Shown here one piece after another: positions 1 through 64,000 of a stretch of DNA of 64,000 bases. Source of the stretch: Pseudohalocynthiibacter aestuariivivens (GTDB lineage: Bacteria; Pseudomonadota; Alphaproteobacteria; Rhodobacterales; Rhodobacteraceae); contig NZ_CP049037.1 of NCBI RefSeq assembly GCF_011040495.1, forward strand, positions 992,001 to 1,056,000, read 5' to 3'. How positions within the stretch are numbered: position 1 is the first letter of the stretch; each line of letters opens with the position of its first letter. A model generated the notes under the pieces. The model searched no databases and was not told where the DNA came from. It saw only the letters and a list, made by a program, of their open reading frames with translations. A program made the translations under genes and the position numbers.

Positions 1-17
1 AAGAAGCAAATGATATG

Positions 18-581
18 TCATGCTACGCTATAGCCCAAGTCACCGAGACGATATCTCAGAGATTCTTTTGAAACCCCTAACTCCAAGGCCATCTTTGTCA
101 GATTACCCTGTGATAGACGGAATGCTCGACGCACTAAAACCTCTGGCATGAGCAGCTTGGCAGCAAAAATGTTGGCTTGATACTCGATCGAATTCCTATC
201 GCCGTTCCGGTGCAGAATTCGCTCGCCGTTGGCCATCGAGTCGATCTTCCCACGATGTAGCAAGTAATGAGCGTATTCATGTGCCATAGAGAAACGCTGT
301 CGGTTGGGATGATGCTTAGAGTTCACCGCAATTTCGAACCTGTCGTCGGCTATTCGCTTTATGTAGGCGTCATTGAATCCAAGATCCTCGAAGCTTAGGT
401 CGAGTTCATTGTTGGACTCAATAATTGCTTCGATAGGGATGGAGGCGTCCATCGGAAGCCCCATTTGCTGATAGTACTTCACAACCTGCTCGGGCGAGTT
501 GAGAAGCCCCGGCGGGGGCAGGTCCCGCTGGCTGGATTCTGCTCCGGGGCGTTGCGGTCTGCGAGGCGATTTAGACACCAT
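18..581 (-). CDS. ImmA/IrrE-family metallo-endopeptidase
   Basis: Predicted soluble zinc metallopeptidase of 187 residues. The HEYAH motif (about residues 101-105) supplies the HExxH zinc site, and a downstream E in the EYQANIFAAKLLMP segment fits the third ligand of the ImmA/IrrE family. Family members cleave repressors or regulators, as ImmA does to the ICEBs1 repressor. The open frame extends to 614, but the ATG at 581 is preferred: it has GGAG nine bases upstream and overlaps the end of the upstream gene, suggesting translational coupling. The C-terminal 40 residues resemble the helical tail common in this family. The usual XRE repressor partner is absent; the partner here is a membrane protein. 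Family call is firm, substrate unknown. Confidence 0.85.
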   Translation of the reverse strand: MVSKSPRRPQRPGAESSQRDLPPPGLLNSPEQVVKYYQQMGLPMDASIPIEAIIESNNELDLSFEDLGFNDAYIKRIADDRFEIAVNSKHHPNRQRFSMAHEYAHYLLHRGKIDSMANGERILHRNGDRNSIEYQANIFAAKLLMPEVLVRRAFRLSQGNLTKMALELGVSKESLRYRLGDLGYSVA

Positions 582-1176
582 GTTCGTCAGCTCCAAGCAG
601 AATGGTTTCTTCATCCGGTTCGGTCACAGTTTCACCCGTGTCCATTTCTTCTACAAGGTACTCGAGGCGCTCGATGCGCTCTGAAAACCCAGCAATAAAC
701 TCACCGTGATTTCCTGACTTTTCTACGAGCCTGTCGACCGTGCCTTTCATTTCCTTACTTTCCTCTGCAATTTGTTGGACGAGCAGAGTTTTCCCAGAGT
801 TTTTAGTGAAGAAGTTCTCGGTGAGCGTCGGCAACTCAGCTTCGACATGCTGTTTGGCCGAGTAGCGAAGGCTCAAGGCGGCGATAATACCAATAAGCGT
901 TAGGATGCCGATCAAAATGACGATCAGGTTCGTGTAGAAGCTCGACAGTGCGGCTATCATACCGTCTGAAGTCATCGTATTGTCGAAGAAGCAAATACTT
1001 TGGTTTGCGTAGGTCCAACAGTCACTTTCTGGGAACGTCGAGAAAAGAACTCGAAAACGGGTCCAACCGTACACCATAGAAAGTGTTAACAGCGACGTCA
1101 GGACAGCTGTCGCCATCACGATCCCGATTGTCAGCCTGCTGGGTGCCGCCGTGGCGTTTGGACGTTCTTGGCTCAC
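571..1176 (-). CDS. two-pass membrane protein with cytoplasmic coiled coil, unknown function
   Basis: 201 residues from a GTG start. Two hydrophobic segments are visible, roughly residues 15-38 and 80-104, separated by a region with two cysteines (SDCWTYANQSICFF) that may lie outside the membrane. After the second segment comes a charged, probably coiled-coil region (about 110-180) and an acidic tail. It immediately precedes and overlaps the ImmA/IrrE peptidase gene by 11 bases, so the two are probably made together. I do not recognise the family. The topology suggests a membrane sensor or anchor for the peptidase, but that is inference from gene order only. Confidence 0.6.
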   Translation of the reverse strand: MSQERPNATAAPSRLTIGIVMATAVLTSLLTLSMVYGWTRFRVLFSTFPESDCWTYANQSICFFDNTMTSDGMIAALSSFYTNLIVILIGILTLIGIIAALSLRYSAKQHVEAELPTLTENFFTKNSGKTLLVQQIAEESKEMKGTVDRLVEKSGNHGEFIAGFSERIERLEYLVEEMDTGETVTEPDEETILLGADEHGV

Positions 1177-2429
1177 TATATTTCTTTACAAATATTCCCT
1201 GTCGATTTCTTGCATAGGATGTGATGAATTGCAACTTTCAGCTGTTGCGAGATTTATCGGATAATTCAGTTCCTCAGGGTACCACTGCTACGTCGGGTAA
1301 GGCTATCAGCATCAGCGACTGAATAGCCGCTGTGCTCTTCACTTGACGCACGTTCGCTCGCACTCATGGCCCAGCCCTTGGATGCCGTGCCGGATGCGAT
1401 GAGATCAATCGACATGGGCTTCGACCTACCGTTCGATCTAATGTAGGCAGGTTCCGAACGTACAGGTACCGTTTTTTTTGGGGGGAGTCCTCTTCAGAGA
1501 AAGAGTTCGTCACGTTTCTTAAGAGAATGATGAAACACCTCATTCCAACGAAATTGAAATGAATTACTTCGCCCGAACATGTAAATAGCAGCAGATGCCT
1601 GTTGGCTGCTTGATACAAAATTATGCGGGTGTCGCCGGCAACCCTTAAACAATCTGCAATTCCGGCAGTGCCCACGCCAGAGTTTCAGGATCGGCACCCC
1701 GGCCGCCTGGCTTTTTTTCCAGAACTCAAAGCTTGTGCTTACAATGCCATCGCTTGTCCGCTGCGGTTAGCACGAGCGCCACCACGCTCGTGACCACCTC
1801 CCGTCGGTGGCCGGGACTTCAAAGGCCGCCAAAGTCAGCCTTCTTTGACAGACGACATGGGAAAACTTCTCGGATGCACGTTTAGGCTTCCTCTCAAAGG
1901 GGTGCCATCATCTCTGGGGAATGATCAGTTCCCAGCAGCGCGCTGCGTCTTCAGTGATGTAGTATTTTGCAAAGCGTCCAGGTCATCTGGATTTTGCGCC
2001 TTCTCCTTTCTCCTCGCTCATCGTGCGGTCGTTGAGGGCATCTCCATGTCAGCCCGTCATACCGAGGAAATGGAATGGTCACGTTTAGCCGGAAACTTTT
2101 TCCTGACCGAAACCTAAAAAATGTAACATACCTGCCTCGGGTGACCGCAGAACCCGCTCCGCCCCTTAAGCGAACTTCGTAAATAAGGACGGTAACGACG
2201 ACTTCCAGTCCCAGCACGGCGTCGGCTAAAGTTGTGATGGTAAGATTTGAAATCCTCGGCAGCGGGGTCTCAGAAAAATTAAATTTTCTCTTCGTGCTCA
2301 CAGTAATTGGCCAATGTTCATATCGAGAAGCAGAAACGGAGAGGCAACGACGCGGTCGCATTTCCTCGGAACACGGTCAGGCTTGATGCTGCCACGAAAG
2401 GCAGAAGCGCAACAAACAGGAGGACCATC
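1177..2429. other. gene-poor stretch, no confident gene
   Basis: About 1.25 kb in which no reading frame has a convincing start, ribosome site or recognisable protein. Two small hairpins are visible: CACGAGCG with CGCTCGTG around 1773-1795, and CCACC with GGTGG just after it. A run of eight T followed by six G occurs near 1472-1485. The stretch may be decayed mobile DNA, but I found no transposase or integrase remnant. Confidence 0.4.
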
Positions 2430-2843
2430 ATGCTGCGCACGCTCCCAACGAAGATCCTGCCCGCAGAACCGCAAATCGCCATCGTCCGCGCGTTCTTCAC
2501 TAAGCACGGAACCGCGCTGTGTACCGCCGCGGGGCTGATCGACGGTGATGCCGGAACCGCCCGCGTTCTGCGCCTCATGTCGATGTTGCGCGAGGCCCCA
2601 CGCCTCGACCACCCGATGCGACGCAGGTTGGTCGATCTCCACCGTCTCCTTTCTTTAGACCCTGTCTTAAAGGCTTTCGAACCCGACTTGTCGTCTTGGA
2701 CCCTCCTCAATCCCGCCAGCGCCGAAGTGGAGGAACTCTGCCTGCTCACCGACCGGCTCTATGATCTCTTAATTAGCATCAGCGACTCGGACACGAAGCG
2801 GAAGGGGCCAGCACTCGACCTTCCGGCGCAGATGGCCGCCTGA
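2430..2843 (+). CDS. hypothetical protein, accessory region
   Basis: 137 residues beginning MLRTLPTKIL. The open frame is longer, but the ATG at 2430 has a strong AGGAGG a few bases upstream, which decides the start. The protein is mainly helical in appearance, with leucine-rich stretches, no signal peptide and no membrane segment. I do not recognise a family. Two more small unknown genes follow on the same strand, the next with a similar GGGAGACAATC leader before its ATG, so the three may form a related accessory group. Confidence 0.55.
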   Translation: MLRTLPTKILPAEPQIAIVRAFFTKHGTALCTAAGLIDGDAGTARVLRLMSMLREAPRLDHPMRRRLVDLHRLLSLDPVLKAFEPDLSSWTLLNPASAEVEELCLLTDRLYDLLISISDSDTKRKGPALDLPAQMAA

Positions 2844-3145
2844 AGTGCTTCGCCGGCCGCGCAACGCGCGCTGTCGGCGGCATTCCTCTGGGGCGCAGAA
2901 CAGGATTCCCAACTTCAAAGGACCATCTTCTGCATGCCGGATTAATCGAAAAAGTGACCCTGACTGTAGATTTCTTCTTCGTCTCCTAAAAGAACGACCA
3001 ATGTTCTCGTCACCAGCACCAGCACCAGCCTTCGAAATGAACCGAAAGGACCCTGCCGAACACAACGCATCTCCCAACCGCAGAAAACATGACGCCGATG
3101 AATCAGGCAACACCAGCACCTTTCATGCATGCAAGGGAGACAATC
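2844..3145. other. intergenic, nothing seen
   Basis: Roughly 300 bases between two small accessory genes. Open frames cross it but none has a ribosome site or recognisable product, and I see no hairpin or repeat of note. Confidence 0.4.
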
Positions 3146-3496
3146 ATGCTCAACACGGACACCGCGAATATTAGCCAGGCCCGCTACGATGCGGTCGCTG
3201 CGACTGAGAGACACCTGCGTCGCAATGGCGCCGGGCTTTGCAACCTGCTCGACGCGCTCGACGATCCAGCCGGCTTTGAAGCCTTGTGCCGCCTGCATAG
3301 CGCATTCAGCCATTCTTTCCCGGATGCGGATGCGGTCGAAGATGCCGTGAACGATATCACCCGCTTTCTCGCGGATCAGTCGTGTTCATCGCTCGACAAG
3401 ATCGGCATTGAGCGAAACTTCGCGGCAGCTGATATGGCTCGATGGCACGGCGCCCGGATCAGCGAGATTCATGGTAAGTTTAGCCATGCCCGATGA
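3146..3496 (+). CDS. hypothetical protein, accessory region
   Basis: 116 residues starting MLNTDTANIS. The ATG at 3146 has AGGGAG at a normal distance and is preferred to an upstream in-frame ATG at 3089. The sequence is mixed helical with three cysteines, no signal peptide and no membrane segment; I do not recognise it. Its stop overlaps the likely start of the next gene, suggesting co-translation. Confidence 0.5.
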   Translation: MLNTDTANISQARYDAVAATERHLRRNGAGLCNLLDALDDPAGFEALCRLHSAFSHSFPDADAVEDAVNDITRFLADQSCSSLDKIGIERNFAAADMARWHGARISEIHGKFSHAR

Positions 3497-3878
3497 CCCG
3501 CGCTGCGTATTACAGATCAGCCAAGAAAGCCGCCTTAAAAACCACCCTGGTACGTTCGGTCCGGAACAGGATATCTGCGATATCACGCTGTGGCTCAATC
3601 AGCGCTTTCCCCTCTCGAAAGCGCGTGTGCTGGTTGGTCGGCACTATACCCAACGCGACCGCGAGATCGCTGGCCTTGCGGTTACAAGTTCGGCCACGCA
3701 TTCCGTGTCCCTGGCTCCACTTGCTTTCGAGGCGTTTGTAGCCTTGGGGTACCGGGTCCAGGAGACGAGCGGTGACAGCTATGAGTGCCCCTCTTGTTAT
3801 GGGTATCACTCAAGGCATGAAGCGCTGAAAGCCTATGTGCGCATCGAAAGCGCGCTACGGGTCTGGCGTTCACAATAG
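3486..3878 (+). CDS. hypothetical protein with C-terminal CxxC motif
   Basis: About 130 residues from the ATG at 3486, whose codon overlaps the previous gene's end; in-frame ATGs at 3471 and 3408 are alternatives, so the start is uncertain. Near the C terminus the segment YECPSCYGYHSRHEAL has CxxC followed by histidines, which could bind zinc, but only one cysteine pair is present. No family is recognised. A strong terminator lies 22 bases after the stop, marking the end of this small-gene cluster. Confidence 0.5.
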   Translation: MPDDPRCVLQISQESRLKNHPGTFGPEQDICDITLWLNQRFPLSKARVLVGRHYTQRDREIAGLAVTSSATHSVSLAPLAFEAFVALGYRVQETSGDSYECPSCYGYHSRHEALKAYVRIESALRVWRSQ

Positions 3879-3900
3879 AGAAAACGTAAATTCCTGACAT

Positions 3901-3924
3901 AGGGCGGCGCAAGCCGCCCTTTTT
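3901..3924 (+). terminator. rho-independent terminator of the small-gene cluster
   Basis: Perfect 8-bp stem AGGGCGGC / GCCGCCCT with a four-base loop, followed directly by TTTT, 22 bases after the stop at 3878. Confidence 0.85.
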
Positions 3925-4287
3925 GTGTTGAAGCACATCAGAAAGCACCAAGAGACCGATTTGACGAGACGCGGCGCGACGACCCCCTCCGGAAACTCCG
4001 CGCTCCTGACAGCTCGCGCACCGTGGGATCTGATGCGTCTGCCTTTAGGCTGAATACTGGAGCGACCGCCAGTTGAAGAAATTTCTTAAATCCGGTATTG
4101 AACGCCCCTTCACCGCTCCATGTCCTTCAAGACAAGAGCGAACCGGCACTTATACCACTGGTTCGCTAAAACGAGAAAATCGGGCGTTTCCGCCCGATTG
4201 ACCTTTTATGCTTGCAAAATGGCTACTCTAACCCGGCCGATGGCCATGAATTGGTAGTCAGAACACACACATACAAATGCCTAGAAA
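3925..4287. other. intergenic between accessory cluster and nrdJ
   Basis: About 360 bases with no supported gene. It separates the terminator of the plus-strand small genes from the 3' end of minus-strand nrdJ and contains the hairpin listed at 4169-4200. Confidence 0.4.
4169..4200 (-). terminator. probable terminator of nrdJ
   Basis: Stem AATCGGGCG / CGCCCGATT with a four-base loop. Read on the minus strand it is followed by TTTTCTCGTTTT, about 90 bases beyond the nrdJ stop. Confidence 0.65.
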
Positions 4288-6795
4288 TCACCCGCACTTG
4301 CTATGACCACAACTGGCGCAGGTCATGCAGCCCTCGATCATGCGCATGTCGTATTGTCCGCAGCTGGGGCATGCCGGGCCGCGATTTGAGCCGAGATTGA
4401 CTACCTCGGCCTGCGGGTCGGATTTCAAACCCAGACCTTCGCCCGCCAAAAACCCGGTGCGGATCATGTGCTGTTCCAGAATGCCCCCGATGGCGGCTAA
4501 GATGGACGGGACGTATTTGCCCTGCATCCACGCGCCTCCGCGCGGGTCAAAGACCGCTTTCAGTTCTTCGACCACGAAACTGACGTCGCCTCCGCGCCGG
4601 AATACGGCCGAGATCATCCGCGTCAGCGCCACGGTCCATGCGAAATGTTCCATGTTCTTGGAGTTGATGAACACCTCGAAGGGGCGACGATGGCCGCTCA
4701 TGACGATGTCGTTCACGGTGATGTAGATCGCATGGTTGCTATCGGGCCATTTCAACTTGTATGTCGCGCCTTCCAGTTCCGTGGGCCGGTCCAGCGGCTC
4801 GGACATGTAGATGACGTCGCCATGCGGGGTTTGGGGTTCGGTGTCGGAGTTGGCGATAATTTCGGGCGCATCATCTCGATTTCCATAAAGCAACCAACCT
4901 GCTGGCACTCCAAATGTCTTGGCTACGAGCGCTGCCCCCTCTTTAGACAGTGCATCATTTTTCTGAACCCAATGGGAGTACCGGCTTCTCTGGACACCTA
5001 GCGCGGAAGCCGCCTCTAGCTGCGTCGTAAATCCTGCTTTTTCTTGTGACCACTTCACTCGTTCCGCAGTGGTCTCCAACGATGGTAAGCTATCTTTTTC
5101 ATCCGACACACTCAACACCGACCCCGTCACGTCATTCGGCCGGTACGTCGTGCAGCCTTTGCAGCCCTGCTCCCACGCCTGCATATAGACGCTCTTGAAC
5201 GCCTCAAAGCTGATGTCCACGGGGCAGTTGATTGTCTTGGAAATGCTGCTGTCCACCCAGCGTTGCGCAGCGGCCTGCATCTTGACGTGATCAGCGGGGG
5301 CCAGCGTCTGGGCATTGACGAAATGATCGGGTAGCGGTGCATCGCCGAACTTTTCCCGCCAGAGCGCCACAGCGTAATCCACCACTTCTTCTTCGGTGCG
5401 GCTGCCATCCTTTTGCAGCACCTTGCGCGTGTAGGAATAGGCAAACACCGGCTCAATCCCGCTACTGACATTGCCAGCATAGAGGCTGATGGTCCCGGTT
5501 GGCGCGATCGAGGTCAGAAGTGCGTTGCGAATGCCGTGCTGCGCAATCGCGTCGCGCACATCGGCATCCATCCCCATCATGTTACCGGTGGCCAGATAGG
5601 CCTCCGCATCAAAGAGCGGAAAGGCGCCCTTCTCCTTGGCCAGATCGACCGAGGCCAGATAGGCCGCACGCGCAATCGCATGCAGCCAATCGCCGGTTTG
5701 CGCCGCCGCCGCGTCACTGCCATAGCGCAGCCCCAGCATCAGCAACGCGTCGGCCAGCCCTGTCACGCCCAGACCGATCCGCCGCTTGGCCTGCGCCTCG
5801 CGGGCTTGTGCCTCCAGCGGGAATTTCGACACATCCACCACGTTGTCCATCATCCGCACCGCGGTCGCCACCAACTCTGCCAACGCCGTCTGGTCCAGCG
5901 CCGCGTCCGCCTCGAACGGGTCACGCACCAGCCGCGCCAGATTGATCGACCCCAGCAGGCACGCGCCATAAGGCGGCAAAGGTTGCTCGCCGCAGGGATT
6001 GGTCGCCGCGATATCCTCGCAATAGCTCAGGTTATTGGCCTGATTGATCCGGTCGATGAAAATCACCCCGGGCTCGGCAAAATCATAGGTCGCCTGCATG
6101 ATACGATTCCACAGATCACGCGCCTGCACGGTGCGATATATCTTATCATCAAAGACCAGATCCCACGCACCATCCGCGTCGACCGCGCGCATGAACTCAT
6201 CCGTGACCAGAACGCTGAGGTTGAACATGCGCAGGCGTGCCGCATCGGCCTTGGCGGCGATGAAATCCTCGATATCGGGATGATCGCAGCGCATCGTCGC
6301 CATCATCGCGCCTCTGCGACTGCCCGCGCTCATGATCGTGCGGCACATCGCATCCCAAACATCCATGAAGCTGAGCGGCCCACTGGCGTCTGCACCCACA
6401 CCTTTGACGTCTGCGCCGCGTGGGCGGATCGTGCTGAAATCATAGCCGATCCCCCCGCCCTGCTGCATGGTCAGTGCTGCCTCGCGCAGATTGTCGAAAA
6501 TCCCGCCCATATCGTCCGGGACCGTCCCCATGACAAAGCAGTTAAACAACGTCACCCGGCGCGCCGTGCCCGCCCCGGCCGTGATCCGACCCGCTGGCAG
6601 GAATTTGAAATCTTCCAGCGCGGCGTAAAATTTGTCCTCCCAGTTGTCTGGGGTCTGCTCGCCCTCGGCCAGTGCGCGCGCGATGCGCCTCCAACTGTCC
6701 TCGACGGACGCATCGATCGCCGTTCCATCCGGCGTCTTGAAGCGGTACTTCATATTCCAGATTTGCTCGGCAATCGGGGCAGAAAAACGGGTCAT
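4288..6795 (-). CDS. nrdJ: adenosylcobalamin-dependent (class II) ribonucleotide reductase with internal XRE-like HTH
   Basis: 835 residues. Reduces ribonucleotides to deoxyribonucleotides using a radical generated from coenzyme B12, independent of oxygen. Visible family marks are Cys86 in FNCF, the active-site NPCGEQ with Cys268, the PTGT loop, and a C-terminal cysteine-rich tail ending SKCG that would carry the redox-active or zinc-binding cysteines. Between the catalytic barrel (ending near VTGSVL) and the C-terminal domain (resuming near YMSEPLDRP) sits an extra segment, about residues 566-645, that looks like an XRE/phage-repressor helix-turn-helix (ERVKWSQEKAGF...GWLLYG). Codon use there includes TTA, CGA and AGA, unlike the surrounding gene. 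No cobalamin-riboswitch box was found upstream. The main call is firm. Confidence 0.95.
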   Translation of the reverse strand: MTRFSAPIAEQIWNMKYRFKTPDGTAIDASVEDSWRRIARALAEGEQTPDNWEDKFYAALEDFKFLPAGRITAGAGTARRVTLFNCFVMGTVPDDMGGIFDNLREAALTMQQGGGIGYDFSTIRPRGADVKGVGADASGPLSFMDVWDAMCRTIMSAGSRRGAMMATMRCDHPDIEDFIAAKADAARLRMFNLSVLVTDEFMRAVDADGAWDLVFDDKIYRTVQARDLWNRIMQATYDFAEPGVIFIDRINQANNLSYCEDIAATNPCGEQPLPPYGACLLGSINLARLVRDPFEADAALDQTALAELVATAVRMMDNVVDVSKFPLEAQAREAQAKRRIGLGVTGLADALLMLGLRYGSDAAAAQTGDWLHAIARAAYLASVDLAKEKGAFPLFDAEAYLATGNMMGMDADVRDAIAQHGIRNALLTSIAPTGTISLYAGNVSSGIEPVFAYSYTRKVLQKDGSRTEEEVVDYAVALWREKFGDAPLPDHFVNAQTLAPADHVKMQAAAQRWVDSSISKTINCPVDISFEAFKSVYMQAWEQGCKGCTTYRPNDVTGSVLSVSDEKDSLPSLETTAERVKWSQEKAGFTTQLEAASALGVQRSRYSHWVQKNDALSKEGAALVAKTFGVPAGWLLYGNRDDAPEIIANSDTEPQTPHGDVIYMSEPLDRPTELEGATYKLKWPDSNHAIYITVNDIVMSGHRRPFEVFINSKNMEHFAWTVALTRMISAVFRRGGDVSFVVEELKAVFDPRGGAWMQGKYVPSILAAIGGILEQHMIRTGFLAGEGLGLKSDPQAEVVNLGSNRGPACPSCGQYDMRMIEGCMTCASCGHSKCG

Positions 6796-6933
6796 GGCAC
6801 AATATCCGGGGGTTGCAGCGGCAGGAAACCACCGTATCCGCGCACGCCATACAGGTCAACCGAACATGCGGGGATTACACCTGTGCGCACATGCTCTATT
6901 GAACTCGACACCGAATCCCATACCCTTGGTTTC

Positions 6934-7368
6934 ATGACTGCCGCGCCACTCAACCTTATCAAGCTCAGCGTCGGCACCGAAAGTGTCGAAAGCCTGATCG
7001 CCTGGCAGAAAAACCCGCGCGCCCATGGTGCGGATGGGGCGCCGCGACATGTGACTCGGATGTGGCCCCGCCGTGAGGTTGAGCTGCTACAGGGTGGCTC
7101 GATCTACTGGGTGATTCAGGGGCTGGTGCAGTGTCGTCAGGTGATTGTCCGGCTCGACGAAGTCGTTCGCGAAGACGGCATCCGGCGGTGCGGGATCGTG
7201 CTGACACCCGAAATCATTCGCACGACGACGGTGCAAAAACGCCCATTTCAAGGCTGGCGCTACCTGCCCGGAGCAGAAGCGCCTCCGGATTTGGCACGTA
7301 CGCGGCACGACGAGGACGCGCTGCCCGCAGCGTTATCGGCTGCGCTAGCGGATATCGGTGTGATCTAG
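6934..7368 (+). CDS. DUF1489 family protein
   Basis: 144 residues starting MTAAPLNLIKLSVG, divergent from nrdJ. The conserved segment HVTRMWPRR and the late RPFQGWRYL motif match the alphaproteobacterial DUF1489 family, whose function is unknown. It appears cytoplasmic, with no signal or membrane segment. The open frame extends far upstream antisense to nrdJ, but that part is a high-G+C shadow; the ATG at 6934 is the first that leaves nrdJ its promoter region. Confidence 0.8.
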   Translation: MTAAPLNLIKLSVGTESVESLIAWQKNPRAHGADGAPRHVTRMWPRREVELLQGGSIYWVIQGLVQCRQVIVRLDEVVREDGIRRCGIVLTPEIIRTTTVQKRPFQGWRYLPGAEAPPDLARTRHDEDALPAALSAALADIGVI

Positions 7369-7627
7369 GCGATATTTCGCTCTGAGCGGGGTTTTGCCGA
7401 AGGCATCCTTCGCACAAAATACACCAAACAAATCATTGTATATAAAGTATTTTTCCAACTTCATGCGATAGCGATCCGTCTGATCGGCAACTGTCCGCCA
7501 AGACGCTCGGCAAGATCACGCATCGGTGATGGAACACGCGCCGCCCTCGCCTTGTTTAACCCCCAATGGCTCTCATATTCGACGGGACGCCAGCACGATG
7601 GCTGAACTAACCAAAGAGGACAATTCA

Positions 7628-8218
7628 ATGTTTCGCAAAGCAACCCTGATCGTAGCCGCCCTATCTACCTCGGTGGCACTACCCGCCTTCGCTGGTTCGC
7701 CCGAACCAGTGGTGGTTGAACCCGCAATAACTCCCGCAGCGCCGGTTGTGGCCGTTGGTCCGGACTGGACCGGTTTCTACGCTGGTGCACAGCTCGGCTA
7801 TGCCGACGTCGACACCAACGTGGCCAATGTCGACGGTGACGATATGATTGGCGGTCTGACTGCCGGTTATGACTGGGATTTGGGAAAATACGTGGTTGGC
7901 GTCGGCGCTGACTATGACTTCGCAGATGTCGGCCTCAGCCCCACCAACAGTCTCGATAGCATCTGGCGTCTGAAAATGCGCAGCGGTGTCAAGATTGGCG
8001 ATGGCCTGCTCTATCTGTCCGGGGGTTACGCCCATGTCGACACCAGCGGTTTCGGCGATGAGGGTGGCAAATTCTACGGTGCGGGCTACGAGCATATGAT
8101 GACCGAGAACATCTCGGTCGGTGGCGAAGTGCTGCACCACGAGTTTGACAATGTCGGAGCGACAGCCAACGACGTAGACGCGACAACCTATCAGGTGCGC
8201 GCAACGTTCCGGTTCTAA
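7628..8218 (+). CDS. outer membrane beta-barrel protein (OmpA/Opa-like porin family)
   Basis: 196 residues. A typical signal peptide (MFRKATLIVAALSTSVALPAFA) is followed by a short proline-valine-rich linker and an eight-strand-type barrel: alternating hydrophobic and aromatic segments such as WTGFYAGAQLGYADV and GLTAGYDWDLGKYVVGVGADYDF, ending in the outer-membrane signature with terminal phenylalanine (VRATFRF). The start at 7628 has AGAGGA upstream and gives the signal peptide, so the longer in-frame extension is rejected. Its role is probably structural or a small-molecule pore in the outer membrane. Monocistronic, with a terminator just after. Confidence 0.85.
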   Translation: MFRKATLIVAALSTSVALPAFAGSPEPVVVEPAITPAAPVVAVGPDWTGFYAGAQLGYADVDTNVANVDGDDMIGGLTAGYDWDLGKYVVGVGADYDFADVGLSPTNSLDSIWRLKMRSGVKIGDGLLYLSGGYAHVDTSGFGDEGGKFYGAGYEHMMTENISVGGEVLHHEFDNVGATANDVDATTYQVRATFRF

Positions 8219-8230
8219 GCAGTCGATATC

Positions 8231-8254
8231 GACCAGACCCCTCGGGGTCTGGTC
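8231..8254. terminator. hairpin between omp and hisG, probably bidirectional terminator
   Basis: GACCAGACCCC / GGGGTCTGGTC, a perfect 11-bp inverted repeat with almost no spacer, placed between the convergent ends of the barrel gene and hisG. The following T-tract is weak on either strand. Confidence 0.6.
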
Positions 8255-8269
8255 GTTAACTGCCGGACA

Positions 8270-8965
8270 TCAATCTACTTCTAGCTGGCGTAATAGCTGC
8301 GCCAGAACCGACCGATCCGCATTCGACAATTCAGCCCGACGCGCCCGGAATAGCGTCGCCTGACTGCGAAGGATCAATCCATCATCCAGCATCTTCAGAT
8401 GATTTGCCCGCAGCGTATCCCCGGTAGACGTGATGTCGGCGATTGCCTCTGCGGTCTCATTCTTGACCGTGCCTTCTGTCGCGCCTTGGCTATCAATCAG
8501 AGCATAATCCGCTACGCCATTGTCCCGTAGGAATTCGCGAACCAATCGATGGTACTTGGTCGCGATCCGCAAACGAAATCCATGCACCTGCCGGAAAGCC
8601 GCCGCAGCCGCATCCAGATCGTCCAGCGTCCCCACATCGACCCAAGCACTCGGTACCGCCAGCACCAGATCGGCTTGGCCGAACCCCATCTCGGCCATCA
8701 CCTCGACGCAGGAATTCCAGCCGCTCAGCTTTTCCTGAACCAAATCCGTGCCGGTGACACCCAGATGGATACGACCCGCCGCCAGTTCGCGCGGGATTTC
8801 CCCGGCTGACAGCAGGATCAGTTCGACACCGTCAATCCCGTCCACCTGCCCGGCATATTCACGTTCCGACCCGGCGCGGCCCAGCGTGATCCCACGCGCG
8901 CCGAACCAGTCAAACGTCTTCTCCATCAACCGTCCCTTGGATGGCACGCCCAGCTTTACACTCAT
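8270..8965 (-). CDS. hisG: ATP phosphoribosyltransferase, short form
   Basis: 231 residues, the short HisG type that needs HisZ as regulatory partner. It catalyses the first step of histidine synthesis, ATP plus PRPP to phosphoribosyl-ATP. The N terminus (VKLGVPSKGRL), the GVTGTDLV segment and the PRPP-loop-like region DSQGATEGTVKNETAEAIADI support the call. The gene overlaps the end of hisZ by ATGA, consistent with a hisS-hisZ-hisG operon and stoichiometric production of HisG and HisZ. Confidence 0.93.
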   Translation of the reverse strand: MSVKLGVPSKGRLMEKTFDWFGARGITLGRAGSEREYAGQVDGIDGVELILLSAGEIPRELAAGRIHLGVTGTDLVQEKLSGWNSCVEVMAEMGFGQADLVLAVPSAWVDVGTLDDLDAAAAAFRQVHGFRLRIATKYHRLVREFLRDNGVADYALIDSQGATEGTVKNETAEAIADITSTGDTLRANHLKMLDDGLILRSQATLFRARRAELSNADRSVLAQLLRQLEVD

Positions 8966-10047
8966 TGTGCCTCTCCCAGCGCCAAGACCAGTCCGGGGCG
9001 GATCACGCCCCCCACGGCAGGTATCTCGCCACCATTTCCCAGCCGCCGGGTCAATGCATCATAGCGTCCCCCGGTCGCCACGGGTGGTAGATCGGGTCGT
9101 AGCTCGGCGGTAAAGCCGAAGACGAAGCCATCATAATACTCCATCTGCGTGCGCCCATAAGACGCCTCGAATTGCAGTGCACCCACGTCGATCCCCTGCC
9201 CGTCCAGCGCGTCCAGCCTCGCAGCTAACAGATCAACGGCTGGCCCAATCGCAGGCAGGTCGACCGAAATATCGCGCAACCGCTCCAGCGCGAAAGGGCT
9301 GGTTTCGCGCACGGCAAGGATCGCGTCGATCAGCGCCACTTCCGTCTCTGACAGCGGTGCGGCCGATGCGTCCTCGCGCAAGGCGTCAATCCGTGTTGCA
9401 ACCTCTCTGACCCCACGCAAGCCGATCAGTGGCCCGGCCTCAGCCATCGGATCGCTCATAGCCAGTAATGCCGCCCGGCTTTCGGGCACCGGGGCACGAC
9501 CTGAGAACCGGTCGATGAGCGCGCGAAACCGACGCGGCCGCCATATATGCCGCATCAACGCCGCCTTGCGCCGTTCTGTCGTGCGCAATCCTTCGACCGC
9601 AGCCATCAGAATTCCGATATCACCCGTCGCCGCCCGCAGGCCCAACGGGGCCAGCATTCGGTGAAACAACGCAAAAACCTCGGCGTCGGACTGCGCCGGA
9701 TTATTCCGCGCAAAAACCTCGTAACCGACCTGCAAATACTCGCTGGCCCGCTCCGCATCGTCCTCTTGGCGGCGAAACACCTCGCCGGCATAGGTATAGC
9801 GTGCCGGTTCCGCGCCGTGTTCCATATGCATCTGTACGACCGGGACTGTGAAATCGGGTCGCAGCATCTGCTCGCCGCGCAGCGGGTCATGGGTCGTGTA
9901 GGCACGCGCGCGAATGTCCTCGCCATATAGATCAAGCAGGATCCCGGCGGGTTGCAATATGTCCGTTTCCACCGGCACAGCGCCCGCCTGTTCAAACAGC
10001 GCGCGCAGCCGGACGGCCTCAGATATGATCGCGGATTTTTGCGGCAT
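8962..10047 (-). CDS. hisZ: ATP phosphoribosyltransferase regulatory subunit
   Basis: 361 residues, a histidyl-tRNA synthetase paralogue lacking aminoacylation activity in this family and forming a complex with short HisG to confer histidine feedback inhibition. The class II synthetase fold is visible in RPDFTVPVVQMH, YAGEVFRRQ and ATGGRYDALTRRLG. The start at 10047 overlaps the hisS stop as TGATG, which argues for it over the longer open frame. Middle gene of hisS-hisZ-hisG. Confidence 0.92.
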   Translation of the reverse strand: MPQKSAIISEAVRLRALFEQAGAVPVETDILQPAGILLDLYGEDIRARAYTTHDPLRGEQMLRPDFTVPVVQMHMEHGAEPARYTYAGEVFRRQEDDAERASEYLQVGYEVFARNNPAQSDAEVFALFHRMLAPLGLRAATGDIGILMAAVEGLRTTERRKAALMRHIWRPRRFRALIDRFSGRAPVPESRAALLAMSDPMAEAGPLIGLRGVREVATRIDALREDASAAPLSETEVALIDAILAVRETSPFALERLRDISVDLPAIGPAVDLLAARLDALDGQGIDVGALQFEASYGRTQMEYYDGFVFGFTAELRPDLPPVATGGRYDALTRRLGNGGEIPAVGGVIRPGLVLALGEAQ

Positions 10048-11531
10048 CAGGCTTGGCTTTCCAGTATCTCGCGCACCTTGGTGACCAGATCGACACGCGG
10101 CACTTCGAACTGGCTGGGCCGCTCCTTCCATTGCTCTAGCGTCGCGCTCTCGGCGATTTTCGCCCCTAGGATCAGGTCCTTGATTTGCACCACGCCTGCA
10201 GCGTGTTCATCTCCACCCTCGATCACAGCGATCGGGCTGCCGCGCCGATCTGCGTATTTCAGCTGGTTACCGAAGTTCTTTGGATTGCCCAGATAAACCT
10301 CTGCCCGAATACCCGCCTGCCGCAACTCGGCCACCATCGCCTGATAATCCGCCATGCGGCTCTTATCCATCACGGTGACGACAACCGGCCCGGATGTTGT
10401 GCTGTTCATCCGCCCTTTTTCGCGCAGTGCCGCCAGCAACCGGTCGACCCCGATGCTGACACCCGTGGCAGGCACCGCCTGCCCGGTGAAACGCTTGACC
10501 AAATCATCATAGCGTCCGCCCCCCGCGACGCTGCCGAACTGGCGCTTGCGGCCTTTCTCGTCGAGAATTTCGAAGGTGAGTTCCGCCTCGAACACGGGAC
10601 CGGTATAGTAGCCAAGACCACGCACGACTGAGGGGTCGATGTCGATCCGGTCGGGACCATACCCTTGCGCGCCGAGAAGTGCAGCAATATCTTGCAGTTC
10701 GTCCACCCCCTGCGCGCCCGCCTCACTATCACCAACGGCAGCGCGTAAATTCTCTAGCGTCTGCGTCACGCCTGCCGCCTTTGAGGTCAAGAAAGCCAGA
10801 ACCGGCTCTGCCTGCATATCACTTAGCCCGACGCCGTCGATGAACGCGCCCGAGGCGTCCTTGCGCCCGGTGGTCAGCAATTCGCGCACACCTGCTGCAC
10901 CGACCTTGTCGAACTTGTCAATCGTGCGCAGCACCGCGTCGCGCTGGCCCGCGTCGTGCAAGCCCATCGTCTCCAAAACCCCGTTCAGTACCTTGCGGTT
11001 GTTCACCCGCACGATGTAATCGCCGCGCGGAATGCCAACCTCTTCCAGCGTGTCGGCCAGCATCGCGCAAATCTCGGCATCTGCCGCCACGCTGCCAGAA
11101 CCAACCGTATCCGCATCGCATTGATAAAACTGGCGAAACCGCCCCGGGCCGGGCTTCTCGTTGCGCCAGACCGGTCCCATCGCATAGCGCCGGTAGGGCG
11201 TGGGCAGATCGTTGCGGTGCTGCGCATAGACCCGCGCCAACGGCGCCGTCAGATCATAGCGCAATGCCAGCCAGTCGCCCTTGCCTTCATCATCCGCTTC
11301 CTGCCAGCCAAAGACACCTTCGTTAGGCCGGTCTACATCGGGCAGGAACTTGCCCAGTGCCTCGACCGTCTCGACTGCACTCGTCTCCAGCGCGTCAAAC
11401 CCGTAACGATGGTAAACGGCCGCGATGGCATCCAGCATCGCCTTGCGTTCGCTCACCTCGGAGCCGAAATAGTCGCGGAATCCCTTGGGCGTTTCGGCCT
11501 TGGGACGGGGTGTTTTCTTGGGCTTAGACAT
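10047..11531 (-). CDS. hisS: histidyl-tRNA synthetase
   Basis: 494 residues from the ATG at 11531 ([10 protein letters not shown]); an upstream in-frame extension to 11615 has no better signal. Class II motifs are visible: the TPKGFRDYF opening, [13 protein letters not shown], the motif-2 stretch [21 protein letters not shown], the HisA motif [11 protein letters not shown], and the motif-3 region [13 protein letters not shown]. Charges tRNA-His in the cytoplasm. First gene of an operon with hisZ and hisG, linking charging and synthesis of histidine. Confidence 0.95.
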
Positions 11532-11677
11532 GGGCTGGGCCTTCCGGGGTGCTGAACCTGCGCGCGGTCTACCGGATGGCTGGCCGCTGGGCAAGGCGCG
11601 CCCACATCCTTTCAATGTTCTTCAAATACTCATCCATCCGTTGACCCGGACAGCACTCGTCGCATAGACCCACGCAC

Positions 11678-11872
11678 ATGGATGCACTCGAAGAAAAAAT
11701 GGCCCACTTGATGCGCGCCGTCGATGACCTATCAGACGTGGTCGCGCGGCAAGAGCGTGAGATCGACATACTGACGCGCCGGGTCGAGATGTTGATGCGT
11801 CGCGAAGGCGAACGCGAGGCCAATGCAGGCGTCGCTGTTGTTGTGGGTGACGAACGGCCGCCACATTACTGA
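11678..11872 (+). CDS. slyX: SlyX family protein
   Basis: 64 residues, almost entirely a predicted coiled coil (heptads through EKMAHLMRAVDDLSDVVARQ), ending in the ERPPHY tail typical of SlyX. Cellular function of the family is not established. The gene is divergent from hisS and convergent with dnaE, its stop lying only about 20 bases from the dnaE stop. Confidence 0.8.
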   Translation: MDALEEKMAHLMRAVDDLSDVVARQEREIDILTRRVEMLMRREGEREANAGVAVVVGDERPPHY

Positions 11873-11891
11873 TGCCACTCAAATTTGACGC

Positions 11892-14800
11892 TCAGATTTC
11901 CTGAACATCCATCACACCCGGCAGGCTTTTGATCGCACCCTTGATCTGTGGGTTCACCGGATATTTGGCACCGGCATCGACTTCGACCTCGCCCGGCAGG
12001 CCCGGTGACAGTAAGCAAAACCGGATCGGACCGGGGCGGACCGCCTTGGCCACGTCACGCGTGTTTTCCAACACGCTTGCGACCGATTGAATCGCATCAG
12101 GTGTATCGACAAAAATGCGCAACCCGGTGCTGCCTGCGTCGGCCACCACACCGTCTATCGGCGCCACACTGCGCGCCAGCAGCTTAAGCTGCTCGGCTTC
12201 CATCGTGGCCTCGACCGTCACTACAACATGTGTGCCGGTTTCCAGATGTTCGCGCGATTTTTCCAGTGTTTCAGAGAACATCGTGACTTCATACCCGCCC
12301 GTCGTGTCACTCAACTGGACAAAGGCGAACCGGTTGCCGCGCGCCGACTTGCGCTCTTGGCGTCCGGCCACCACACCGGCCATCTTGACGACGCAAGGCG
12401 CGCGAGAGGCTTGCTCCATCACGTCATCAAGGGTCTTGACGTCTTTGCGTTTCAACGCCGCCATGTAGTCATCAAGCGGATGCCCCGACAGGTAGAAGCC
12501 CACCGCCTTGAACTCTTCGGTCAACCGTTCGGCAGGCAGCCAATCTTCCACCGGGCTCAGGCGTGGCTCTGGCAGATCATCACCTGCCTCGCCAAAGAGA
12601 GAGACCTGATTAGAGTTTTTCTGGTCAAAGATCGCACCCGAGTAGCTCATCAGAGATTCGACCGCCTCGAATACCCTGCGGCGATTGCGATCCAGCGCAT
12701 CGAATGCGCCCGCACGGGCCAGCATCTCCAGCGGCCGTTTGCCAATTCGTTTCAGATCCACCCGCCGGGCAAAATCATAAAGCGTCGCAAAGTCGCGTTC
12801 TTCGCGCCCGCTAACGATCAGGCGCATCGCCTCGACACCAACGTTCTTGAGCGCGCCCAGCGCATAATGCAGCGTACCATCCTTTACCATGAACGTCGCA
12901 TCTGAGCGATTCACGCACGGGGCCTTGTAAGGTAGGTCCAGCCCCTTCTTTACCTCTTCGAAATACACCGCCAGCTTGTCGGTCAGGTGAATATCGCAGT
13001 TCATCACCCCCGCCATGAACTCGACCGGGTGGTTGGTTTTCAGCCATGCGGTCTGGTAGCTGACCACTGCATAGGCCGCCGCGTGGGATTTGTTGAACCC
13101 GTAGTTGGCGAACTTGTCCAGAAGGTTCCAGACCTCCATCGCCTTGTCTTTGTCCACCCCGTTTTCTGCGGAACCCTTCAGAAACTTTGGCCGCTCAGCG
13201 TCCATTGCGGCCTGAATCTTCTTGCCCATCGCGCGGCGCAACAGGTCCGCGCCCCCAAGGCTGTATCCCGCCATCTCCTGCGCAATCTGCATCACCTGTT
13301 CCTGATAGACGATGATGCCCTGCGTCTCGTCCAGAATGTGATCGACAGACGGATGCAGTCCGTCGCGCTCGCTCAGCCCGTTCTTAACTTCGCAATATTT
13401 TGGAATATTCTCCATCGGGCCGGGGCGGTAAAGCGCAACCAGAGCCACGATGTCCTCAATGCAGTTAGGCTTCATGCGCTTCAGCGCGTCCATCATTCCA
13501 GAGCTTTCCACCTGAAACACTGCAACTGTCTTGGCTTTGGAATAGAGCTGATACGTCGCCTCGTCATCCAGCGGTATGGCACCAATGTCGTTCACCGCGC
13601 CTTCGGGCGGCTCAAACAACTGCGTTCCATCGGCGGCGATATGTAACGCCCGGCCACCTGCTAGGATTTGCTCAACGGCGTTCTGCACGACAGTCAGCGT
13701 CTTGAGGCCAAGGAAGTCGAATTTCACCAGCCCGGCCTGTTCAACCCATTTCATGTTGAACTGGGTTGCCGGCATTTCCGAACGCGGATCCTGATATAGC
13801 GGGACCAACGCATCAAGAGGCCGATCACCGATCACGACGCCAGCCGCGTGGGTGGACGCATTGCGCAACAGCCCCTCGACCTGCATGCCGTATTTCAGCA
13901 GACGGTCGACGACCTCCTCATTGCGCGCCTCTTCGCGCAAACGCTCCTCCTGCGCCAATGCCTGTTCGATACTGACAGGTTTTACACCCTCAACGGGGAT
14001 CATCTTGGACAGACGGTCCACCTGACCGTAGGGCATTTGCAGCACCCGCCCGATATCGCGTACTGCGGCCTTGGACAGTAACGCGCCGAACGTGATGATC
14101 TGCCCGACACGGTCGCGACCGTATTTCTCCTGTACGTAGTGGATCACCTCCTCGCGGCGATCCATGCAAAAGTCGATGTCAAAGTCAGGCATGCTAACTC
14201 GTTCCGGGTTCAGGAACCTCTCGAACAGCAAACTGTAGCGCAGCGGATCAAGGTCGGTAATCGTCAGCGCATAGGCAACCAGCGATCCGGCCCCCGACCC
14301 GCGCCCCGGTCCCACGGGGATATCGCGGTCTTTGGCCCATTTGATAAAATCGGCCACGATAAGAAAATACCCTGGAAAGCCCATCTTCTCGATGATGCCC
14401 AGTTCGAATTCGAGCCGTTTGTCATACTCTTCCACGGTTGTGGCATGAGGGATCACCTTTAGCCGCTCGGCGAGCCCCTCTTTGGATTGCCGACGCAATT
14501 CTTCGACCTCGTTATCGGCAAACTTTGGCAGGATCGGATCGCGCCGATACGCACCAAAGGCGCAACGCTGTGCGATTTCGACGGTGTTCTCCAGTGCCTC
14601 AGGCAAATCCGAGAAAAGTGCCGCCATCTCCTGTGGTGTTTTGAAGTAATGCTGAGCAGTCAGGCGACGGCGTGGGGCCGATTGGTCTACATATGTGCCT
14701 TCCGCAATACAGAGCATTGCATCATGCGCCTCGTACATCTTGGCCTTGGGGAAATAGACGTCGTTGGTCGCCACCAGCGGCAGGCCCATCGCATATGCCA

Positions 14801-15392
14801 TCTCGATATGGCTCCGCTCGGTCAGGCGTTCCGCTTCCGGCGCACCTCCCTCGCCCGGATGGCGTTGCAACTCGACATAGAGCCGATCCGCAAACGCGGC
14901 CGCGAATTGCCCCATCAACGTCTCGGCAGCCGGACGCTGGCCTGCCTGCAACAGCCTGCCAACCGGACCATCCGGCCCGCCCGTAAGACAAATGATCCCA
15001 TCCGAATGCTGTGCCAATTCCTCGAGGGTGACATGGGGCAGTTCCCCGTCACCGCGCAGGTAAAGGCATGAATTGAGCTTCATCAGGTTTTCATACCCGA
15101 TCTCGTTCTGAGCCAACAAAACAATCGGCGCGGGGGCTTTGGCGCGCTCGCCGGGGATGACAGCGACATAGGCCAGATCCACCTGACACCCCATGATCGG
15201 CTGAATGCCCGCCGCCTGTGCCCCTACGGCGAACTCCAACGCTGCGAACATGTTGTTGGTATCAGTCACCGCCACAGCGGGCAGCCCGGCATCCACGCAC
15301 ATATCCGGCAACTTCTTTAGCCGTACCGCGCCTTCGAGCAGCGAATATTCGGTGTGAACTCTCAGATGGATGAATCGCGGTGCTTTGTTCAT
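11892..15392 (-). CDS. dnaE: DNA polymerase III alpha subunit
   Basis: 1166 residues, the normal length for the replicative polymerase. An N-terminal PHP domain (FIHLRVHTEYSLLEGAVRLK), the catalytic acidic motif in MPDFDIDFCMDRREEV, the palm and finger regions with GYFLIVADFIKWAKD, a helix-hairpin-helix region and a C-terminal OB-fold/beta-binding part are all in order. It is the main replicase, distinct from the mutagenic dnaE2 at 40099. No truncation or frameshift seen. Confidence 0.97.
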   Translation of the reverse strand: MNKAPRFIHLRVHTEYSLLEGAVRLKKLPDMCVDAGLPAVAVTDTNNMFAALEFAVGAQAAGIQPIMGCQVDLAYVAVIPGERAKAPAPIVLLAQNEIGYENLMKLNSCLYLRGDGELPHVTLEELAQHSDGIICLTGGPDGPVGRLLQAGQRPAAETLMGQFAAAFADRLYVELQRHPGEGGAPEAERLTERSHIEMAYAMGLPLVATNDVYFPKAKMYEAHDAMLCIAEGTYVDQSAPRRRLTAQHYFKTPQEMAALFSDLPEALENTVEIAQRCAFGAYRRDPILPKFADNEVEELRRQSKEGLAERLKVIPHATTVEEYDKRLEFELGIIEKMGFPGYFLIVADFIKWAKDRDIPVGPGRGSGAGSLVAYALTITDLDPLRYSLLFERFLNPERVSMPDFDIDFCMDRREEVIHYVQEKYGRDRVGQIITFGALLSKAAVRDIGRVLQMPYGQVDRLSKMIPVEGVKPVSIEQALAQEERLREEARNEEVVDRLLKYGMQVEGLLRNASTHAAGVVIGDRPLDALVPLYQDPRSEMPATQFNMKWVEQAGLVKFDFLGLKTLTVVQNAVEQILAGGRALHIAADGTQLFEPPEGAVNDIGAIPLDDEATYQLYSKAKTVAVFQVESSGMMDALKRMKPNCIEDIVALVALYRPGPMENIPKYCEVKNGLSERDGLHPSVDHILDETQGIIVYQEQVMQIAQEMAGYSLGGADLLRRAMGKKIQAAMDAERPKFLKGSAENGVDKDKAMEVWNLLDKFANYGFNKSHAAAYAVVSYQTAWLKTNHPVEFMAGVMNCDIHLTDKLAVYFEEVKKGLDLPYKAPCVNRSDATFMVKDGTLHYALGALKNVGVEAMRLIVSGREERDFATLYDFARRVDLKRIGKRPLEMLARAGAFDALDRNRRRVFEAVESLMSYSGAIFDQKNSNQVSLFGEAGDDLPEPRLSPVEDWLPAERLTEEFKAVGFYLSGHPLDDYMAALKRKDVKTLDDVMEQASRAPCVVKMAGVVAGRQERKSARGNRFAFVQLSDTTGGYEVTMFSETLEKSREHLETGTHVVVTVEATMEAEQLKLLARSVAPIDGVVADAGSTGLRIFVDTPDAIQSVASVLENTRDVAKAVRPGPIRFCLLSPGLPGEVEVDAGAKYPVNPQIKGAIKSLPGVMDVQEI

Positions 15393-15711
15393 GCTGTCAG
15401 TCTATGGCAGTGCTGGCGCGCGTGCCAGCGTCGGATTGCCCACATCCAACATTCTCGCACCGGGCAAGAAGGACTTGCCTGAAATCCAATAAGATGACCT
15501 CACGTCAAGAGAAAAAGCCGCATAAACATAGGGGGTTGCAACATTTCCTTTCACGACCGGAAACACGTTGCCTGTAACAATGCCTGCCACCTCTGCCCTC
15601 TTGCCAAGTCGTCCCACTGCCGCGTAGCCTTTGACTTAGAATCCCGCCCACCTCTATGCCGCATCGAGGTGGGCACCAAAAGGGCGGAGGTAACGCGGCG
15701 GGCAATATAGA
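15393..15711. other. divergent promoter region of dnaE and xdhA
   Basis: About 320 bases with no supported gene between divergent dnaE and xdhA. It contains the hairpin CCCACCTC / GAGGTGGG at 15647-15673, 38 bases before the xdhA start, which could be an operator or mRNA leader structure. No regulator gene adjoins it. Confidence 0.4.
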
Positions 15712-17073
15712 ATGCAAATTTCGTTCCACCTGAACGGAGAGGCGGTCGTGCTGGATGGTGTGTCCCCGGACGACACCACGCTGGACTGGCTGCGCGAGGT
15801 TCGCGGGCTGACCGGAACCAAGGAAGGCTGCAATGAGGGCGATTGCGGTGCGTGTACGGTGCTGATTACAGACGATGCTGGAACGCGCCCGCTCAACGCG
15901 TGCATTCTGCTGCTGCCGCAACTGCACGGCAAGTCGATCCGCACCATCGAGGGGATCAACGGCCCCGAAGGACAGCCGCACCCGGTGCAGCAAGCGATGA
16001 TCGACCTTCACGGGTCACAATGCGGCTTCTGTACGCCCGGCTTTGTGGTTGCGATGGCTGCGGCGCATCTGAGCCAGACAACAGATTATAACACGGCACT
16101 GGCGGGCAACCTATGCCGTTGCACCGGTTACGCGCCAATCGTGCGCGCCGCCGAAGCGGCGGCAGTCCAACCCGTTCCCACTTGGATGAAGACAGCCCCA
16201 TCACAGGCCACCAACACGGTGCCAGCCCTGCCAGAGAGCAGCGACGCGCTGGCTGCACTGTTGATTGATGCGCCGGAAACCACGCTTGTCGCCGGGGCGA
16301 CAGATGTCGGCCTCTGGGTCACCAAATCGCTGAAAGACATCGCACCAGCGGCATTCCTGCATCGCTGCACCGACTTGCAGCAGATCGCTGTAGGCGACGA
16401 CACGATCCACATCGGTGCAGGCGTAACGGTTGAGGACCTGAGACACGCCATTGCCCCCTATCACGCGTCCTTTGCCGAGATGATCCGCCGTTATGGGTCG
16501 GTTCAGGTGCGCAGCGCCGCAACAATCGGCGGCAACATCGCCAATGGATCGCCCATTGGTGATGGGCCGCCCGCGCTCATTGCGTTAGAGGCCCGGCTGC
16601 ATCTTCGGCGAGGGGATGACCGGCGCGACATTGCGCTGGAAGACTTCTTTATTGACTACGGTAAACAGGACTTGCGCGCGTCGGAATTCGTCGAAGCGGT
16701 TAGCTTTCCACGTCAGCCCGATCGGCTGCGTTGTTACAAACTGTCAAAGCGGTTCGATCAGGATATTTCAGCAGTGTGCGGTTGTTTCAACATCACTGTG
16801 GAGAATGGCACTGTAGCAGCCGCACGGATCGCCTTTGGCGGCATGGCCGGCGTGCCCAAGCGTGCGACCCATGTCGAGGCGGCGCTGACGGACGCGCCTT
16901 GGACGATGGAAACGGTAACGACTGCTCTGCCTGCATTTGCCCGCGATTTTGCACCGCTCAGCGACATGCGCGCCTCTGCCGGGTATCGTCTGCAAACGGC
17001 GCAAAACCTGCTGTTGCGATACTTCCACGAGGATGAAGGCATTGCGACTTCGGTTCTGGAGGTGCGCGTATGA
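15712..17073 (+). CDS. xdhA: xanthine dehydrogenase small subunit (FeS/FAD)
   Basis: 453 residues. Carries two [2Fe-2S] clusters and FAD, passing electrons from the molybdenum subunit to NAD. Cluster ligands are visible as C40, C45, C48, C64 (plant-ferredoxin type) and C104, C107, C135, C137 (CGFC and CRC). The FAD domain follows from about residue 180, including [22 protein letters not shown]. Length matches the two-subunit bacterial enzyme. It overlaps xdhB by ATGA and heads a plus-strand unit running through xdhC and a nucleoside-type ABC importer. Confidence 0.95.
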
Positions 17074-19526
17074 CCGTGCGCCAATCCTTGCCCCATGACG
17101 CTGCACCATTACACGTGACGGGACGCGCGCGGTATGTAGACGACATCCCGACAGTCTCCGGCACCCTGCACCTGTGCTTTGGGCTGAGCGACGTGGCATT
17201 TGGCACCATAACCGCGCTGGATGTGTCTGCGGTACGTGCGGCCAATGGCGTGGTCGACGTGTTGACCGCCGATGACCTGCCGAACGGTGCTGACGTTTCA
17301 CCCTCGGCCCATGACGAACCGTTACTGGCACTCGGCGAAGTGCATTACATAGGCCAGCCCATTTTCCTAGTGATCGCGCGCAGCCATCTGGCAGCGCGAA
17401 AGGCCGCGCGGCTGGCCAGCGTCGAGATTGATGCGCGCCGCGCGATCCTCAGTATTGATGACGCCATCGCCGCAAACAGTCGGTTCGAGGAAGGACCGCG
17501 TATCTACCAGAAAGGGGATGCCGCGACAGCTATAGATGCCGCTGTGCACCGGATCGACGGCAGCATGGAGATCGGCGGGCAGGAACATTTCTACCTTGAA
17601 GGTCAAGCCGCACTGGCAATACCGCAGGAAGGCGGCGACATGCTGGTGCATTCCTCGACGCAGCACCCGACAGAGATCCAGCACAAGGTGGCCCATGCCC
17701 TCAATGTGCCGATGCACAATGTGCGGGTCGAAACCCGGCGCATGGGTGGCGGGTTTGGCGGCAAGGAAAGTCAGGGCAATGCATTGGCCGTCGCCTGCGC
17801 GCTGGCGGCAGATCGCACCGGACGCCCCTGCAAGATGCGCTATGACCGCGATGACGACATGATGATCACCGGCAAACGGCACGATTTCCGCATCATCTAT
17901 CGTGCGGGGTTTGACGACACTGGCCGCATAACGGGCGTTGAATTCACGCAGTATGCCCGCTGCGGCTGGGCGCTGGACCTCAGCTTGCCAGTTGCAGATC
18001 GCGCGATGCTACATTCCGATAACGCCTATCTACTGCCCAACGCACGGATTGAGAGCCACCGATTGCGCACCAATACGCAGAGCGCAACGGCCTTTCGCGG
18101 CTTTGGCGGTCCGCAAGGGATGGTGGGGATTGAGCGGGTGATGGACCACATTGCACATGCTCTGGGCCGCGACCCGGCAGACGTCCGGCGCGTCAACTAT
18201 TACGCCGATATGGACGCCGGCGATGCGGGAGGGCGGTCTGCCCCCCAAGTTGATACCAAGCAGGATTGCAACGCTCCTCCAGAGGGCACTTCTGGCCAGA
18301 AGCTGGACGAAGAAGTGCCCAGCGACATGGATCTGACATCTCGTGGAGCGGTGAGAAGCGTCCCGTCAGGCCCCGCCCCTGAAGTGCCGGAAAATGCGCA
18401 AACGACGCCCTATGGTCAGGAGGTCGAGGATTTCATTCTGAACGGGATGACAGACAAGCTTTTGAGTAGTGCGGATTACACCGCGCGCCGCGCGGCAGTT
18501 GCAGAATGGAATGCCACCAATCCGATATTGAAAAAGGGACTGGCCTTCAGCCCGGTCAAATTCGGCATATCCTTTACCCTGTCCCATCTCAATCAGGCGG
18601 GGGCATTGGTGCATGTCTATGCCGATGGTTCCGTGCAGATCAATCACGGCGGTACAGAGATGGGTCAGGGCCTGTTTCAGAAAGTGGCGCAGGTCGCTGC
18701 CACTGCGTTCGGCATTGACATGCGCAGCGTGCGCATCACCGCCACCGACACCGGCAAAGTGCCCAACACCTCGGCGACCGCGGCATCATCGGGTAGTGAT
18801 TTGAACGGCATGGCCGTTAAGGCGGCCTGCGATACGATCCGCGAACGGATGGCCGGCTTTTTGGCGGACTACTATCAGGCTGCAAAGGATAGCGTGCAGT
18901 TCGAAGGCGGCGAGGTACACTTGGGGACTGAGTGCCTCAGTTTTGCTGCCGCCGCGCAACTGACCTACGAGCACCGCATCAGCCTGTCCTCCACCGGGTT
19001 TTACGCCACACCCAAGCTGGCTTGGGATCGGATCAAGGGCACGGGACGTCCGTTCTTCTACTTTGCCTATGGTGCCGCGCTGACCGAAGTGGTTCTGGAC
19101 ACGCTGACCGGAGAGAACCGCATCCTGCGTGCAGATATCGTGCATGACGCGGGTGCCAGCCTGAACGCCGCATTGGATATCGGCCAGATCGAAGGCGGCT
19201 ACGTGCAGGGCGCAGGTTGGCTGACGACCGAGGAACTGGTCTGGGACGATGCGGGTCGGTTGCGCACTCATGCACCATCAACCTACAAGATACCGGCCTG
19301 CGGGGATCGTCCTGTTGTATTCAACGTGGCGCTCTGGGAGGGCGAGAACCGCGAAGAGACGATTTACCGCTCCAAGGCAGTGGGGGAACCACCGCTGATG
19401 TTGGGCATCTCGGCGTTTCTGGCATTGTCGGATGCCGTGGCAGCCTGCGGGCGGGGATATCCTGCGCTCGACAGCCCGGCAACACCCGAACGGTTGCTCG
19501 CAGCCATCCAGAGGGTGCGTGGATGA
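17070..19526 (+). CDS. xdhB: xanthine dehydrogenase molybdenum subunit, with extended linker
   Basis: 818 residues. Binds molybdopterin and hydroxylates hypoxanthine and xanthine to urate. Visible motifs are GGFGGKESQ, the arginine loop [29 protein letters not shown] and KAVGEPP, whose Glu773 corresponds to the catalytic Glu730 of the Rhodobacter capsulatus enzyme. The 43-residue offset agrees with an extra segment near residues 382-443, between VNYYADM and TTPYGQ, which is polar, proline-rich and encoded by DNA containing a perfect palindrome. The core appears intact, so activity is likely kept. ATGA overlaps occur at both ends. Confidence 0.95.
18284..18320 (+). repeat. palindromic hairpin within the xdhB linker
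   Basis: Arms GGGCACTTCT (18284-18293) and AGAAGTGCCC (18311-18320) form a perfect 10-bp inverted repeat, and CTTCTGGCCAGAAG (18289-18302) is itself a perfect 14-base palindrome. The element lies in the part of xdhB that encodes residues absent from the usual family alignment as I remember it. Confidence 0.6.
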
Positions 19527-20278
19527 GCGCGATCTACGTAGAAATCACGGCAACGCGCGGGTCGGCTCCGCGCAACGTCGGAACCGCCATGAAGGTGACA
19601 GCATCAGGCATCGAAGGGACGATCGGTGGCGGCGCGTTAGAGTTTCTGGCAATTGCAACAGCCCGACGCATTATGATTGAAGGAGCGACTGACCGGGCGC
19701 AGACCATCCCGCTTGGACCCGGGCTTGGGCAGTGTTGCGGTGGGGTGGTGACATTGAACTTCACGCGCGAAGAGCGCCGAATTGATACTGACGACCCTCA
19801 CCCGCAGGTCATTCACTCACACCATGCGCCCCTGCGTGCCCTGTGGATATGGGGCGCTGGCCATGTGGGACGCGCAGTTGTCCGGGCCTGCCCACCGAAT
19901 GAGTCCAGAATCACCTGGGTGGACAGCAGCGCGGACCGTTTTCCCGCGCATATCGCGAACCATGTCAGGACGATCCCTGCTGCTGACATGCCACGGCTGG
20001 CGGCTCACGCGCCACGCGAGGCGCATCACCTGATCTTTACCTACAGCCACGAGATCGACCTTGCGCTTTGCGCGGCGCTCTTGCGGCACGGCTTTGCATC
20101 TTGTGGTGTGATCGGTTCTGCTACCAAATGGGCGCGATTTTCCAAACGTCTGATCGAAGCAGGGCTTGATCCCACACAGATTACCTGCCCGATTGGTGAT
20201 AAGTCGCTGGGCAAACGTCCCGACACCATCGCCCGGAGCACCATTGCCGCGCTGCTGCGCGAAAGGACACCTGCATGA
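19523..20278 (+). CDS. xdhC: xanthine dehydrogenase accessory protein XdhC
   Basis: 251 residues from the ATG overlapping the xdhB stop; a longer open frame upstream is antisense-like shadow. XdhC binds molybdenum cofactor, protects it and promotes its sulfuration and insertion into XdhB. The N-terminal XdhC/CoxI segment (TRGSAPRNVGTAM, GTIGGGALE, GQCCGG) and C-terminal Rossmann-like part (LWIWGAGHVGRAVV) are present. It overlaps the next ABC ATPase gene by ATGA, so enzyme maturation and purine uptake appear co-expressed. Confidence 0.92.
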   Translation: MSAIYVEITATRGSAPRNVGTAMKVTASGIEGTIGGGALEFLAIATARRIMIEGATDRAQTIPLGPGLGQCCGGVVTLNFTREERRIDTDDPHPQVIHSHHAPLRALWIWGAGHVGRAVVRACPPNESRITWVDSSADRFPAHIANHVRTIPAADMPRLAAHAPREAHHLIFTYSHEIDLALCAALLRHGFASCGVIGSATKWARFSKRLIEAGLDPTQITCPIGDKSLGKRPDTIARSTIAALLRERTPA

Positions 20279-21792
20279 CCTCTCCACTGCTGAGCCTTTC
20301 CGGGCTGACCAAAGCCTACCCCGGTGTCGTCGCCAACGACAACGTATCGTTCGAGGTCCAGCCCGGCGAAGTCCACGCCCTGCTGGGCGAGAACGGCGCA
20401 GGCAAGTCTACGTTGGTTAAGATGATATATGGTTTGGTACGTCCCGACAGCGGGCAGATGGTCCTGCATGGCGAAGCATTCGCCCCAACCGAGCCGAGCG
20501 CGGCGCGCGCTGCCGGAGTGGCGATGGTCTTTCAGCACTTCTCGCTTTTCGATGCGCTGAACGTCGCCGAAAACGTGGCGTTGGGGATGGAAAATCCGCC
20601 CCCTATGGGGGATTTGGCGACACGAATTCGCGAAGTATCCACAACCTACGGCTTGCCGCTGGATCCGGCGCGGACGGTGGGCGAACTGTCTGCCGGAGAG
20701 CGCCAGCGGGTCGAGATCATCCGCTGCCTGCTGCAAGATCCGCGCCTATTGATCATGGATGAGCCAACCTCGGTGCTGACACCACAGGAGGTGGATATCC
20801 TGTTCGAGACCCTGCGCAAGCTCACTTCCGAAGGGGTGGCGATCCTCTATATCTCTCATAAATTGGAGGAAATTCGCACACTATGTGATCACGCCACGAT
20901 CTTGCGACTCGGCAAAAACGTCGGCACCTGCATCCCGCGCGACACCAGTGCCCGCGATATGGCGGAGCTTATGGTTGGCAGCGCCTTTGCCGCGCCTGAG
21001 CGCGCGGGGCGCGATCTGGGTGAGGTGGCGTTGGAGCTAAAGGACCTGACCGCGGTATCATCCAGCGCCTTTGGCACGTCTTTGAAAGGGATCACCCTTA
21101 GCGTCAGACAAGGCGAGATCCTGGGGCTGGGTGGTGTCGCGGGCAACGGACAGGATGAACTTCTGGCCGTATTATCGGGTGAGATGCGCAGCAATGCCGA
21201 CGCCGTTCAATTCATGGGGCAACCGATCGGTCGCCTTGGGCCCGGACCGCGCCGCAAGATGGGGTTGCTGACCGCGCCGGAAGAACGGTTGGGGCACGCT
21301 GCAGCACCAGACATGAGCCTGACAGAGAACGCTCTGCTGACGGGGGCTGAACGCGAACAGCTGATGCAGCGCGGTTTCCTGCGTTGGTCTGCGGCAGAAG
21401 CCTTTGCGCGCCGTATCATCGAGGCGTTCGACGTTCGCACCCCTGGCCCCGATGTGGCGGCAAGGGCATTATCAGGCGGGAACCTGCAAAAATTTGTCAT
21501 CGGTCGCGAAGTCATGCAGCGCCCCGAAGTGTTGGTGGTCAATCAACCCACATGGGGCGTCGATGCCGCCGCAGCCGCAGCCATCCGACAGGCGCTATTG
21601 GATTTGGCCGCAAATGGAACAGCTGTGATCTGTATTTCCCAAGATCTGGATGAATTGATGGAAATTTCTGACCGGTTCGGTGCCCTGAACGAGGGCCGTC
21701 TGTCCGAGATACGTCCGGCACAGGGCCTAAGCGTGGATGAGATTGGCCTTATGATGGGTGGCGCGCATGGCATGGAGGTAGCCCATGTCTGA
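20275..21792 (+). CDS. nucleoside-type ABC importer ATPase (two ABC domains)
   Basis: 505 residues with two ABC modules, as in sugar and BMP-type nucleoside importers. The first has a full Walker A (GENGAGKST), signature LSAGERQRVE and Walker B LLIMDEPTSVL; the second has a degenerate P-loop (GVAGNGQDE) and LSGGNLQK, normal for this class. It would energise the two permeases that follow. Overlap with xdhC and content of the neighbouring genes suggest purine nucleosides or bases as substrate, but specificity is inferred from context. Confidence 0.9.
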   Translation: MTSPLLSLSGLTKAYPGVVANDNVSFEVQPGEVHALLGENGAGKSTLVKMIYGLVRPDSGQMVLHGEAFAPTEPSAARAAGVAMVFQHFSLFDALNVAENVALGMENPPPMGDLATRIREVSTTYGLPLDPARTVGELSAGERQRVEIIRCLLQDPRLLIMDEPTSVLTPQEVDILFETLRKLTSEGVAILYISHKLEEIRTLCDHATILRLGKNVGTCIPRDTSARDMAELMVGSAFAAPERAGRDLGEVALELKDLTAVSSSAFGTSLKGITLSVRQGEILGLGGVAGNGQDELLAVLSGEMRSNADAVQFMGQPIGRLGPGPRRKMGLLTAPEERLGHAAAPDMSLTENALLTGAEREQLMQRGFLRWSAAEAFARRIIEAFDVRTPGPDVAARALSGGNLQKFVIGREVMQRPEVLVVNQPTWGVDAAAAAAIRQALLDLAANGTAVICISQDLDELMEISDRFGALNEGRLSEIRPAQGLSVDEIGLMMGGAHGMEVAHV

Positions 21793-21843
21793 GGCCATGG
21801 AATTTGAATTTTTTCAAAGCATTGAAAGATCAGGAGGCGGCTC

Positions 21844-22926
21844 ATGCTGAGGCTGGAACGACGGCCTCAGCCGTCAAAGATGTGGGTGTATCTGACCCCT
21901 GTTGTGGCGGTGGTCATCACCATGATCGCAGGTGGTGCCCTCTTTGCGGCATTGGGAAAAGCCCCCGGTGAAGCGATTGCGACGATTTTCTGGGAGCCAT
22001 TGTTCGGCGAATTCGCATTTTACTATCGCCCACAGTTGCTGGTGAAAGCAGCACCGCTCATTCTGATCGCCATCGGGCTCAGTCTGGGCTTTCGGGCCGG
22101 TATCTGGAACATCGGTGCCGAGGGTCAGTATATACTGGGCGCGCTCTGCGGCGCTGGCGTGGCACTCGCCGCCTATCCGTCGCAGAATGTGCTGATCTTT
22201 CCGGCGATGATCGTCGCTGGGGCGTTCGGTGGATGGGCATGGGGGATGATCCCGGCCCTGCTGCGGGTGAAGTTCGGCACCAACGAAATCCTCGTGTCGC
22301 TGATGCTGGTTTATGTGGCCGAGCAGCTATTAGCCGCGATGTCGCTGGGCCTGATGCGCAACCCCGAGGGCATGGGATTTCCCGGCAGCCGAAATTTGCA
22401 GCAATACGAGGCGGCCCATAATGCTGAGTTGATCACGGGCAGCGGTCTGCATTGGGGCGTCGCCGCTGCGCTGATCGCCGTGATTTTTGCCTATATCCTG
22501 CTGAATCGTCATATCCTAGGCTATCATATCCGGCTGACTGGACAGGCCCCGCGTGCTGCACGGTTTGCCGGGGTGCGGCCCAATCGGCTGATCCTGTTTT
22601 GCCTTGGCACATCCGGCGCATTGGCAGGTTTGGCGGGAATGTTCGAAGTCGCCGGACCATCCGGGCAGGTCAGCATTGATTTTAACGTAGGCTATGGGTT
22701 TACCGCGATTATCGTCGCCTTTTTGGGACGGCTGCATCCGGTAGGCATCATGTTGGCGGGACTGTTGATGGCGCTTACGTATATCGGCGGTGAAATCGCG
22801 CAGTCGAACCTGCAACTGCCTGCTGCTGCGATTCAGTTGTTTCAAGGCATGCTGCTGTTTTTCCTGCTTGCCGTCGATGTTCTGGTGCAGTTTCGGCTGC
22901 GGATGCGACGGGCGGAGGTAGCATAA
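21844..22926 (+). CDS. nucleoside-type ABC importer permease 1
   Basis: 360 residues with about nine to ten hydrophobic segments, of the BPD_transp_2 family. The cytoplasmic coupling segment GTNEILVSLMLVYVAEQ is characteristic of the BMP-importer permeases. The start at 21844 has AGGAGGCGG upstream. One-base overlap (TAATG) with the second permease supports heterodimer assembly in the inner membrane. Confidence 0.9.
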   Translation: MLRLERRPQPSKMWVYLTPVVAVVITMIAGGALFAALGKAPGEAIATIFWEPLFGEFAFYYRPQLLVKAAPLILIAIGLSLGFRAGIWNIGAEGQYILGALCGAGVALAAYPSQNVLIFPAMIVAGAFGGWAWGMIPALLRVKFGTNEILVSLMLVYVAEQLLAAMSLGLMRNPEGMGFPGSRNLQQYEAAHNAELITGSGLHWGVAAALIAVIFAYILLNRHILGYHIRLTGQAPRAARFAGVRPNRLILFCLGTSGALAGLAGMFEVAGPSGQVSIDFNVGYGFTAIIVAFLGRLHPVGIMLAGLLMALTYIGGEIAQSNLQLPAAAIQLFQGMLLFFLLAVDVLVQFRLRMRRAEVA

Positions 22927-23846
22927 TGGACCTTTCTTCAATCAACCCAATTCTGTTGCTGGCCTCGCTTATGGTGGCCGCGACTCCGATCCTTTTGGCT
23001 GCCTTGGGCGAGTTGGTGGTCGAGCGGGCGGGCGTGCTGAACCTCGGGGTCGAAGGTATGATGATCACCGGCGCGATCTGCGGCTTTGCCATCGCTGTCG
23101 AGACCGGATCACCGGTGCTGGGATTTGCCGGTGCTGCGGTTGGCGGCGCGCTCTTGTCGCTGCTCTTTGCCGGTCTCACGCAATTCGCATTGGCCAATCA
23201 GGTGGCCTCCGGGCTGGCCCTCACGCTGTTCGGTCTGGGCCTGAGCGCACTCTTGGGGCAATCCTACGTCGGGGTGAAACCGCCCTCGACGGCCAAACTG
23301 GACATTCCGCTGTTGGGCGATATTCCAGTACTGGGACCAATCCTCTTTGGGCATGACTGGATGGTTTATTTTGGTATTGCGCTGACATTCGCTGTCTGGG
23401 CGCTGCTGAAATACACCCGCGCGGGGCTGATCCTGCGGGCAGTTGGTGAGAACCACGATGCGGCGCATGCGCTGGGGTACAAGGTGGTGCGGGTGCGCAT
23501 CGTCGCGATCCTCTTTGGTGGCGCCTGCGCAGGTTTGGGTGGGGCATACATCAGCCTTATCCGCGTGCCTCAATGGACCGAAGGAATGACTGCAGGCGCG
23601 GGCTGGATCGCATTGGCGCTGGTTGTGTTCGCGTCGTGGAAGGCCGGGCGTGTGCTGCTGGGTGCCTATCTCTTCGGCGGCGTCACAGTGTTGCAGTTGA
23701 ACTTGCAGGCCGCAGGGGTTGATATTCCTGTCGAATACCTTTCCATGTCACCTTATCTGATCACGATCCTAGTGCTGGTCATTCTATCCGCGGATCGCAG
23801 CAGGGCGCCCGGATCACTGGGACGAATTTTCCACGCCTCAAGCTGA
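22926..23846 (+). CDS. nucleoside-type ABC importer permease 2
   Basis: 306 residues, strongly hydrophobic, with the conserved GELVVERAGVLNLGVEGMM segment of the second permease in BMP-type importers and ANQVASGLALTLFGLGLSALLG after it. It pairs with the preceding permease and the double ATPase. The following gene is the binding protein, 29 bases downstream with its own ribosome site. Confidence 0.9.
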   Translation: MDLSSINPILLLASLMVAATPILLAALGELVVERAGVLNLGVEGMMITGAICGFAIAVETGSPVLGFAGAAVGGALLSLLFAGLTQFALANQVASGLALTLFGLGLSALLGQSYVGVKPPSTAKLDIPLLGDIPVLGPILFGHDWMVYFGIALTFAVWALLKYTRAGLILRAVGENHDAAHALGYKVVRVRIVAILFGGACAGLGGAYISLIRVPQWTEGMTAGAGWIALALVVFASWKAGRVLLGAYLFGGVTVLQLNLQAAGVDIPVEYLSMSPYLITILVLVILSADRSRAPGSLGRIFHASS

Positions 23847-23875
23847 GGCAGACCATAATAACAGGGGGAACTCAA

Positions 23876-24949
23876 ATGAAATTCACCAAATTACTGACAG
23901 GGGCCGCACTGGCACTCGGGCTGGCTGGGACTGCCATTGCCGAAGAGAAAACCAAGGTTGGGTTCGTGTTTGTCGGGCCGGTGGGTGACGGCGGCTGGAC
24001 CTATGAACACAATCAGGGACGACTGGCGATTGAGAAGGAATTCGGCGACAAGGTGGAAACCGTGTATGTCGAGAGCGTCGCCGAAGGACCCGACAGCGAA
24101 CGGGTTATGACCCAGATGGCCCTGAAAGGCGCCGATCTGATCTTTACCACCTCCTTCGGTTACATGGACCCGACGATCAACGTTGCTAAAAAATTCCCGA
24201 ACGTGAAATTCGAACACGCGACCGGTTACAAAACAGCACCGAACGTGTCGACCTATTCAGCCCGTTTTTACGAAGGCCGCGCAGTTCAGGGACATATCGC
24301 GGGTAAGATGACCAAATCCAATGTCATCGGCTACATCGGTTCGGTCCCGATCCCCGAAGTGATCCGTGGCATCAACTCGGCCTACATCCATGCCAAAAAG
24401 GTCAACCCTGACGTCGAGTTCAAGATCGTCTGGGTCTTTGAATGGTTCAACCCGGCCAAGGAAGCGGACGCCGCCAAGGTGCTGATCGAACAGGGTGCGG
24501 ACGTGATCCTACAACATACCGATAGTACTGCGCCGCTGGCCGCCGCCGAAGAAGCGGGCAACGTGATCGGCTTTGGTCAGGCATCTGATATGGCTGAATA
24601 CAAGGATGGCCCGCGTGTCAGCTCGATCATCGACAACTGGTCCCCCTACTACATCGACCGTACCCGCGCCGTCATGGATGGCACTTGGGAAAGCGTGCAA
24701 ACTTGGGACGGTATCGGTCCGGGCATGGTCGGCATCGGTGAAATCACCGACAAAGTGCCTGCGGACGTGAAGGAAGAAGCTCTCGCTCTGAAAGACGCCA
24801 TAGCGTCTGGCGAACACCACCCCTTTACCGGGCCGATCAACAAGCAGGATGGCTCTGTCTGGTTGAAGGAGGGTGAAACCGCCGATGACGGCACCTTGCT
24901 GGGCATGAACTTCTACGTCGAAGGTATCGAAGGCGATATCCCTCAATAA
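23876..24949 (+). CDS. BMP family periplasmic nucleoside-binding lipoprotein-like protein
   Basis: 357 residues with a cleavable signal peptide (MKFTKLLTGAALALGLAGTAIA); no lipobox cysteine is visible, so it is probably soluble in the periplasm. The mature start KTKVGFVFVGPVGDGGWTYEHNQGR and the segments DLIFTTSFGYMDP and GFGQASDMAEY mark the Bmp/PnrA purine-nucleoside-binding family. Last gene of the xdhABC-importer unit, followed by a strong terminator. Together these genes would import and oxidise purines. Confidence 0.92.
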   Translation: MKFTKLLTGAALALGLAGTAIAEEKTKVGFVFVGPVGDGGWTYEHNQGRLAIEKEFGDKVETVYVESVAEGPDSERVMTQMALKGADLIFTTSFGYMDPTINVAKKFPNVKFEHATGYKTAPNVSTYSARFYEGRAVQGHIAGKMTKSNVIGYIGSVPIPEVIRGINSAYIHAKKVNPDVEFKIVWVFEWFNPAKEADAAKVLIEQGADVILQHTDSTAPLAAAEEAGNVIGFGQASDMAEYKDGPRVSSIIDNWSPYYIDRTRAVMDGTWESVQTWDGIGPGMVGIGEITDKVPADVKEEALALKDAIASGEHHPFTGPINKQDGSVWLKEGETADDGTLLGMNFYVEGIEGDIPQ

Positions 24950-24967
24950 GAAACGGATGATCGTAGC

Positions 24968-24995
24968 AAAGGCCCCACCGCACCGTGGGGCCTTT
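24968..24995 (+). terminator. terminator of the xdh-importer operon
   Basis: AAAGGCCCCAC / GTGGGGCCTTT, an 11-bp perfect stem with six-base loop, 18 bases after the binding-protein stop. Confidence 0.8.
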
Positions 24996-25199
24996 GTCAT
25001 GCCTGCAACTGTAACCAAAACACTCGTATGGATCAAAATCGCCCCAATGAGCGGCTGATTGCCTGTTTTCTCGGCCCAACCCGAACTTACAGCTTGCTAT
25101 GTACGGCAGGTGGTTTATCCGGGCGCATGTGATGTTCGTCGAACTGTCTGGCTGTCGGTTTTTCGCAAAACAACATAGAAACAACAAAAAAGAAGCAGA

Positions 25200-26246
25200 A
25201 TGATAGACACCTTGGACGTCCAGACGAAACAGGCGCCACGCGCAGCGCGCGATTGGGTCAGAATTCTAGCGGCTTACCGCGAACCCCGAGAGTTCCGGAG
25301 CGCGTTCGAACTGGGGGTTACCATCGTCCCGTTTGTTCTGCTCTGGGCTCTTGCCTGGTGGGCACTATCCTACAGCTATGTGCTGACTTTTGCGCTGTCA
25401 GTTTTGAATGCCGGTTTTTTGCTGCGCCTATTTGCCATCCAGCATGATTGCGGTCACGGCGCATTCTTCCACAACAGATCAGTCAGCGATTGGCTGGGTC
25501 GGGCTATCGGTGTATTCACCCTGACCCCCTATGACGTCTGGCGGCACACCCATTCCGTCCATCACAGCAGCGCGGGCAATCTGGACAAGCGCGGCATGGG
25601 CGACGTTCATACGCTGACCGTTGATGAGTACCGGCAAATGACGTGGTTCCAACGTCTGAAATACCGTCTTTACCGGCATCCTATCATCCTGTTCGGCCTT
25701 GGGCCGGGTTATCTGTTCTTATTGCAGAACCGCCTGCCGCTGGGGTTGATGGCCAATGCCCGGTATTGGGTCAGCGCGATGAGCACGAATGCCGCGATCA
25801 TCGCCGCCCTGACCACAATCGTGTATTTCGGTGGGATCATGCCAGTGTTGCTGATCTTTTTGCCGTCAACCCTGCTGGCGGCAACTGCCGGCGTCTGGCT
25901 GTTTTACGTTCAGCACCAGTTTGAAACGACATACTGGGACGAAGACGAACGCTGGAAACTACACGATGCGGCACTGCACGGCAGCTCGCACTATGTGCTG
26001 CCCGGTATATTGAACTGGTTCACCGCGAACATCGGCATTCATCACGTGCACCACCTCTATAGCCGCATCCCGTTCTACCGATTGCCCGAAGTTTTGCGCG
26101 ATCATGCCGAACTGGCCGATGGCAATCGACTGACGATTAAAGAGAGTATCGCCAGTGCGCGCTTGCACCTATGGGATGAAAAGACCAAGCGACTGCTTTC
26201 GTTCTCGCAGGAATGGATCGCGCGCCGCACCGAAACCGCCGCCTGA
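25200..26246 (+). CDS. membrane fatty acid desaturase
   Basis: 348 residues. Integral-membrane di-iron desaturase that inserts double bonds into acyl chains of membrane lipids. The three histidine boxes are HDCGH (residues 82-86), HTHSVHH (116-122) and HHVHH (about 281-285), with hydrophobic pairs at about 40-75 and 195-240. The arrangement resembles omega-6/delta-12-type bacterial desaturases, though position specificity cannot be told from sequence. Monocistronic by spacing. Confidence 0.88.
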   Translation: MIDTLDVQTKQAPRAARDWVRILAAYREPREFRSAFELGVTIVPFVLLWALAWWALSYSYVLTFALSVLNAGFLLRLFAIQHDCGHGAFFHNRSVSDWLGRAIGVFTLTPYDVWRHTHSVHHSSAGNLDKRGMGDVHTLTVDEYRQMTWFQRLKYRLYRHPIILFGLGPGYLFLLQNRLPLGLMANARYWVSAMSTNAAIIAALTTIVYFGGIMPVLLIFLPSTLLAATAGVWLFYVQHQFETTYWDEDERWKLHDAALHGSSHYVLPGILNWFTANIGIHHVHHLYSRIPFYRLPEVLRDHAELADGNRLTIKESIASARLHLWDEKTKRLLSFSQEWIARRTETAA

Positions 26247-26344
26247 TCTGCACCGTTGATCCCAATGCAACATCCAGTCTAGGCTTGCGCGATTGGCAGG
26301 GCGATGATCGGCTGCCTTCCTAGGCGCAGAGCAAACAATTTGCG

Positions 26345-26695
26345 ATGATTATCTACCCTCCCACCCCCGAATTGCCGGTCGCCGATGTCGAGGTGGCGCA
26401 GCACTATTACCACGCACATTTCGGCTTTGACATCGCGTGGTATCATGCCGAAGGACGTATCGGAGCCGTCTCGCATGGTGATTGCGCGATTTTCATGCGT
26501 CAATCTGACGGGCCGATCCACCCCGCTACATTCTGGATTTACGCTGCGGATGTGGACCAAACCTATGCCGCACTGACCCGTCGTGGCGCGGACATCATCG
26601 ACCCGATTGCAGATAAACCTTGGGGCTTGCGCCAATTCACGGCGCGCGACTTATACGGGAATCTCTTTCATTTTCATCATGATATCGACACATGA
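26345..26695 (+). CDS. VOC/glyoxalase-like superfamily protein
   Basis: 116 residues with one beta-alpha-beta-beta-beta pair typical of the vicinal-oxygen-chelate fold: PELPVADVEVAQHYYHAHFGFDI at the N terminus and RQFTARDLYGNLFHFHH at the C terminus. Such proteins include lyases, dioxygenases and antibiotic-binding resistance proteins; the substrate here cannot be inferred. No obvious operon partner. Confidence 0.8.
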   Translation: MIIYPPTPELPVADVEVAQHYYHAHFGFDIAWYHAEGRIGAVSHGDCAIFMRQSDGPIHPATFWIYAADVDQTYAALTRRGADIIDPIADKPWGLRQFTARDLYGNLFHFHHDIDT

Positions 26696-26865
26696 TCCTC
26701 TTCCAGAAAATGAATGAGACGCGTCTCACAGGGCTTCAGTTGTCACGATCATAGGCCGATGGCCTTGTGTATCGCGCCTCATTGCCACACTACCGACGGC
26801 AATAGGTCTCTTCTGATCGCTATATTGCGCGGATTGATTTGATACCCCACCCGAAGGTTCATTAC

Positions 26866-27528
26866 ATGCCCAAACGTAACCAATTGCCCCCGACAGCGTC
26901 GATCGCACAAGATGCTGGTGAAGGTCGCCTCTTCGCGCCGTCGGCAGAACGCAATGCCGACGCCATCGCAAATGCATTGTCCCGGCACGTACCGCCAACC
27001 GGCAGAGCGTTGGAAATTGCCAGCGGGACTGGTCAACATGCCGTACGACTGGCGACCACCCTGCCCGGCCTTGACTGGCACCCATCTGAAATTGACCCGG
27101 ACCGCCGCATCAGCATCGACGCCTACGCGCAGGCGACGTGCCTGCCCAATCTGCATCCTGCACTGACGCTCGACGCGACAGCTCCGGGTTGGGGCACAAC
27201 GGTTGGACAGTACAACCTGATTGTGCTGGCCAACCTGCTACACCTGATTTCCGAACCCGAAACACTGGTGTTGCTGACCGAGGCACGCGCTGCGCTCTTT
27301 CCCGGTGGTATTCTGGCACTCTATGGGCCGTTCCTGCGCGATGGCAACACGACATCCGAGGCTGACACCCGGTTTCATGCCAGCCTGCGCGCCAGTGACC
27401 CAGAGATCGGATACAAGGACGCGGGCGACATCCGCACCTGGCTCAGCACACTTGGGTTCGAACTAAAGGCTGTCGAAGAAATGCCGGCCAACAACCTGCT
27501 GTTCTTTGCACGCGTGCCTGTAGAGTAA
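26866..27528 (+). CDS. DUF938 family SAM-dependent methyltransferase-like protein
   Basis: 220 residues from MPKRNQLPPT, with GAAGG upstream. The class I methyltransferase glycine motif is visible as ALEIASGTGQHAV, followed by LDWHPSEIDPD, all typical of DUF938. It is predicted cytoplasmic; the methyl acceptor is unknown. It converges with the amidohydrolase gene, whose stop is 20 bases away. Confidence 0.82.
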   Translation: MPKRNQLPPTASIAQDAGEGRLFAPSAERNADAIANALSRHVPPTGRALEIASGTGQHAVRLATTLPGLDWHPSEIDPDRRISIDAYAQATCLPNLHPALTLDATAPGWGTTVGQYNLIVLANLLHLISEPETLVLLTEARAALFPGGILALYGPFLRDGNTTSEADTRFHASLRASDPEIGYKDAGDIRTWLSTLGFELKAVEEMPANNLLFFARVPVE

Positions 27529-27548
27529 CCGCCGTTCACGCCTTGGCG

Positions 27549-29216
27549 TCACGCGCTGTAGGTTACCCGCCCACCACACACCGTCAGGACCGGTTTTGCG
27601 GTGCCCAATATACTGGGGTCCATCGCTTCGATATCGCGATCCATCACCACCACATCCCCCAGTTGCCCAGCAATCAGCTGTCCCTTGCGGCCTTCGCTGA
27701 ACTCCACCCAAGCATTGGCACGCGTGTAGCTGGCCAGCGTATCCATCAGCGACTGTGGTCGCACATCCCATGGTGCGCCGGGGTTAATCGGCGCCACGGC
27801 GGCCTGAATGCTGGGCATCACGTCGACCGGCACCACCGGCCAATCGGTGGAAAACGTCAAAGGCGCGCCGCTGTCACGGATGCGCTGCCACGCAAAGGCA
27901 TAAGGGTATTGATCATCATGCAGGATCGTGCCCTGCGGAATCGGTGGAAAATGCCCGCCCAGCGCCGAATGCAGCGGTTGCATCGACGCCACGGCCCCCA
28001 ACGCCGAAATGCGCGGTATATCCTCGGGTGTGATCACTTCTATATGTTCAATCCGATGGCGGCTGTCGCGCGCACCGTTGGCTTCACGCGCGAATTGATA
28101 GCCATCCAATGTGCGGCGCACTGCCAGATCGCCAATGGCATGCACACATATCTGCAGGTCCAGCGCGTCGATCCGGCGGCAGGCTTCGTTGAAATGCTCT
28201 GGCTCGAACACCGCATCACCGGTCACGTCGGGCGCATCCGGATAGCCCCGTATCATCAGTGCAGTCCGCGCGTCGATCACCCCGTCCATGAACATCTTGA
28301 CCGCGCCTGACCATACCCGGTCGCCGGTATACTTGCGGCGCATCTCGGCGGCTTCTTCCAGACGATCCAGCGGGTCAAAGTTTTTCAGATGAAAGGGCAC
28401 TTGCATACGGGCGGCCAAATCACCCGCGGCGTCGATCTCGGTCAACAGTTCCAACTGGTAGAAATTGCCGTCCATGTTGTGCATCGTGGTCACGCCCTTG
28501 GATGCCGCATGATTTAGGCCACGGGTAATCAATGCACGGTCCATGGCGCGCTCGGCTTCGGTCGCGGGTGGCTCTGGATCATTGCCGGTAACATATCCCA
28601 ACATATCCCGCCCGCCGGTTTTACTGAGCTTGATCACAGGGCCGAACGCGCCGGTTTCCAACAACAGCCCCGTCGCCAGACCGTCGTCACCCATCACGAT
28701 TGTGCTGCCTTCCGCCACTTTCGCACCATGCAGGATACCCGCGCGATCCAGCGCCATCGTATTGGCCCAGACAGTATGAATATCGGGCGCAAGAAGTGCC
28801 AAGGGGCGGTCAGACAGGATGGCATCCAGATCGTGTCGTGTTGGCTCTGCTCCATCCAGAATGCCATAGTTCGTACCCATCCCAAGGATCAACGGCTCGT
28901 TCGGGTTGTTCGCGGCGTAGCTGTGGATCGCGCGCTCTAATGCGGCGCGCCCCTGAACACCCTCCAGTGACATGAACTCGAGCGATGCCGATCCTTGGAA
29001 AAGATGCACATGGCTGTCGATGAACCCCGGCAGCACTGTCGCCCCCCCCGCATCCACAACCTGCGTTCCCGGCCCCGCCAGCGCGCGGATATCAGACGTA
29101 TTTCCAACAGCCAGGATTAACCCATCCACGATGGCCACGGCCTCAGCTCGGGGCGCATCGTCGTCCATCGTCAGGACCTTGCCGTTCAAAATTACCATAT
29201 CGGCTTGCTGCGCCAT
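27549..29216 (-). CDS. amidohydrolase family protein (YtcJ-like)
   Basis: 555 residues from the ATG at 29216, preceded by AGAGGGG at nine bases; a second ATG at 29240 is less well placed. The metal-dependent hydrolase opening GFIDSHVHLF has the HxH pair (H69, H71), later HAIGD and HRIEH supply further ligand histidines, and FSTDWPV is the typical late aspartate. Members hydrolyse amides or cyclic amides; the substrate is unknown. It is divergent from a LuxR-type regulator and shares with potA a palindrome and promoter-like box, suggesting joint control with a polyamine-type importer. Confidence 0.85.
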   Translation of the reverse strand: MAQQADMVILNGKVLTMDDDAPRAEAVAIVDGLILAVGNTSDIRALAGPGTQVVDAGGATVLPGFIDSHVHLFQGSASLEFMSLEGVQGRAALERAIHSYAANNPNEPLILGMGTNYGILDGAEPTRHDLDAILSDRPLALLAPDIHTVWANTMALDRAGILHGAKVAEGSTIVMGDDGLATGLLLETGAFGPVIKLSKTGGRDMLGYVTGNDPEPPATEAERAMDRALITRGLNHAASKGVTTMHNMDGNFYQLELLTEIDAAGDLAARMQVPFHLKNFDPLDRLEEAAEMRRKYTGDRVWSGAVKMFMDGVIDARTALMIRGYPDAPDVTGDAVFEPEHFNEACRRIDALDLQICVHAIGDLAVRRTLDGYQFAREANGARDSRHRIEHIEVITPEDIPRISALGAVASMQPLHSALGGHFPPIPQGTILHDDQYPYAFAWQRIRDSGAPLTFSTDWPVVPVDVMPSIQAAVAPINPGAPWDVRPQSLMDTLASYTRANAWVEFSEGRKGQLIAGQLGDVVVMDRDIEAMDPSILGTAKPVLTVCGGRVTYSA

Positions 29217-29264
29217 CTCTGCATCCCCTCTCGAGGGCAATCTGCCCCCTTCTAATACCCTTTA

Positions 29265-29275
29265 TTCAGCCTTAG
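29265..29275 (-). promoter_or_regulatory. candidate promoter element of the amidohydrolase gene
   Basis: On the minus strand this reads CTAAGGCTGAA, located 25 bases after the palindrome at 29301-29319. The same order, palindrome then CTTAGGCTGAA at 20 bases, occurs before potA. Confidence 0.4.
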
Positions 29276-29300
29276 ACTGAGACAGAATAGCGGCCCGGAC

Positions 29301-29319
29301 AATACCCCTTCGGGTCTAG
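29301..29319 (-). promoter_or_regulatory. candidate LuxR-type regulator binding site 1
   Basis: Minus-strand sequence CTAGACCCGAAGGGGTATT, in the intergenic region between the amidohydrolase and the luxR-type gene. It matches 16 of 19 positions of the site before potA and has partial dyad symmetry (CCC..GGGG). Confidence 0.5.
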
Positions 29320-29385
29320 TTTTCATCGCGCAAACCTGTTGCCACGGGTTTGTCGATGTCCCACGACCGTGGCACGAGACCCGCA

Positions 29386-30195
29386 ATGACTGAACGCACC
29401 CGCGCAAGTGACCCCACACCAGAAGAAATTCTGGCGCGTGCCATAGCAAGCATTGGCCGCGCCGATTTCGTCCTGCGCGCGCTGGACTATCTGGGCAGCG
29501 CGATGATGTATCAGGGGTGTCTGTTAACCCGGCTCAATGGGACCCGTTCGCCGGAACATGTCTATGATGATGTGCGCGCCGAACGACGGGCGGATGTCGT
29601 CGACCGGTATCTGGATGGTGCTTATCTGCTCGACCCATTCTACGTCGCCTATACGGAGCAGCAGCCTTGTGATGCGCTGCGTTTGCGAGATGTAGCCCCA
29701 GATCGTTTTCAGCATTCCAGCTATTACGAAACTTATTACAGTTCGATCCGATTGCGTGACGAGGCGGCCATCTTCATTGATCTGCCGAGCGGGCAGCATC
29801 TGTTCTACTCAGTCGGGCGAACCGAGGATAGCCCGCGCTTCTCGCAGCGGGATATGGATCGTACGCGGCGCATTTTGCCAGTGTTTGCCGCGATCAACCG
29901 CCGCCACTTTGCCGCAGGCCGCCCCGCGCCCGAACCCGTCTCCGATCCCGCCATCGCGCAGCAAGAGATCGAAACCGCCATGGCCCGATTCGGCGCGGAG
30001 TCGCTGACCGATCGTGAACGTCAGATCGCAATTCTCATCCTCAAGGGGCATTCGTCAAAATCCATCGCCCAGCGCATCGGCGTTAGCCCGGGAACCGTGA
30101 AAATCCACCGGCGGAATTTTTACAGAAAACTGAACATATCCGCGCAAAGTGAGCTTTTTTCGATGTTTCTAGGCTCACTTACACGGCGAGCCTAG
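29386..30195 (+). CDS. LuxR-family transcriptional regulator
   Basis: 269 residues from the ATG at 29386; an ATG at 29356 and a TTG at 29350 are in frame and possible. A sensor-like N-terminal region of about 200 residues precedes a LuxR/GerE helix-turn-helix: LTDRERQIAILILKGHSSKSIAQ then GVSPGTVKIHRRNFYRKL. The N-terminal region does not show an acyl-homoserine-lactone pocket I can recognise. It lies between the amidohydrolase and the potABCD-like importer, and two matching palindromes flank it, so it probably controls both. Its ligand may be the imported substrate, which is inference. Confidence 0.85.
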   Translation: MTERTRASDPTPEEILARAIASIGRADFVLRALDYLGSAMMYQGCLLTRLNGTRSPEHVYDDVRAERRADVVDRYLDGAYLLDPFYVAYTEQQPCDALRLRDVAPDRFQHSSYYETYYSSIRLRDEAAIFIDLPSGQHLFYSVGRTEDSPRFSQRDMDRTRRILPVFAAINRRHFAAGRPAPEPVSDPAIAQQEIETAMARFGAESLTDRERQIAILILKGHSSKSIAQRIGVSPGTVKIHRRNFYRKLNISAQSELFSMFLGSLTRRA

Positions 30196-30299
30196 CTTGC
30201 ACTCCGGGCGCTGAAAACGGCCATATCTCCGTCAGATAGAATAATTCATGTGCCTGAAAATCAGACCGCATCAGCGTGTGGATCACCAAAATTCCGACC

Positions 30300-30318
30300 C
30301 TATCCCCGATGGGGTATT
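30300..30318 (+). promoter_or_regulatory. candidate LuxR-type regulator binding site 2 (potA)
   Basis: CTATCCCCGATGGGGTATT, a near palindrome 20 bases before CTTAGGCTGAA. It shares 16 of 19 positions with the site at 29301-29319, and the downstream box is also shared. Confidence 0.5.
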
Positions 30319-30338
30319 TACGCAGAGCGCCGCCGCCG

Positions 30339-30349
30339 CTTAGGCTGAA
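30339..30349 (+). promoter_or_regulatory. candidate promoter element of potA
   Basis: CTTAGGCTGAA, differing at one base from the minus-strand box before the amidohydrolase. Its distance from the palindrome (centres about 35 bases apart) fits an activator next to a -10-like element. Confidence 0.4.
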
Positions 30350-30405
30350 CTACCAGCAAAGCCCGGCACGAGACCGGCATGCTACACGCTAACTGGGGGA
30401 TGCGC

Positions 30406-31512
30406 ATGGCGCGAGACACGGCAGACATGTCGAAGAAATCGGTTGCGAATATGATTCTGGCCGAGAACGTTACCAAGACATTTGGTCAGGGTGACACGAA
30501 GGTGCACGCACTAGACGATGTATCGGTCAACATTCGCGAGAATGAATTCTTTACGCTGCTGGGGCCCTCCGGCTGCGGTAAGACGACTCTCTTGCGTCTG
30601 ATCGCCGGGTTCGACCTGCCGACGCGAGGCAATATCCTGCTTGATGGTCAAGAGATCGGCCACCTGCCCCCCTACAAACGTCCGGTGAACACCGTATTTC
30701 AGAACTACGCACTGTTTCCCCACATGACCGTCGCGCGCAACATCGGCTTTGGTCTGGAGATGCAGGGCCGCTCGAAATCCGAGATCAAACAAGCCACCGA
30801 GGAAATGCTGGGGCTGGTGCAGATGGAGCATCTTGCCAACCGGCAAACCGATCAGTTGTCTGGCGGGCAGCAGCAACGTGTGGCCCTCGCCCGCGCGTTG
30901 GCCCCGCGCCCCAAGGTGCTGTTGCTGGATGAGCCGCTATCCGCGCTTGACCTGAAGCTGCGCAAGGAAATGCAGATCGAATTGAAGCGTCTCCAAAGCG
31001 AAACCGGGATCACGTTCGTCTTTGTCACCCACGACCAAGAAGAGGCGCTGACCATGTCAGACCGCATCGCGGTTATGAAGGCGGGTCACATCCTTCAGGT
31101 CGGTCGTCCGAAAGAAATCTATAATCAGCCCGCGCGCAGGTTCGTCGCGGACTTTATCGGTGATATCAACATCTTCGAAGTGACACTTGATCAGGTCGAC
31201 GGACTAGCGGGGCGCGTCACATTACCTGGCGGCGCCACCCTGCCCGCTGATCTGCCGGAGCCGGACGTGGCTGCGGGCACCGTATCTGTCGCGATCCGTC
31301 CCGAGAACATGCTGCTGACCGATGCCGGGGACAAGGCTGCCAAACTAACCGGCACCGTGACAAACGTCGTTTACTTTGGTGCAGGCAGCAACGTGCATGT
31401 CGCGTTGAAAGGCGGAGCAGAAGTCATCGTGCGCACATCAGGCGAAGTACGGTCCGATGGGCACGAAGTCGGGCTGATACTGCCTGACCGGGTACAGGTG
31501 CTGGTAGATTGA
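30406..31512 (+). CDS. potA: spermidine/putrescine-type ABC importer ATPase
   Basis: 368 residues from the ATG at 30406, which has GGGGGA upstream; the ATG at 30379 is in frame and follows a leader conserved with the luxR gene, so it is a real alternative. Walker [10 protein letters not shown], signature LSGGQQQR, Walker [13 protein letters not shown] and a C-terminal TOBE-type domain ([10 protein letters not shown]) fit PotA. It energises uptake by the two permeases that follow. Whether the substrate is a polyamine or another cationic amine is not certain; PotA is the family name. Confidence 0.88.
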
Positions 31513-32459
31513 CCGACGCCGCACAAAATATGGGCGCCGACACGCGGCTTGAAGATGCCAAACGTCGGGTTGATGCCGATACGCGCCGCCGACGCCGGCA
31601 GCTGCTGTCGCCAACGTTGATTGTAATCGGTGTGTTCGGATTATTCCCGCTCACAATCACGTTGATCTATTCGTTTCTCAGCCCGGGCGTATATGGCGGG
31701 GTAACGTGGGAATTTTCCACTAACGCCTATGTGCAGTTCCTGTTCGAACGCGACATCTTTGATGATACGCTCAGTTTCTCTTCCACTTATCTCAGTATCT
31801 ATGGCCGTTCCATCGGACTGGCCTTCGTAGCCACTGTCGGGGCATTGCTAATCGGATTTCCGACCGCGTATTTCATCGCCAGCAAACCGCCATCACAGCG
31901 CAATTTCTGGCTGTTCCTGATCACACTGCCCTTTTGGACAAACCTGCTGATCCGCACCTATGCTGTTCTGCTGATCATCCGGGACGAGGGTATCATCAAC
32001 CTCAGCCTTCAGAGCATTGGCCTGATCGACCAGCCGCTGACGATCCTCTATACCGATCTCGCGGTATTCCTCGGCCTGATCTACAGCTACCTGCCCTTCA
32101 TGGTGCTGCCGCTCTATGCATCGCTGGAAAAGCTCGATTTCCGGTTGGTCGAGGCCGCTTACGACCTATACGCCACACGTTTTCAGGTGTTGCGTCATGT
32201 GATTGTTCCGATGGCCAAACCCGGCATCGTTGCGGGCTGCATCCTCGTCTTCATTCCCGGCCTTGGTGCCTACATCACCCCCGAGTTGCTGGGCGGTGGC
32301 AAGGAGTTGATGATCGGCAATCTGATCGCGCTACAGTTTGGCGGATCGCGCAACTGGCCCTTTGGGTCTGCGGCCGCCCTGATCCTGATGGTGGTGGTGA
32401 TGCTGTCGCTGATCATCTACGTCCGCTACGCTGGCAAGGAGGCCAAAGGTCATGGCTGA
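31509..32459 (+). CDS. potB: polyamine-type ABC importer permease 1
   Basis: 316 residues from a TTG that overlaps the potA stop; the ATG at 31530 is an alternative and would remove seven residues. Six membrane segments are visible after a basic N terminus. The coupling loop [29 protein letters not shown] is the EAA motif of this family. Works with PotC and PotA in the inner membrane. Confidence 0.87.
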
Positions 32460-33264
32460 ACGCGCTCGCAAAATGAAGGATCTGCGCAAGCAACCGGGTT
32501 TCGATTTCCTCGCCTGGTTCTGCATTTTTTTCCTGTACGCACCCATCGTTGTGCTGATCGTGTTTTCGTTCAATGACAACCGATCCGTGGTACGGTGGAC
32601 TGAATTCAGCCTGCGCTGGTACGCGGCAGCGTTTGATAACGAAGGCATCCGCAACGCCACCGTGGTGTCGCTTCAGGTGGCGGCGGTTTCGACGTTCTTC
32701 GCCACGACATTTGCCACGATGGCGGCTCTTGCCACCACCCGCACGCCCCCCTTCAAGGGACAGATGGCGGCATATGCGATCATCAACCAGCCATTGATGA
32801 TCCCGGAAATCGTAACCGCGGTCGCCACACTGTCGTTCTTTTCGATTATCAAGCAACTGACCGGCGTGACCGGAATCGGCTATCTGATGCTGGCGCACAC
32901 CGTTTTTTGCATCCCGTTCGCATATATGCCCATCCGGGCGCGGCTGGAGGATATGAACCTGACGCTGGAGCAGGCCGCCGCAGACCTTTATGCCACGCCC
33001 ATTCAGGTATTCCGCAAAGTGACCCTGCCGCTCTTAGCCCCCGGTATCGTGGCGGGCGGCATGCTGGCTTTTGTCGTATCGCTGGACGACGTGATCATCA
33101 CGCTGATGGTTGCAGGCCCCGGCGAAACGACGCTGCCGGTCTATATCCTCGGCCAGATCCGCCGTGGCATCACGCCCGAGATCAACGCCGTATCGACACT
33201 GCTCTTGCTGCTGTCGATCGTGCTGGTTTCCGCGTTCTTCCTACTCGGCAACAAAAAGAAATAA
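32452..33264 (+). CDS. potC: polyamine-type ABC importer permease 2
   Basis: 270 residues, overlapping potB by eight bases. Six membrane segments and the EAA loop (EQAAADLYATPIQVFRKVTLPLLAPGI) match PotC. The start ATG lies seven bases after AAAGG. It pairs with PotB as the transmembrane channel of the importer. Confidence 0.88.
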   Translation: MAERARKMKDLRKQPGFDFLAWFCIFFLYAPIVVLIVFSFNDNRSVVRWTEFSLRWYAAAFDNEGIRNATVVSLQVAAVSTFFATTFATMAALATTRTPPFKGQMAAYAIINQPLMIPEIVTAVATLSFFSIIKQLTGVTGIGYLMLAHTVFCIPFAYMPIRARLEDMNLTLEQAAADLYATPIQVFRKVTLPLLAPGIVAGGMLAFVVSLDDVIITLMVAGPGETTLPVYILGQIRRGITPEINAVSTLLLLLSIVLVSAFFLLGNKKK

Positions 33265-33296
33265 TAACCAGACGACAATCAACAGGAGGTAAGTCA

Positions 33297-34328
33297 ATGA
33301 CACTCAAACGTTCCATACCCGCGCTGGTCGCGGCGAGCTTCATGCTCGCAACGCCGGCTCTCGCCGAAGGCGAGCTGAACATCTACAACTGGGGCAACTA
33401 TACCAACCCAGAACTGATCGAGAAGTTCGAAGAAAAATACGATGTAGAAGTCAATCTGGACGGCTACGATTCGAACGAAACGATGCTGGCCAAAGTCCGT
33501 GAGGGCAACACCGGCTATGACATCGTTGTTCCCGGCGATTCAACTGTGAAGATCATGATCGAACAGGGAATGCTGGCCGAAATCAAACCGAACGAGATGG
33601 AAAACTTTGGCAACATGGACCCGAAATGGGTTGATGTCTGGTGGGATCCGGGCCGGAGCTACTCGGTGCCATGGCAATGGGGCACGACCTCTTTCACGGT
33701 CGATACCGAGGTATTTGGCGGCGATATCAATACGCTGGCTCTGATGTTTGAACCACCAGAAGAGCTAAAAGGCCGGATCAACATGCTGAACGACATGCAT
33801 GACGTGATCAACGCCGGTCTGCGCTACAAGGGCTATGATCGCTGCAACTCTAACACTGATGAGCTGCGTGATGTGACCGAACTGTTGATCAATGCCAAGC
33901 AGCACTGGCGCACGATGGATTATTCCACCATCGAGAAACTGACATCGAACGACGTCGATCTCAGCCAGAACTGGAACGGGGCCGCGATGCGTGCCCGTGC
34001 CCAGCGTCCAACGCTGCAATACGCCTATCCGGTCGAAGGCTTTACCGGCTGGATGGACAACGTTGCCGTGCTCAAGGACGCACCCAACATGGACAACGCG
34101 AAACTCTTCGTGAACTTCATCATGGCGCCTGAAAACGCCGCGCTGATTTCGAACTTTGCCCGCTATGCCAACGGCATCAAAGGCAGCGAAGAGTTCATGG
34201 ACGAAGAAATGCTGAGCGCGCCTGAGATTGTCATGCCTGCGGATGCACCTACGCCCGATTTCGTCAAACCCTGCTCGCAGGAAGTGACAGACATGTACAA
34301 CAAGATCTGGACCAAGCTGAAACAGTAA
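33297..34328 (+). CDS. potD: polyamine-type periplasmic binding protein
   Basis: 343 residues with a signal peptide (MTLKRSIPALVAASFMLATPALA) and the mature opening EGELNIYNWGNYTNPELIEKFEEKY, typical of the PotD/PotF family. The start at 33297 has GGAGGT upstream; the longer open frame overlaps potC out of its normal reading and is rejected. It delivers substrate to PotBC. A strong terminator follows, so the next gene is probably transcribed less or separately. Confidence 0.9.
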   Translation: MTLKRSIPALVAASFMLATPALAEGELNIYNWGNYTNPELIEKFEEKYDVEVNLDGYDSNETMLAKVREGNTGYDIVVPGDSTVKIMIEQGMLAEIKPNEMENFGNMDPKWVDVWWDPGRSYSVPWQWGTTSFTVDTEVFGGDINTLALMFEPPEELKGRINMLNDMHDVINAGLRYKGYDRCNSNTDELRDVTELLINAKQHWRTMDYSTIEKLTSNDVDLSQNWNGAAMRARAQRPTLQYAYPVEGFTGWMDNVAVLKDAPNMDNAKLFVNFIMAPENAALISNFARYANGIKGSEEFMDEEMLSAPEIVMPADAPTPDFVKPCSQEVTDMYNKIWTKLKQ

Positions 34329-34338
34329 CGTTTCTGCA

Positions 34339-34371
34339 GGGGGCGGGGCCGTCAATTGCCCCGCCCCCTTT
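34339..34371 (+). terminator. terminator after potD
   Basis: GGGGGCGGGGC / GCCCCGCCCCC, an 11-bp perfect stem with eight-base loop followed by TTT, 10 bases after the potD stop. Confidence 0.8.
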
Positions 34372-34409
34372 CCGACTGACGCCCTACCGATGAACCAAGG
34401 AATGCGCAA

Positions 34410-35642
34410 ATGCCCCCCCCCGCCCTCGCACGGACGCAGCAAAACCCGCGCAGCGCGCGCGATCTGGGCATCATGCGTGGTTTCCCCCCGCCTCCGGAGA
34501 AACGCCCCACGCTGGAAAACTGGGACTTGGCCCCGTTTAACCGCTGGTCATTTCAGAACATACGCAGCCTCTTTCCGACGGCCGATGTCTGGCACGGAAC
34601 AGCACCGGTGCGCCCGTTCCACAGCGATCTACAGGACCTGGATACCATTACTTTTACTGCCCAGGACGGCAGCACAAAATCGGTCCGCGACTGGTTGACC
34701 AGCAGCTATACTGACGGCTTTCTGATCATGCACCGAGGCCATGTGATAACTGAAAGCTACTTCAACGACATGCGTCGCCAGACCCCGCATCTCTCGCAAT
34801 CCGTGGGCAAATCCATCGTCGGTGCTTTGGTAGGTGTGCTGCACGGCGAAGGCAAAGTTGATCTGGACGCCCCACTGGCCGATATCGTGCCTGAACTTGC
34901 GCAATGTGGATACGCGACGGCAACGCTAAACCAAGTGCTCGACATGCGCTCTGGTGTGCGCTTTACCGAAGACTACGGCATGGCCGGATCTGATATGACA
35001 CAGATAGACATTGCCAGCGGCTGGCGTCCGCCTGCCTATGGCGAGGTCGTGCCAACGATCCGCGACGTGATACTGACTTTGCCGCAAGAACGCGACCACG
35101 GCGAGGCGTTCAAGTACCGCTCGATCGAGACTGACTTGCTGGCTTGGGTGTTGGAACGTGTCAGCGGACAATCTCTCGCCACCTTGCTGTCAGAGCGCAT
35201 CTGGTCGCGGCTGGGGTGCGAACGTGACGGATTCTTTACCGTCGACAGCGCAGGTACTGCGCTCGCTGATGGTGGGTTCAATGCAACGCTGCGTGATTAC
35301 GCTCGCTTTGGTCTGATGATGCTGAGTGGTGGCCGTGTTGGCGATGTGCAGGTTGTCCCCGAAACATGGGTCGAAGACAGCCGCACGGGCGACCCTGACG
35401 TGTTTGGCGCACCATACACCATTGCATCGCCGAATGGCGCCTATAGCCGTCAGTGGTGGATACACGATGCCAAACGGCGCGATTTCATGGCCCGGGGTGT
35501 CTTTGGCCAACTGATCTATCTCGATCCTGAAACAGATTTCATGGCGGTAAAACTGTCCAGTTGGCCGGATTACCTGATTGAAAGCTTCACCGTCGACATG
35601 CTTGCCGCTGTCACTGCGATCCGCGACACGCTGAGCGCGTGA
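34410..35642 (+). CDS. serine beta-lactamase-like hydrolase (class C / esterase family)
   Basis: 410 residues, without a signal peptide. The family nucleophile motif SxxK is visible as SVGK in LSQSVGKSIVGALVG, and the second motif YxN-like position appears as YRSIETDLLAWVLERVSG. The C-terminal region contains GVFGQLIYLDPETDF, the usual late part of the family. Relatives include beta-lactamases, D-aminopeptidases, esterases and amide hydrolases acting on small molecules. Position after potABCD suggests processing of an imported compound. The run of eight C after the start codon could make length typing error-prone. Confidence 0.82.
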   Translation: MPPPALARTQQNPRSARDLGIMRGFPPPPEKRPTLENWDLAPFNRWSFQNIRSLFPTADVWHGTAPVRPFHSDLQDLDTITFTAQDGSTKSVRDWLTSSYTDGFLIMHRGHVITESYFNDMRRQTPHLSQSVGKSIVGALVGVLHGEGKVDLDAPLADIVPELAQCGYATATLNQVLDMRSGVRFTEDYGMAGSDMTQIDIASGWRPPAYGEVVPTIRDVILTLPQERDHGEAFKYRSIETDLLAWVLERVSGQSLATLLSERIWSRLGCERDGFFTVDSAGTALADGGFNATLRDYARFGLMMLSGGRVGDVQVVPETWVEDSRTGDPDVFGAPYTIASPNGAYSRQWWIHDAKRRDFMARGVFGQLIYLDPETDFMAVKLSSWPDYLIESFTVDMLAAVTAIRDTLSA

Positions 35643-35734
35643 TGCATCAGATGTAACAACGATTGTCTGTACGCAAGTGCGGAACGAACAAGTGCGTGAC
35701 GCCCTCAAGTGGATCCCGGCCCCAATCCGGTCCA

Positions 35735-36277
35735 TCACTCTACGGAATGTTCGTGGCAGATCTTCTTTGTTTCCGATGCTGCAAGCGCGATGTTCAGCAG
35801 CTTGCAATGGCCACCGCCCTGCCTTGGTGCAAAATAGCGGCATGTCTGACATATTCCGAACGGTCGGAACCCATTCCTGTCAGCCGCCACTTCCAAGGTT
35901 TTCGCCAAGATTGAATGTACTTCGCTAAGTTCATCATCTGGCATTTCGCTAAGAGCCAGCAACAGACGAGACTTGGTTAAGAGGGCGGTATGCCCTGCTT
36001 CGGCCACATCATATTGGATCGACCGTCGGTCGCTCTCTGATCGTATTTCAGTCACAAAACCTTTGCGCAGTAATGCCTTCAGCGTCTGAGAAGCCGTTCC
36101 ACGGGTCGTTCCCAGATACTCTGCCACATGAGACGGCGAGCGCGACAGCTCATTCGCCCGCGACAGATAATCCAACGCGCTGCGCTGCGCCGGATTGAGG
36201 TCGTCCCCCCAACCGTCCGCCGCATCCAGTCGCCCTAGCCGGGTGATCAAGGCACGTATCTGGTCTGTTTTTTCCAT
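35735..36277 (-). CDS. MarR-family regulator with four-cysteine C-terminal tail
   Basis: 180 residues. Winged helix-turn-helix of MarR type occupies about residues 30-110: NPAQRSALDYLSRA, SPSHVAEYLGTTRGTASQTLKALLRKG for the recognition region and SESDRRSIQYDV for the wing. After it comes an unusual tail with C143, C146, C158 and C174 (GICQTCRYF, GGHCKLL, KICHEH), a possible zinc or iron-sulfur site that could make the regulator sense metal or redox state. It is divergent from a histidine-rich exported protein, and a perfect inverted repeat lies between them. Regulator class is firm; the cofactor is inference. Confidence 0.82.
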   Translation of the reverse strand: MEKTDQIRALITRLGRLDAADGWGDDLNPAQRSALDYLSRANELSRSPSHVAEYLGTTRGTASQTLKALLRKGFVTEIRSESDRRSIQYDVAEAGHTALLTKSRLLLALSEMPDDELSEVHSILAKTLEVAADRNGFRPFGICQTCRYFAPRQGGGHCKLLNIALAASETKKICHEHSVE

Positions 36278-36286
36278 CCCTCATTA

Positions 36287-36327
36287 TAGCGAGTCGATAT
36301 TTTTATTGCAATATTATCGACTCGCTA
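36287..36327. promoter_or_regulatory. 13-bp inverted repeat, candidate MarR operator
   Basis: Arms TAGCGAGTCGATA (36287-36299) and TATCGACTCGCTA (36315-36327) are perfect inverted copies with a 15-base A+T-rich spacer. The near arm starts 10 bases from the marR start codon and the other lies 39 bases from the divergent gene, so one dimer or pair could control both. Confidence 0.7.
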
Positions 36328-36365
36328 CTATTAATCACCGCATAATTTCAACAGGAGATGGAAAA

Positions 36366-37112
36366 ATGATGAAATATTTGATGATCGGCGCTGCCTGCTG
36401 TGCAGGAACCTTTGCACTCGCCGATGGCACCCACAGCCACGCGGGGGCGGTGATCTCGGACGAGAATACACAAACTGTTGCTGCCTTTGACATTCTCAAG
36501 GCGCATGTCCATCGCGAAGGACGGGTAATCACCTTTCACATGACGGCAAATGGCGCGGCTGGAACGGCAACACCCGAAGCAACCGGAGACTTTGCCGGCT
36601 CGTCGATCTGGGCGTATGTTTGGCCAACAACACTCGATCCAGCGACCGTCGGCTTTGAAGGTGACACCGGCATTCTCGCGCTTGCGGCCACCAACCACCC
36701 TGATTTTGACGACACGCCTCTTTATGACGAGAACATTGACGGCGACACCGGCAACGATGGCGCCCACTGGCACAGCCATTGGGTCGTTCTGGTGGAAAAC
36801 CACGATTGCGGGCCAGGCACGCTGGCCGTACGTGACATCCCCGAGGGCGAAACACCAAAAATGCCCGCCACCTGGCCCGGCGTTCCCATGTTTCTAGACA
36901 GCCCCGGTTACACGCCGACATTCGATGGACCTCAGATTTCCATCAACGTCGTTCTGGCGGCGGCAGACGCAGAACAGATCGACACCGCGTCCTATGATGG
37001 CGTGACTGCCGCCCTGCGTGTCAATGCTGATCTCCACGCGCCTCTGGCTTGTGTTACCGATGTGTTTGACGTCGCATCCGGCGATCTGTCTCTGCCCGGT
37101 CGGGTCGATTGA
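36366..37112 (+). CDS. histidine-rich exported protein of unknown function
   Basis: 248 residues from the ATG at 36366 (AGGAG nine bases upstream). A signal peptide is visible (MMKYLMIGAACCAGTFALA), and the mature protein opens DGTHSHAG. Further histidine clusters are AHVHREGRVITFH, DGAHWHSHWVVLVENHD and ADLHAPL; two cysteines (VENHDCGPG and LACVTD) could form a disulfide. The pattern suggests a periplasmic metal- or heme-binding role, but I do not recognise a family. It is followed after a second inverted repeat by a heme protein gene and is divergent from a cysteine-tailed MarR regulator. Confidence 0.65.
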   Translation: MMKYLMIGAACCAGTFALADGTHSHAGAVISDENTQTVAAFDILKAHVHREGRVITFHMTANGAAGTATPEATGDFAGSSIWAYVWPTTLDPATVGFEGDTGILALAATNHPDFDDTPLYDENIDGDTGNDGAHWHSHWVVLVENHDCGPGTLAVRDIPEGETPKMPATWPGVPMFLDSPGYTPTFDGPQISINVVLAAADAEQIDTASYDGVTAALRVNADLHAPLACVTDVFDVASGDLSLPGRVD

Positions 37113-37134
37113 CGTCTTGAAACGCGGCCCCATA

Positions 37135-37177
37135 GCTGTTTCGTGAAACTCTGCTGTGCAGCTTTTCACGAAACAGC
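37135..37177 (+). promoter_or_regulatory. 14-bp inverted repeat before the HTHP gene
   Basis: GCTGTTTCGTGAAA (37135-37148) and TTTCACGAAACAGC (37164-37177) are perfect inverted copies; an inner CTGC / GCAG hairpin sits in the spacer. It begins 22 bases after the stop of the exported protein and ends 79 bases before the HTHP start. No T-tract follows, so an operator or RNA processing structure is as likely as a terminator. Confidence 0.6.
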
Positions 37178-37256
37178 GAAGACAGTATCATGCACTCCAA
37201 ACTTTGCATCTAATTCTCGGAATTACAGCACGCCCCCCTACAGGAAGGAAATCCCC

Positions 37257-37490
37257 ATGTCAGAGACTTGGTTACCCACGCTGGTCACGCAAACGCCGCA
37301 AGAAGGCTACGAGTTGGCGGTCAAGCTCTCTCGTGTCGCCGTTAAGATGACACAGCCGGATGGCGACGTGCGTGCAAAAATACGCGCAGATTACGAACAT
37401 GACGCTAACGCTCTGATTGCAGCATCATCAGTCGTCGCCGTGCATTTCCAGACAATTGCGCTGGCCAATAACCACTGGAAGGATCGCTGA
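37257..37490 (+). CDS. hexameric tyrosine-coordinated heme protein (HTHP)
   Basis: 77 residues. I recognise the HTHP family, first characterised from Silicibacter pomeroyi as a ring of six small helical subunits each binding one heme through a tyrosine, with peroxidase and weak catalase activity in vitro. Visible family segments are ETWLPTLVTQTPQEGYELAVKLSR and DANALIAASSVVAVHFQTIA; Tyr46 in RADYEHDAN fits the heme-coordinating tyrosine. No signal peptide, so cytoplasmic as sequence stands. The start has AGGAAGGAA upstream. Its neighbours (exported His-rich protein, cysteine-tailed MarR) suggest a peroxide, heme or metal response, which is inference. Confidence 0.88.
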   Translation: MSETWLPTLVTQTPQEGYELAVKLSRVAVKMTQPDGDVRAKIRADYEHDANALIAASSVVAVHFQTIALANNHWKDR

Positions 37491-38127
37491 CCAACGCAGC
37501 GGCGCGCCGATCATCTCTGCACAGTCTTAGCATCACTCGGAGTCTGAGCATTGACGGCGTAAATGTCAGCCAGAACTGCGAGTCCTGCATTCTGCGCGCG
37601 TCTTTTCGTATCGTGGGTGAAACACCCGATTGAGATCAGGAATATCGCTATAGCTGCAATCCAATGCGATCACCCGATCTGCCGTTCTTGCTGCCGTGGA
37701 TCGCCCAAGCTTTTTCATGGTTTTGCAATCGGACACATCAACATGGCCACCATGCTTGAGGCCCGTGTAGAGCCGCGCATCGCTGGTGCTACAGAACAAG
37801 CTGGAGAGGTTCTCTATCGCAGGCCTCTCACGCGGCTCTACGGGCTTCCTTGAACGGGCGGCCTCTGCAACGGTTTCGTCAGACCAGTGTTCTCTGCTGG
37901 CTGGCATTTCGCCATCATCGTTGCAGGAACGGTTCAAACTTTGCATGGTGCATTTCTACAAAACTGGCCGGTTACGCCACTCTGGCAGGTTGAACCGGTG
38001 ACCAAACGGCATATGTGCAGCGTTCAGTCTTCGACACTACGGGCGGAAAGAAGCCGTCCGCTGCGTGGTCCATCAACGCCCCCTCTTCTCTTGATCTCTT
38101 ATATAACTTTATGCTGTTTTCAGCGAT
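37491..38127. other. structured intergenic stretch without confident gene
   Basis: About 640 bases. Open frames exist on both strands but none shows a ribosome site plus recognisable protein. An imperfect inverted repeat is present: GCCCGTGTAGAGCCGCG at 37761-37777 against CGCGGCTCTACGGGC at 37831-37845, with a smaller GAGAGG / CCTCTC pair inside. It may be a decayed mobile fragment or a structured RNA; I cannot tell which. Confidence 0.35.
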
Positions 38128-38682
38128 ATGATGCACGATAAACATAACATTTACCCGCTTAAGTCTGATCGCGTGCATGAGGTGTACGGACCAAGCGCGA
38201 TGTCCTTTGCTGCGATGTATGCCGCAAAAACGCAAGGCACGGTATTTTGGGTGAAAGAACATTGGCGTGTAGAGCAATTGAATCCGCTCGGAGTGATTGA
38301 TGTTCTTCATCCGGAAAACCTCATAATCGCATCCACAAAAGAACAAGTAGAGACATTGGCTGTCGCCGAAGAGGCGCTGCGCTCCGGCGCGATCTCTGTT
38401 GTTATCATGGAGCTGAGAACGCCGCTTAACCTGACGGCAGGTCGTCGTTTGCAACTGGCTGCACAGGCCGGAAAGGCAATGGGGATCGCCTTGATATCTG
38501 AGGGCATGGGCAGCAATGCTGCCGAAACACGGTGGCATTGTTACCCGGTGTTTGATCCCCAAGACTCGACTCTTCAACGATGGGAACTTATTAGGAACAA
38601 ATCAGGAACACTGGGTGTCTGGAATGTTCGGTGGTCATCATCGTCGCGTCGTATCAATATGGTTTCCGAGACTGGCAAGTGA
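38128..38682 (+). CDS. imuA: ImuA-like protein of the mutagenesis cassette
   Basis: 184 residues, RecA-related in fold but short, as in ImuA proteins. The segments LKSDRVHEVYGPSAMSFAAMYAA and AVAEEALRSGAISVVIMEL match the family. It works with ImuB and DnaE2 in damage-induced translesion synthesis. No convincing alphaproteobacterial LexA box (GTTC N7 GTTC) was found in the 150 bases upstream, so SOS control is not supported by what I see. Overlaps imuB by about 59 bases. Confidence 0.8.
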   Translation: MMHDKHNIYPLKSDRVHEVYGPSAMSFAAMYAAKTQGTVFWVKEHWRVEQLNPLGVIDVLHPENLIIASTKEQVETLAVAEEALRSGAISVVIMELRTPLNLTAGRRLQLAAQAGKAMGIALISEGMGSNAAETRWHCYPVFDPQDSTLQRWELIRNKSGTLGVWNVRWSSSSRRINMVSETGK

Positions 38683-40102
38683 TCGGGTTCTACGCGCGCG
38701 CCCTGTCAGCGGGCCTTTTGCGCTCACGATCCACCAAAAGAATACGAACCGTCTTCATTGCCTCAACGCCGCCGCCGAAAAACAAGGGTTGCATCGGGGA
38801 ATGTCCTATTCCGATGCGCAGGCCTATTGCTCGGATTTAATAAGTGCACCCGTTGATCTTCATGCCTCTCAACGTTTCCTGCTCAGCCTAAGCCGCTGGG
38901 CCACACGGTATTGCCCTTGGGTTGGCCTCGAACAAGATGATGGTTTGATATTGGACATTACAGGGGCCGCGCATCTGTTCGGGGGGGAAACCGAAATGTT
39001 GGCGGATATGCGCCAGCGTCTTCGTCATGCAGGCCTGTTTGCCAAAATTGGAGCCGCAGATACACGCGGCGCTGCCTGGGCGCTAGCCCATTTCAAAGAG
39101 GGCGCGGCGGCACCACAAGACACGCTAAATGCCCTCAGCAGGCTTCCAGTCGCGGCATTACGGCTGGATATTCAAACGGATCAAGCATTGCAGCGGCTTG
39201 GCCTGCGGACCGTGGGTGATTTGGCATCAGCAGCTCGCGCGCCTTTGGCACGACGATTTGGAACCGATCTGTTGATGCGGTTGGATCAGGCTTTAGGTCA
39301 GCAACCCGAACAGGTCTCTCCGCTTGAGGTGCCGCCTCATTACGGGGTGCGCCTTACGCTGCCTGACCCAATCGGCCTAGTGGATGATGTCATGGCGGGC
39401 ACTGCGCGGTTGCTAGATCGGTTATGCGTCTCCCTGAAAACAAATGAGACTGGTGCCCGTGTGCTGTGCCTATCGCTGCGCCGAGTGGACGGAGAATATC
39501 AACAGGTCGAACTCCGATTGGCACAGCCTTTGCGGGATGCCCGCAGAATATTACCCCTGTTTGAGCGCGGTATCGGTAAGATTGAGGCCGCTTTCGGTAT
39601 TGATCAAATACGACTGGAAGCAACGCAGGTTGAACCTCTGCCTGCGCAACAGCTGAACGCGACAAGCACTAAACATCAAGACGGCTTAGACGACCTTATC
39701 ACACGCCTCGGAATCCGTATCGGGCTGGAGAATATTCAGAGGTTTCTGCCAGCAGATAGTCACATCCCAGAACGCAGTTTTATTATTGCTCCGGCTGCAT
39801 ATTCGGATCCTGACAACGCTTGGCATCTCATCCGACCTCGCCCCCTCTGTCTTTTTCCGCCGGAAAAGGTTTCCGGTCATGGGGCCTCGCCGCCGACTCA
39901 TTTTCGTTGGCGACGCATGTCACTCACGACAGGGCGCGCAACAGGGCCGGAACGGATCGCGCCGGAATGGTGGATGTCAGATGAAAACTGGCGGTCGGGT
40001 GTACGGGATTATTGGAAGGTGGATACCAAGGAAGGTCGCAGGCTTTGGCTTTTCTACACACCACAAAACCCAGGCTGGTTCGTACAGGGGGAATTCGCAT
40101 GA
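38624..40102 (+). CDS. imuB: ImuB, Y-family polymerase-like scaffold
   Basis: 492 residues from the ATG at 38624 (MFGGHHRRVVSIWFPRLASDRVLR); the open frame runs further upstream inside imuA and is not needed. Y-family fold is visible, including LDITGAAHLFGGE and KIGAADTRGAAWALA, but the acidic residues used for catalysis in true Y polymerases are not at the usual N-terminal place (WFPRL instead of an aspartate), as known for ImuB. It tethers DnaE2 to the sliding clamp. ATGA overlap with dnaE2. Confidence 0.88.
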   Translation: MFGGHHRRVVSIWFPRLASDRVLRARPVSGPFALTIHQKNTNRLHCLNAAAEKQGLHRGMSYSDAQAYCSDLISAPVDLHASQRFLLSLSRWATRYCPWVGLEQDDGLILDITGAAHLFGGETEMLADMRQRLRHAGLFAKIGAADTRGAAWALAHFKEGAAAPQDTLNALSRLPVAALRLDIQTDQALQRLGLRTVGDLASAARAPLARRFGTDLLMRLDQALGQQPEQVSPLEVPPHYGVRLTLPDPIGLVDDVMAGTARLLDRLCVSLKTNETGARVLCLSLRRVDGEYQQVELRLAQPLRDARRILPLFERGIGKIEAAFGIDQIRLEATQVEPLPAQQLNATSTKHQDGLDDLITRLGIRIGLENIQRFLPADSHIPERSFIIAPAAYSDPDNAWHLIRPRPLCLFPPEKVSGHGASPPTHFRWRRMSLTTGRATGPERIAPEWWMSDENWRSGVRDYWKVDTKEGRRLWLFYTPQNPGWFVQGEFA

Positions 40103-43100
40103 TGGCGGGCTATGCCGAACTTTGTGTGACAACGAACTTTACGTTTCTCACCGGCGCGTCACATCCCGAAGAAATCGTAACCCGCGCCGCTGAGCTGGGA
40201 TTATCAGCCGTTGCGATAACAGACCGAAATTCGCTGGCTGGTGTTGTGCGGGCCTATAGTGCTCTTAAAACCCTTAAAGCCGAAGCGGAGAAGGATATCA
40301 AAGTCAGATCGCGCCACAGAACAGACAGCAGTTCACGCCAAGAGAACGGCAACCCCGAGCGCATCCTCCGCCCTGCCACTGTAACATTACCAAAGCTTAT
40401 TGTGGGATGCCGGTTGGTGTTGCGAGACAGCCCTGTTGATTGGATCGTCTTGCCTCAGAATCGTGCGGCGTATCAACGGCTGACCCGATTACTTACTCTA
40501 GGGAAACGGCGGGCTGAAAAAGGGCAATGCCATCTCGATGTCAAAGACCTGTTAGATGGGGGGCGTGGAATGATTTTTATCGCGTTGCCTCAAGGCCCGC
40601 TTCATCGCTGTCGCCGTGTAATAGCAGATGTACAACAGCGTTTTCCAGGGCATGTGTTTTTAGGAGCGGCACCGCGTTATGATGGATCAGACCAAGCCTA
40701 TCTGAATGATTGCGCAGCATTGGCACAGCACTGTTGCACACCAATGGTCGCTGTGGGCGATGTGTTGATGCACCGCGGCAATCGTCGGCAATTAGCCGAT
40801 GTGCTGACCTGCATGCGCGAGAATATCACAATCGACATAATCGGGACGCGCGCCCTACCAAATGCAGAACGTCGCCTCAAAGGGTACACGGATATGGCGC
40901 GCCTCTTTCGTCATCATCCGGCCGCCATCCAACGCACACAGGATATTGCGACAAGATGCAGTTTTTGCCTGAGTGAGTTGTCTTATGAATACCCTGACGA
41001 AGTTTCGGATGCAGAGCCACCACAACAACGGTTGGAGCGTTTGGCAAAGGAAGGCGTGAACCACCGCTATCCCAATGGAGCATCGCAACGTGTGCATGAT
41101 CTTCTCGCCAAAGAACTCAGGCTCATCGCTGATTTAGACTTCTCCGCTTACTTCCTGACGGTTCACGACATCGTACAATACGCACGATCCCAAGGCATTT
41201 TGTGCCAAGGCCGGGGATCAGCGGCAAATTCAATCATCTGCTACCTGTTAGGGATCACCGATGTCAGCCCGGATATGATTACGATGGTGTTTGAACGTTT
41301 TATCTCGAAATACCGAGGCGAGCCGCCAGATATCGATGTCGATTTTGAACACGAACGCCGCGAAGAGGTCATCCAGTGGATTTACCACAAATACGGCCGT
41401 GAACGGGCCGGGCTTTGTGCAACCGTTATTCATTTTCGATCTCGGGCGGCAATCCGTGAAGTTGGGAAGGTGATGGGACTCAGCGACGATATTACGTCAA
41501 ACCTGTCTGGTCAGATTTGGGGTCAGTCTAACAAAGGTGCTGATCCTGAAAGGATTAAAGAGCTTGGCCTAAACCTGAATGACAAACGTCTTGTCCAAAC
41601 GATCCATTTGATCGGAGAACTGATCGGATTTCCGCGTCATTTGTCCCAGCATGTCGGCGGGTTTGTCATTACCAAGAGCAGGTTGGATGAACTTTGCCCC
41701 ATTGAAAACGCGGCCATGGAAAATCGTACTGTGATCGAGTGGGATAAGGATGACATTGATGCCCTGGGTATCCTCAAGATCGACATCTTGGGTCTGGGGA
41801 TGCTGAGTTGTATCCGCAAAGCGTTTGATTTGTTGCAGACCCACGAGAAACAATGCTTCACGCTTGACACAGTCCCACAAGAGAATACCGCCACCTATGA
41901 TATGCTCTGTGCTGCGGATGCGGTTGGTGTGTTTCAGGTGGAAAGCCGGGCACAGATGAATTTCTTACCCCGCATGAAGCCTAAGACATTCTATGATCTC
42001 GTCATAGAAGTCGCCATCGTACGTCCCGGCCCTATTCAGGGCGGCATGGTGCAACCCTATATCAGACGACGGCAAGGTTTGGAAAAACCAGACCCCTTTG
42101 GCCCCGCCTTAGAAGAGGTTACGAAACGCACTCTGGGTGTACCCCTGTTCCAAGAGCAAGCAATGCAAATTTCTGTTGTTGGCGCGGGCTTCACCCCCGA
42201 AGAAGCTGACCATCTGCGTCGGTCTATCGCTTCGTTCCGTAGGATGGGAACGATTGGAAAATTCCGCGACAAGTTCACCGCAGGAATGTTGAAGAACGGC
42301 TATAGCCCAGAGATTGCCGAGCGATGTTTCAGTCAAATCGAAGGTTTTGCCGACTATGGTTTCCCTGAAAGCCACGCTGCTGCTTTTGCTATGTTGACCT
42401 ATGTGTCGTCTTGGCTGAAATGCCACCACCCTGCAATTTTCACCTGCGCTTTACTAAATTCCCAGCCGATGGGGTTTTACGCTCCGGCACAGTTGGTGCG
42501 CGATGCCCGCGAACATCAGGTCGAGATACGGCCTATTTGTATGAACAACAGCGCATGGGATAATACTCTTGAGCGGCGCGCGGATGGTGCTTTGGCATTA
42601 CGCCTTGGATTTCGGCAGATCAAAGGTTTCAAAGAAGAAGATGCAAACTGGATCGTAGCAGCGCGCGGCAATGGGTATAGTGATCCTGAAAGCCTATGGT
42701 TGCGCGCAGGCATAAAACCGACTGTGATGGAACGCTTGGCCGAGGCTGATGCCTTTACCGACGCCAGCCTGACCCGCCGCGAAGCGCTTTGGCAGGTCAA
42801 AGCCATTCGCAATCAAATGCCGCTACCGCTGTTTAATGATCCGATTGATGGAGAGCATATCACCGAACCGAAAGTGACACTCCCGACCATGCAATTAGGT
42901 GAAGAAATTGTCGAAGACTATGTCGCAACACGTCTGTCTTTACGCGCCCACCCAATGGAGCTTTTACGCCCCGCAGTTCCGGGGATCACCCCACATGATA
43001 AACTGATAACCGCCCCGCTCGGACACGTCAGCGTCTGCGGTCTTGTCATAACCCGCCAACGCCCCGGCACAGCTTCGGGGGTTATTTTCCTCACCCTCGA

Positions 43101-43413
43101 AGATGAAACTGGCGTGTCCAATATTGTTGTTTGGAGAACGGTCTACAAACAGTTTCGCCGCATTGTCATGGGCGGACGGCTTTTGAAGGTGAGTGGGTAT
43201 TTGCAGCGCGAAGACCGTGTAGTACATCTGATCGCACAACAGATCGAGGATATGTCGCACAAATTGTCCGACCTTGGGCACCCAAGGGACGACGTTCTCG
43301 GAGAAACACTCCCACAAGCAGACGACACACCACGCCCGCGAAAATCTCCTCCTCGGGCGACACATCCTCGCGAACAAGCCAAAAGGCTATTTCCAAGCCG
43401 CGATTTCCATTGA
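40099..43413 (+). CDS. dnaE2: error-prone DNA polymerase DnaE2 (ImuC)
   Basis: 1104 residues. C-family polymerase acting in mutagenic lesion bypass with ImuA and ImuB. The N-terminal PHP region (YAELCVTTNFTFLTGASHPEE), polymerase acidic motif PPDIDVDFEHERREEV, ESHAAAFAMLTYVSSWLK and the terminal SRDFH are all present, so the protein is complete. Two counted lines (41101-41160 and 41581-41640) contain 58 G+C of 120, lower than many neighbouring core genes. An IS6-family transposase remnant begins at its 3' end. Confidence 0.93.
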   Translation: MMAGYAELCVTTNFTFLTGASHPEEIVTRAAELGLSAVAITDRNSLAGVVRAYSALKTLKAEAEKDIKVRSRHRTDSSSRQENGNPERILRPATVTLPKLIVGCRLVLRDSPVDWIVLPQNRAAYQRLTRLLTLGKRRAEKGQCHLDVKDLLDGGRGMIFIALPQGPLHRCRRVIADVQQRFPGHVFLGAAPRYDGSDQAYLNDCAALAQHCCTPMVAVGDVLMHRGNRRQLADVLTCMRENITIDIIGTRALPNAERRLKGYTDMARLFRHHPAAIQRTQDIATRCSFCLSELSYEYPDEVSDAEPPQQRLERLAKEGVNHRYPNGASQRVHDLLAKELRLIADLDFSAYFLTVHDIVQYARSQGILCQGRGSAANSIICYLLGITDVSPDMITMVFERFISKYRGEPPDIDVDFEHERREEVIQWIYHKYGRERAGLCATVIHFRSRAAIREVGKVMGLSDDITSNLSGQIWGQSNKGADPERIKELGLNLNDKRLVQTIHLIGELIGFPRHLSQHVGGFVITKSRLDELCPIENAAMENRTVIEWDKDDIDALGILKIDILGLGMLSCIRKAFDLLQTHEKQCFTLDTVPQENTATYDMLCAADAVGVFQVESRAQMNFLPRMKPKTFYDLVIEVAIVRPGPIQGGMVQPYIRRRQGLEKPDPFGPALEEVTKRTLGVPLFQEQAMQISVVGAGFTPEEADHLRRSIASFRRMGTIGKFRDKFTAGMLKNGYSPEIAERCFSQIEGFADYGFPESHAAAFAMLTYVSSWLKCHHPAIFTCALLNSQPMGFYAPAQLVRDAREHQVEIRPICMNNSAWDNTLERRADGALALRLGFRQIKGFKEEDANWIVAARGNGYSDPESLWLRAGIKPTVMERLAEADAFTDASLTRREALWQVKAIRNQMPLPLFNDPIDGEHITEPKVTLPTMQLGEEIVEDYVATRLSLRAHPMELLRPAVPGITPHDKLITAPLGHVSVCGLVITRQRPGTASGVIFLTLEDETGVSNIVVWRTVYKQFRRIVMGGRLLKVSGYLQREDRVVHLIAQQIEDMSHKLSDLGHPRDDVLGETLPQADDTPRPRKSPPRATHPREQAKRLFPSRDFH

Positions 43414-43655
43414 TGTTGCATGGCGGACATTTGTTCTACACCCTTCCAGCGAATGTCCCGTGCAAACAACGGGCCAAATCTATTCCGCGAAATCCGAAGG
43501 GGTTCGTGGCTGATCTCTATACCGCGTTCGTGCAACAGATCATTCACTTTGCGAAGCGTACGCGGAAACCGCACAAAGAGCACAACAACCGCAAACGGGA
43601 TGACTGCAAGCAGCGTCTCGAAGTCGTTGAACAGATTGTGCTTTGTTACCCTCAA
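43401..43655 (-). pseudogene. IS6-family transposase, truncated remnant
   Basis: The minus-strand frame from a TTG at 43655 reads TKHNLFNDF, LFVRFPRTLRKVNDLLHERG, IEISHEPLR and NRFGPLFARDI, a clear match to the N-terminal part of IS6-type transposases common in this bacterial group. About 85 residues match, then the frame runs into the antisense of dnaE2 and the DDE catalytic domain is missing, so it is not functional. GGCAGTGTTAGAGAAAA on the minus strand at 43689-43705 could be the outer terminal repeat. Probably left by an insertion and deletion at the end of the imu cassette. Confidence 0.75.
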
Positions 43656-43789
43656 ACGCTCCGCGACCGCCTGCCCGTCTCAAGCAGCTTTTCTCTAACA
43701 CTGCCTCGACGGCACATGTCATGGCGAACCGGATTTCAATGCCGCAATTTGACGGCATGATGCGACGCCCACCCCACCTCAACCGCAGT

Positions 43790-44695
43790 TTACTGCTGCA
43801 GGTCCATCTGCAATTGAACCGCGATCGCGCTGATAATGCGGATGAATTCGCGTCCTTGCGCGGTTAATCGCGGTTCTTGGTCCGCAATGGCCAGATAAAA
43901 GGGCATGGCAGGCAGGAAGGGACGGGTCACAAGCCCCCTCATATCGGCGTCCATAACCGTAAACCCATCCAACAGGCTGATCCCGATACCGTTTATCACG
44001 AGATCGCGCAGAAACGCACCTTGGTTGGCTTCGATAACGATCTCGGGTTCAGGATCGATGGTTTTGAGAACGCTCCAGAGACGGTCAGCGAAATCAAGAG
44101 AGTTATGATAAATCAACAGCTTGTGCCCGTAAAGATCCGCAGCAGTGACGACGGCTTTTGCACATAAAGTATGGCCTTTGGGCAGAACGCACAATGTCGG
44201 TGCCTCGGCCACGATCCGAAAACCAGCGGGTACGCTTTGCGTAGTGGAATACAACAGCCCGATCTCCACCCGCCCTGCGTCCAGCTCGGAAAGGATCAAT
44301 TCTCGTCTCCACAGTTCGATTTCCAAGGTGGTGTCTGGATAGGTTTTGCGAAATTCGATGATGGCACGCGGCAAAAGTGCGGCGGCGATTGCAGGAGTCA
44401 CAGCAATGCGTAACCCTTGCATGCGCCCGTGCCTGATTTCCATGATCCGGTGGTCTATTTCCTCCAGCTCTCGTTCGACCCGCATGGCGGATTCCAGCAA
44501 TAACTGCGCTTTTGCTGTCGGTTGTATGCTGCGACCCTGCGGTTTGAACAGGCAGAACCCCACCAATTCTTCTAGACGTTTCAATGCCTTGCTAACGCTG
44601 GGTTGTGACGTATTCAATTGTTCCGCCGCGCGGGTCACCGATCCGCGATGCATCACCGCGACGAAGATGCGCAAAAGGCGCGGGTCAATGTTCAT
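43790..44695 (-). CDS. LysR-family transcriptional regulator
   Basis: 301 residues from the ATG at 44695, which has CAGGAG upstream; the ATG at 44716 is less well placed. N-terminal helix-turn-helix: LLRIFVAVMHRGSVTRAAEQLNTSQPSVSKALKRLEE. A periplasmic-binding-like effector domain follows from about residue 90. It is divergent from a dipeptide-type ABC importer with gamma-glutamyltransferase, which it likely controls. Effector unknown. Confidence 0.88.
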   Translation of the reverse strand: MNIDPRLLRIFVAVMHRGSVTRAAEQLNTSQPSVSKALKRLEELVGFCLFKPQGRSIQPTAKAQLLLESAMRVERELEEIDHRIMEIRHGRMQGLRIAVTPAIAAALLPRAIIEFRKTYPDTTLEIELWRRELILSELDAGRVEIGLLYSTTQSVPAGFRIVAEAPTLCVLPKGHTLCAKAVVTAADLYGHKLLIYHNSLDFADRLWSVLKTIDPEPEIVIEANQGAFLRDLVINGIGISLLDGFTVMDADMRGLVTRPFLPAMPFYLAIADQEPRLTAQGREFIRIISAIAVQLQMDLQQ

Positions 44696-44713
44696 CACAC
44701 TCTCCTGACGTTT

Positions 44714-44730
44714 CATTCCAATTGTGAATG
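44714..44730. promoter_or_regulatory. candidate LysR-type operator
   Basis: CATTCCAATTGTGAATG, dyad with CATTC / GAATG arms and a T-N11-A core, lying 19 bases outside the lysR start in the divergent promoter region. Fits the usual LysR recognition site form. Confidence 0.5.
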
Positions 44731-44893
44731 AGTTTAACCGCTTAGGAAAGTGTTAGAATTAGTCCCTACTCAGGACGCAGCTTAAGCTAGCCACAAGCGA
44801 GAACCGAAACCGCTCTCTTGCCCCGCTCCTAAAACGCTGTGCGTCTCTGCATAACCGTTCAGGTGCTGGACACAGTGGGGCCCATAAGGAAAG

Positions 44894-46468
44894 ATGAAGC
44901 ATATGCGACTAAAAAATCTTGCAACTGCCACGGCGGTCACGTTGACCACAATGGCGGGGATGGTATCCGCTGAAACCGCCACTATTGGCGTAGCGATCGC
45001 GCCCTCCACATTGGACCCACAGCTTAGCCTGCTAACCTCAGATGTGGGAATTTATCGCCACATCTATGGCTCGTTGGTCAAGGTGGACAGCAACAACCAA
45101 GTGGTGCTGGATCTGGCCACTGCCTATCGCCCCATCGACGATCTGACATGGGAATTCAAGCTGCGCGAGGACGTCACATTCCATGATGGCAGCGATTTTG
45201 ACGCCAATGACGTCGTCTTCACGCTGGAGCGATTGGGAACCGTGCCAGGGCATGATGGTCTGGCCGCGCAATACGTTGCGCCAATCATAGACATCGAAAT
45301 CGTCGATCCACACACAATTCTTATGAAAACCAACGTCGTGACGCCCGACGTTGCCAAACGGATGGCCCAGATTTCCATCATTTCCAACCAATTGGACAAG
45401 GATGTGACCTCGGCACAGTTCAACTCAGGCGATGCCGCCATCGGTACCGGGCCATTCAAATACGTCGATTGGCAGCGTGGAGATCGGCTGGTTCTGGATC
45501 GTAACGACGCCTATTGGGACACCAAGTCGGCCTTCGAGCGTGTTGTTCTGCGCACGATGACTAACCCGGCCACGCGCGTTGCCGCACTAGAGGCTGGCGA
45601 TCTCGACATGGTTGACAACATCCCGCCACTGGATGCACAGCGCTTGATGGATCGCGACAACGTCACCGTCACCGTGGCCAACTCGGGGCGCGCGCATTTT
45701 CTGCAGTTCGACAGCACCTCGGAGGTGCCGCCTCTAACATTTGGGGCGGATGGTGCGCCTCTGACGGAGAACCCCTATGCTGACATCCGCGTGCGCGAGG
45801 CCCTCAGCCTTGCGATTAGCCGCGATCTGATCGTGGACCGCATCATGGACGGGTTCGCCGCTTCGATCAGTCAGGGCGTACCCGAGGGATTGACTGGCTT
45901 TGCGCCGGACATTCCATTGCCCGGCTATGACGTCGAGCGTGCCAAGGCTCTTCTTGCCGAGGCAGGATATCCCGACGGCTTTTCCCTGACGCTGGGGTGT
46001 CCGAATGATCGCTATGTCAACGACGCGGCACTGTGTCAGGCCATCGGTCAGATGTGGAGCAGGATCGGCATGGATGTCACCGTCGATACTTCGCCCAAAG
46101 CGGTCTATTTCAAGAAGATGTTGGCCGGTGATTTTCCCGCACATTATCTGGCATGGGGGAACACTGCGGGCGACTCAATCTCGTTCCTGAAGTCGGTTGT
46201 CGGCACGCCGAACAAGGAACACGGGCGCGGCAGCAACAACCGCTCGTTCTCTAACGCGGATTTGGACGTGCTGATCGATAAGGCAGCATCAACCGTCGAT
46301 GAGGCCGAACGCATCAAGTTGCTGCAGGAGGTGATGACGATCGCCGTCGCTGAACACGCGTTCCTGCCGATGCATGTTAACAACGTGATAGCGGCTACCC
46401 GTAAGGGGCTGACCTATACCCCCCAGATGGACGAGAACACCAACGCGCTAAGCCTGCGCAAAGAGTAA
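44894..46468 (+). CDS. dipeptide/oligopeptide-type ABC binding protein
   Basis: 524 residues with a signal peptide (about residues 1-25, ending AGMVSA) and the family-5 solute-binding fold: TIGVAIAPSTLDPQLSL, DDLTWEFKLREDVTFHDGS, GTGPFKYVDWQRGDRLVL and a long C-terminal lobe. Binds peptides, glutathione or related compounds in the periplasm. First gene of a unit with two permeases, a fused ATPase and a gamma-glutamyltransferase-family enzyme, suggesting gamma-glutamyl substrates. Confidence 0.9.
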   Translation: MKHMRLKNLATATAVTLTTMAGMVSAETATIGVAIAPSTLDPQLSLLTSDVGIYRHIYGSLVKVDSNNQVVLDLATAYRPIDDLTWEFKLREDVTFHDGSDFDANDVVFTLERLGTVPGHDGLAAQYVAPIIDIEIVDPHTILMKTNVVTPDVAKRMAQISIISNQLDKDVTSAQFNSGDAAIGTGPFKYVDWQRGDRLVLDRNDAYWDTKSAFERVVLRTMTNPATRVAALEAGDLDMVDNIPPLDAQRLMDRDNVTVTVANSGRAHFLQFDSTSEVPPLTFGADGAPLTENPYADIRVREALSLAISRDLIVDRIMDGFAASISQGVPEGLTGFAPDIPLPGYDVERAKALLAEAGYPDGFSLTLGCPNDRYVNDAALCQAIGQMWSRIGMDVTVDTSPKAVYFKKMLAGDFPAHYLAWGNTAGDSISFLKSVVGTPNKEHGRGSNNRSFSNADLDVLIDKAASTVDEAERIKLLQEVMTIAVAEHAFLPMHVNNVIAATRKGLTYTPQMDENTNALSLRKE

Positions 46469-46476
46469 ACAACGAT

Positions 46477-46510
46477 ACGGCCCGGCGCTTCAGACATGAC
46501 GCCGGGCCGT
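46477..46510 (+). terminator. intra-operon hairpin after the binding-protein gene
   Basis: ACGGCCCGGCG / CGCCGGGCCGT, 11-bp perfect stem with twelve-base loop and only a short T-run. It lies between the binding protein and first permease genes, and may attenuate or stabilise the 5' message so the binding protein is made in excess. Confidence 0.55.
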
Positions 46511-46537
46511 TCTGCGCCCTAGTAAGAGACCGCATCC

Positions 46538-47503
46538 ATGACCCTATTTCTATTTCGCCGACTATTACAGGGCCTGCTTATGGTACTGGTCGCCTCGATG
46601 CTGGTTTTCGTCGGCGTCTATGCCATCGGCGATCCGATGTCGCTGCTGGTTCCGCCCGACGCCACCACCGAAACGCGCGAAGCAGCGCGACAGGCGCTAG
46701 GGCTGGATCGTCCACTTTATATTCAATATTTCGCTTTTCTCACCAACGCTGTGCAGGGAGATCTGGGCATTTCGTTTGTCTTCCGCGAAAGCGCGTTGAA
46801 GGTCATTCTGGAACGTCTGCCCGCCACGTTGGAACTGGCTTCGGCATCGATGTTGTTGGCCATTGTGATCGGTATTCCCTTTGGCGTGATCGCCGGGATG
46901 AAGCCCGGCGGGCTAGCGGATCGGGCCTTGCTGATTGGCTCGGTTTTGGGGCTCAGCCTGCCGACTTTCTGGATCGGTATCCTGTTGATCCTGTTCTTTG
47001 CCGTCAATCTGGGCGTACTGCCCGCGTCAGGGCGCGGCGATACCGTTGAGGTGTTCGGCGTCGGCCTGTCATTCCTGACGCTGGACGGGCTGCGCCATCT
47101 GGTCCTGCCTGCGCTCAGCCTGTCCCTCTTGCCTATGGCTATTCTCGGACGACTGACGCGGTCCGGAGTGATCGAGGCGATGAGTCTGGATTTCGCACGC
47201 TTTGCTCGCGCGCAGGGCAACACCCGTAGCGGGATCGTGACGCGCTATGTACTGCGTTATATCTCTATGCCTCTGGTGACGGTGGTGGGGATTTACTTCG
47301 GCACACTGATCGCCTTTGCAGTTGTAACGGAGTCGGTATTTTCATGGCCCGGCATGGGTAAGCTGATCATCGAATCCATCAACCAGCTGGATCGCCCGAT
47401 GGTCGTGGCCTACATGATGTTGTCCACCGTGCTGTTCATGTTCATTAACCTTGCGGTCGATATCATCTATTCGCTGCTTGACCCGCGCGTGAGGTTGAAA
47501 TGA
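46538..47503 (+). CDS. dipeptide-type ABC importer permease 1
   Basis: 321 residues, DppB-like, six membrane segments. N-terminal LFLFRRLLQGLLMVLVASMLVFVGV, QALGLDRPLYIQYFAFL and the coupling EAMSLDFARFARAQGNTRSGIVTRYVLRY are family marks. It overlaps the second permease by ATGA. Confidence 0.9.
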   Translation: MTLFLFRRLLQGLLMVLVASMLVFVGVYAIGDPMSLLVPPDATTETREAARQALGLDRPLYIQYFAFLTNAVQGDLGISFVFRESALKVILERLPATLELASASMLLAIVIGIPFGVIAGMKPGGLADRALLIGSVLGLSLPTFWIGILLILFFAVNLGVLPASGRGDTVEVFGVGLSFLTLDGLRHLVLPALSLSLLPMAILGRLTRSGVIEAMSLDFARFARAQGNTRSGIVTRYVLRYISMPLVTVVGIYFGTLIAFAVVTESVFSWPGMGKLIIESINQLDRPMVVAYMMLSTVLFMFINLAVDIIYSLLDPRVRLK

Positions 47504-48390
47504 TGGCGCCTGCCACTCAGCCCAGCGGTCTGCGCCGTTTCCTGATCCTGTTCGCCGCCAGTCCGCTGGCGCTGACCGGTCTGGGATTGTTCCTGCTGAC
47601 TGCCGGTATCGCGCTGATCGGGCCGTGGCTGACACCGCAGAACCCTTATGATCTGGCATCCATCAACCTGCTGGACAACCGCCTGCCACCGGGGTCCGAG
47701 GGGATTGACGGCTACACCTATTGGCTGGGCACCGATGGGCAGGGCCGTGACATGACCAGCGCGATTATCTACGGACTGCGCACCAGTATTTGCATCGGCG
47801 TCACCGCCAGCACCATCGCGCTGGTCCTTGGCACCGCCTTGGGGCTGATCGCCGGGTATGCTCGAGGTTGGGTCGATGCGGTAATCATGCGCATTGTTGA
47901 TTTGCAACTGTCCGTACCGTCGATCTTGATCGCCATCATCCTGCTGGCCGTTCTGGGGCGCGGCGTGGGCAATATCATTCTGGCTCTAGTGACGGTGCAG
48001 TGGGTCTATTTCGCGCGTACGGTCCGGTCCTCCTGCCTGATCGAGCGGGAGAAGGAATATGTGCAGGCAGGTCGCCTGATGGGATTTTCACACACACGCA
48101 TCCTGCTAAACCACATCCTGCCCAACTGCCTGTCGCCCGTCACAGTGATTGTCACGGTCGAGTTTGCGCATGCCATCGCGCTGGAGGCGACGCTGTCCTT
48201 CCTCGGTGTTGGTCTGCCGGTGACAGAACCATCGCTGGGCTATCTGATTTCCGCAGGGTTCAACTATTTGCTGAACGGTGAATACTGGATCTCGATCTTT
48301 CCTGGGCTGGCCCTGTTGGTGACGGTCCTCAGCCTTAATCTCATCGCGGACCATTTGCGTGATATCACCGATCCGAGGTTGCAGCGATGA
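47500..48390 (+). CDS. dipeptide-type ABC importer permease 2
   Basis: 296 residues, DppC-like. An N-terminal membrane segment is followed by [21 protein letters not shown] and the coupling loop [32 protein letters not shown]. It forms the channel with permease 1. Its stop overlaps the start of the ATPase gene by ATGA. Confidence 0.9.
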
Positions 48391-50105
48391 GCTTCGCGAA
48401 CCCGCAAACCAGAGCAGAGCCGATTGTTTCGATCGAGAATCTCAAGATCGAATACGCGCTGACCAGTGGCAGTTTCACAGCCGTCGACGATGTGACGCTG
48501 GACGTGAACCCGGGCGAGATTCTGGGCCTTGTCGGCGAATCCGGGGCAGGTAAATCGACCGTCGGCAACGCAGTTGCGCGGCTAATTGACTTTCCCGGTG
48601 CTGTCACCGGCGGGCGCATCCTACTGCGCAATTCCGGCGATCTGGCCGCACTGAGCGAGGCACAGATGTGCGACGTGCGCGGCAAACATATCGGCATGAT
48701 TTTTCAGGACTCGCTGAGTGCGTTGTTTCCGGTCAAGACAGTGGGATGGCAATTGATGCGTGCCATTCAACTGAGCAAAGGATTGAAGGGCAGCGCCGCG
48801 CGTACGCGTGCATTGCAGTTGCTAGAGGAAGTCGGCATCTCCCAACCCGAAGACCGGATGCGTCAGTATCCCCACCAGTTTTCCGGTGGAATGCGCCAAC
48901 GTATCGTCATCGCCATTGCCCTAGCTGGCGATCCGCAACTGTTGATCGCGGACGAGCCGACAACGGCACTGGACGTGTCGATCCAGTCGGAAATTCTGGG
49001 CCTGCTGAAACGGCTGGCAATCGATCATGGCGCAGGCGTGATCCTAATCACCCATGACATGGCGGTGATCGAGGAAATCACCGACCGCGTCGCTGTCATG
49101 CGCCATGGCAGGCTGATTGAGCACGGGGCGACGCGCGACGTTTTGGCCCGCCCCGAACAGACCTATACCAAAGCGTTGATCAGCGCAGTGCCGCGGATCG
49201 ACAAGCGGATGGACCGGTTCGTGATGCTGGACGACACAGCACCGGTCCCGACCGCCCTCCCCGTGCAGCCAGCGGAACGCATCACAGCCGATGGCCCCGT
49301 GATTGACGCGCAGAATGTCACGATCACCTTTATGATTAAGAATGCCATTCTGGCGCATAACCGCAGCTATATGAATGCGGCGGATGATGTCTCGCTAACA
49401 GTCAATGCAGGCAGCTCTATCGGCATCGTCGGCGAAAGCGGCAGTGGGAAATCCACGTTGGCGCGCGCGATCTGCGGATTGCAGCCTATCGATTCCGGCA
49501 CAATTAAATTGATGGGCCATGAGGTCACGGAATTGGCCAGCAACCCGGCACTGAAGCGCACGCGGGTCAAGGCACAGATGATCTTTCAGGATCCGTTCGC
49601 CTCGCTGGATCCGCGTCAACGCATTAGCGCCGCATTGATCGAGCCTCTGTTGGTCAACCGCATGGCCAGCCGCGACGAGGCTCGCGAAATCGCCCGCGAC
49701 ACCCTCATTCGTGTCGGCATGAAGGAAGAGGACGCAGGCAAACTGCCTCACCAGTTTTCAGGCGGCCAGCGTCAGCGGATCTGTATCGCGCGCGCGCTGG
49801 TCATGCAGCCCGCCGTGCTGATCTGTGACGAGCCGACCTCGGCCCTGGATGTTTCGGTGCAGGCCACCATCATGAATCTGCTCAAGGATCTCAGGGACGA
49901 GCGTAACCTCACCCTGATGTTCATCAGCCACGATCTGGCCGTGATCCGTCAAGTCAGTGATCGTGTTTTCGTGATGCAGAACGGGCGCGTCTGTGAAGAA
50001 GCCGACACCGACGCGCTGTTTGATGACCCTCAACATGACTACACCCGCCACCTACTGAAAATGATGCCTAAATTCACGTCTGGCGCGCGTTTGCAAGCAC
50101 GCTAA
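48387..50105 (+). CDS. fused dipeptide-type ABC importer ATPase (DppD-DppF)
   Basis: 572 residues with two complete ABC modules in one chain: Walker [10 protein letters not shown] with signature FSGGMRQR and [12 protein letters not shown], then GESGSGKST with FSGGQRQR and [11 protein letters not shown]. The modules correspond to the DppD and DppF subunits that are separate in many bacteria. Both P-loops look functional. It energises the two permeases before it. Confidence 0.92.
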
Positions 50106-50127
50106 GCAGATCAGAGAAGGAAATAAT

Positions 50128-51765
50128 ATGCCCAGACCCGTTCGCCGCATGCCTCGCTCGAACGCGATGATTGTCGCCCCCCAGCCCGAAGCGGTCCACG
50201 CAGGTGCGGCAGTGCTGGCCAATGGCGGCAACGCCATGGACGCGGTCCTGACCTGCGCCTTCGTGCAGGGCGTCGTCGACCCACTGATGTGCGGCATCGG
50301 CGGCTTTGGCCTGATGAACGTCTACGACCCCGCGACCGGCCGCCAGACGATCTGGAGCGGTCTGGGTGGTTGTCCCAAGGCCGCGACCGACACCATGTGG
50401 GAAGATCTGTATATCGGCGAAACCTCGGACGGGTTTGGCCATATCACCAAGGGTTTCGTGAACGAGACCGGCGCGACCGCCGTCACGCCACCGCCCATTC
50501 TGGATCTATTTCGCAAGGCGCATGCAACTTATGGCAGCCGGGATTGGGCCGATCTGATCGCCCCCGCCATCGCCGCCGCAAGGGACGGCTGGTTGGTGCG
50601 CCCTCATAACAATACGGTTTTTACCCAGAACGAGCGAAAATACGGCCGGATGAATTACAGCGAGAAACTGTTGCTGACAGAGGACGGCCGCCGCATTTAC
50701 ATGGACGAGGACGGGGCACCCAAGAAGATGGGGGCGACAATCACGAACCCCGATCTGGCGCAAACCCTCGATCTGATCGCCCGCGAAGGCGTGGATGTGT
50801 TTTTCAACGGACCGCTTGGCGATCATCTGGTGGCCGAGCTGGCCAAGAACGGCGGCATCCTGACCAAGGAGGATCTGACTGACTGCCACGCCGATGAGAT
50901 GGAACCACTGAATATCCAGTATCGCGGACGGCGCGTGTCGACTGTTCCTGCTCCGGGGGGTGGCGTGTATCTCGCGCTGGCGTTGAAACTGCTTGAGCAG
51001 TTCGATCTGAGTGAAATGGAATACAACTCACCCGAATACCTTCGGCTGATGGCAGAAGTGATGAAGACCGCCGTGCGCGACCGCGATAACTTGGTCGGAG
51101 ATCCGCGGTTTCTGGATGTGCCAACGGACAAGCTGTTGTCGGACGCACATCTGGCAGATTGCGCGGCATTTATCCGCAGTGGTCAAAAGGTCAGGTCAGG
51201 CCGCTCTGGCCATCTGGAATCCAAGCACACGACCCATGTGTCCTGCGTGGATGCAAACGGCATGGTCGTGTCGATGACCCATACACTGGGCAATCCGTCA
51301 GGTTTCATCGCGGCAAACACAGGCTTTATGATGAACGGCGCTATGAGCACCTTCGACCCGCGACCCGGTCATGTGCAGTCCATCGTACCCGGAAAACGGC
51401 GCACATCGTCGATGTGCCCGTCGATCATCTTCGAGGGCGACACGCCAGTGATGACGCTCGGCGCACCGGGTGCGTCTTGGATTGGGCCTGCTGTATTTCA
51501 GGTGGTCGTGAACGCGCTGGACTGGGGCATGGGCATCCAAGAGGCCGTGATGGCACCGCGCATGGTGGCCACGTCTAACGTTATCGACATCTCAAACCGC
51601 ATTTCGCCCATGACGGAGGCGGCACTGGTTGATTTGGGATACGAGGTGCGCCGCTCGCCCCTATCCTATGCTTTTGCCGGGGTGCACGGGCTGACCATGT
51701 GGCCCGACGTAGTTGAGGGTGGGGCGGATCCACAACGCGACGGACTGGCCGTCGGGGTGCCTTAA
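50128..51765 (+). CDS. gamma-glutamyltransferase family enzyme
   Basis: 545 residues. N-terminal nucleophile hydrolase precursor that would self-cleave before Thr368 in the motif HTTHVSCVDANG. Other family marks are GGNAMDAVLTCAF, CGIGGFGLMNVY, PAPGGGVYLALAL, LGNPSGF and TLGAPGASWIGPAVFQ. Members hydrolyse or transfer the gamma-glutamyl group of glutathione and related amides, or act as cephalosporin acylases. No signal peptide is visible, so it is probably cytoplasmic and acts on material brought in by the importer just upstream, 23 bases away. Exact substrate is inference. Confidence 0.88.
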   Translation: MPRPVRRMPRSNAMIVAPQPEAVHAGAAVLANGGNAMDAVLTCAFVQGVVDPLMCGIGGFGLMNVYDPATGRQTIWSGLGGCPKAATDTMWEDLYIGETSDGFGHITKGFVNETGATAVTPPPILDLFRKAHATYGSRDWADLIAPAIAAARDGWLVRPHNNTVFTQNERKYGRMNYSEKLLLTEDGRRIYMDEDGAPKKMGATITNPDLAQTLDLIAREGVDVFFNGPLGDHLVAELAKNGGILTKEDLTDCHADEMEPLNIQYRGRRVSTVPAPGGGVYLALALKLLEQFDLSEMEYNSPEYLRLMAEVMKTAVRDRDNLVGDPRFLDVPTDKLLSDAHLADCAAFIRSGQKVRSGRSGHLESKHTTHVSCVDANGMVVSMTHTLGNPSGFIAANTGFMMNGAMSTFDPRPGHVQSIVPGKRRTSSMCPSIIFEGDTPVMTLGAPGASWIGPAVFQVVVNALDWGMGIQEAVMAPRMVATSNVIDISNRISPMTEAALVDLGYEVRRSPLSYAFAGVHGLTMWPDVVEGGADPQRDGLAVGVP

Positions 51766-52381
51766 AGTGATTGGCAGGCGGTGTCAGACAAATTCGAACC
51801 AGTCTCAGTTTCCCACCATATGCCGGAGCCTGGGCTGAACAAAGCTGCCGCTACTCAAAACGAGAGGCGCGGCACGATTCAATTTGAGATTGTCACGTGA
51901 ATAAAGACGGCGCTCCTAGGTGAAATGGCTGTGCACCGAAGAATGGGCGGCGCGAATTTCTGCAAACATCGTAGCTGCATGGGATCGGGACGGACGTTTC
52001 TAACCTGATCTTCGTGTCATTGACACTGGTCACATGCATCTGCCGCTGCGTCGGCGGCGTTGCGTCGCGATGCGCAAGACGGTGCTGCGCTCGGCGGCGA
52101 GCATACCGGGATGCAGCTTTGGATCCTGCAGGCGTCAGCGTTCAAGCTGGCTCGCGCGCGAGTAGTCTTGCGCAGTCACACCGTCAGCCGCCAGGGTCGA
52201 CAGCAGCACGCCGCCCGGACCGTTCGCCGCCAAGGTCATGGTCACTGCGCCACGGAACGCCACCAGATCAAACATGGCATCATCGGAAGGGCCTCATGGC
52301 AAAGCACCAGACGCGTGACAGTCATATGAACAAAGAAAAAGGCCGCCATAGGCGACCCGATCACACTGTAAAATGCTGGTC
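51766..52381. other. intergenic stretch with a possible minus-strand gene remnant
   Basis: About 600 bases. On the minus strand from 52275 a short frame reads [30 protein letters not shown] and QLER before a stop at 52135-52137; the same frame continues after the stop with [19 protein letters not shown]. This looks like a decayed coding sequence with one in-frame stop, but I do not recognise the family. The rest shows nothing. Confidence 0.3.
52333..52357 (-). terminator. terminator of tRNA-Ser
   Basis: Minus-strand stem GGTCGCC / GGCGGCC (one G-T pair) with TAT loop, followed by TTTTTCTTTG, 24 bases after the tRNA end. Confidence 0.75.
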
Positions 52382-52471
52382 TGGCGGAGCGACAGGGATT
52401 CGAACCCTGGAGACGGTCTCCCGCCTACACACTTTCCAGGCGTGCGCCTTCGACCACTCGGCCACCGCTCC
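52382..52471 (-). tRNA. tRNA-Ser (anticodon GGA)
   Basis: 90 bases on the minus strand from GGAGCGG to the encoded CCA end. Acceptor arms GGAGCG / CGCTCC pair, the T arm carries GGTTCGAATCC, the anticodon loop CTGGAAA gives GGA reading UCC and UCU codons, and the long variable arm (GGCGGGAGACCGTCTCC region) is that of a serine tRNA. Confidence 0.96.
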
Positions 52472-52554
52472 GTTGCAGGGCTTCTAGCGCCGTTCGGCAA
52501 CCAGCCGCAAGTGGGTAGTGGCAAAATTCTGACAGCGGCCTCGTCCGCCGCACG

Positions 52555-53274
52555 TCAGTTATCAAAATGCAGATACACCCGGCGGTTCTGGCGACCCTTT
52601 TTTTCGACCTTACCGAGGCGTAAACCACCGATTTCCGCAGTGCGTGCCACATGCGTACCCCCGCAAGGTTGCAGATCGACCTGATCACGGTCGTGACCAA
52701 CCCGGATCAGGCGCACGTGACCCGTGCCTCTGGGGGGCATAACGGACATGGTCTTGACCAAATTGGGGTTTGCAACCAGTTCAGCATCGGTAATCCAATC
52801 CTCTGTCACAGGCAGATCGCGATCCACCAGCTGATTAAGTTGGTTTTCCAATGTTTCCTTGTCTTGCGGTGCTTCGGGCATATCGAAATCCAGCCGACTG
52901 CGCCCCTCGCCCACTGCCCCACCGGAAACGGGCAAAGGGATCACGACCGAGAGCAAATGCAGCGCCGTATGCATACGCATCAGACGGTGCCGACGTTCCC
53001 AGTCCAGAATTTGCTGCACTTTCGTGCCCAAAGGAGGTAGCGGCTGCGGCTCGGCAGGAACCAACGCGATTTGGCTCTCCGCCGCCTTGACGGTTGTGGC
53101 AACGATCATCGCCCCCCCGGACCACAGGATGCGCCCGGAGTCGCCCGGCTGCCCGCCACCCGTGGGATAAAAAACCGTCCGGTCCAGAACCAGCCCGCCC
53201 TCGTCTGTATGCCCGATAACAGTTCCAACGCATTCTGCCGCGTAGGCGTCCTGACGAAACAGCATTTCGGTCAT
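52555..53274 (-). CDS. alaX: alanyl-tRNA editing protein (AlaX type)
   Basis: 239 residues. Free-standing editing domain that removes serine or glycine wrongly attached to tRNA-Ala. Zinc ligands are visible: HTALH (HxxxH) near residue 100 and CGGTH (CxxxH) near 210, with FYPTGGGQPGDSG at the N terminus. Last gene of the minus-strand trgA-trgB-cysK-mscS-alaX run; its start overlaps the mscS stop. Adjacency to a tRNA-Ser gene is striking but may be chance. Confidence 0.88.
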   Translation of the reverse strand: MTEMLFRQDAYAAECVGTVIGHTDEGGLVLDRTVFYPTGGGQPGDSGRILWSGGAMIVATTVKAAESQIALVPAEPQPLPPLGTKVQQILDWERRHRLMRMHTALHLLSVVIPLPVSGGAVGEGRSRLDFDMPEAPQDKETLENQLNQLVDRDLPVTEDWITDAELVANPNLVKTMSVMPPRGTGHVRLIRVGHDRDQVDLQPCGGTHVARTAEIGGLRLGKVEKKGRQNRRVYLHFDN

Positions 53275-55745
53275 CGACCGTCTCCGTCAGGCCCGCCGTC
53301 GGGGTCCTCGACCCGCTGAGACGGCGCTGGTTTGCGGCGTTTTCTTTTCGGCTTCTCTGCTGGGGTCTCGTCTTCGGCTTTGGTTGCCTGAGACGCTCCC
53401 CCCATTGCGGCCTGAGCCAGCACTTCGGGGTTGCGCAGCCAGATGTCGCGCTGTGCATAAGGTATCTCGATACCCTCTTCGGCAAACCGCTTGGCAATCT
53501 CGTGGTTCATATCGGACTTCACACTCAGAACCCAGTTTACATCGCGCAGGATCGCGCGGATCTCAAAATCCAACGCGTCCGCGCCAAAGTTCTTGAACAC
53601 AACTGACGGCTCGGGGTTGATGATCACCATAGGATTGGCCATGGCGATTTCTTTCAGGATGCCTTCGACTTTTTTGGTATCCGTTCCGTAGGCAACCCCC
53701 ACAGGCACGATGACGCGGCCAACGGTGTTGCCACGCGTGTAGTTGGTCACAGTTCCACTGACGAGATCGGCATTGGGGATGATCAAATCGGATCGGTCAA
53801 ATGTTTCGATCCGGGTCGAGCGGACAGAAATTTCGCGCACTGTGCCGTGCTGACCATTCACCTCGATCCAGTCACCTTGACTGATAGGGCGTTCAATCAG
53901 AAGGATGATTCCTGACACGAAATTCGAGACGATGTTCTGAAGACCGAAACCGATACCAACTGACAACGCACCCGCGACGATCGCAAGAGAGCTAAGGTCG
54001 ATCCCGGCAGACGTCACCGCAATCAGTGCTGCCAGAAAAATACCAATGTAGCCTACGCCTGAAACGATGGCGTTGCGCCCACCAGCGTCCAGTCTGGTCT
54101 TGGGGAGCAGTGTGTTTTTCAGCGTCCCCTGCAGGAGCCGCGTGAGTATCATCCCAACGGTAAAGATAACCGCGAGCGTCAGGAAGATCGTCGGTGAGAT
54201 GGTCATCTCGCCCAGAGTGATGCCTTTGGTAAACTGCATCCATAGTTCTGAAAGATCAGCCACCCGCGCGCCCCAGATCAGCGCGAACATCGGCGCGGAC
54301 AAAAGCACAATCCCAAAGCTCAGCAAAACCGGAATCAGTTCATCAGCCGCACCTTCGCGATTTCCGGACACGAGGGTAAACACTTCGGAAATCACCCTCT
54401 GAACAACAAGAATTGCGGCGAGAAGGATCAACGATAGCAGTGACGGCAGCATAAGCGAGGTAGCCGCCTGAAAATATCCCACAGCAGCGAGCGCCGGCGC
54501 CACCACCGCGAGCGCGGTCAGTGCATTCGCAAGAAGCCGGGTCAGCCGGTTTCGGTAGGTATCTGTATTCTCGTTCGTTCCGGCATTTCGGCTATGCTTG
54601 GACAACAACCGCGCCAGCCGCAATAGCAGTAGCCCCGCAACCACCAGAACAGGAAAGAGGACCACGTTCACCGCGGCTTCAGACCAGCCCACGATCTTGC
54701 CAATTTGGTTGATAAAGAAGAACACCGCGACGACCAGCCCCAGCGCGCCGCCATACAAACGGCCCGACCGGCGATCATCGGCGTCCAGCGACAGCGGCAA
54801 GCGGTAAGTTTCAAGCCGGGGAAAGCACCTTAGTGACAGCCAGCGTGCCAACAAGAAGATCACGAAGGTTGGCTTCAGTGCGTTTAACAATAGATCCCCA
54901 CGCAACCCGACAAGCCCGCTGGAATACGCCGCCTGCGTGATCAGCAACAATCCAATGAATGGGACAATAATCTCGCCCAGTGACATCAAGAGCGAAATGA
55001 TCCAATGCGCTGACGTCGCCCGTTGCGGCATGGCTAGCCGAACAGCCAATTCGACCCAGAACCGCCCACGGATCAGCAATACACAGCCGAGCAATGTCAG
55101 CAGGATGATTTTGGGAAGATCCCTTTTCGTTTCCACGCGTTGGATGTCATTCCGCCAAGCAGCCTGAACCTCTGAACGCACGGAATCGAACGTACTGGTA
55201 GCAGCCTCCACACCGGCAGGCCAATGCTTGGGGTTCAGGGGGGACGGCCCCAGCTCCAACAGCTTCTCGGCCTGACGCTCGCGGATAATCCGGTCGATCC
55301 CCTTAATCATTCCATCTGCGCGGCTGTATGCCAGTTGAGCAGCTTTGACTGGCGCGGTCAGTCGCGAAACACGGTCACTCAATTCTTCACGTTGACGCGC
55401 GATTTCCGGGCTTTCGCTCCCTTCTTCAGGTACTGGGCCGAGTGCCTTCAGCTGCGCTTGAGCCGTCGCTATGGAGTTACTGTTGACGTTTTGCGCAGCC
55501 GTGAAAATGTCACGCCATTCGACCAGCTGATCGCGCAGATCCTCCATCGCAGACGTAGATGCACGTGATGCATCAATCGCGTCTCCTGCCCTTTGTGCTG
55601 TGGCTTCCCATTTGTCATAATCGGGTCCGGACGATTGTTGCGCAGCGGCGGTGTCACTCAATGCGACATAGGTGAATGAAGCCGGTACAAGCGCCAGCGC
55701 CCATATAACAACAAGGTGCCGAAGCATGCGCATCATAGTCATCAT
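53271..55745 (-). CDS. mechanosensitive ion channel, MscS family with DUF3772-type N terminus
   Basis: 824 residues from the ATG at 55745, overlapping the cysK stop; the frame extends to 55790 but the overlap start fits better. A signal peptide or first membrane helix is followed by a periplasmic helical domain (about 30-180), many membrane segments, and the MscS core: SVGIGFGLQNIVSNFVSGIILLIERPISQGDWIEV and later VVFKNFGADALDFEIRAI. The C-terminal tail is basic and glutamate/proline-rich. Opens under membrane tension to release solutes at osmotic downshock. Confidence 0.9.
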   Translation of the reverse strand: MMTMMRMLRHLVVIWALALVPASFTYVALSDTAAAQQSSGPDYDKWEATAQRAGDAIDASRASTSAMEDLRDQLVEWRDIFTAAQNVNSNSIATAQAQLKALGPVPEEGSESPEIARQREELSDRVSRLTAPVKAAQLAYSRADGMIKGIDRIIRERQAEKLLELGPSPLNPKHWPAGVEAATSTFDSVRSEVQAAWRNDIQRVETKRDLPKIILLTLLGCVLLIRGRFWVELAVRLAMPQRATSAHWIISLLMSLGEIIVPFIGLLLITQAAYSSGLVGLRGDLLLNALKPTFVIFLLARWLSLRCFPRLETYRLPLSLDADDRRSGRLYGGALGLVVAVFFFINQIGKIVGWSEAAVNVVLFPVLVVAGLLLLRLARLLSKHSRNAGTNENTDTYRNRLTRLLANALTALAVVAPALAAVGYFQAATSLMLPSLLSLILLAAILVVQRVISEVFTLVSGNREGAADELIPVLLSFGIVLLSAPMFALIWGARVADLSELWMQFTKGITLGEMTISPTIFLTLAVIFTVGMILTRLLQGTLKNTLLPKTRLDAGGRNAIVSGVGYIGIFLAALIAVTSAGIDLSSLAIVAGALSVGIGFGLQNIVSNFVSGIILLIERPISQGDWIEVNGQHGTVREISVRSTRIETFDRSDLIIPNADLVSGTVTNYTRGNTVGRVIVPVGVAYGTDTKKVEGILKEIAMANPMVIINPEPSVVFKNFGADALDFEIRAILRDVNWVLSVKSDMNHEIAKRFAEEGIEIPYAQRDIWLRNPEVLAQAAMGGASQATKAEDETPAEKPKRKRRKPAPSQRVEDPDGGPDGDGR

Positions 55746-56773
55746 CCTTCGAACACTCCGGGGATCGACCGTGGCGCTTGTCCCAGCCATTCAGGCGCAG
55801 GCAGGCCCTTTTCCAGTAGAAAATCACGGTTAAAGAGCTTCGACTGATAGCGTGTCCCGTAGTCACACAGGACCGTCGTGATCGTATGCCCCGGCCCCAT
55901 CTCACGCGCCAGCCGCACGGCGCCCGCGATATTGACGCCTGACGATGCTCCTAGGCACAGCCCCTCTTCGCGCAGCAGGTCGAATACATAGGGCAGCGCC
56001 TCTGTGTCGGTGATCTGGTAGGCGTGATCGGGGGTGAACCCATCCAGATTCGCTGTGATGCGCACCTGCCCGATGCCTTCGGCGATTGATCCGCCTTCGC
56101 TCTCCAACGTGCCGGTGGTGTAATAGGAATACAGCTTCGCGCCCATCGGGTCAGCAATGCCGATTTTGACGCCCTTGGGCTGGAGTGCCATTCCAACACC
56201 CGCGAGTGTCCCCCCCGACCCGACGGCACAGACGAAACCATCCACCTTGCCATCCGTCTGGTCCCAGATTTCCGGGCCGGTGGTTTCTATGTGGGCCTGC
56301 CGGTTGGCGATATTGTCAAACTGGTTGGCCCAGATCGCACCGTTGGGCTCGGTCTGTGCCAGCTTTGCCGCCAGACGCTCGGAGTAGCGCACAAAGTTGT
56401 TCGGATTTGAATACGGCGCAGCGGGGACTTGAACCAAGTCAGCCCCGGCAAGGCGCAACATGTCTTTTTTCTCTTCGCTCTGGGTTTCCGGGATGACGAT
56501 AACCGTCTTGAACCCCATCGACGCCCCCACCAACGCCAGCCCGATCCCGGTATTTCCGGCGGTCCCTTCGACAATGGTGCCGCCCGGCTTCAAATCTCCG
56601 CGCGCCACAGCATCCCGGATAATAAAGAGAGCTGCACGGTCCTTGACCGACTGACCGGGATTGAGGAATTCGGCCTTGCCCAAAATGGTGCAGCCAGTTT
56701 GCTGGCTGACTTTGCGCAGGCGGATCATCGGTGTGTTGCCGACCGCTGCGGCCAAATCCTGTGCAATGCGCAT
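55742..56773 (-). CDS. cysK: cysteine synthase (O-acetylserine sulfhydrylase)
   Basis: 343 residues from the ATG at 56773, with AGGGAT-type site eight bases upstream; the ATG at 56803 is an alternative. PLP-dependent formation of cysteine from O-acetylserine and sulfide. The PLP lysine lies in GQSVKDRAA, the substrate loop is EGTAGNTGIG, and the cofactor phosphate loop is GSGGTLAG. It lies between trgB and mscS; trgAB and cysK were reported as tellurite-resistance loci in Rhodobacter sphaeroides, where cysteine supply supports oxyanion tolerance. Confidence 0.92.
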   Translation of the reverse strand: MRIAQDLAAAVGNTPMIRLRKVSQQTGCTILGKAEFLNPGQSVKDRAALFIIRDAVARGDLKPGGTIVEGTAGNTGIGLALVGASMGFKTVIVIPETQSEEKKDMLRLAGADLVQVPAAPYSNPNNFVRYSERLAAKLAQTEPNGAIWANQFDNIANRQAHIETTGPEIWDQTDGKVDGFVCAVGSGGTLAGVGMALQPKGVKIGIADPMGAKLYSYYTTGTLESEGGSIAEGIGQVRITANLDGFTPDHAYQITDTEALPYVFDLLREEGLCLGASSGVNIAGAVRLAREMGPGHTITTVLCDYGTRYQSKLFNRDFLLEKGLPAPEWLGQAPRSIPGVFEG

Positions 56774-56827
56774 GTCTATATCCCTTGCTTGAATTGGCTT
56801 CACATTTAGGCTTCGCGCCGCCGAAAC

Positions 56828-57955
56828 TCAAGCCGATGCGCGCAGCCGGTCGCGGTTCAATGCCAGCCAAGTGAGCGACACGATCAACGGTCCGTTATCT
56901 GCCTCTCCGGTGGTACAAAGTCGCATGGCATCATCAAATGGCAGAACATGCGTGCGAATATCCTCATTCTCGGTTGCCAGACCACCATTACCCTGTTCTC
57001 TGTCCGGCAATGCGCACAGGCCCAGATAGCAGTGGAAATACTCGGTCGATGAACCCGGCGTCGCGTAAAAGCTGTTGATTCGCTCCAGCGCGACCAACTC
57101 CAGCCGCGCCTCTTCGAGGCATTCCCGACGCGCGGCCTGTTCCGGTGTTTCGCCGGGATCAACATGGCCTGCGACGGGTTCCAGCATCCACGGACGCGGA
57201 TCCCCCCGCCCATAGGGACCCATGCGAAACTGTTCGACCAACAGAACCCGGTCGCGCACCGGATCGTAGGGCAGCACGATGGCTGCATCTACGGCCACGA
57301 ATACTTCGCGGCGCAACTCATCACTCATTGCGCCAGAAAACGTAGGATGACGGAGGTGATACACTTGCGTCAGGAAGAATCCCGCATGCGCGGCCTCGAC
57401 CGATATCTGCTCGATGCTCTCGCGGCTCTGTGCCGAGCGGACTTCAGCCGGGACGCCCTTGGCCGCTGCCAAGCGCGACGCTGCGCGGCCACGGATCATC
57501 GGCACGCGGCGGGCCAGTTCCTCGCCGCTGATCAGGTTGAAATACGACATTTCCTCGACCGCAGACAGCCGATTCAGAGGGCCGGTCTGTCGCTGCCAAA
57601 GCGCCAGATCAAAGGGCGCACCCGCCTGCCACAAACCGGGTTCCGGGAAGTAGACCAGCGCCGCGTGCGTCACACCGTTGGCGCGCACCTCAACGGGACG
57701 CAGGGTGTAGCCAAAGGAGCCTTCGTAAAAGTCGAACCGCGCGACAGCCGTTTCGTTCAACCCGGTCAGCAATACACCTGGCGCTTTTGCCCCGGCGCAA
57801 ACCTCGATCGTCGGAAAACTCTGGCCATTGGCCCAATAGACTGCGTGATCCTGCAGCAATGCATCGGTGATGACAACACCCTCAGACGCAGAGCCCATCA
57901 CGATCTGCATCAATTCTGGATCGCGCAACGTACCATAGAAAAAAAGCGCCGCCAT
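56828..57955 (-). CDS. trgB: TrgB-like fusion: gamma-glutamylcyclotransferase-like domain plus NUDIX hydrolase
   Basis: 375 residues in two domains. Residues 1-150 resemble the AIG2/gamma-glutamylcyclotransferase fold (FFYGTLRDPELMQIVMG opening). Residues about 190-370 form a NUDIX domain of ADP-ribose pyrophosphatase type with the box GHVDPGETPEQAARRECLEEARLEL, showing the conserved E, RE and EE residues. Position directly after trgA and before cysK matches the TrgB of tellurite resistance. The biochemical link to tellurite is not known to me; hydrolysis of a nucleotide-sugar-like compound is inferred from the NUDIX box. Confidence 0.85.
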   Translation of the reverse strand: MAALFFYGTLRDPELMQIVMGSASEGVVITDALLQDHAVYWANGQSFPTIEVCAGAKAPGVLLTGLNETAVARFDFYEGSFGYTLRPVEVRANGVTHAALVYFPEPGLWQAGAPFDLALWQRQTGPLNRLSAVEEMSYFNLISGEELARRVPMIRGRAASRLAAAKGVPAEVRSAQSRESIEQISVEAAHAGFFLTQVYHLRHPTFSGAMSDELRREVFVAVDAAIVLPYDPVRDRVLLVEQFRMGPYGRGDPRPWMLEPVAGHVDPGETPEQAARRECLEEARLELVALERINSFYATPGSSTEYFHCYLGLCALPDREQGNGGLATENEDIRTHVLPFDDAMRLCTTGEADNGPLIVSLTWLALNRDRLRASA

Positions 57956-57958
57956 AAA

Positions 57959-58417
57959 TCAGGTCCAGCGCCGCACAACAAACTCCGCCAACAGACCGGA
58001 CAGAATACCCCCGGCAACCAATACGCCGATCAGCGTTCCGTCGAGCAGGAATTCTCCATAGTCCACGGCATTGTTGAACATGCCCACGATGCCTTCGAAC
58101 GGGCCATCGTATTTACGCTCCAGCGATTGCTTGAGCATAAGGTTAAAGCTCTGCGTGAATAGTCCCCAAAATACCAACGCAGCGGCCCCCGTCAGGCCAA
58201 TACTGATCGCATCCACATATCCAGAGCCAACACGACTGCCGATGACCAGCCAGCCGCAAAGCAGACCAAGCCCGACGTTGACATAGTTGAACCATCCAAA
58301 GGCTGTGTGCGGTGGCATCAGGTCGCGGACCATCTCAGACCCGATCCAGCCCAGCAGGCCTAGTGATACGGCGGCAACAAGGCGTGCACTGCTTGGCATC
58401 TTGTCTGTTTGGGGCAT
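57959..58417 (-). CDS. trgA: TrgA family membrane protein
   Basis: 152 residues from the ATG at 58417 (MPQTDKMPSSARL); the longer frame to 58519 adds an unlikely basic leader. Four membrane segments are visible, about residues 10-28, 40-58, 66-86 and 122-148. The family was named from tellurite resistance in Rhodobacter sphaeroides; its molecular role is unknown. It is only three bases from trgB, so the two are likely co-translated. First gene of a five-gene run ending in alaX. Confidence 0.82.
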   Translation of the reverse strand: MPQTDKMPSSARLVAAVSLGLLGWIGSEMVRDLMPPHTAFGWFNYVNVGLGLLCGWLVIGSRVGSGYVDAISIGLTGAAALVFWGLFTQSFNLMLKQSLERKYDGPFEGIVGMFNNAVDYGEFLLDGTLIGVLVAGGILSGLLAEFVVRRWT

Positions 58418-58570
58418 CGGCGGAGCCTTGCGTTTGTGATTTGCGTCACAGCGCAGTCTCCCCCGTCGAACGCGACCGCGCAAGTGGTCAGATTGAATTA
58501 AGCAATACGTTGGTATCAATGATTTAGCCCTGCCCCGTTGTTTAGCCGTGAAAGAGCATCCGCGGTTTCG

Positions 58571-59992
58571 TCAGAAGCTTCGTCCCTGATACGCTTCAAG
58601 CGCTCGCTGACGGCCGGCACTCAGGCTGATCATGGGATGTGGGTAAGCATCCTGCGGACCAAACGCCCATCGGCGCGGTATAGCCTCGAAATAGGACAGT
58701 GCCGTATCACTGGGGCTGTCGCTCGTCTCGGCGATCCACGCCTGAGCATAGGCTCCTTTGGGATCGAACTTTGCCAACTGCGTTTCAGGATTGAATATGC
58801 GGAAATACGGCGCGGCGTCTGGTCCACTGCCCGCCGCCCATTGCCAGCCCATCGCGTTGCTCGCCGGATCCCAATCGGTCAGACATTCATCGAACCATTT
58901 CTGCCCCACGCGCCAATGGGTCATCAGATGTTTGGTCAGGTAAGAGGCCACGATCATACGCCCGCGATTGTGCATCTTTCCGGTTACATACATTTCTCGC
59001 ATCGCGGCATCGACGAAGGGCACGCCCGTGCGCCCTTGTTTCCAGCGTTGCACCGCCGCGGCATCTGCGTCCTCGGACCACGGGAACGCATCCCATTCCT
59101 CACGCCAGTTGCGCGTGGCGATCCGCGGCGTGTGAAAAAGAAGATGATAGGCAAACTCGCGCCAGACCAGCTCCTTGAGCCATTGTTCAGCCCCTCGCGC
59201 GCCCTCGTGCAGCGCGCGTTGTCCAGCGTGCCAGCATTGCGCGACGCTGATCTCTCCCAGCGCCAGATTTTCGGACAGGCCGGATGTGCCCTCCACAGCG
59301 GGCATATTGCGCGCATCGTTGTAATCCGCGATGGCGTTGGCAATGAACCACTCCAACCGCTCCTGCGCCGCCGTCTCGCCGACACGTTGATGCGGCAAGC
59401 AAACCTCGGCCCCCCGATTCATGCCTGCGGCCAGTGTCCAGTCGGCCAGCATCTCGGTTTGCGGCCAATCCTCCGGCGCGTTCAGTTTATCCGGCGTGCT
59501 GCCCGGGCTGGCGATGTCGCGATTTTTCACCGCGCGCCACATTGGCGAGTAGACTTTGTAATATCCTCCCTGCTGCGTCTCGACCGTCCAAGGCTCAAAC
59601 AGCAGATGGCCCGGATGGCTCTTTACGATGACCCCGGCCTCAGTCAGTGCCGACTTCACAGCCTTGTCCCGTTCGATCGCCTGCGGATCATAGAGACGTG
59701 ACCAATGCACTGCTCGCGCGCCCGTCTCGCGGATCAACGCACGCAGGCATTCTAACGCATCACCACGCCGCAGGATCAGGCGGCTGCCCTTTTCCTGCAA
59801 CTGTCGAGACAGCGCAGCCAGCGCCAGTCTCAACCGCCATTTTGGGGCAGCGCCCAGCGCCTCGACCGTGTTATCGCATATGAACACAGGGATCACCGGG
59901 CTACCGCGCGCCAAAGCAGCGGACAATGCAGCGTGATCGCTGAGACGCAGATCGCGCCGCAGCCACAGAAGGGTCGGAGTGGGTTCTGTCAT
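58571..59992 (-). CDS. phrB: deoxyribodipyrimidine photolyase
   Basis: 473 residues. Light-driven repair of cyclobutane pyrimidine dimers. The N-terminal antenna-binding alpha/beta domain opens TLLWLRRDLRLSDHAAL; the FAD-binding helical domain contains GRTGVPFVDAAMREMYVTGKMHNRGRMIVASYLTKHLM, WRVGQKWFDECLTDWDPASNAMGWQW and NPETQLAKFDP. All core regions are present, so it should be active. It is upstream of trgA on the same strand with about 150 bases between, so may be separate or loosely linked. Confidence 0.95.
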   Translation of the reverse strand: MTEPTPTLLWLRRDLRLSDHAALSAALARGSPVIPVFICDNTVEALGAAPKWRLRLALAALSRQLQEKGSRLILRRGDALECLRALIRETGARAVHWSRLYDPQAIERDKAVKSALTEAGVIVKSHPGHLLFEPWTVETQQGGYYKVYSPMWRAVKNRDIASPGSTPDKLNAPEDWPQTEMLADWTLAAGMNRGAEVCLPHQRVGETAAQERLEWFIANAIADYNDARNMPAVEGTSGLSENLALGEISVAQCWHAGQRALHEGARGAEQWLKELVWREFAYHLLFHTPRIATRNWREEWDAFPWSEDADAAAVQRWKQGRTGVPFVDAAMREMYVTGKMHNRGRMIVASYLTKHLMTHWRVGQKWFDECLTDWDPASNAMGWQWAAGSGPDAAPYFRIFNPETQLAKFDPKGAYAQAWIAETSDSPSDTALSYFEAIPRRWAFGPQDAYPHPMISLSAGRQRALEAYQGRSF

Positions 59993-60040
59993 GGCGACCT
60001 CGTTTGCTACCCACTCCTACCTAGCGCAACGCATCTCGGA

Positions 60041-61267
60041 TCAAAGGCAATCGTCCAGCGCGTTCAGCAACTGATCCACTTCCGCCCGATTGGTGTAGTG
60101 GACAAAGCTCAGCCGCAGAACGCCCTGTGCGGGGTCGATGCCCATCGCCTGTAGCGCGCGTACAGCGTAGAAATCGCCACCTCCTGCCATGATGCCATGT
60201 TCGGCCAGATCACGTGCGACGCTTTCCCCAGGACGGCTCAGCGCCAGAGCAACCGTGGGTGCGCGTTCTGCGGCATTGGTCGGCCCCAACAGACGAACCG
60301 AGTTGCGGTCCTTGGCATAATCCAACAACGGTTGCAGCAGCGCCACTTCATGCCCGCGCATCAGATCATGCAGGCTGTTGTTTCGCTCGCCATGATCGCC
60401 CTTGATGCCGTGATGGTCCGCGAGGGCGTCGAAATAATCGGCCATACCGGCCGAGGCCGCAATCTGCGCGTGATCCGGTCCCGCTGGCGTGAACCGTTTG
60501 TAGAGGCTGCCCTCGTTGAAATAATGGCCTTGATTCGGCAGTTGCATGCCCAACTCGCGGCGAATGACCATGATCCCCTGATGCGGACCGTAGGTCTTGT
60601 AGGCTGAAAACAAATAAATATCCGGCCCCATCAAGCCCACATTGACGAAACCGTGTGGCGCATAGCTGACACCATCGACACAGACATAGGCCCCTGCCGC
60701 ATGCGCCAGCGCGGTGATCTCAACCACCGGATTGACCTCGCCCACCACGTTCGAGCAATGCGGAAAGCAAACCAGCCGCACCTTGTCGTCCAGAAGGTTC
60801 TCCAGATCCTCCGGGTTCAGATGCCCGGTCTCTGGGTCGATCTTCCATTCACGAATCACAAAGCCCTCATCAGCCAGACGCCGCCAGGGCCCGGTATTGG
60901 CTTCGTGGTCCTGATTGGTCACAATGATCGCGTCGCCGGGTTGCATCCACTGGGCAAACGCACGGGCAAGAACATAGGTGTTTTGCGTGGTCGAGGGACC
61001 AAAACTTAGCTCATCCGCCGCGACCCCCATCATCGCCGAAAGCCGGGTGCGCGCTTCGTCCATCTCTTCGCCGGCAAGGCGGCTTGCTTCGTAGGGCGCA
61101 TAGGGCTGGACTTTGCGCTGACGGTAGTACCGCTCCAACCGCTCAATCACCGGACGACAGGTATAGGACCCGCCCGCATTCTCGAAAAACGCTTGCCCCT
61201 TTAACGAAGGTTCCTCGAACGCAGGGAACTGCGCCCGAACGTAATCCACATCCAACTGCCCAACCAT
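60041..61267 (-). CDS. class V aminotransferase / cysteine desulfurase-like protein
   Basis: 408 residues from the ATG at 61267 (MVGQLDVDYVRAQFPAF), with AGGACGGGAT upstream. PLP enzyme fold: FENAGGSYTCRPVIERLERYY, FGPSTTQNTYVLARAFA, NQDHEANTGPWRRL, VDGVSYAPHG and the likely PLP lysine in LFSAYKTYGPHQG. Active-site cysteine placement typical of SufS or NifS is not evident, so it may be a lyase or aminotransferase rather than a true desulfurase. Downstream of the minus-strand BCCT gene, but a terminator separates them. Confidence 0.82.
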   Translation of the reverse strand: MVGQLDVDYVRAQFPAFEEPSLKGQAFFENAGGSYTCRPVIERLERYYRQRKVQPYAPYEASRLAGEEMDEARTRLSAMMGVAADELSFGPSTTQNTYVLARAFAQWMQPGDAIIVTNQDHEANTGPWRRLADEGFVIREWKIDPETGHLNPEDLENLLDDKVRLVCFPHCSNVVGEVNPVVEITALAHAAGAYVCVDGVSYAPHGFVNVGLMGPDIYLFSAYKTYGPHQGIMVIRRELGMQLPNQGHYFNEGSLYKRFTPAGPDHAQIAASAGMADYFDALADHHGIKGDHGERNNSLHDLMRGHEVALLQPLLDYAKDRNSVRLLGPTNAAERAPTVALALSRPGESVARDLAEHGIMAGGGDFYAVRALQAMGIDPAQGVLRLSFVHYTNRAEVDQLLNALDDCL

Positions 61268-61296
61268 ATCCCGTCCTCTCTGTATTTTTGCCAGAA

Positions 61297-61336
61297 AAAC
61301 AGCAAAGCCCCCCGACGTGCAAGCGTCGGAGGGCTT
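61297..61336 (-). terminator. terminator of the minus-strand BCCT gene
   Basis: Minus-strand stem AAGCCCTCCGACG / CGTCGGGGGGCTT with one mismatch, then TTGCTGTTTTTC, about 22 bases after the BCCT stop. Confidence 0.75.
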
Positions 61337-61357
61337 CGAGAGCATCGTCAGCGTCTT

Positions 61358-63070
61358 TTATTTGAGGCCCGCGCGCTCGCTCTGCAAACCCCGGAAGATC
61401 GCCCAGCACATCACCAGCAGAACCAGCGTAAAGGGTAACCCGGTCGAAATGACCGCTGACTGCAACGCCGCCAATCCGCCACCAACCAGCAGCACGATCG
61501 CAACCGCACCTTCAAAGATCGCCCAAAACACGCGCTGCGTCACCGGCGCATCGACCTTGCCGCCCGCCGTAATGGTATCAATCACCAAGCTGCCACTGTC
61601 CGATGAGGTGACAAAGAACACCACCACAAGCACGATCCCTATCGTCGACGTGATCGTTGCCAGCGGCAGAGGTTCCAGCATGTAGAACAGCTTCAGCTCC
61701 AAAGCTGCGTCCTTGGCCACGGTGTAGCCATCAGCCACGACCTGATTGATCGCGGTGCCGCCAAAAACGCTCATCCACAGCACACAGACCAGACTGGGGA
61801 TCAACAACACGCAGATCAGGAACTCGCGCACACTACGACCCCGGCTGACGCGGGCGATGAACATGCCCACGAACGGTGACCAGCTGATCCACCACGCCCA
61901 ATAGAATGCGGTCCAGCCCTGCATGAAGTTGGTATCCTCGCGACCGAACGGATTGCTGAGAGCCACGATGTTTTGCAGATACGCCCAGAGGCTATCGGCA
62001 AAAAACGTCAACAAGAAAATCGGTCCACCGACGATCAGCGTAAAGACCAGCAGCAATGCGGCCAGCCCCATGTTGATCTCGGACAGGACCTTAACCCCGC
62101 CATCAAGGCCACGCACCACCGAAATCAGGGCGATAGCAGTGATGCCGGAAATGAGCAGGACCAGCAGCATACTGGAATTTGCCACGCCGCTTTCCTCAGT
62201 GTTGCCGTAGGGAATGCCGATAAAGGTGCGCGTCCCCTCCGCCGCATCACCGGAACCATAGAGATATGTCAGGCCGGATGCGGCCTGTTCGGCCCCGAAG
62301 CCCAGCGATGTCGCCAGCCCAAACAGCGTGGCAAAAACGGCCAGTGTGTCGATGATATGCCCGGTCCAGCCCCAGACACGCTCTCCAAAGATGGGATAGA
62401 AGGCGCTGCGCAGCGTCAGCGGCAGCCCTTTGTTGTAAGAAAAGAGCGCCAACGCCAAAGCGACGACCGCGTAGATCGCCCAGGGGTGCAGACCCCAGTG
62501 GAAAATCGTGGCCGCCATCCCGAGGCGCGTCGCCTCTGCTGCGTCCCCGCCTGCGGCGCCCAGCGGTGCCCAATCGGTACGCAGCCCGTCCTCCATCGTC
62601 GTTCCGGCCAGCGAGCTGGAAAAATGACTCATCGGCTCTGACACGCCAAAGAACATCAGGCCGATGCCCATCCCAGCGGCAAAAAGCATCGCGAACCAGC
62701 CGACATAGCCATAATCCGGCGTGGCGTCAGCCCCGCCCAATCGCACCGAACCATAAGGGCTTATGATCAGGAAAAGACAGAAGATGACAAAGATGTTGGC
62801 CGCACTCAGAAAGAACCAGTCAAACCCCTGTGTCACGGAATCGAAAAGCCATTTGAACATTTCTGCGGCCTGATCCGGCAGAGCCAGCGCGTAGAATACA
62901 AACAAGACGATGGACAACCCCGAGATGAAAAACACCGGGTTGTGAATATCCAGCCCGAAGGGGCCGACATTGGTCGTCAGGTTATCCTGCCCTATCTCAT
63001 ATTCTGTATCTATGACATCGGAGGCACCTTCTGGTGCCGGAATGCCCTGATCTGTTGTTTGGTCTGACAT
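61358..63070 (-). CDS. BCCT family betaine/choline/carnitine-type transporter
   Basis: 570 residues with twelve membrane segments. The signature region is visible as GWTAFYWAWWISWSPFVGMFIARVSRGRSVREF, and FGVSEPMSHF, GLHPWAIYAVVALALALF precede it. Carries quaternary ammonium compounds, such as glycine betaine or DMSP, into the cell for osmoprotection or use. The transporter class is firm; substrate cannot be read from sequence. It is divergent from a second BCCT gene at the window's right end. Confidence 0.93.
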   Translation of the reverse strand: MSDQTTDQGIPAPEGASDVIDTEYEIGQDNLTTNVGPFGLDIHNPVFFISGLSIVLFVFYALALPDQAAEMFKWLFDSVTQGFDWFFLSAANIFVIFCLFLIISPYGSVRLGGADATPDYGYVGWFAMLFAAGMGIGLMFFGVSEPMSHFSSSLAGTTMEDGLRTDWAPLGAAGGDAAEATRLGMAATIFHWGLHPWAIYAVVALALALFSYNKGLPLTLRSAFYPIFGERVWGWTGHIIDTLAVFATLFGLATSLGFGAEQAASGLTYLYGSGDAAEGTRTFIGIPYGNTEESGVANSSMLLVLLISGITAIALISVVRGLDGGVKVLSEINMGLAALLLVFTLIVGGPIFLLTFFADSLWAYLQNIVALSNPFGREDTNFMQGWTAFYWAWWISWSPFVGMFIARVSRGRSVREFLICVLLIPSLVCVLWMSVFGGTAINQVVADGYTVAKDAALELKLFYMLEPLPLATITSTIGIVLVVVFFVTSSDSGSLVIDTITAGGKVDAPVTQRVFWAIFEGAVAIVLLVGGGLAALQSAVISTGLPFTLVLLVMCWAIFRGLQSERAGLK

Positions 63071-63648
63071 TGGTCATCCTTGTGTTGGTTTTACCCAAAC
63101 CGAGTTCACAGTCGGTATCAGTCGGTGCCGCCTGTGCAGTCGATATGGTGCTTGGTCGGATCGTTGACACTCTGCCCGCGTGGCACAGCAGCGCGTCCGC
63201 GGCTCGCAGAGCCGCACACTCAACCCATTTCATGTGGCCTCGGTATCAAACTTATCGGAACGATAACAACCATCCCACAGAACATTTTAGCAAAAAAGCG
63301 GCATGTTTTCGTCGTTTTCTAAATACTCATCCGAGAACCACAGGCTCGCCCCGCCGCTCTGGCACCCTGTCTTGCGCAGGTCGACGTCGTCATCAGCGGG
63401 GCCAACACAAGGTCTCACGCCTGTGGATTCGATTCGCCTGATCGCGACATGAACAGGACTTTGGGCACCCGCAAAGGTCGCAATCCGTAGTATCAGTGCC
63501 GCAAAAATGAACCGCCCGCGACATGCGCTATGACACACTATCAAATGGGGAGGCAGTGCAGGCGACTGCGCTGATTGGCATCGTACATGCTATTGTACGG
63601 GCCATTTATTGCCTTTCCCAAACCAGAAACGATCACAGGGACACCCCC
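63071..63648. other. divergent region between two BCCT genes, no gene seen
   Basis: About 580 bases. Open frames on both strands lack start context and recognisable products. No strong hairpin or repeat was found. It must hold the promoters of both BCCT genes. Confidence 0.4.
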
Positions 63649-64000
63649 ATGGCTATCAAACCTCCGTTCACGGACCTGGATATCAACACCCAGGACGATG
63701 GATTCTACAAAGACAACAGTCTGCCCATTGCCCTTATTAGCAAAGGCATCATGGTGGCACTGGTCATCTGGGCCCTCGTCTGGCCTGCAAATGCAAACAC
63801 CACACTGGGCAGTTGGAACAGCCAGATTCTGGAAGTATTCAACAGCTTCTATATCATCATCGTCGGCTTTTTCGCCTTTTTCCTTTTCGTGATTGCACTT
63901 CTCCCTAAGACCGGTGCGCGGATTATGGGAACGCCCGGCGAGAAGCCCGAGTTCTCCAATTTCTCTTGGTTCTCGATGATGTTCGGTGCCGGTCTCGGCG
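63649..64000 (+). CDS. second BCCT family transporter, cut by window end
   Basis: 117 residues of N-terminal sequence, no stop before the window ends. The ATG at 63649 has AGGG nine bases upstream. The protein reads MAIKPPFTDLDINTQDDGF, then a membrane segment (ISKGIMVALVIWALVWP), a second (FYIIIVGFFAFFLFVIALL) and PEFSNFSWFSMMFGAGLG, the BCCT opening with its glycine-rich third segment. Longer open frames nearby are out of this frame and are shadows. Confidence 0.88.
   Translation, partial: MAIKPPFTDLDINTQDDGFYKDNSLPIALISKGIMVALVIWALVWPANANTTLGSWNSQILEVFNSFYIIIVGFFAFFLFVIALLPKTGARIMGTPGEKPEFSNFSWFSMMFGAGLG

Follow-up and report, generated by a model that had tools for sequence, protein, structure and literature searches.

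The class II (B12-dependent) ribonucleotide reductase (RNR) gene nrdJ of Pseudohalocynthiibacter aestuariivivens contains a helix-turn-helix (HTH) domain, which profile matches and structure models assign to the XRE/CI-repressor fold, in the linker between the catalytic barrel and the TSCPD domain. Genes that are otherwise nearly identical carry quite different HTHs at this point, or none. We favor, with a probability of about 0.38, a reading in which the insert would be a DNA-binding module that homologous recombination passes between nrdJ alleles and that is maintained in many versions, perhaps to repress phage or mobile DNA in a strain-specific way. The gene lies in a 64,000-nt stretch of DNA, the whole of which is called here the window; its features are collected in Table 1.

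From its sequence, the reductase carrying the cassette looks intact. It scores 588 bits against TIGR02504 (curated cut-off 400) and 424 bits against PF02867 (cut-off 23.9), and PF00317 was also matched in a Pfam scan. It has the barrel and the N-terminal alpha domain of the class II enzyme of Thermotoga maritima (1xje), with whose cysteines Cys86, Cys268 (in NPCGE) and Cys279 align; we take these three to be the catalytic cysteines. The TSCPD domain and the cysteine-rich tail, presumably a redox/zinc tail, are likewise found in insertless relatives. What distinguishes the window's protein from the Thermotoga enzyme is the exchangeable HTH in the linker. The same genome encodes a second, long class II NrdJ with an open frame of 1236 aa (G000:C1:169846-171987), and the short and long class II genes are its only matches to the RNR barrel family at E ≤ 0.001. 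It also has an NrdR gene.

Table 1. Features of nrdJ and its upstream region in the window
Feature	Coordinates	Strand	Basis
nrdJ, class II (B12-dependent) ribonucleotide reductase, 835 aa	4288..6795	-	Open reading frame and profile matches
Catalytic barrel (PF02867), residues 85-551	5143..6543	-	Pfam
Linker plus insert, residues 562-661, flanks SVSDEK...PHGDV	4813..5112	-	Exchange in relatives
Predicted XRE/CI-type HTH, five helices, residues 576-637	4885..5070	-	Pfam, phrog, models
Putative recognition helix (third), residues 603-611	4963..4989	-	DSSP on models
TSCPD domain (PF12637), residues 685-777	4465..4743	-	Pfam
C-terminal cysteine-rich tail CPSCGQ...CMTCASCGHSKC, residues 809-834	4294..4371	-	Sequence
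nrdJ upstream region	6796..6936	-	Scanned for inverted repeats and motifs

That an HTH is inserted in this enzyme had been proposed in an earlier note, and profiles, models and structural neighbors all bear it out. Taken alone, the insert matches HTH_3 at 24.0 and 25.1 bits (cut-off 23; E = 4e-5 for the former) and the 'transcriptional repressor' family phrog_2328 at E = 6.7e-10. Within the full-length protein the HTH_3 score is 19.4 bits, under the cut-off, and Phage_CI_repr (PF07022) likewise stays below its own (21.5 bits at best against 22). AlphaFold2 predicts the region as an HTH of five helices, arranged in a lambda-repressor-like fold, both in the full-length protein (block-mean pLDDT 76-89) and in the insert modeled by itself (82-91); the full-length model has a mean pLDDT of 65 and is of low quality except in the insert and parts of the barrel. 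Its top structural neighbors are the DNA-binding domains of ImmR, P22 c2, SinR and 434 Cro, and the HTH folds of HppE, MPnS and the Stl-dUTPase type are also among them. By analogy with this fold, the third helix would be the one that recognizes DNA.

The segment had also been described as atypical in composition, and here the G+C counts given were exact: 95 of 180 nt on lines 4921-5100 and 45 of 60 on line 5701-5760. Of the four codons that the earlier note singled out, in the 80 codons of residues 571-650 compared with the 724 elsewhere in the gene, TTA occurs 0 vs 1 times, CGA 2 vs 0, AGA 1 vs 1 and CCA 2 vs 4. For a list of 13 mostly A-ending codons, which is our own choice, the counts are 18 of 80 vs 38 of 724 (Fisher p = 1.5e-6). 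Such composition is general: third-position G+C (GC3) is lower in the insert than in the body at 48 of 50 loci (mean 0.60 vs 0.84) and falls under every body window of equal length at 47. The charge of the inserts is neutral on average, many of them being neutral or acidic.

Inserts were read in at least 35 of the 295 family genomes searched, nearly all of different genera (30 loci, plus G101, G048, G253, G230 and G009 read separately). NrdJ itself was matched at E ≤ 0.001 in 293 of the 295 among the matches listed, in some through the long paralogue only. When 74 of these genomes were searched more finely, with the C-terminal half as query, a short NrdJ was found in 66; nine have an insert, the same nine as in the broad search, and in 57 the matched parts lie no more than 60 nt apart. 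The segment is thus absent from most relatives examined closely. The assumption that the family passes directly from VTGSVL to SEPLDRP proved too simple, as the insertless linkers extracted measure 18-34 residues; some of them have flanking sequences in common with insert-bearing linkers (L104, SVAEEKKEEAPEVVTTSEEEPQQPHGDV, is one), as expected of an empty site. Short NrdJs were found in 58 of the 60 genomes of the window's genus; two genomes gave only weak matches. Besides the window's own, the insert was read in G352 and located by match coordinates in G305; 28 short linkers were read and the remainder taken from match coordinates. The HTH of G352 is of a different kind, 29% identical to the window's, in a body that is 92-94% identical. 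A precomputed HTH domain is missing for many of the 120 proteins sampled, and the names shown are nearly all those of plain reductases; HTH domains within enzyme genes are easily overlooked.

From loci and proteins together, 128 unique inserts were extracted, 125 of which have more than 500 residues before the insert. Greedy clustering of the latter at 45% identity gave 31 clusters. HTH_3 was matched by 30 of the 31 representatives at a lax limit (E ≤ 1), and at E ≤ 0.001 the phage transcription regulator families phrog_8 and phrog_4 were matched by 28 and 26. Since the protein sample was drawn with a type-A query, of whose 399 matches the best 120 were taken, kinds other than type A are under-sampled in these counts; a second seed, L034, yielded only 3. 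Identical inserts were collapsed before analysis. Rows P0021-P0056, mostly near-identical but including P0025, a kind of its own, were left out; the omission cost 25 rows in the tree and 5 in the pair statistics. P0085 and five locus entries lie outside the extraction. One protein, P0084, is a 954-aa NrdJ with two unlike HTHs in tandem, separated by a Pro/Gly-rich peptide.

Exchange at the site is apparent from pairs of near-identical genes. Median identity is 84% before the insert and 83% after it, against 33% in the insert core. Between the proteins L004 and P0076, 559 of 561 residues agree on the N-terminal side of the insert and 172 of 173 on its C-terminal side, with cores that are 30% identical; for L010 and P0115 the figures are 552 of 561, 173 of 173 and 29%. 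L073 and P0117, both named Puniceibacterium confluentis, agree at 559 of 561 residues before and, P0117 being a 691-residue fragment, at 36 of 36 after, and have cores 24% identical. Ruegeria pomeroyi, by name or by body identity, accounts for several alleles. Two proteins that bear its name, P0005 and P0104, share 555 of 561 residues before and 166 of 173 after; two further inserts occur in P0096 and P0115, whose N-bodies are 99% and 97.5% identical to that of P0005, and the four cores are 30-49% identical to each other with the shared flank ends included. L010, from genome G031 (97%), adds a fifth. The empty form exists here as well: L122, named R. pomeroyi, matches P0005 at 560 of 561 plus 173 of 173 residues, so that 1 of 734 body residues differs, and genome G353, a 99% match to P0005, is also empty.

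The empty form differs over the whole linker, beyond the HTH alone. When the DNA of L010 is compared with that of the empty L215 and L217 in 15-nt blocks, identity is 87-100% before the linker (80% in the last block), drops to 27-67% within it and has recovered to 93% no more than about 30 nt later. In the insert-bearing pairs L004/L075, L069/L070 and L001/L034, DNA identity is 96, 92 and 87% over the 300 nt before the insert, 54-56% in linker and HTH, and 91, 92 and 84% after. Cores fall below 40% identity in 13 of the 25 pairs whose bodies are at least 96% identical, a share that gives no rate because identical inserts were collapsed and rows left out. On a FastTree tree of 202 bodies with the insert omitted, presence or absence of the insert requires 30 changes, against 55-72 in 100 shuffles. 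Its kind requires 62, against 61-66 in 100 shuffles (21 kinds by average linkage at 40%; one kind makes up 53 of the 119 rows). Possession of an insert therefore appears to be partly inherited, and its kind nearly free of descent. At 50% and 35% identity there are 45 and 12 kinds and 85 and 47 changes; the comparison with shuffles covers the 40% kinds. Over the 7140 pairs of 120 rows, the Spearman correlation is 0.53 between N-body and C-body identity and 0.09 between N-body and HTH.

Within kinds, the inserts seem to be constrained. In 27 same-kind pairs (core identity ≥55%), pN of the HTH is 0.17-0.35 and pS 0.51-0.88; choosing the pairs by amino-acid identity depresses pN, and there is dependence among the pairs, 10 of which stem from five t7 loci, so these values support constraint without proving it. 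Synonymous change is higher in the insert than in the body in 25 of the 27 pairs, for which codon bias may be another cause.

As to where the inserts come from, the proposal of a domesticated phage domain holds in part. Among phage proteins, the window's insert scores best against S24/CI repressors, those of Rhizobium phages, phi80 and a Labrenzia phage, at 32-33%; DNA-binding proteins of streptococcal satellite phages reach 39% along a shorter part. Neither phages nor family genomes yielded a close free-standing relative, such as a recent capture would leave. In 290 family genomes the insert's nine best matches are NrdJ copies (35-65% apart from itself), followed by six free-standing proteins (31-39%), and five candidates of about 55-175 aa from a set of 5.8 billion proteins gave no match. 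The L024 kind finds three NrdJ copies first and then free proteins at up to 46%, some with an S24-like C-terminus by eye. The L012 insert reaches 54% identity to a phage repressor, and in the 290 genomes at E ≤ 1e-10 it finds NrdJ copies only; that of L010 has no match among phage or plasmid sequences. On these comparisons a repressor-like ancestry and a long residence in NrdJ are both likely. Phages of this bacterial group carry an NrdJ of their own. Of 49 viral loci, 46 have a linker readable to the next anchor or frame end; no HTH was seen in these by eye, nor in a Pfam scan of five picked from among them, which makes a phage origin of the insert-bearing gene improbable. An Aeromonas match (L147) is a more distant RNR with a 717-aa frame and no HTH seen.

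Other sequences occupy the same linker or other points of the gene. The viral NrdJs L155, L168, L150 and L153 have unrecognized insertions of tens of residues in the linker. In L194, a palindromic repeat of about 80 bp (G230:C6:1097195-1097277; -56 kcal/mol, z = -3.35) stands in frame behind the HTH, resembling the in-frame palindromic elements of Rickettsia; it is also found behind the HTH in L193, and matches at E ≤ 0.001 number 14 in G230, 8 in G009 and 4, partial, in G000. Similar Pro/Gly-rich peptides were seen by eye in L074, P0077, P0084 and P0101. In L193 (G009:C3:463000-473000) the HTH-bearing nrdJ is split into two frames of 752 and 240 aa by a frameshift behind the HTH near the repeat, either a broken copy or a sequencing error. 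The HTH was also considered as an intein remnant, and intein-like insertions in nrdJ do occur, but at residue ~268: the short NrdJs of G305, G309, G327, G329 and G331 have long extra sequence there (TNPCGE), likely inteins. P0122 (1202 aa) has precomputed PF14528 and PF14890, which we take to be intein-type domains, together with an HTH.

If the insert bound the nrdJ promoter, the enzyme could repress its own gene and tie its level to expression, as the earlier note suggested and as PutA and BirA, metabolic enzymes that regulate their own genes, would illustrate. The upstream sequences lend it no support. No perfect inverted repeat (arm ≥6, gap ≤8) lies in the 200 nt upstream of the window's nrdJ. 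Simple inverted-repeat and motif scans of 127 distinct upstream regions found the DnaA-box-like TTATCCACA in 44 (27 of 79 without insert, 17 of 48 with) and ATATNGTAG, presumably NrdR-like, in 47 (24 of 79 and 23 of 48), neither having a clear copy in the window's own region. The two motifs are thus about equally frequent with and without the insert and do not clearly depend on its kind, and no palindrome common to one kind was seen by eye in the 48 insert-bearing regions. Given also the NrdR gene in the genome, autoregulation is very improbable. Among the 25 largest neighbor families at 145 loci (58 with insert), no gene is common to insert-bearing loci. The family most skewed toward them (16 of 58, vs 5 of 87 without insert) is an artifact, an ORF read antisense to an apparent hisG. 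Downstream of the window's nrdJ, two overlapping plus-strand ORFs have no Pfam match. The one at 3408-3878 has relatives near nrdJ in 5 insert-bearing loci and 1 insertless locus and that at 3089-3496 in 4 and 0, small counts from sets with unequal flank lengths. Neither the NrdJ protein nor the insert matched any PADLOC-DB family.

Three other accounts of the insert deserve weighing. Any XRE-type HTH might simply tether NrdJ to DNA, for instance to supply dNTPs for replication or repair, its specificity being irrelevant. A single DNA-binding-type fold common to all kinds, their free substitution for each other and a long paralogue that makes specialization possible would all fit. Set against this are the 57 of 66 closely examined relatives that do without an insert, the neutral or acidic charges, and the differences between near-identical proteins, which free exchange alone leaves unexplained; we consider a tether unlikely. 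Alternatively, the insert might be a variable surface for binding something other than DNA, a protein-protein module or decoy that evades or catches proteins of phages or antagonists. The acidic kinds and neutral mean charge agree with this, as do the structural likeness to HTH-fold enzymes (HppE, MPnS) and Stl-dUTPase and the fact that the group's phages have their own NrdJ, with no HTH seen in the readable linkers. Confinement to the XRE fold would then lack a reason, and a candidate partner gene is absent nearby, so this too is an improbable account. Finally, HTH fragments, palindromic repeats and other pieces might drift through a permissive linker with no function at all, as the in-frame repeat of L194, the other insertions in viral linkers and the atypical GC3 of nearly all inserts might suggest. 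Low pN at high pS within kinds, in pairs selected by similarity, argues against mere passengers, as do the fit of 30 of 31 representatives to one HTH family and the finding that, for three kinds tried, the best family-genome matches are other NrdJ inserts; we regard this as quite unlikely. One fold, apparent constraint within kinds and swapping between alleles fit recognition better than either a tether or a passenger.

The preferred reading, exchange of a diverse DNA-binding module, can be set out in four steps of unequal strength. A permissive, probably disordered linker site is occupied by an XRE/CI-like HTH of one of many kinds, or by a short linker sequence alone, and this variation at one site is plainly seen. 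Cassettes would move between nrdJ alleles, the near-identical body flanks serving as arms for homologous recombination and the vehicle being gene transfer, possibly by gene transfer agents, which occur in this bacterial group; such movement is very probable from the pattern of identity, from which the mechanism is deduced. Retention of the HTH would then reflect a function, the simplest being that the RNR dimer binds DNA through it. The low pN relative to pS within kinds and the single fold suggest this at about even odds, a weight we lowered slightly because choosing similar pairs by itself keeps pN down to some extent. Last, variety itself may be selected, given that a kind recurs in several genera while near-identical proteins have different ones; the DNA recognized would be variable, for instance temperate-phage or mobile-element operators, with the enzyme acting as an immunity-type repressor. 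This last step is speculative and rather doubtful. DNA binding is what sequence and models would predict, but it should not be taken for granted given the neutral or acidic charge and the enzyme precedents of the fold. DNA recognition as the function of the insert has about even odds, and a phage or mobile-element target low odds. The full form of the idea, an RNR whose hypervariable recognition domain, drawn from a pool under frequency-dependent selection, represses or senses phage or mobile DNA strain by strain, is unlikely.

Parts of this arrangement have parallels. The insert has the five-helix XRE fold of phage CI/S24 repressor domains (P22 c2, 434, phi80 CI), from which it differs in being embedded in an enzyme, lacking a dimerization or S24 domain of its own and reaching only 33% identity. 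Exchangeable specificity domains are known from the target-recognition domains of HsdS and from phage immunity regions. As there, a conserved frame holds unlike cassettes at one point and kinds recur across genera; unlike there, the NrdJ cassette sits in an enzyme of nucleotide metabolism and any specificity is putative. HppE, HEPD and MPnS are enzymes with a Cro-like helical domain, thought to be structural or catalytic. In SaPI Stl and phage dUTPase, an XRE repressor reportedly works with a dNTP-pool enzyme, as two separate proteins rather than one chain. Titles and abstract openings from literature searches on RNR or NrdJ with HTH, insertion or swapping mention no HTH in NrdJ, and 'helix-turn-helix' and 'HTH' occur 0 times in the main text of PMC3653736. 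HTH-fold enzymes and swappable specificity domains are known; on the evidence of these searches, their union in a ribonucleotide reductase is new.

Natural alleles within one species exist with an HTH, without one and with a different one. Domain swapping at one point in near-identical genes is a mark of recognition genes in conflict, such as those for restriction specificity and immunity. In a ribonucleotide reductase it would link dNTP supply with DNA recognition and, if the full form of the idea is true, the enzyme that makes dNTPs would be a system of immunity alleles hidden in a metabolic gene.
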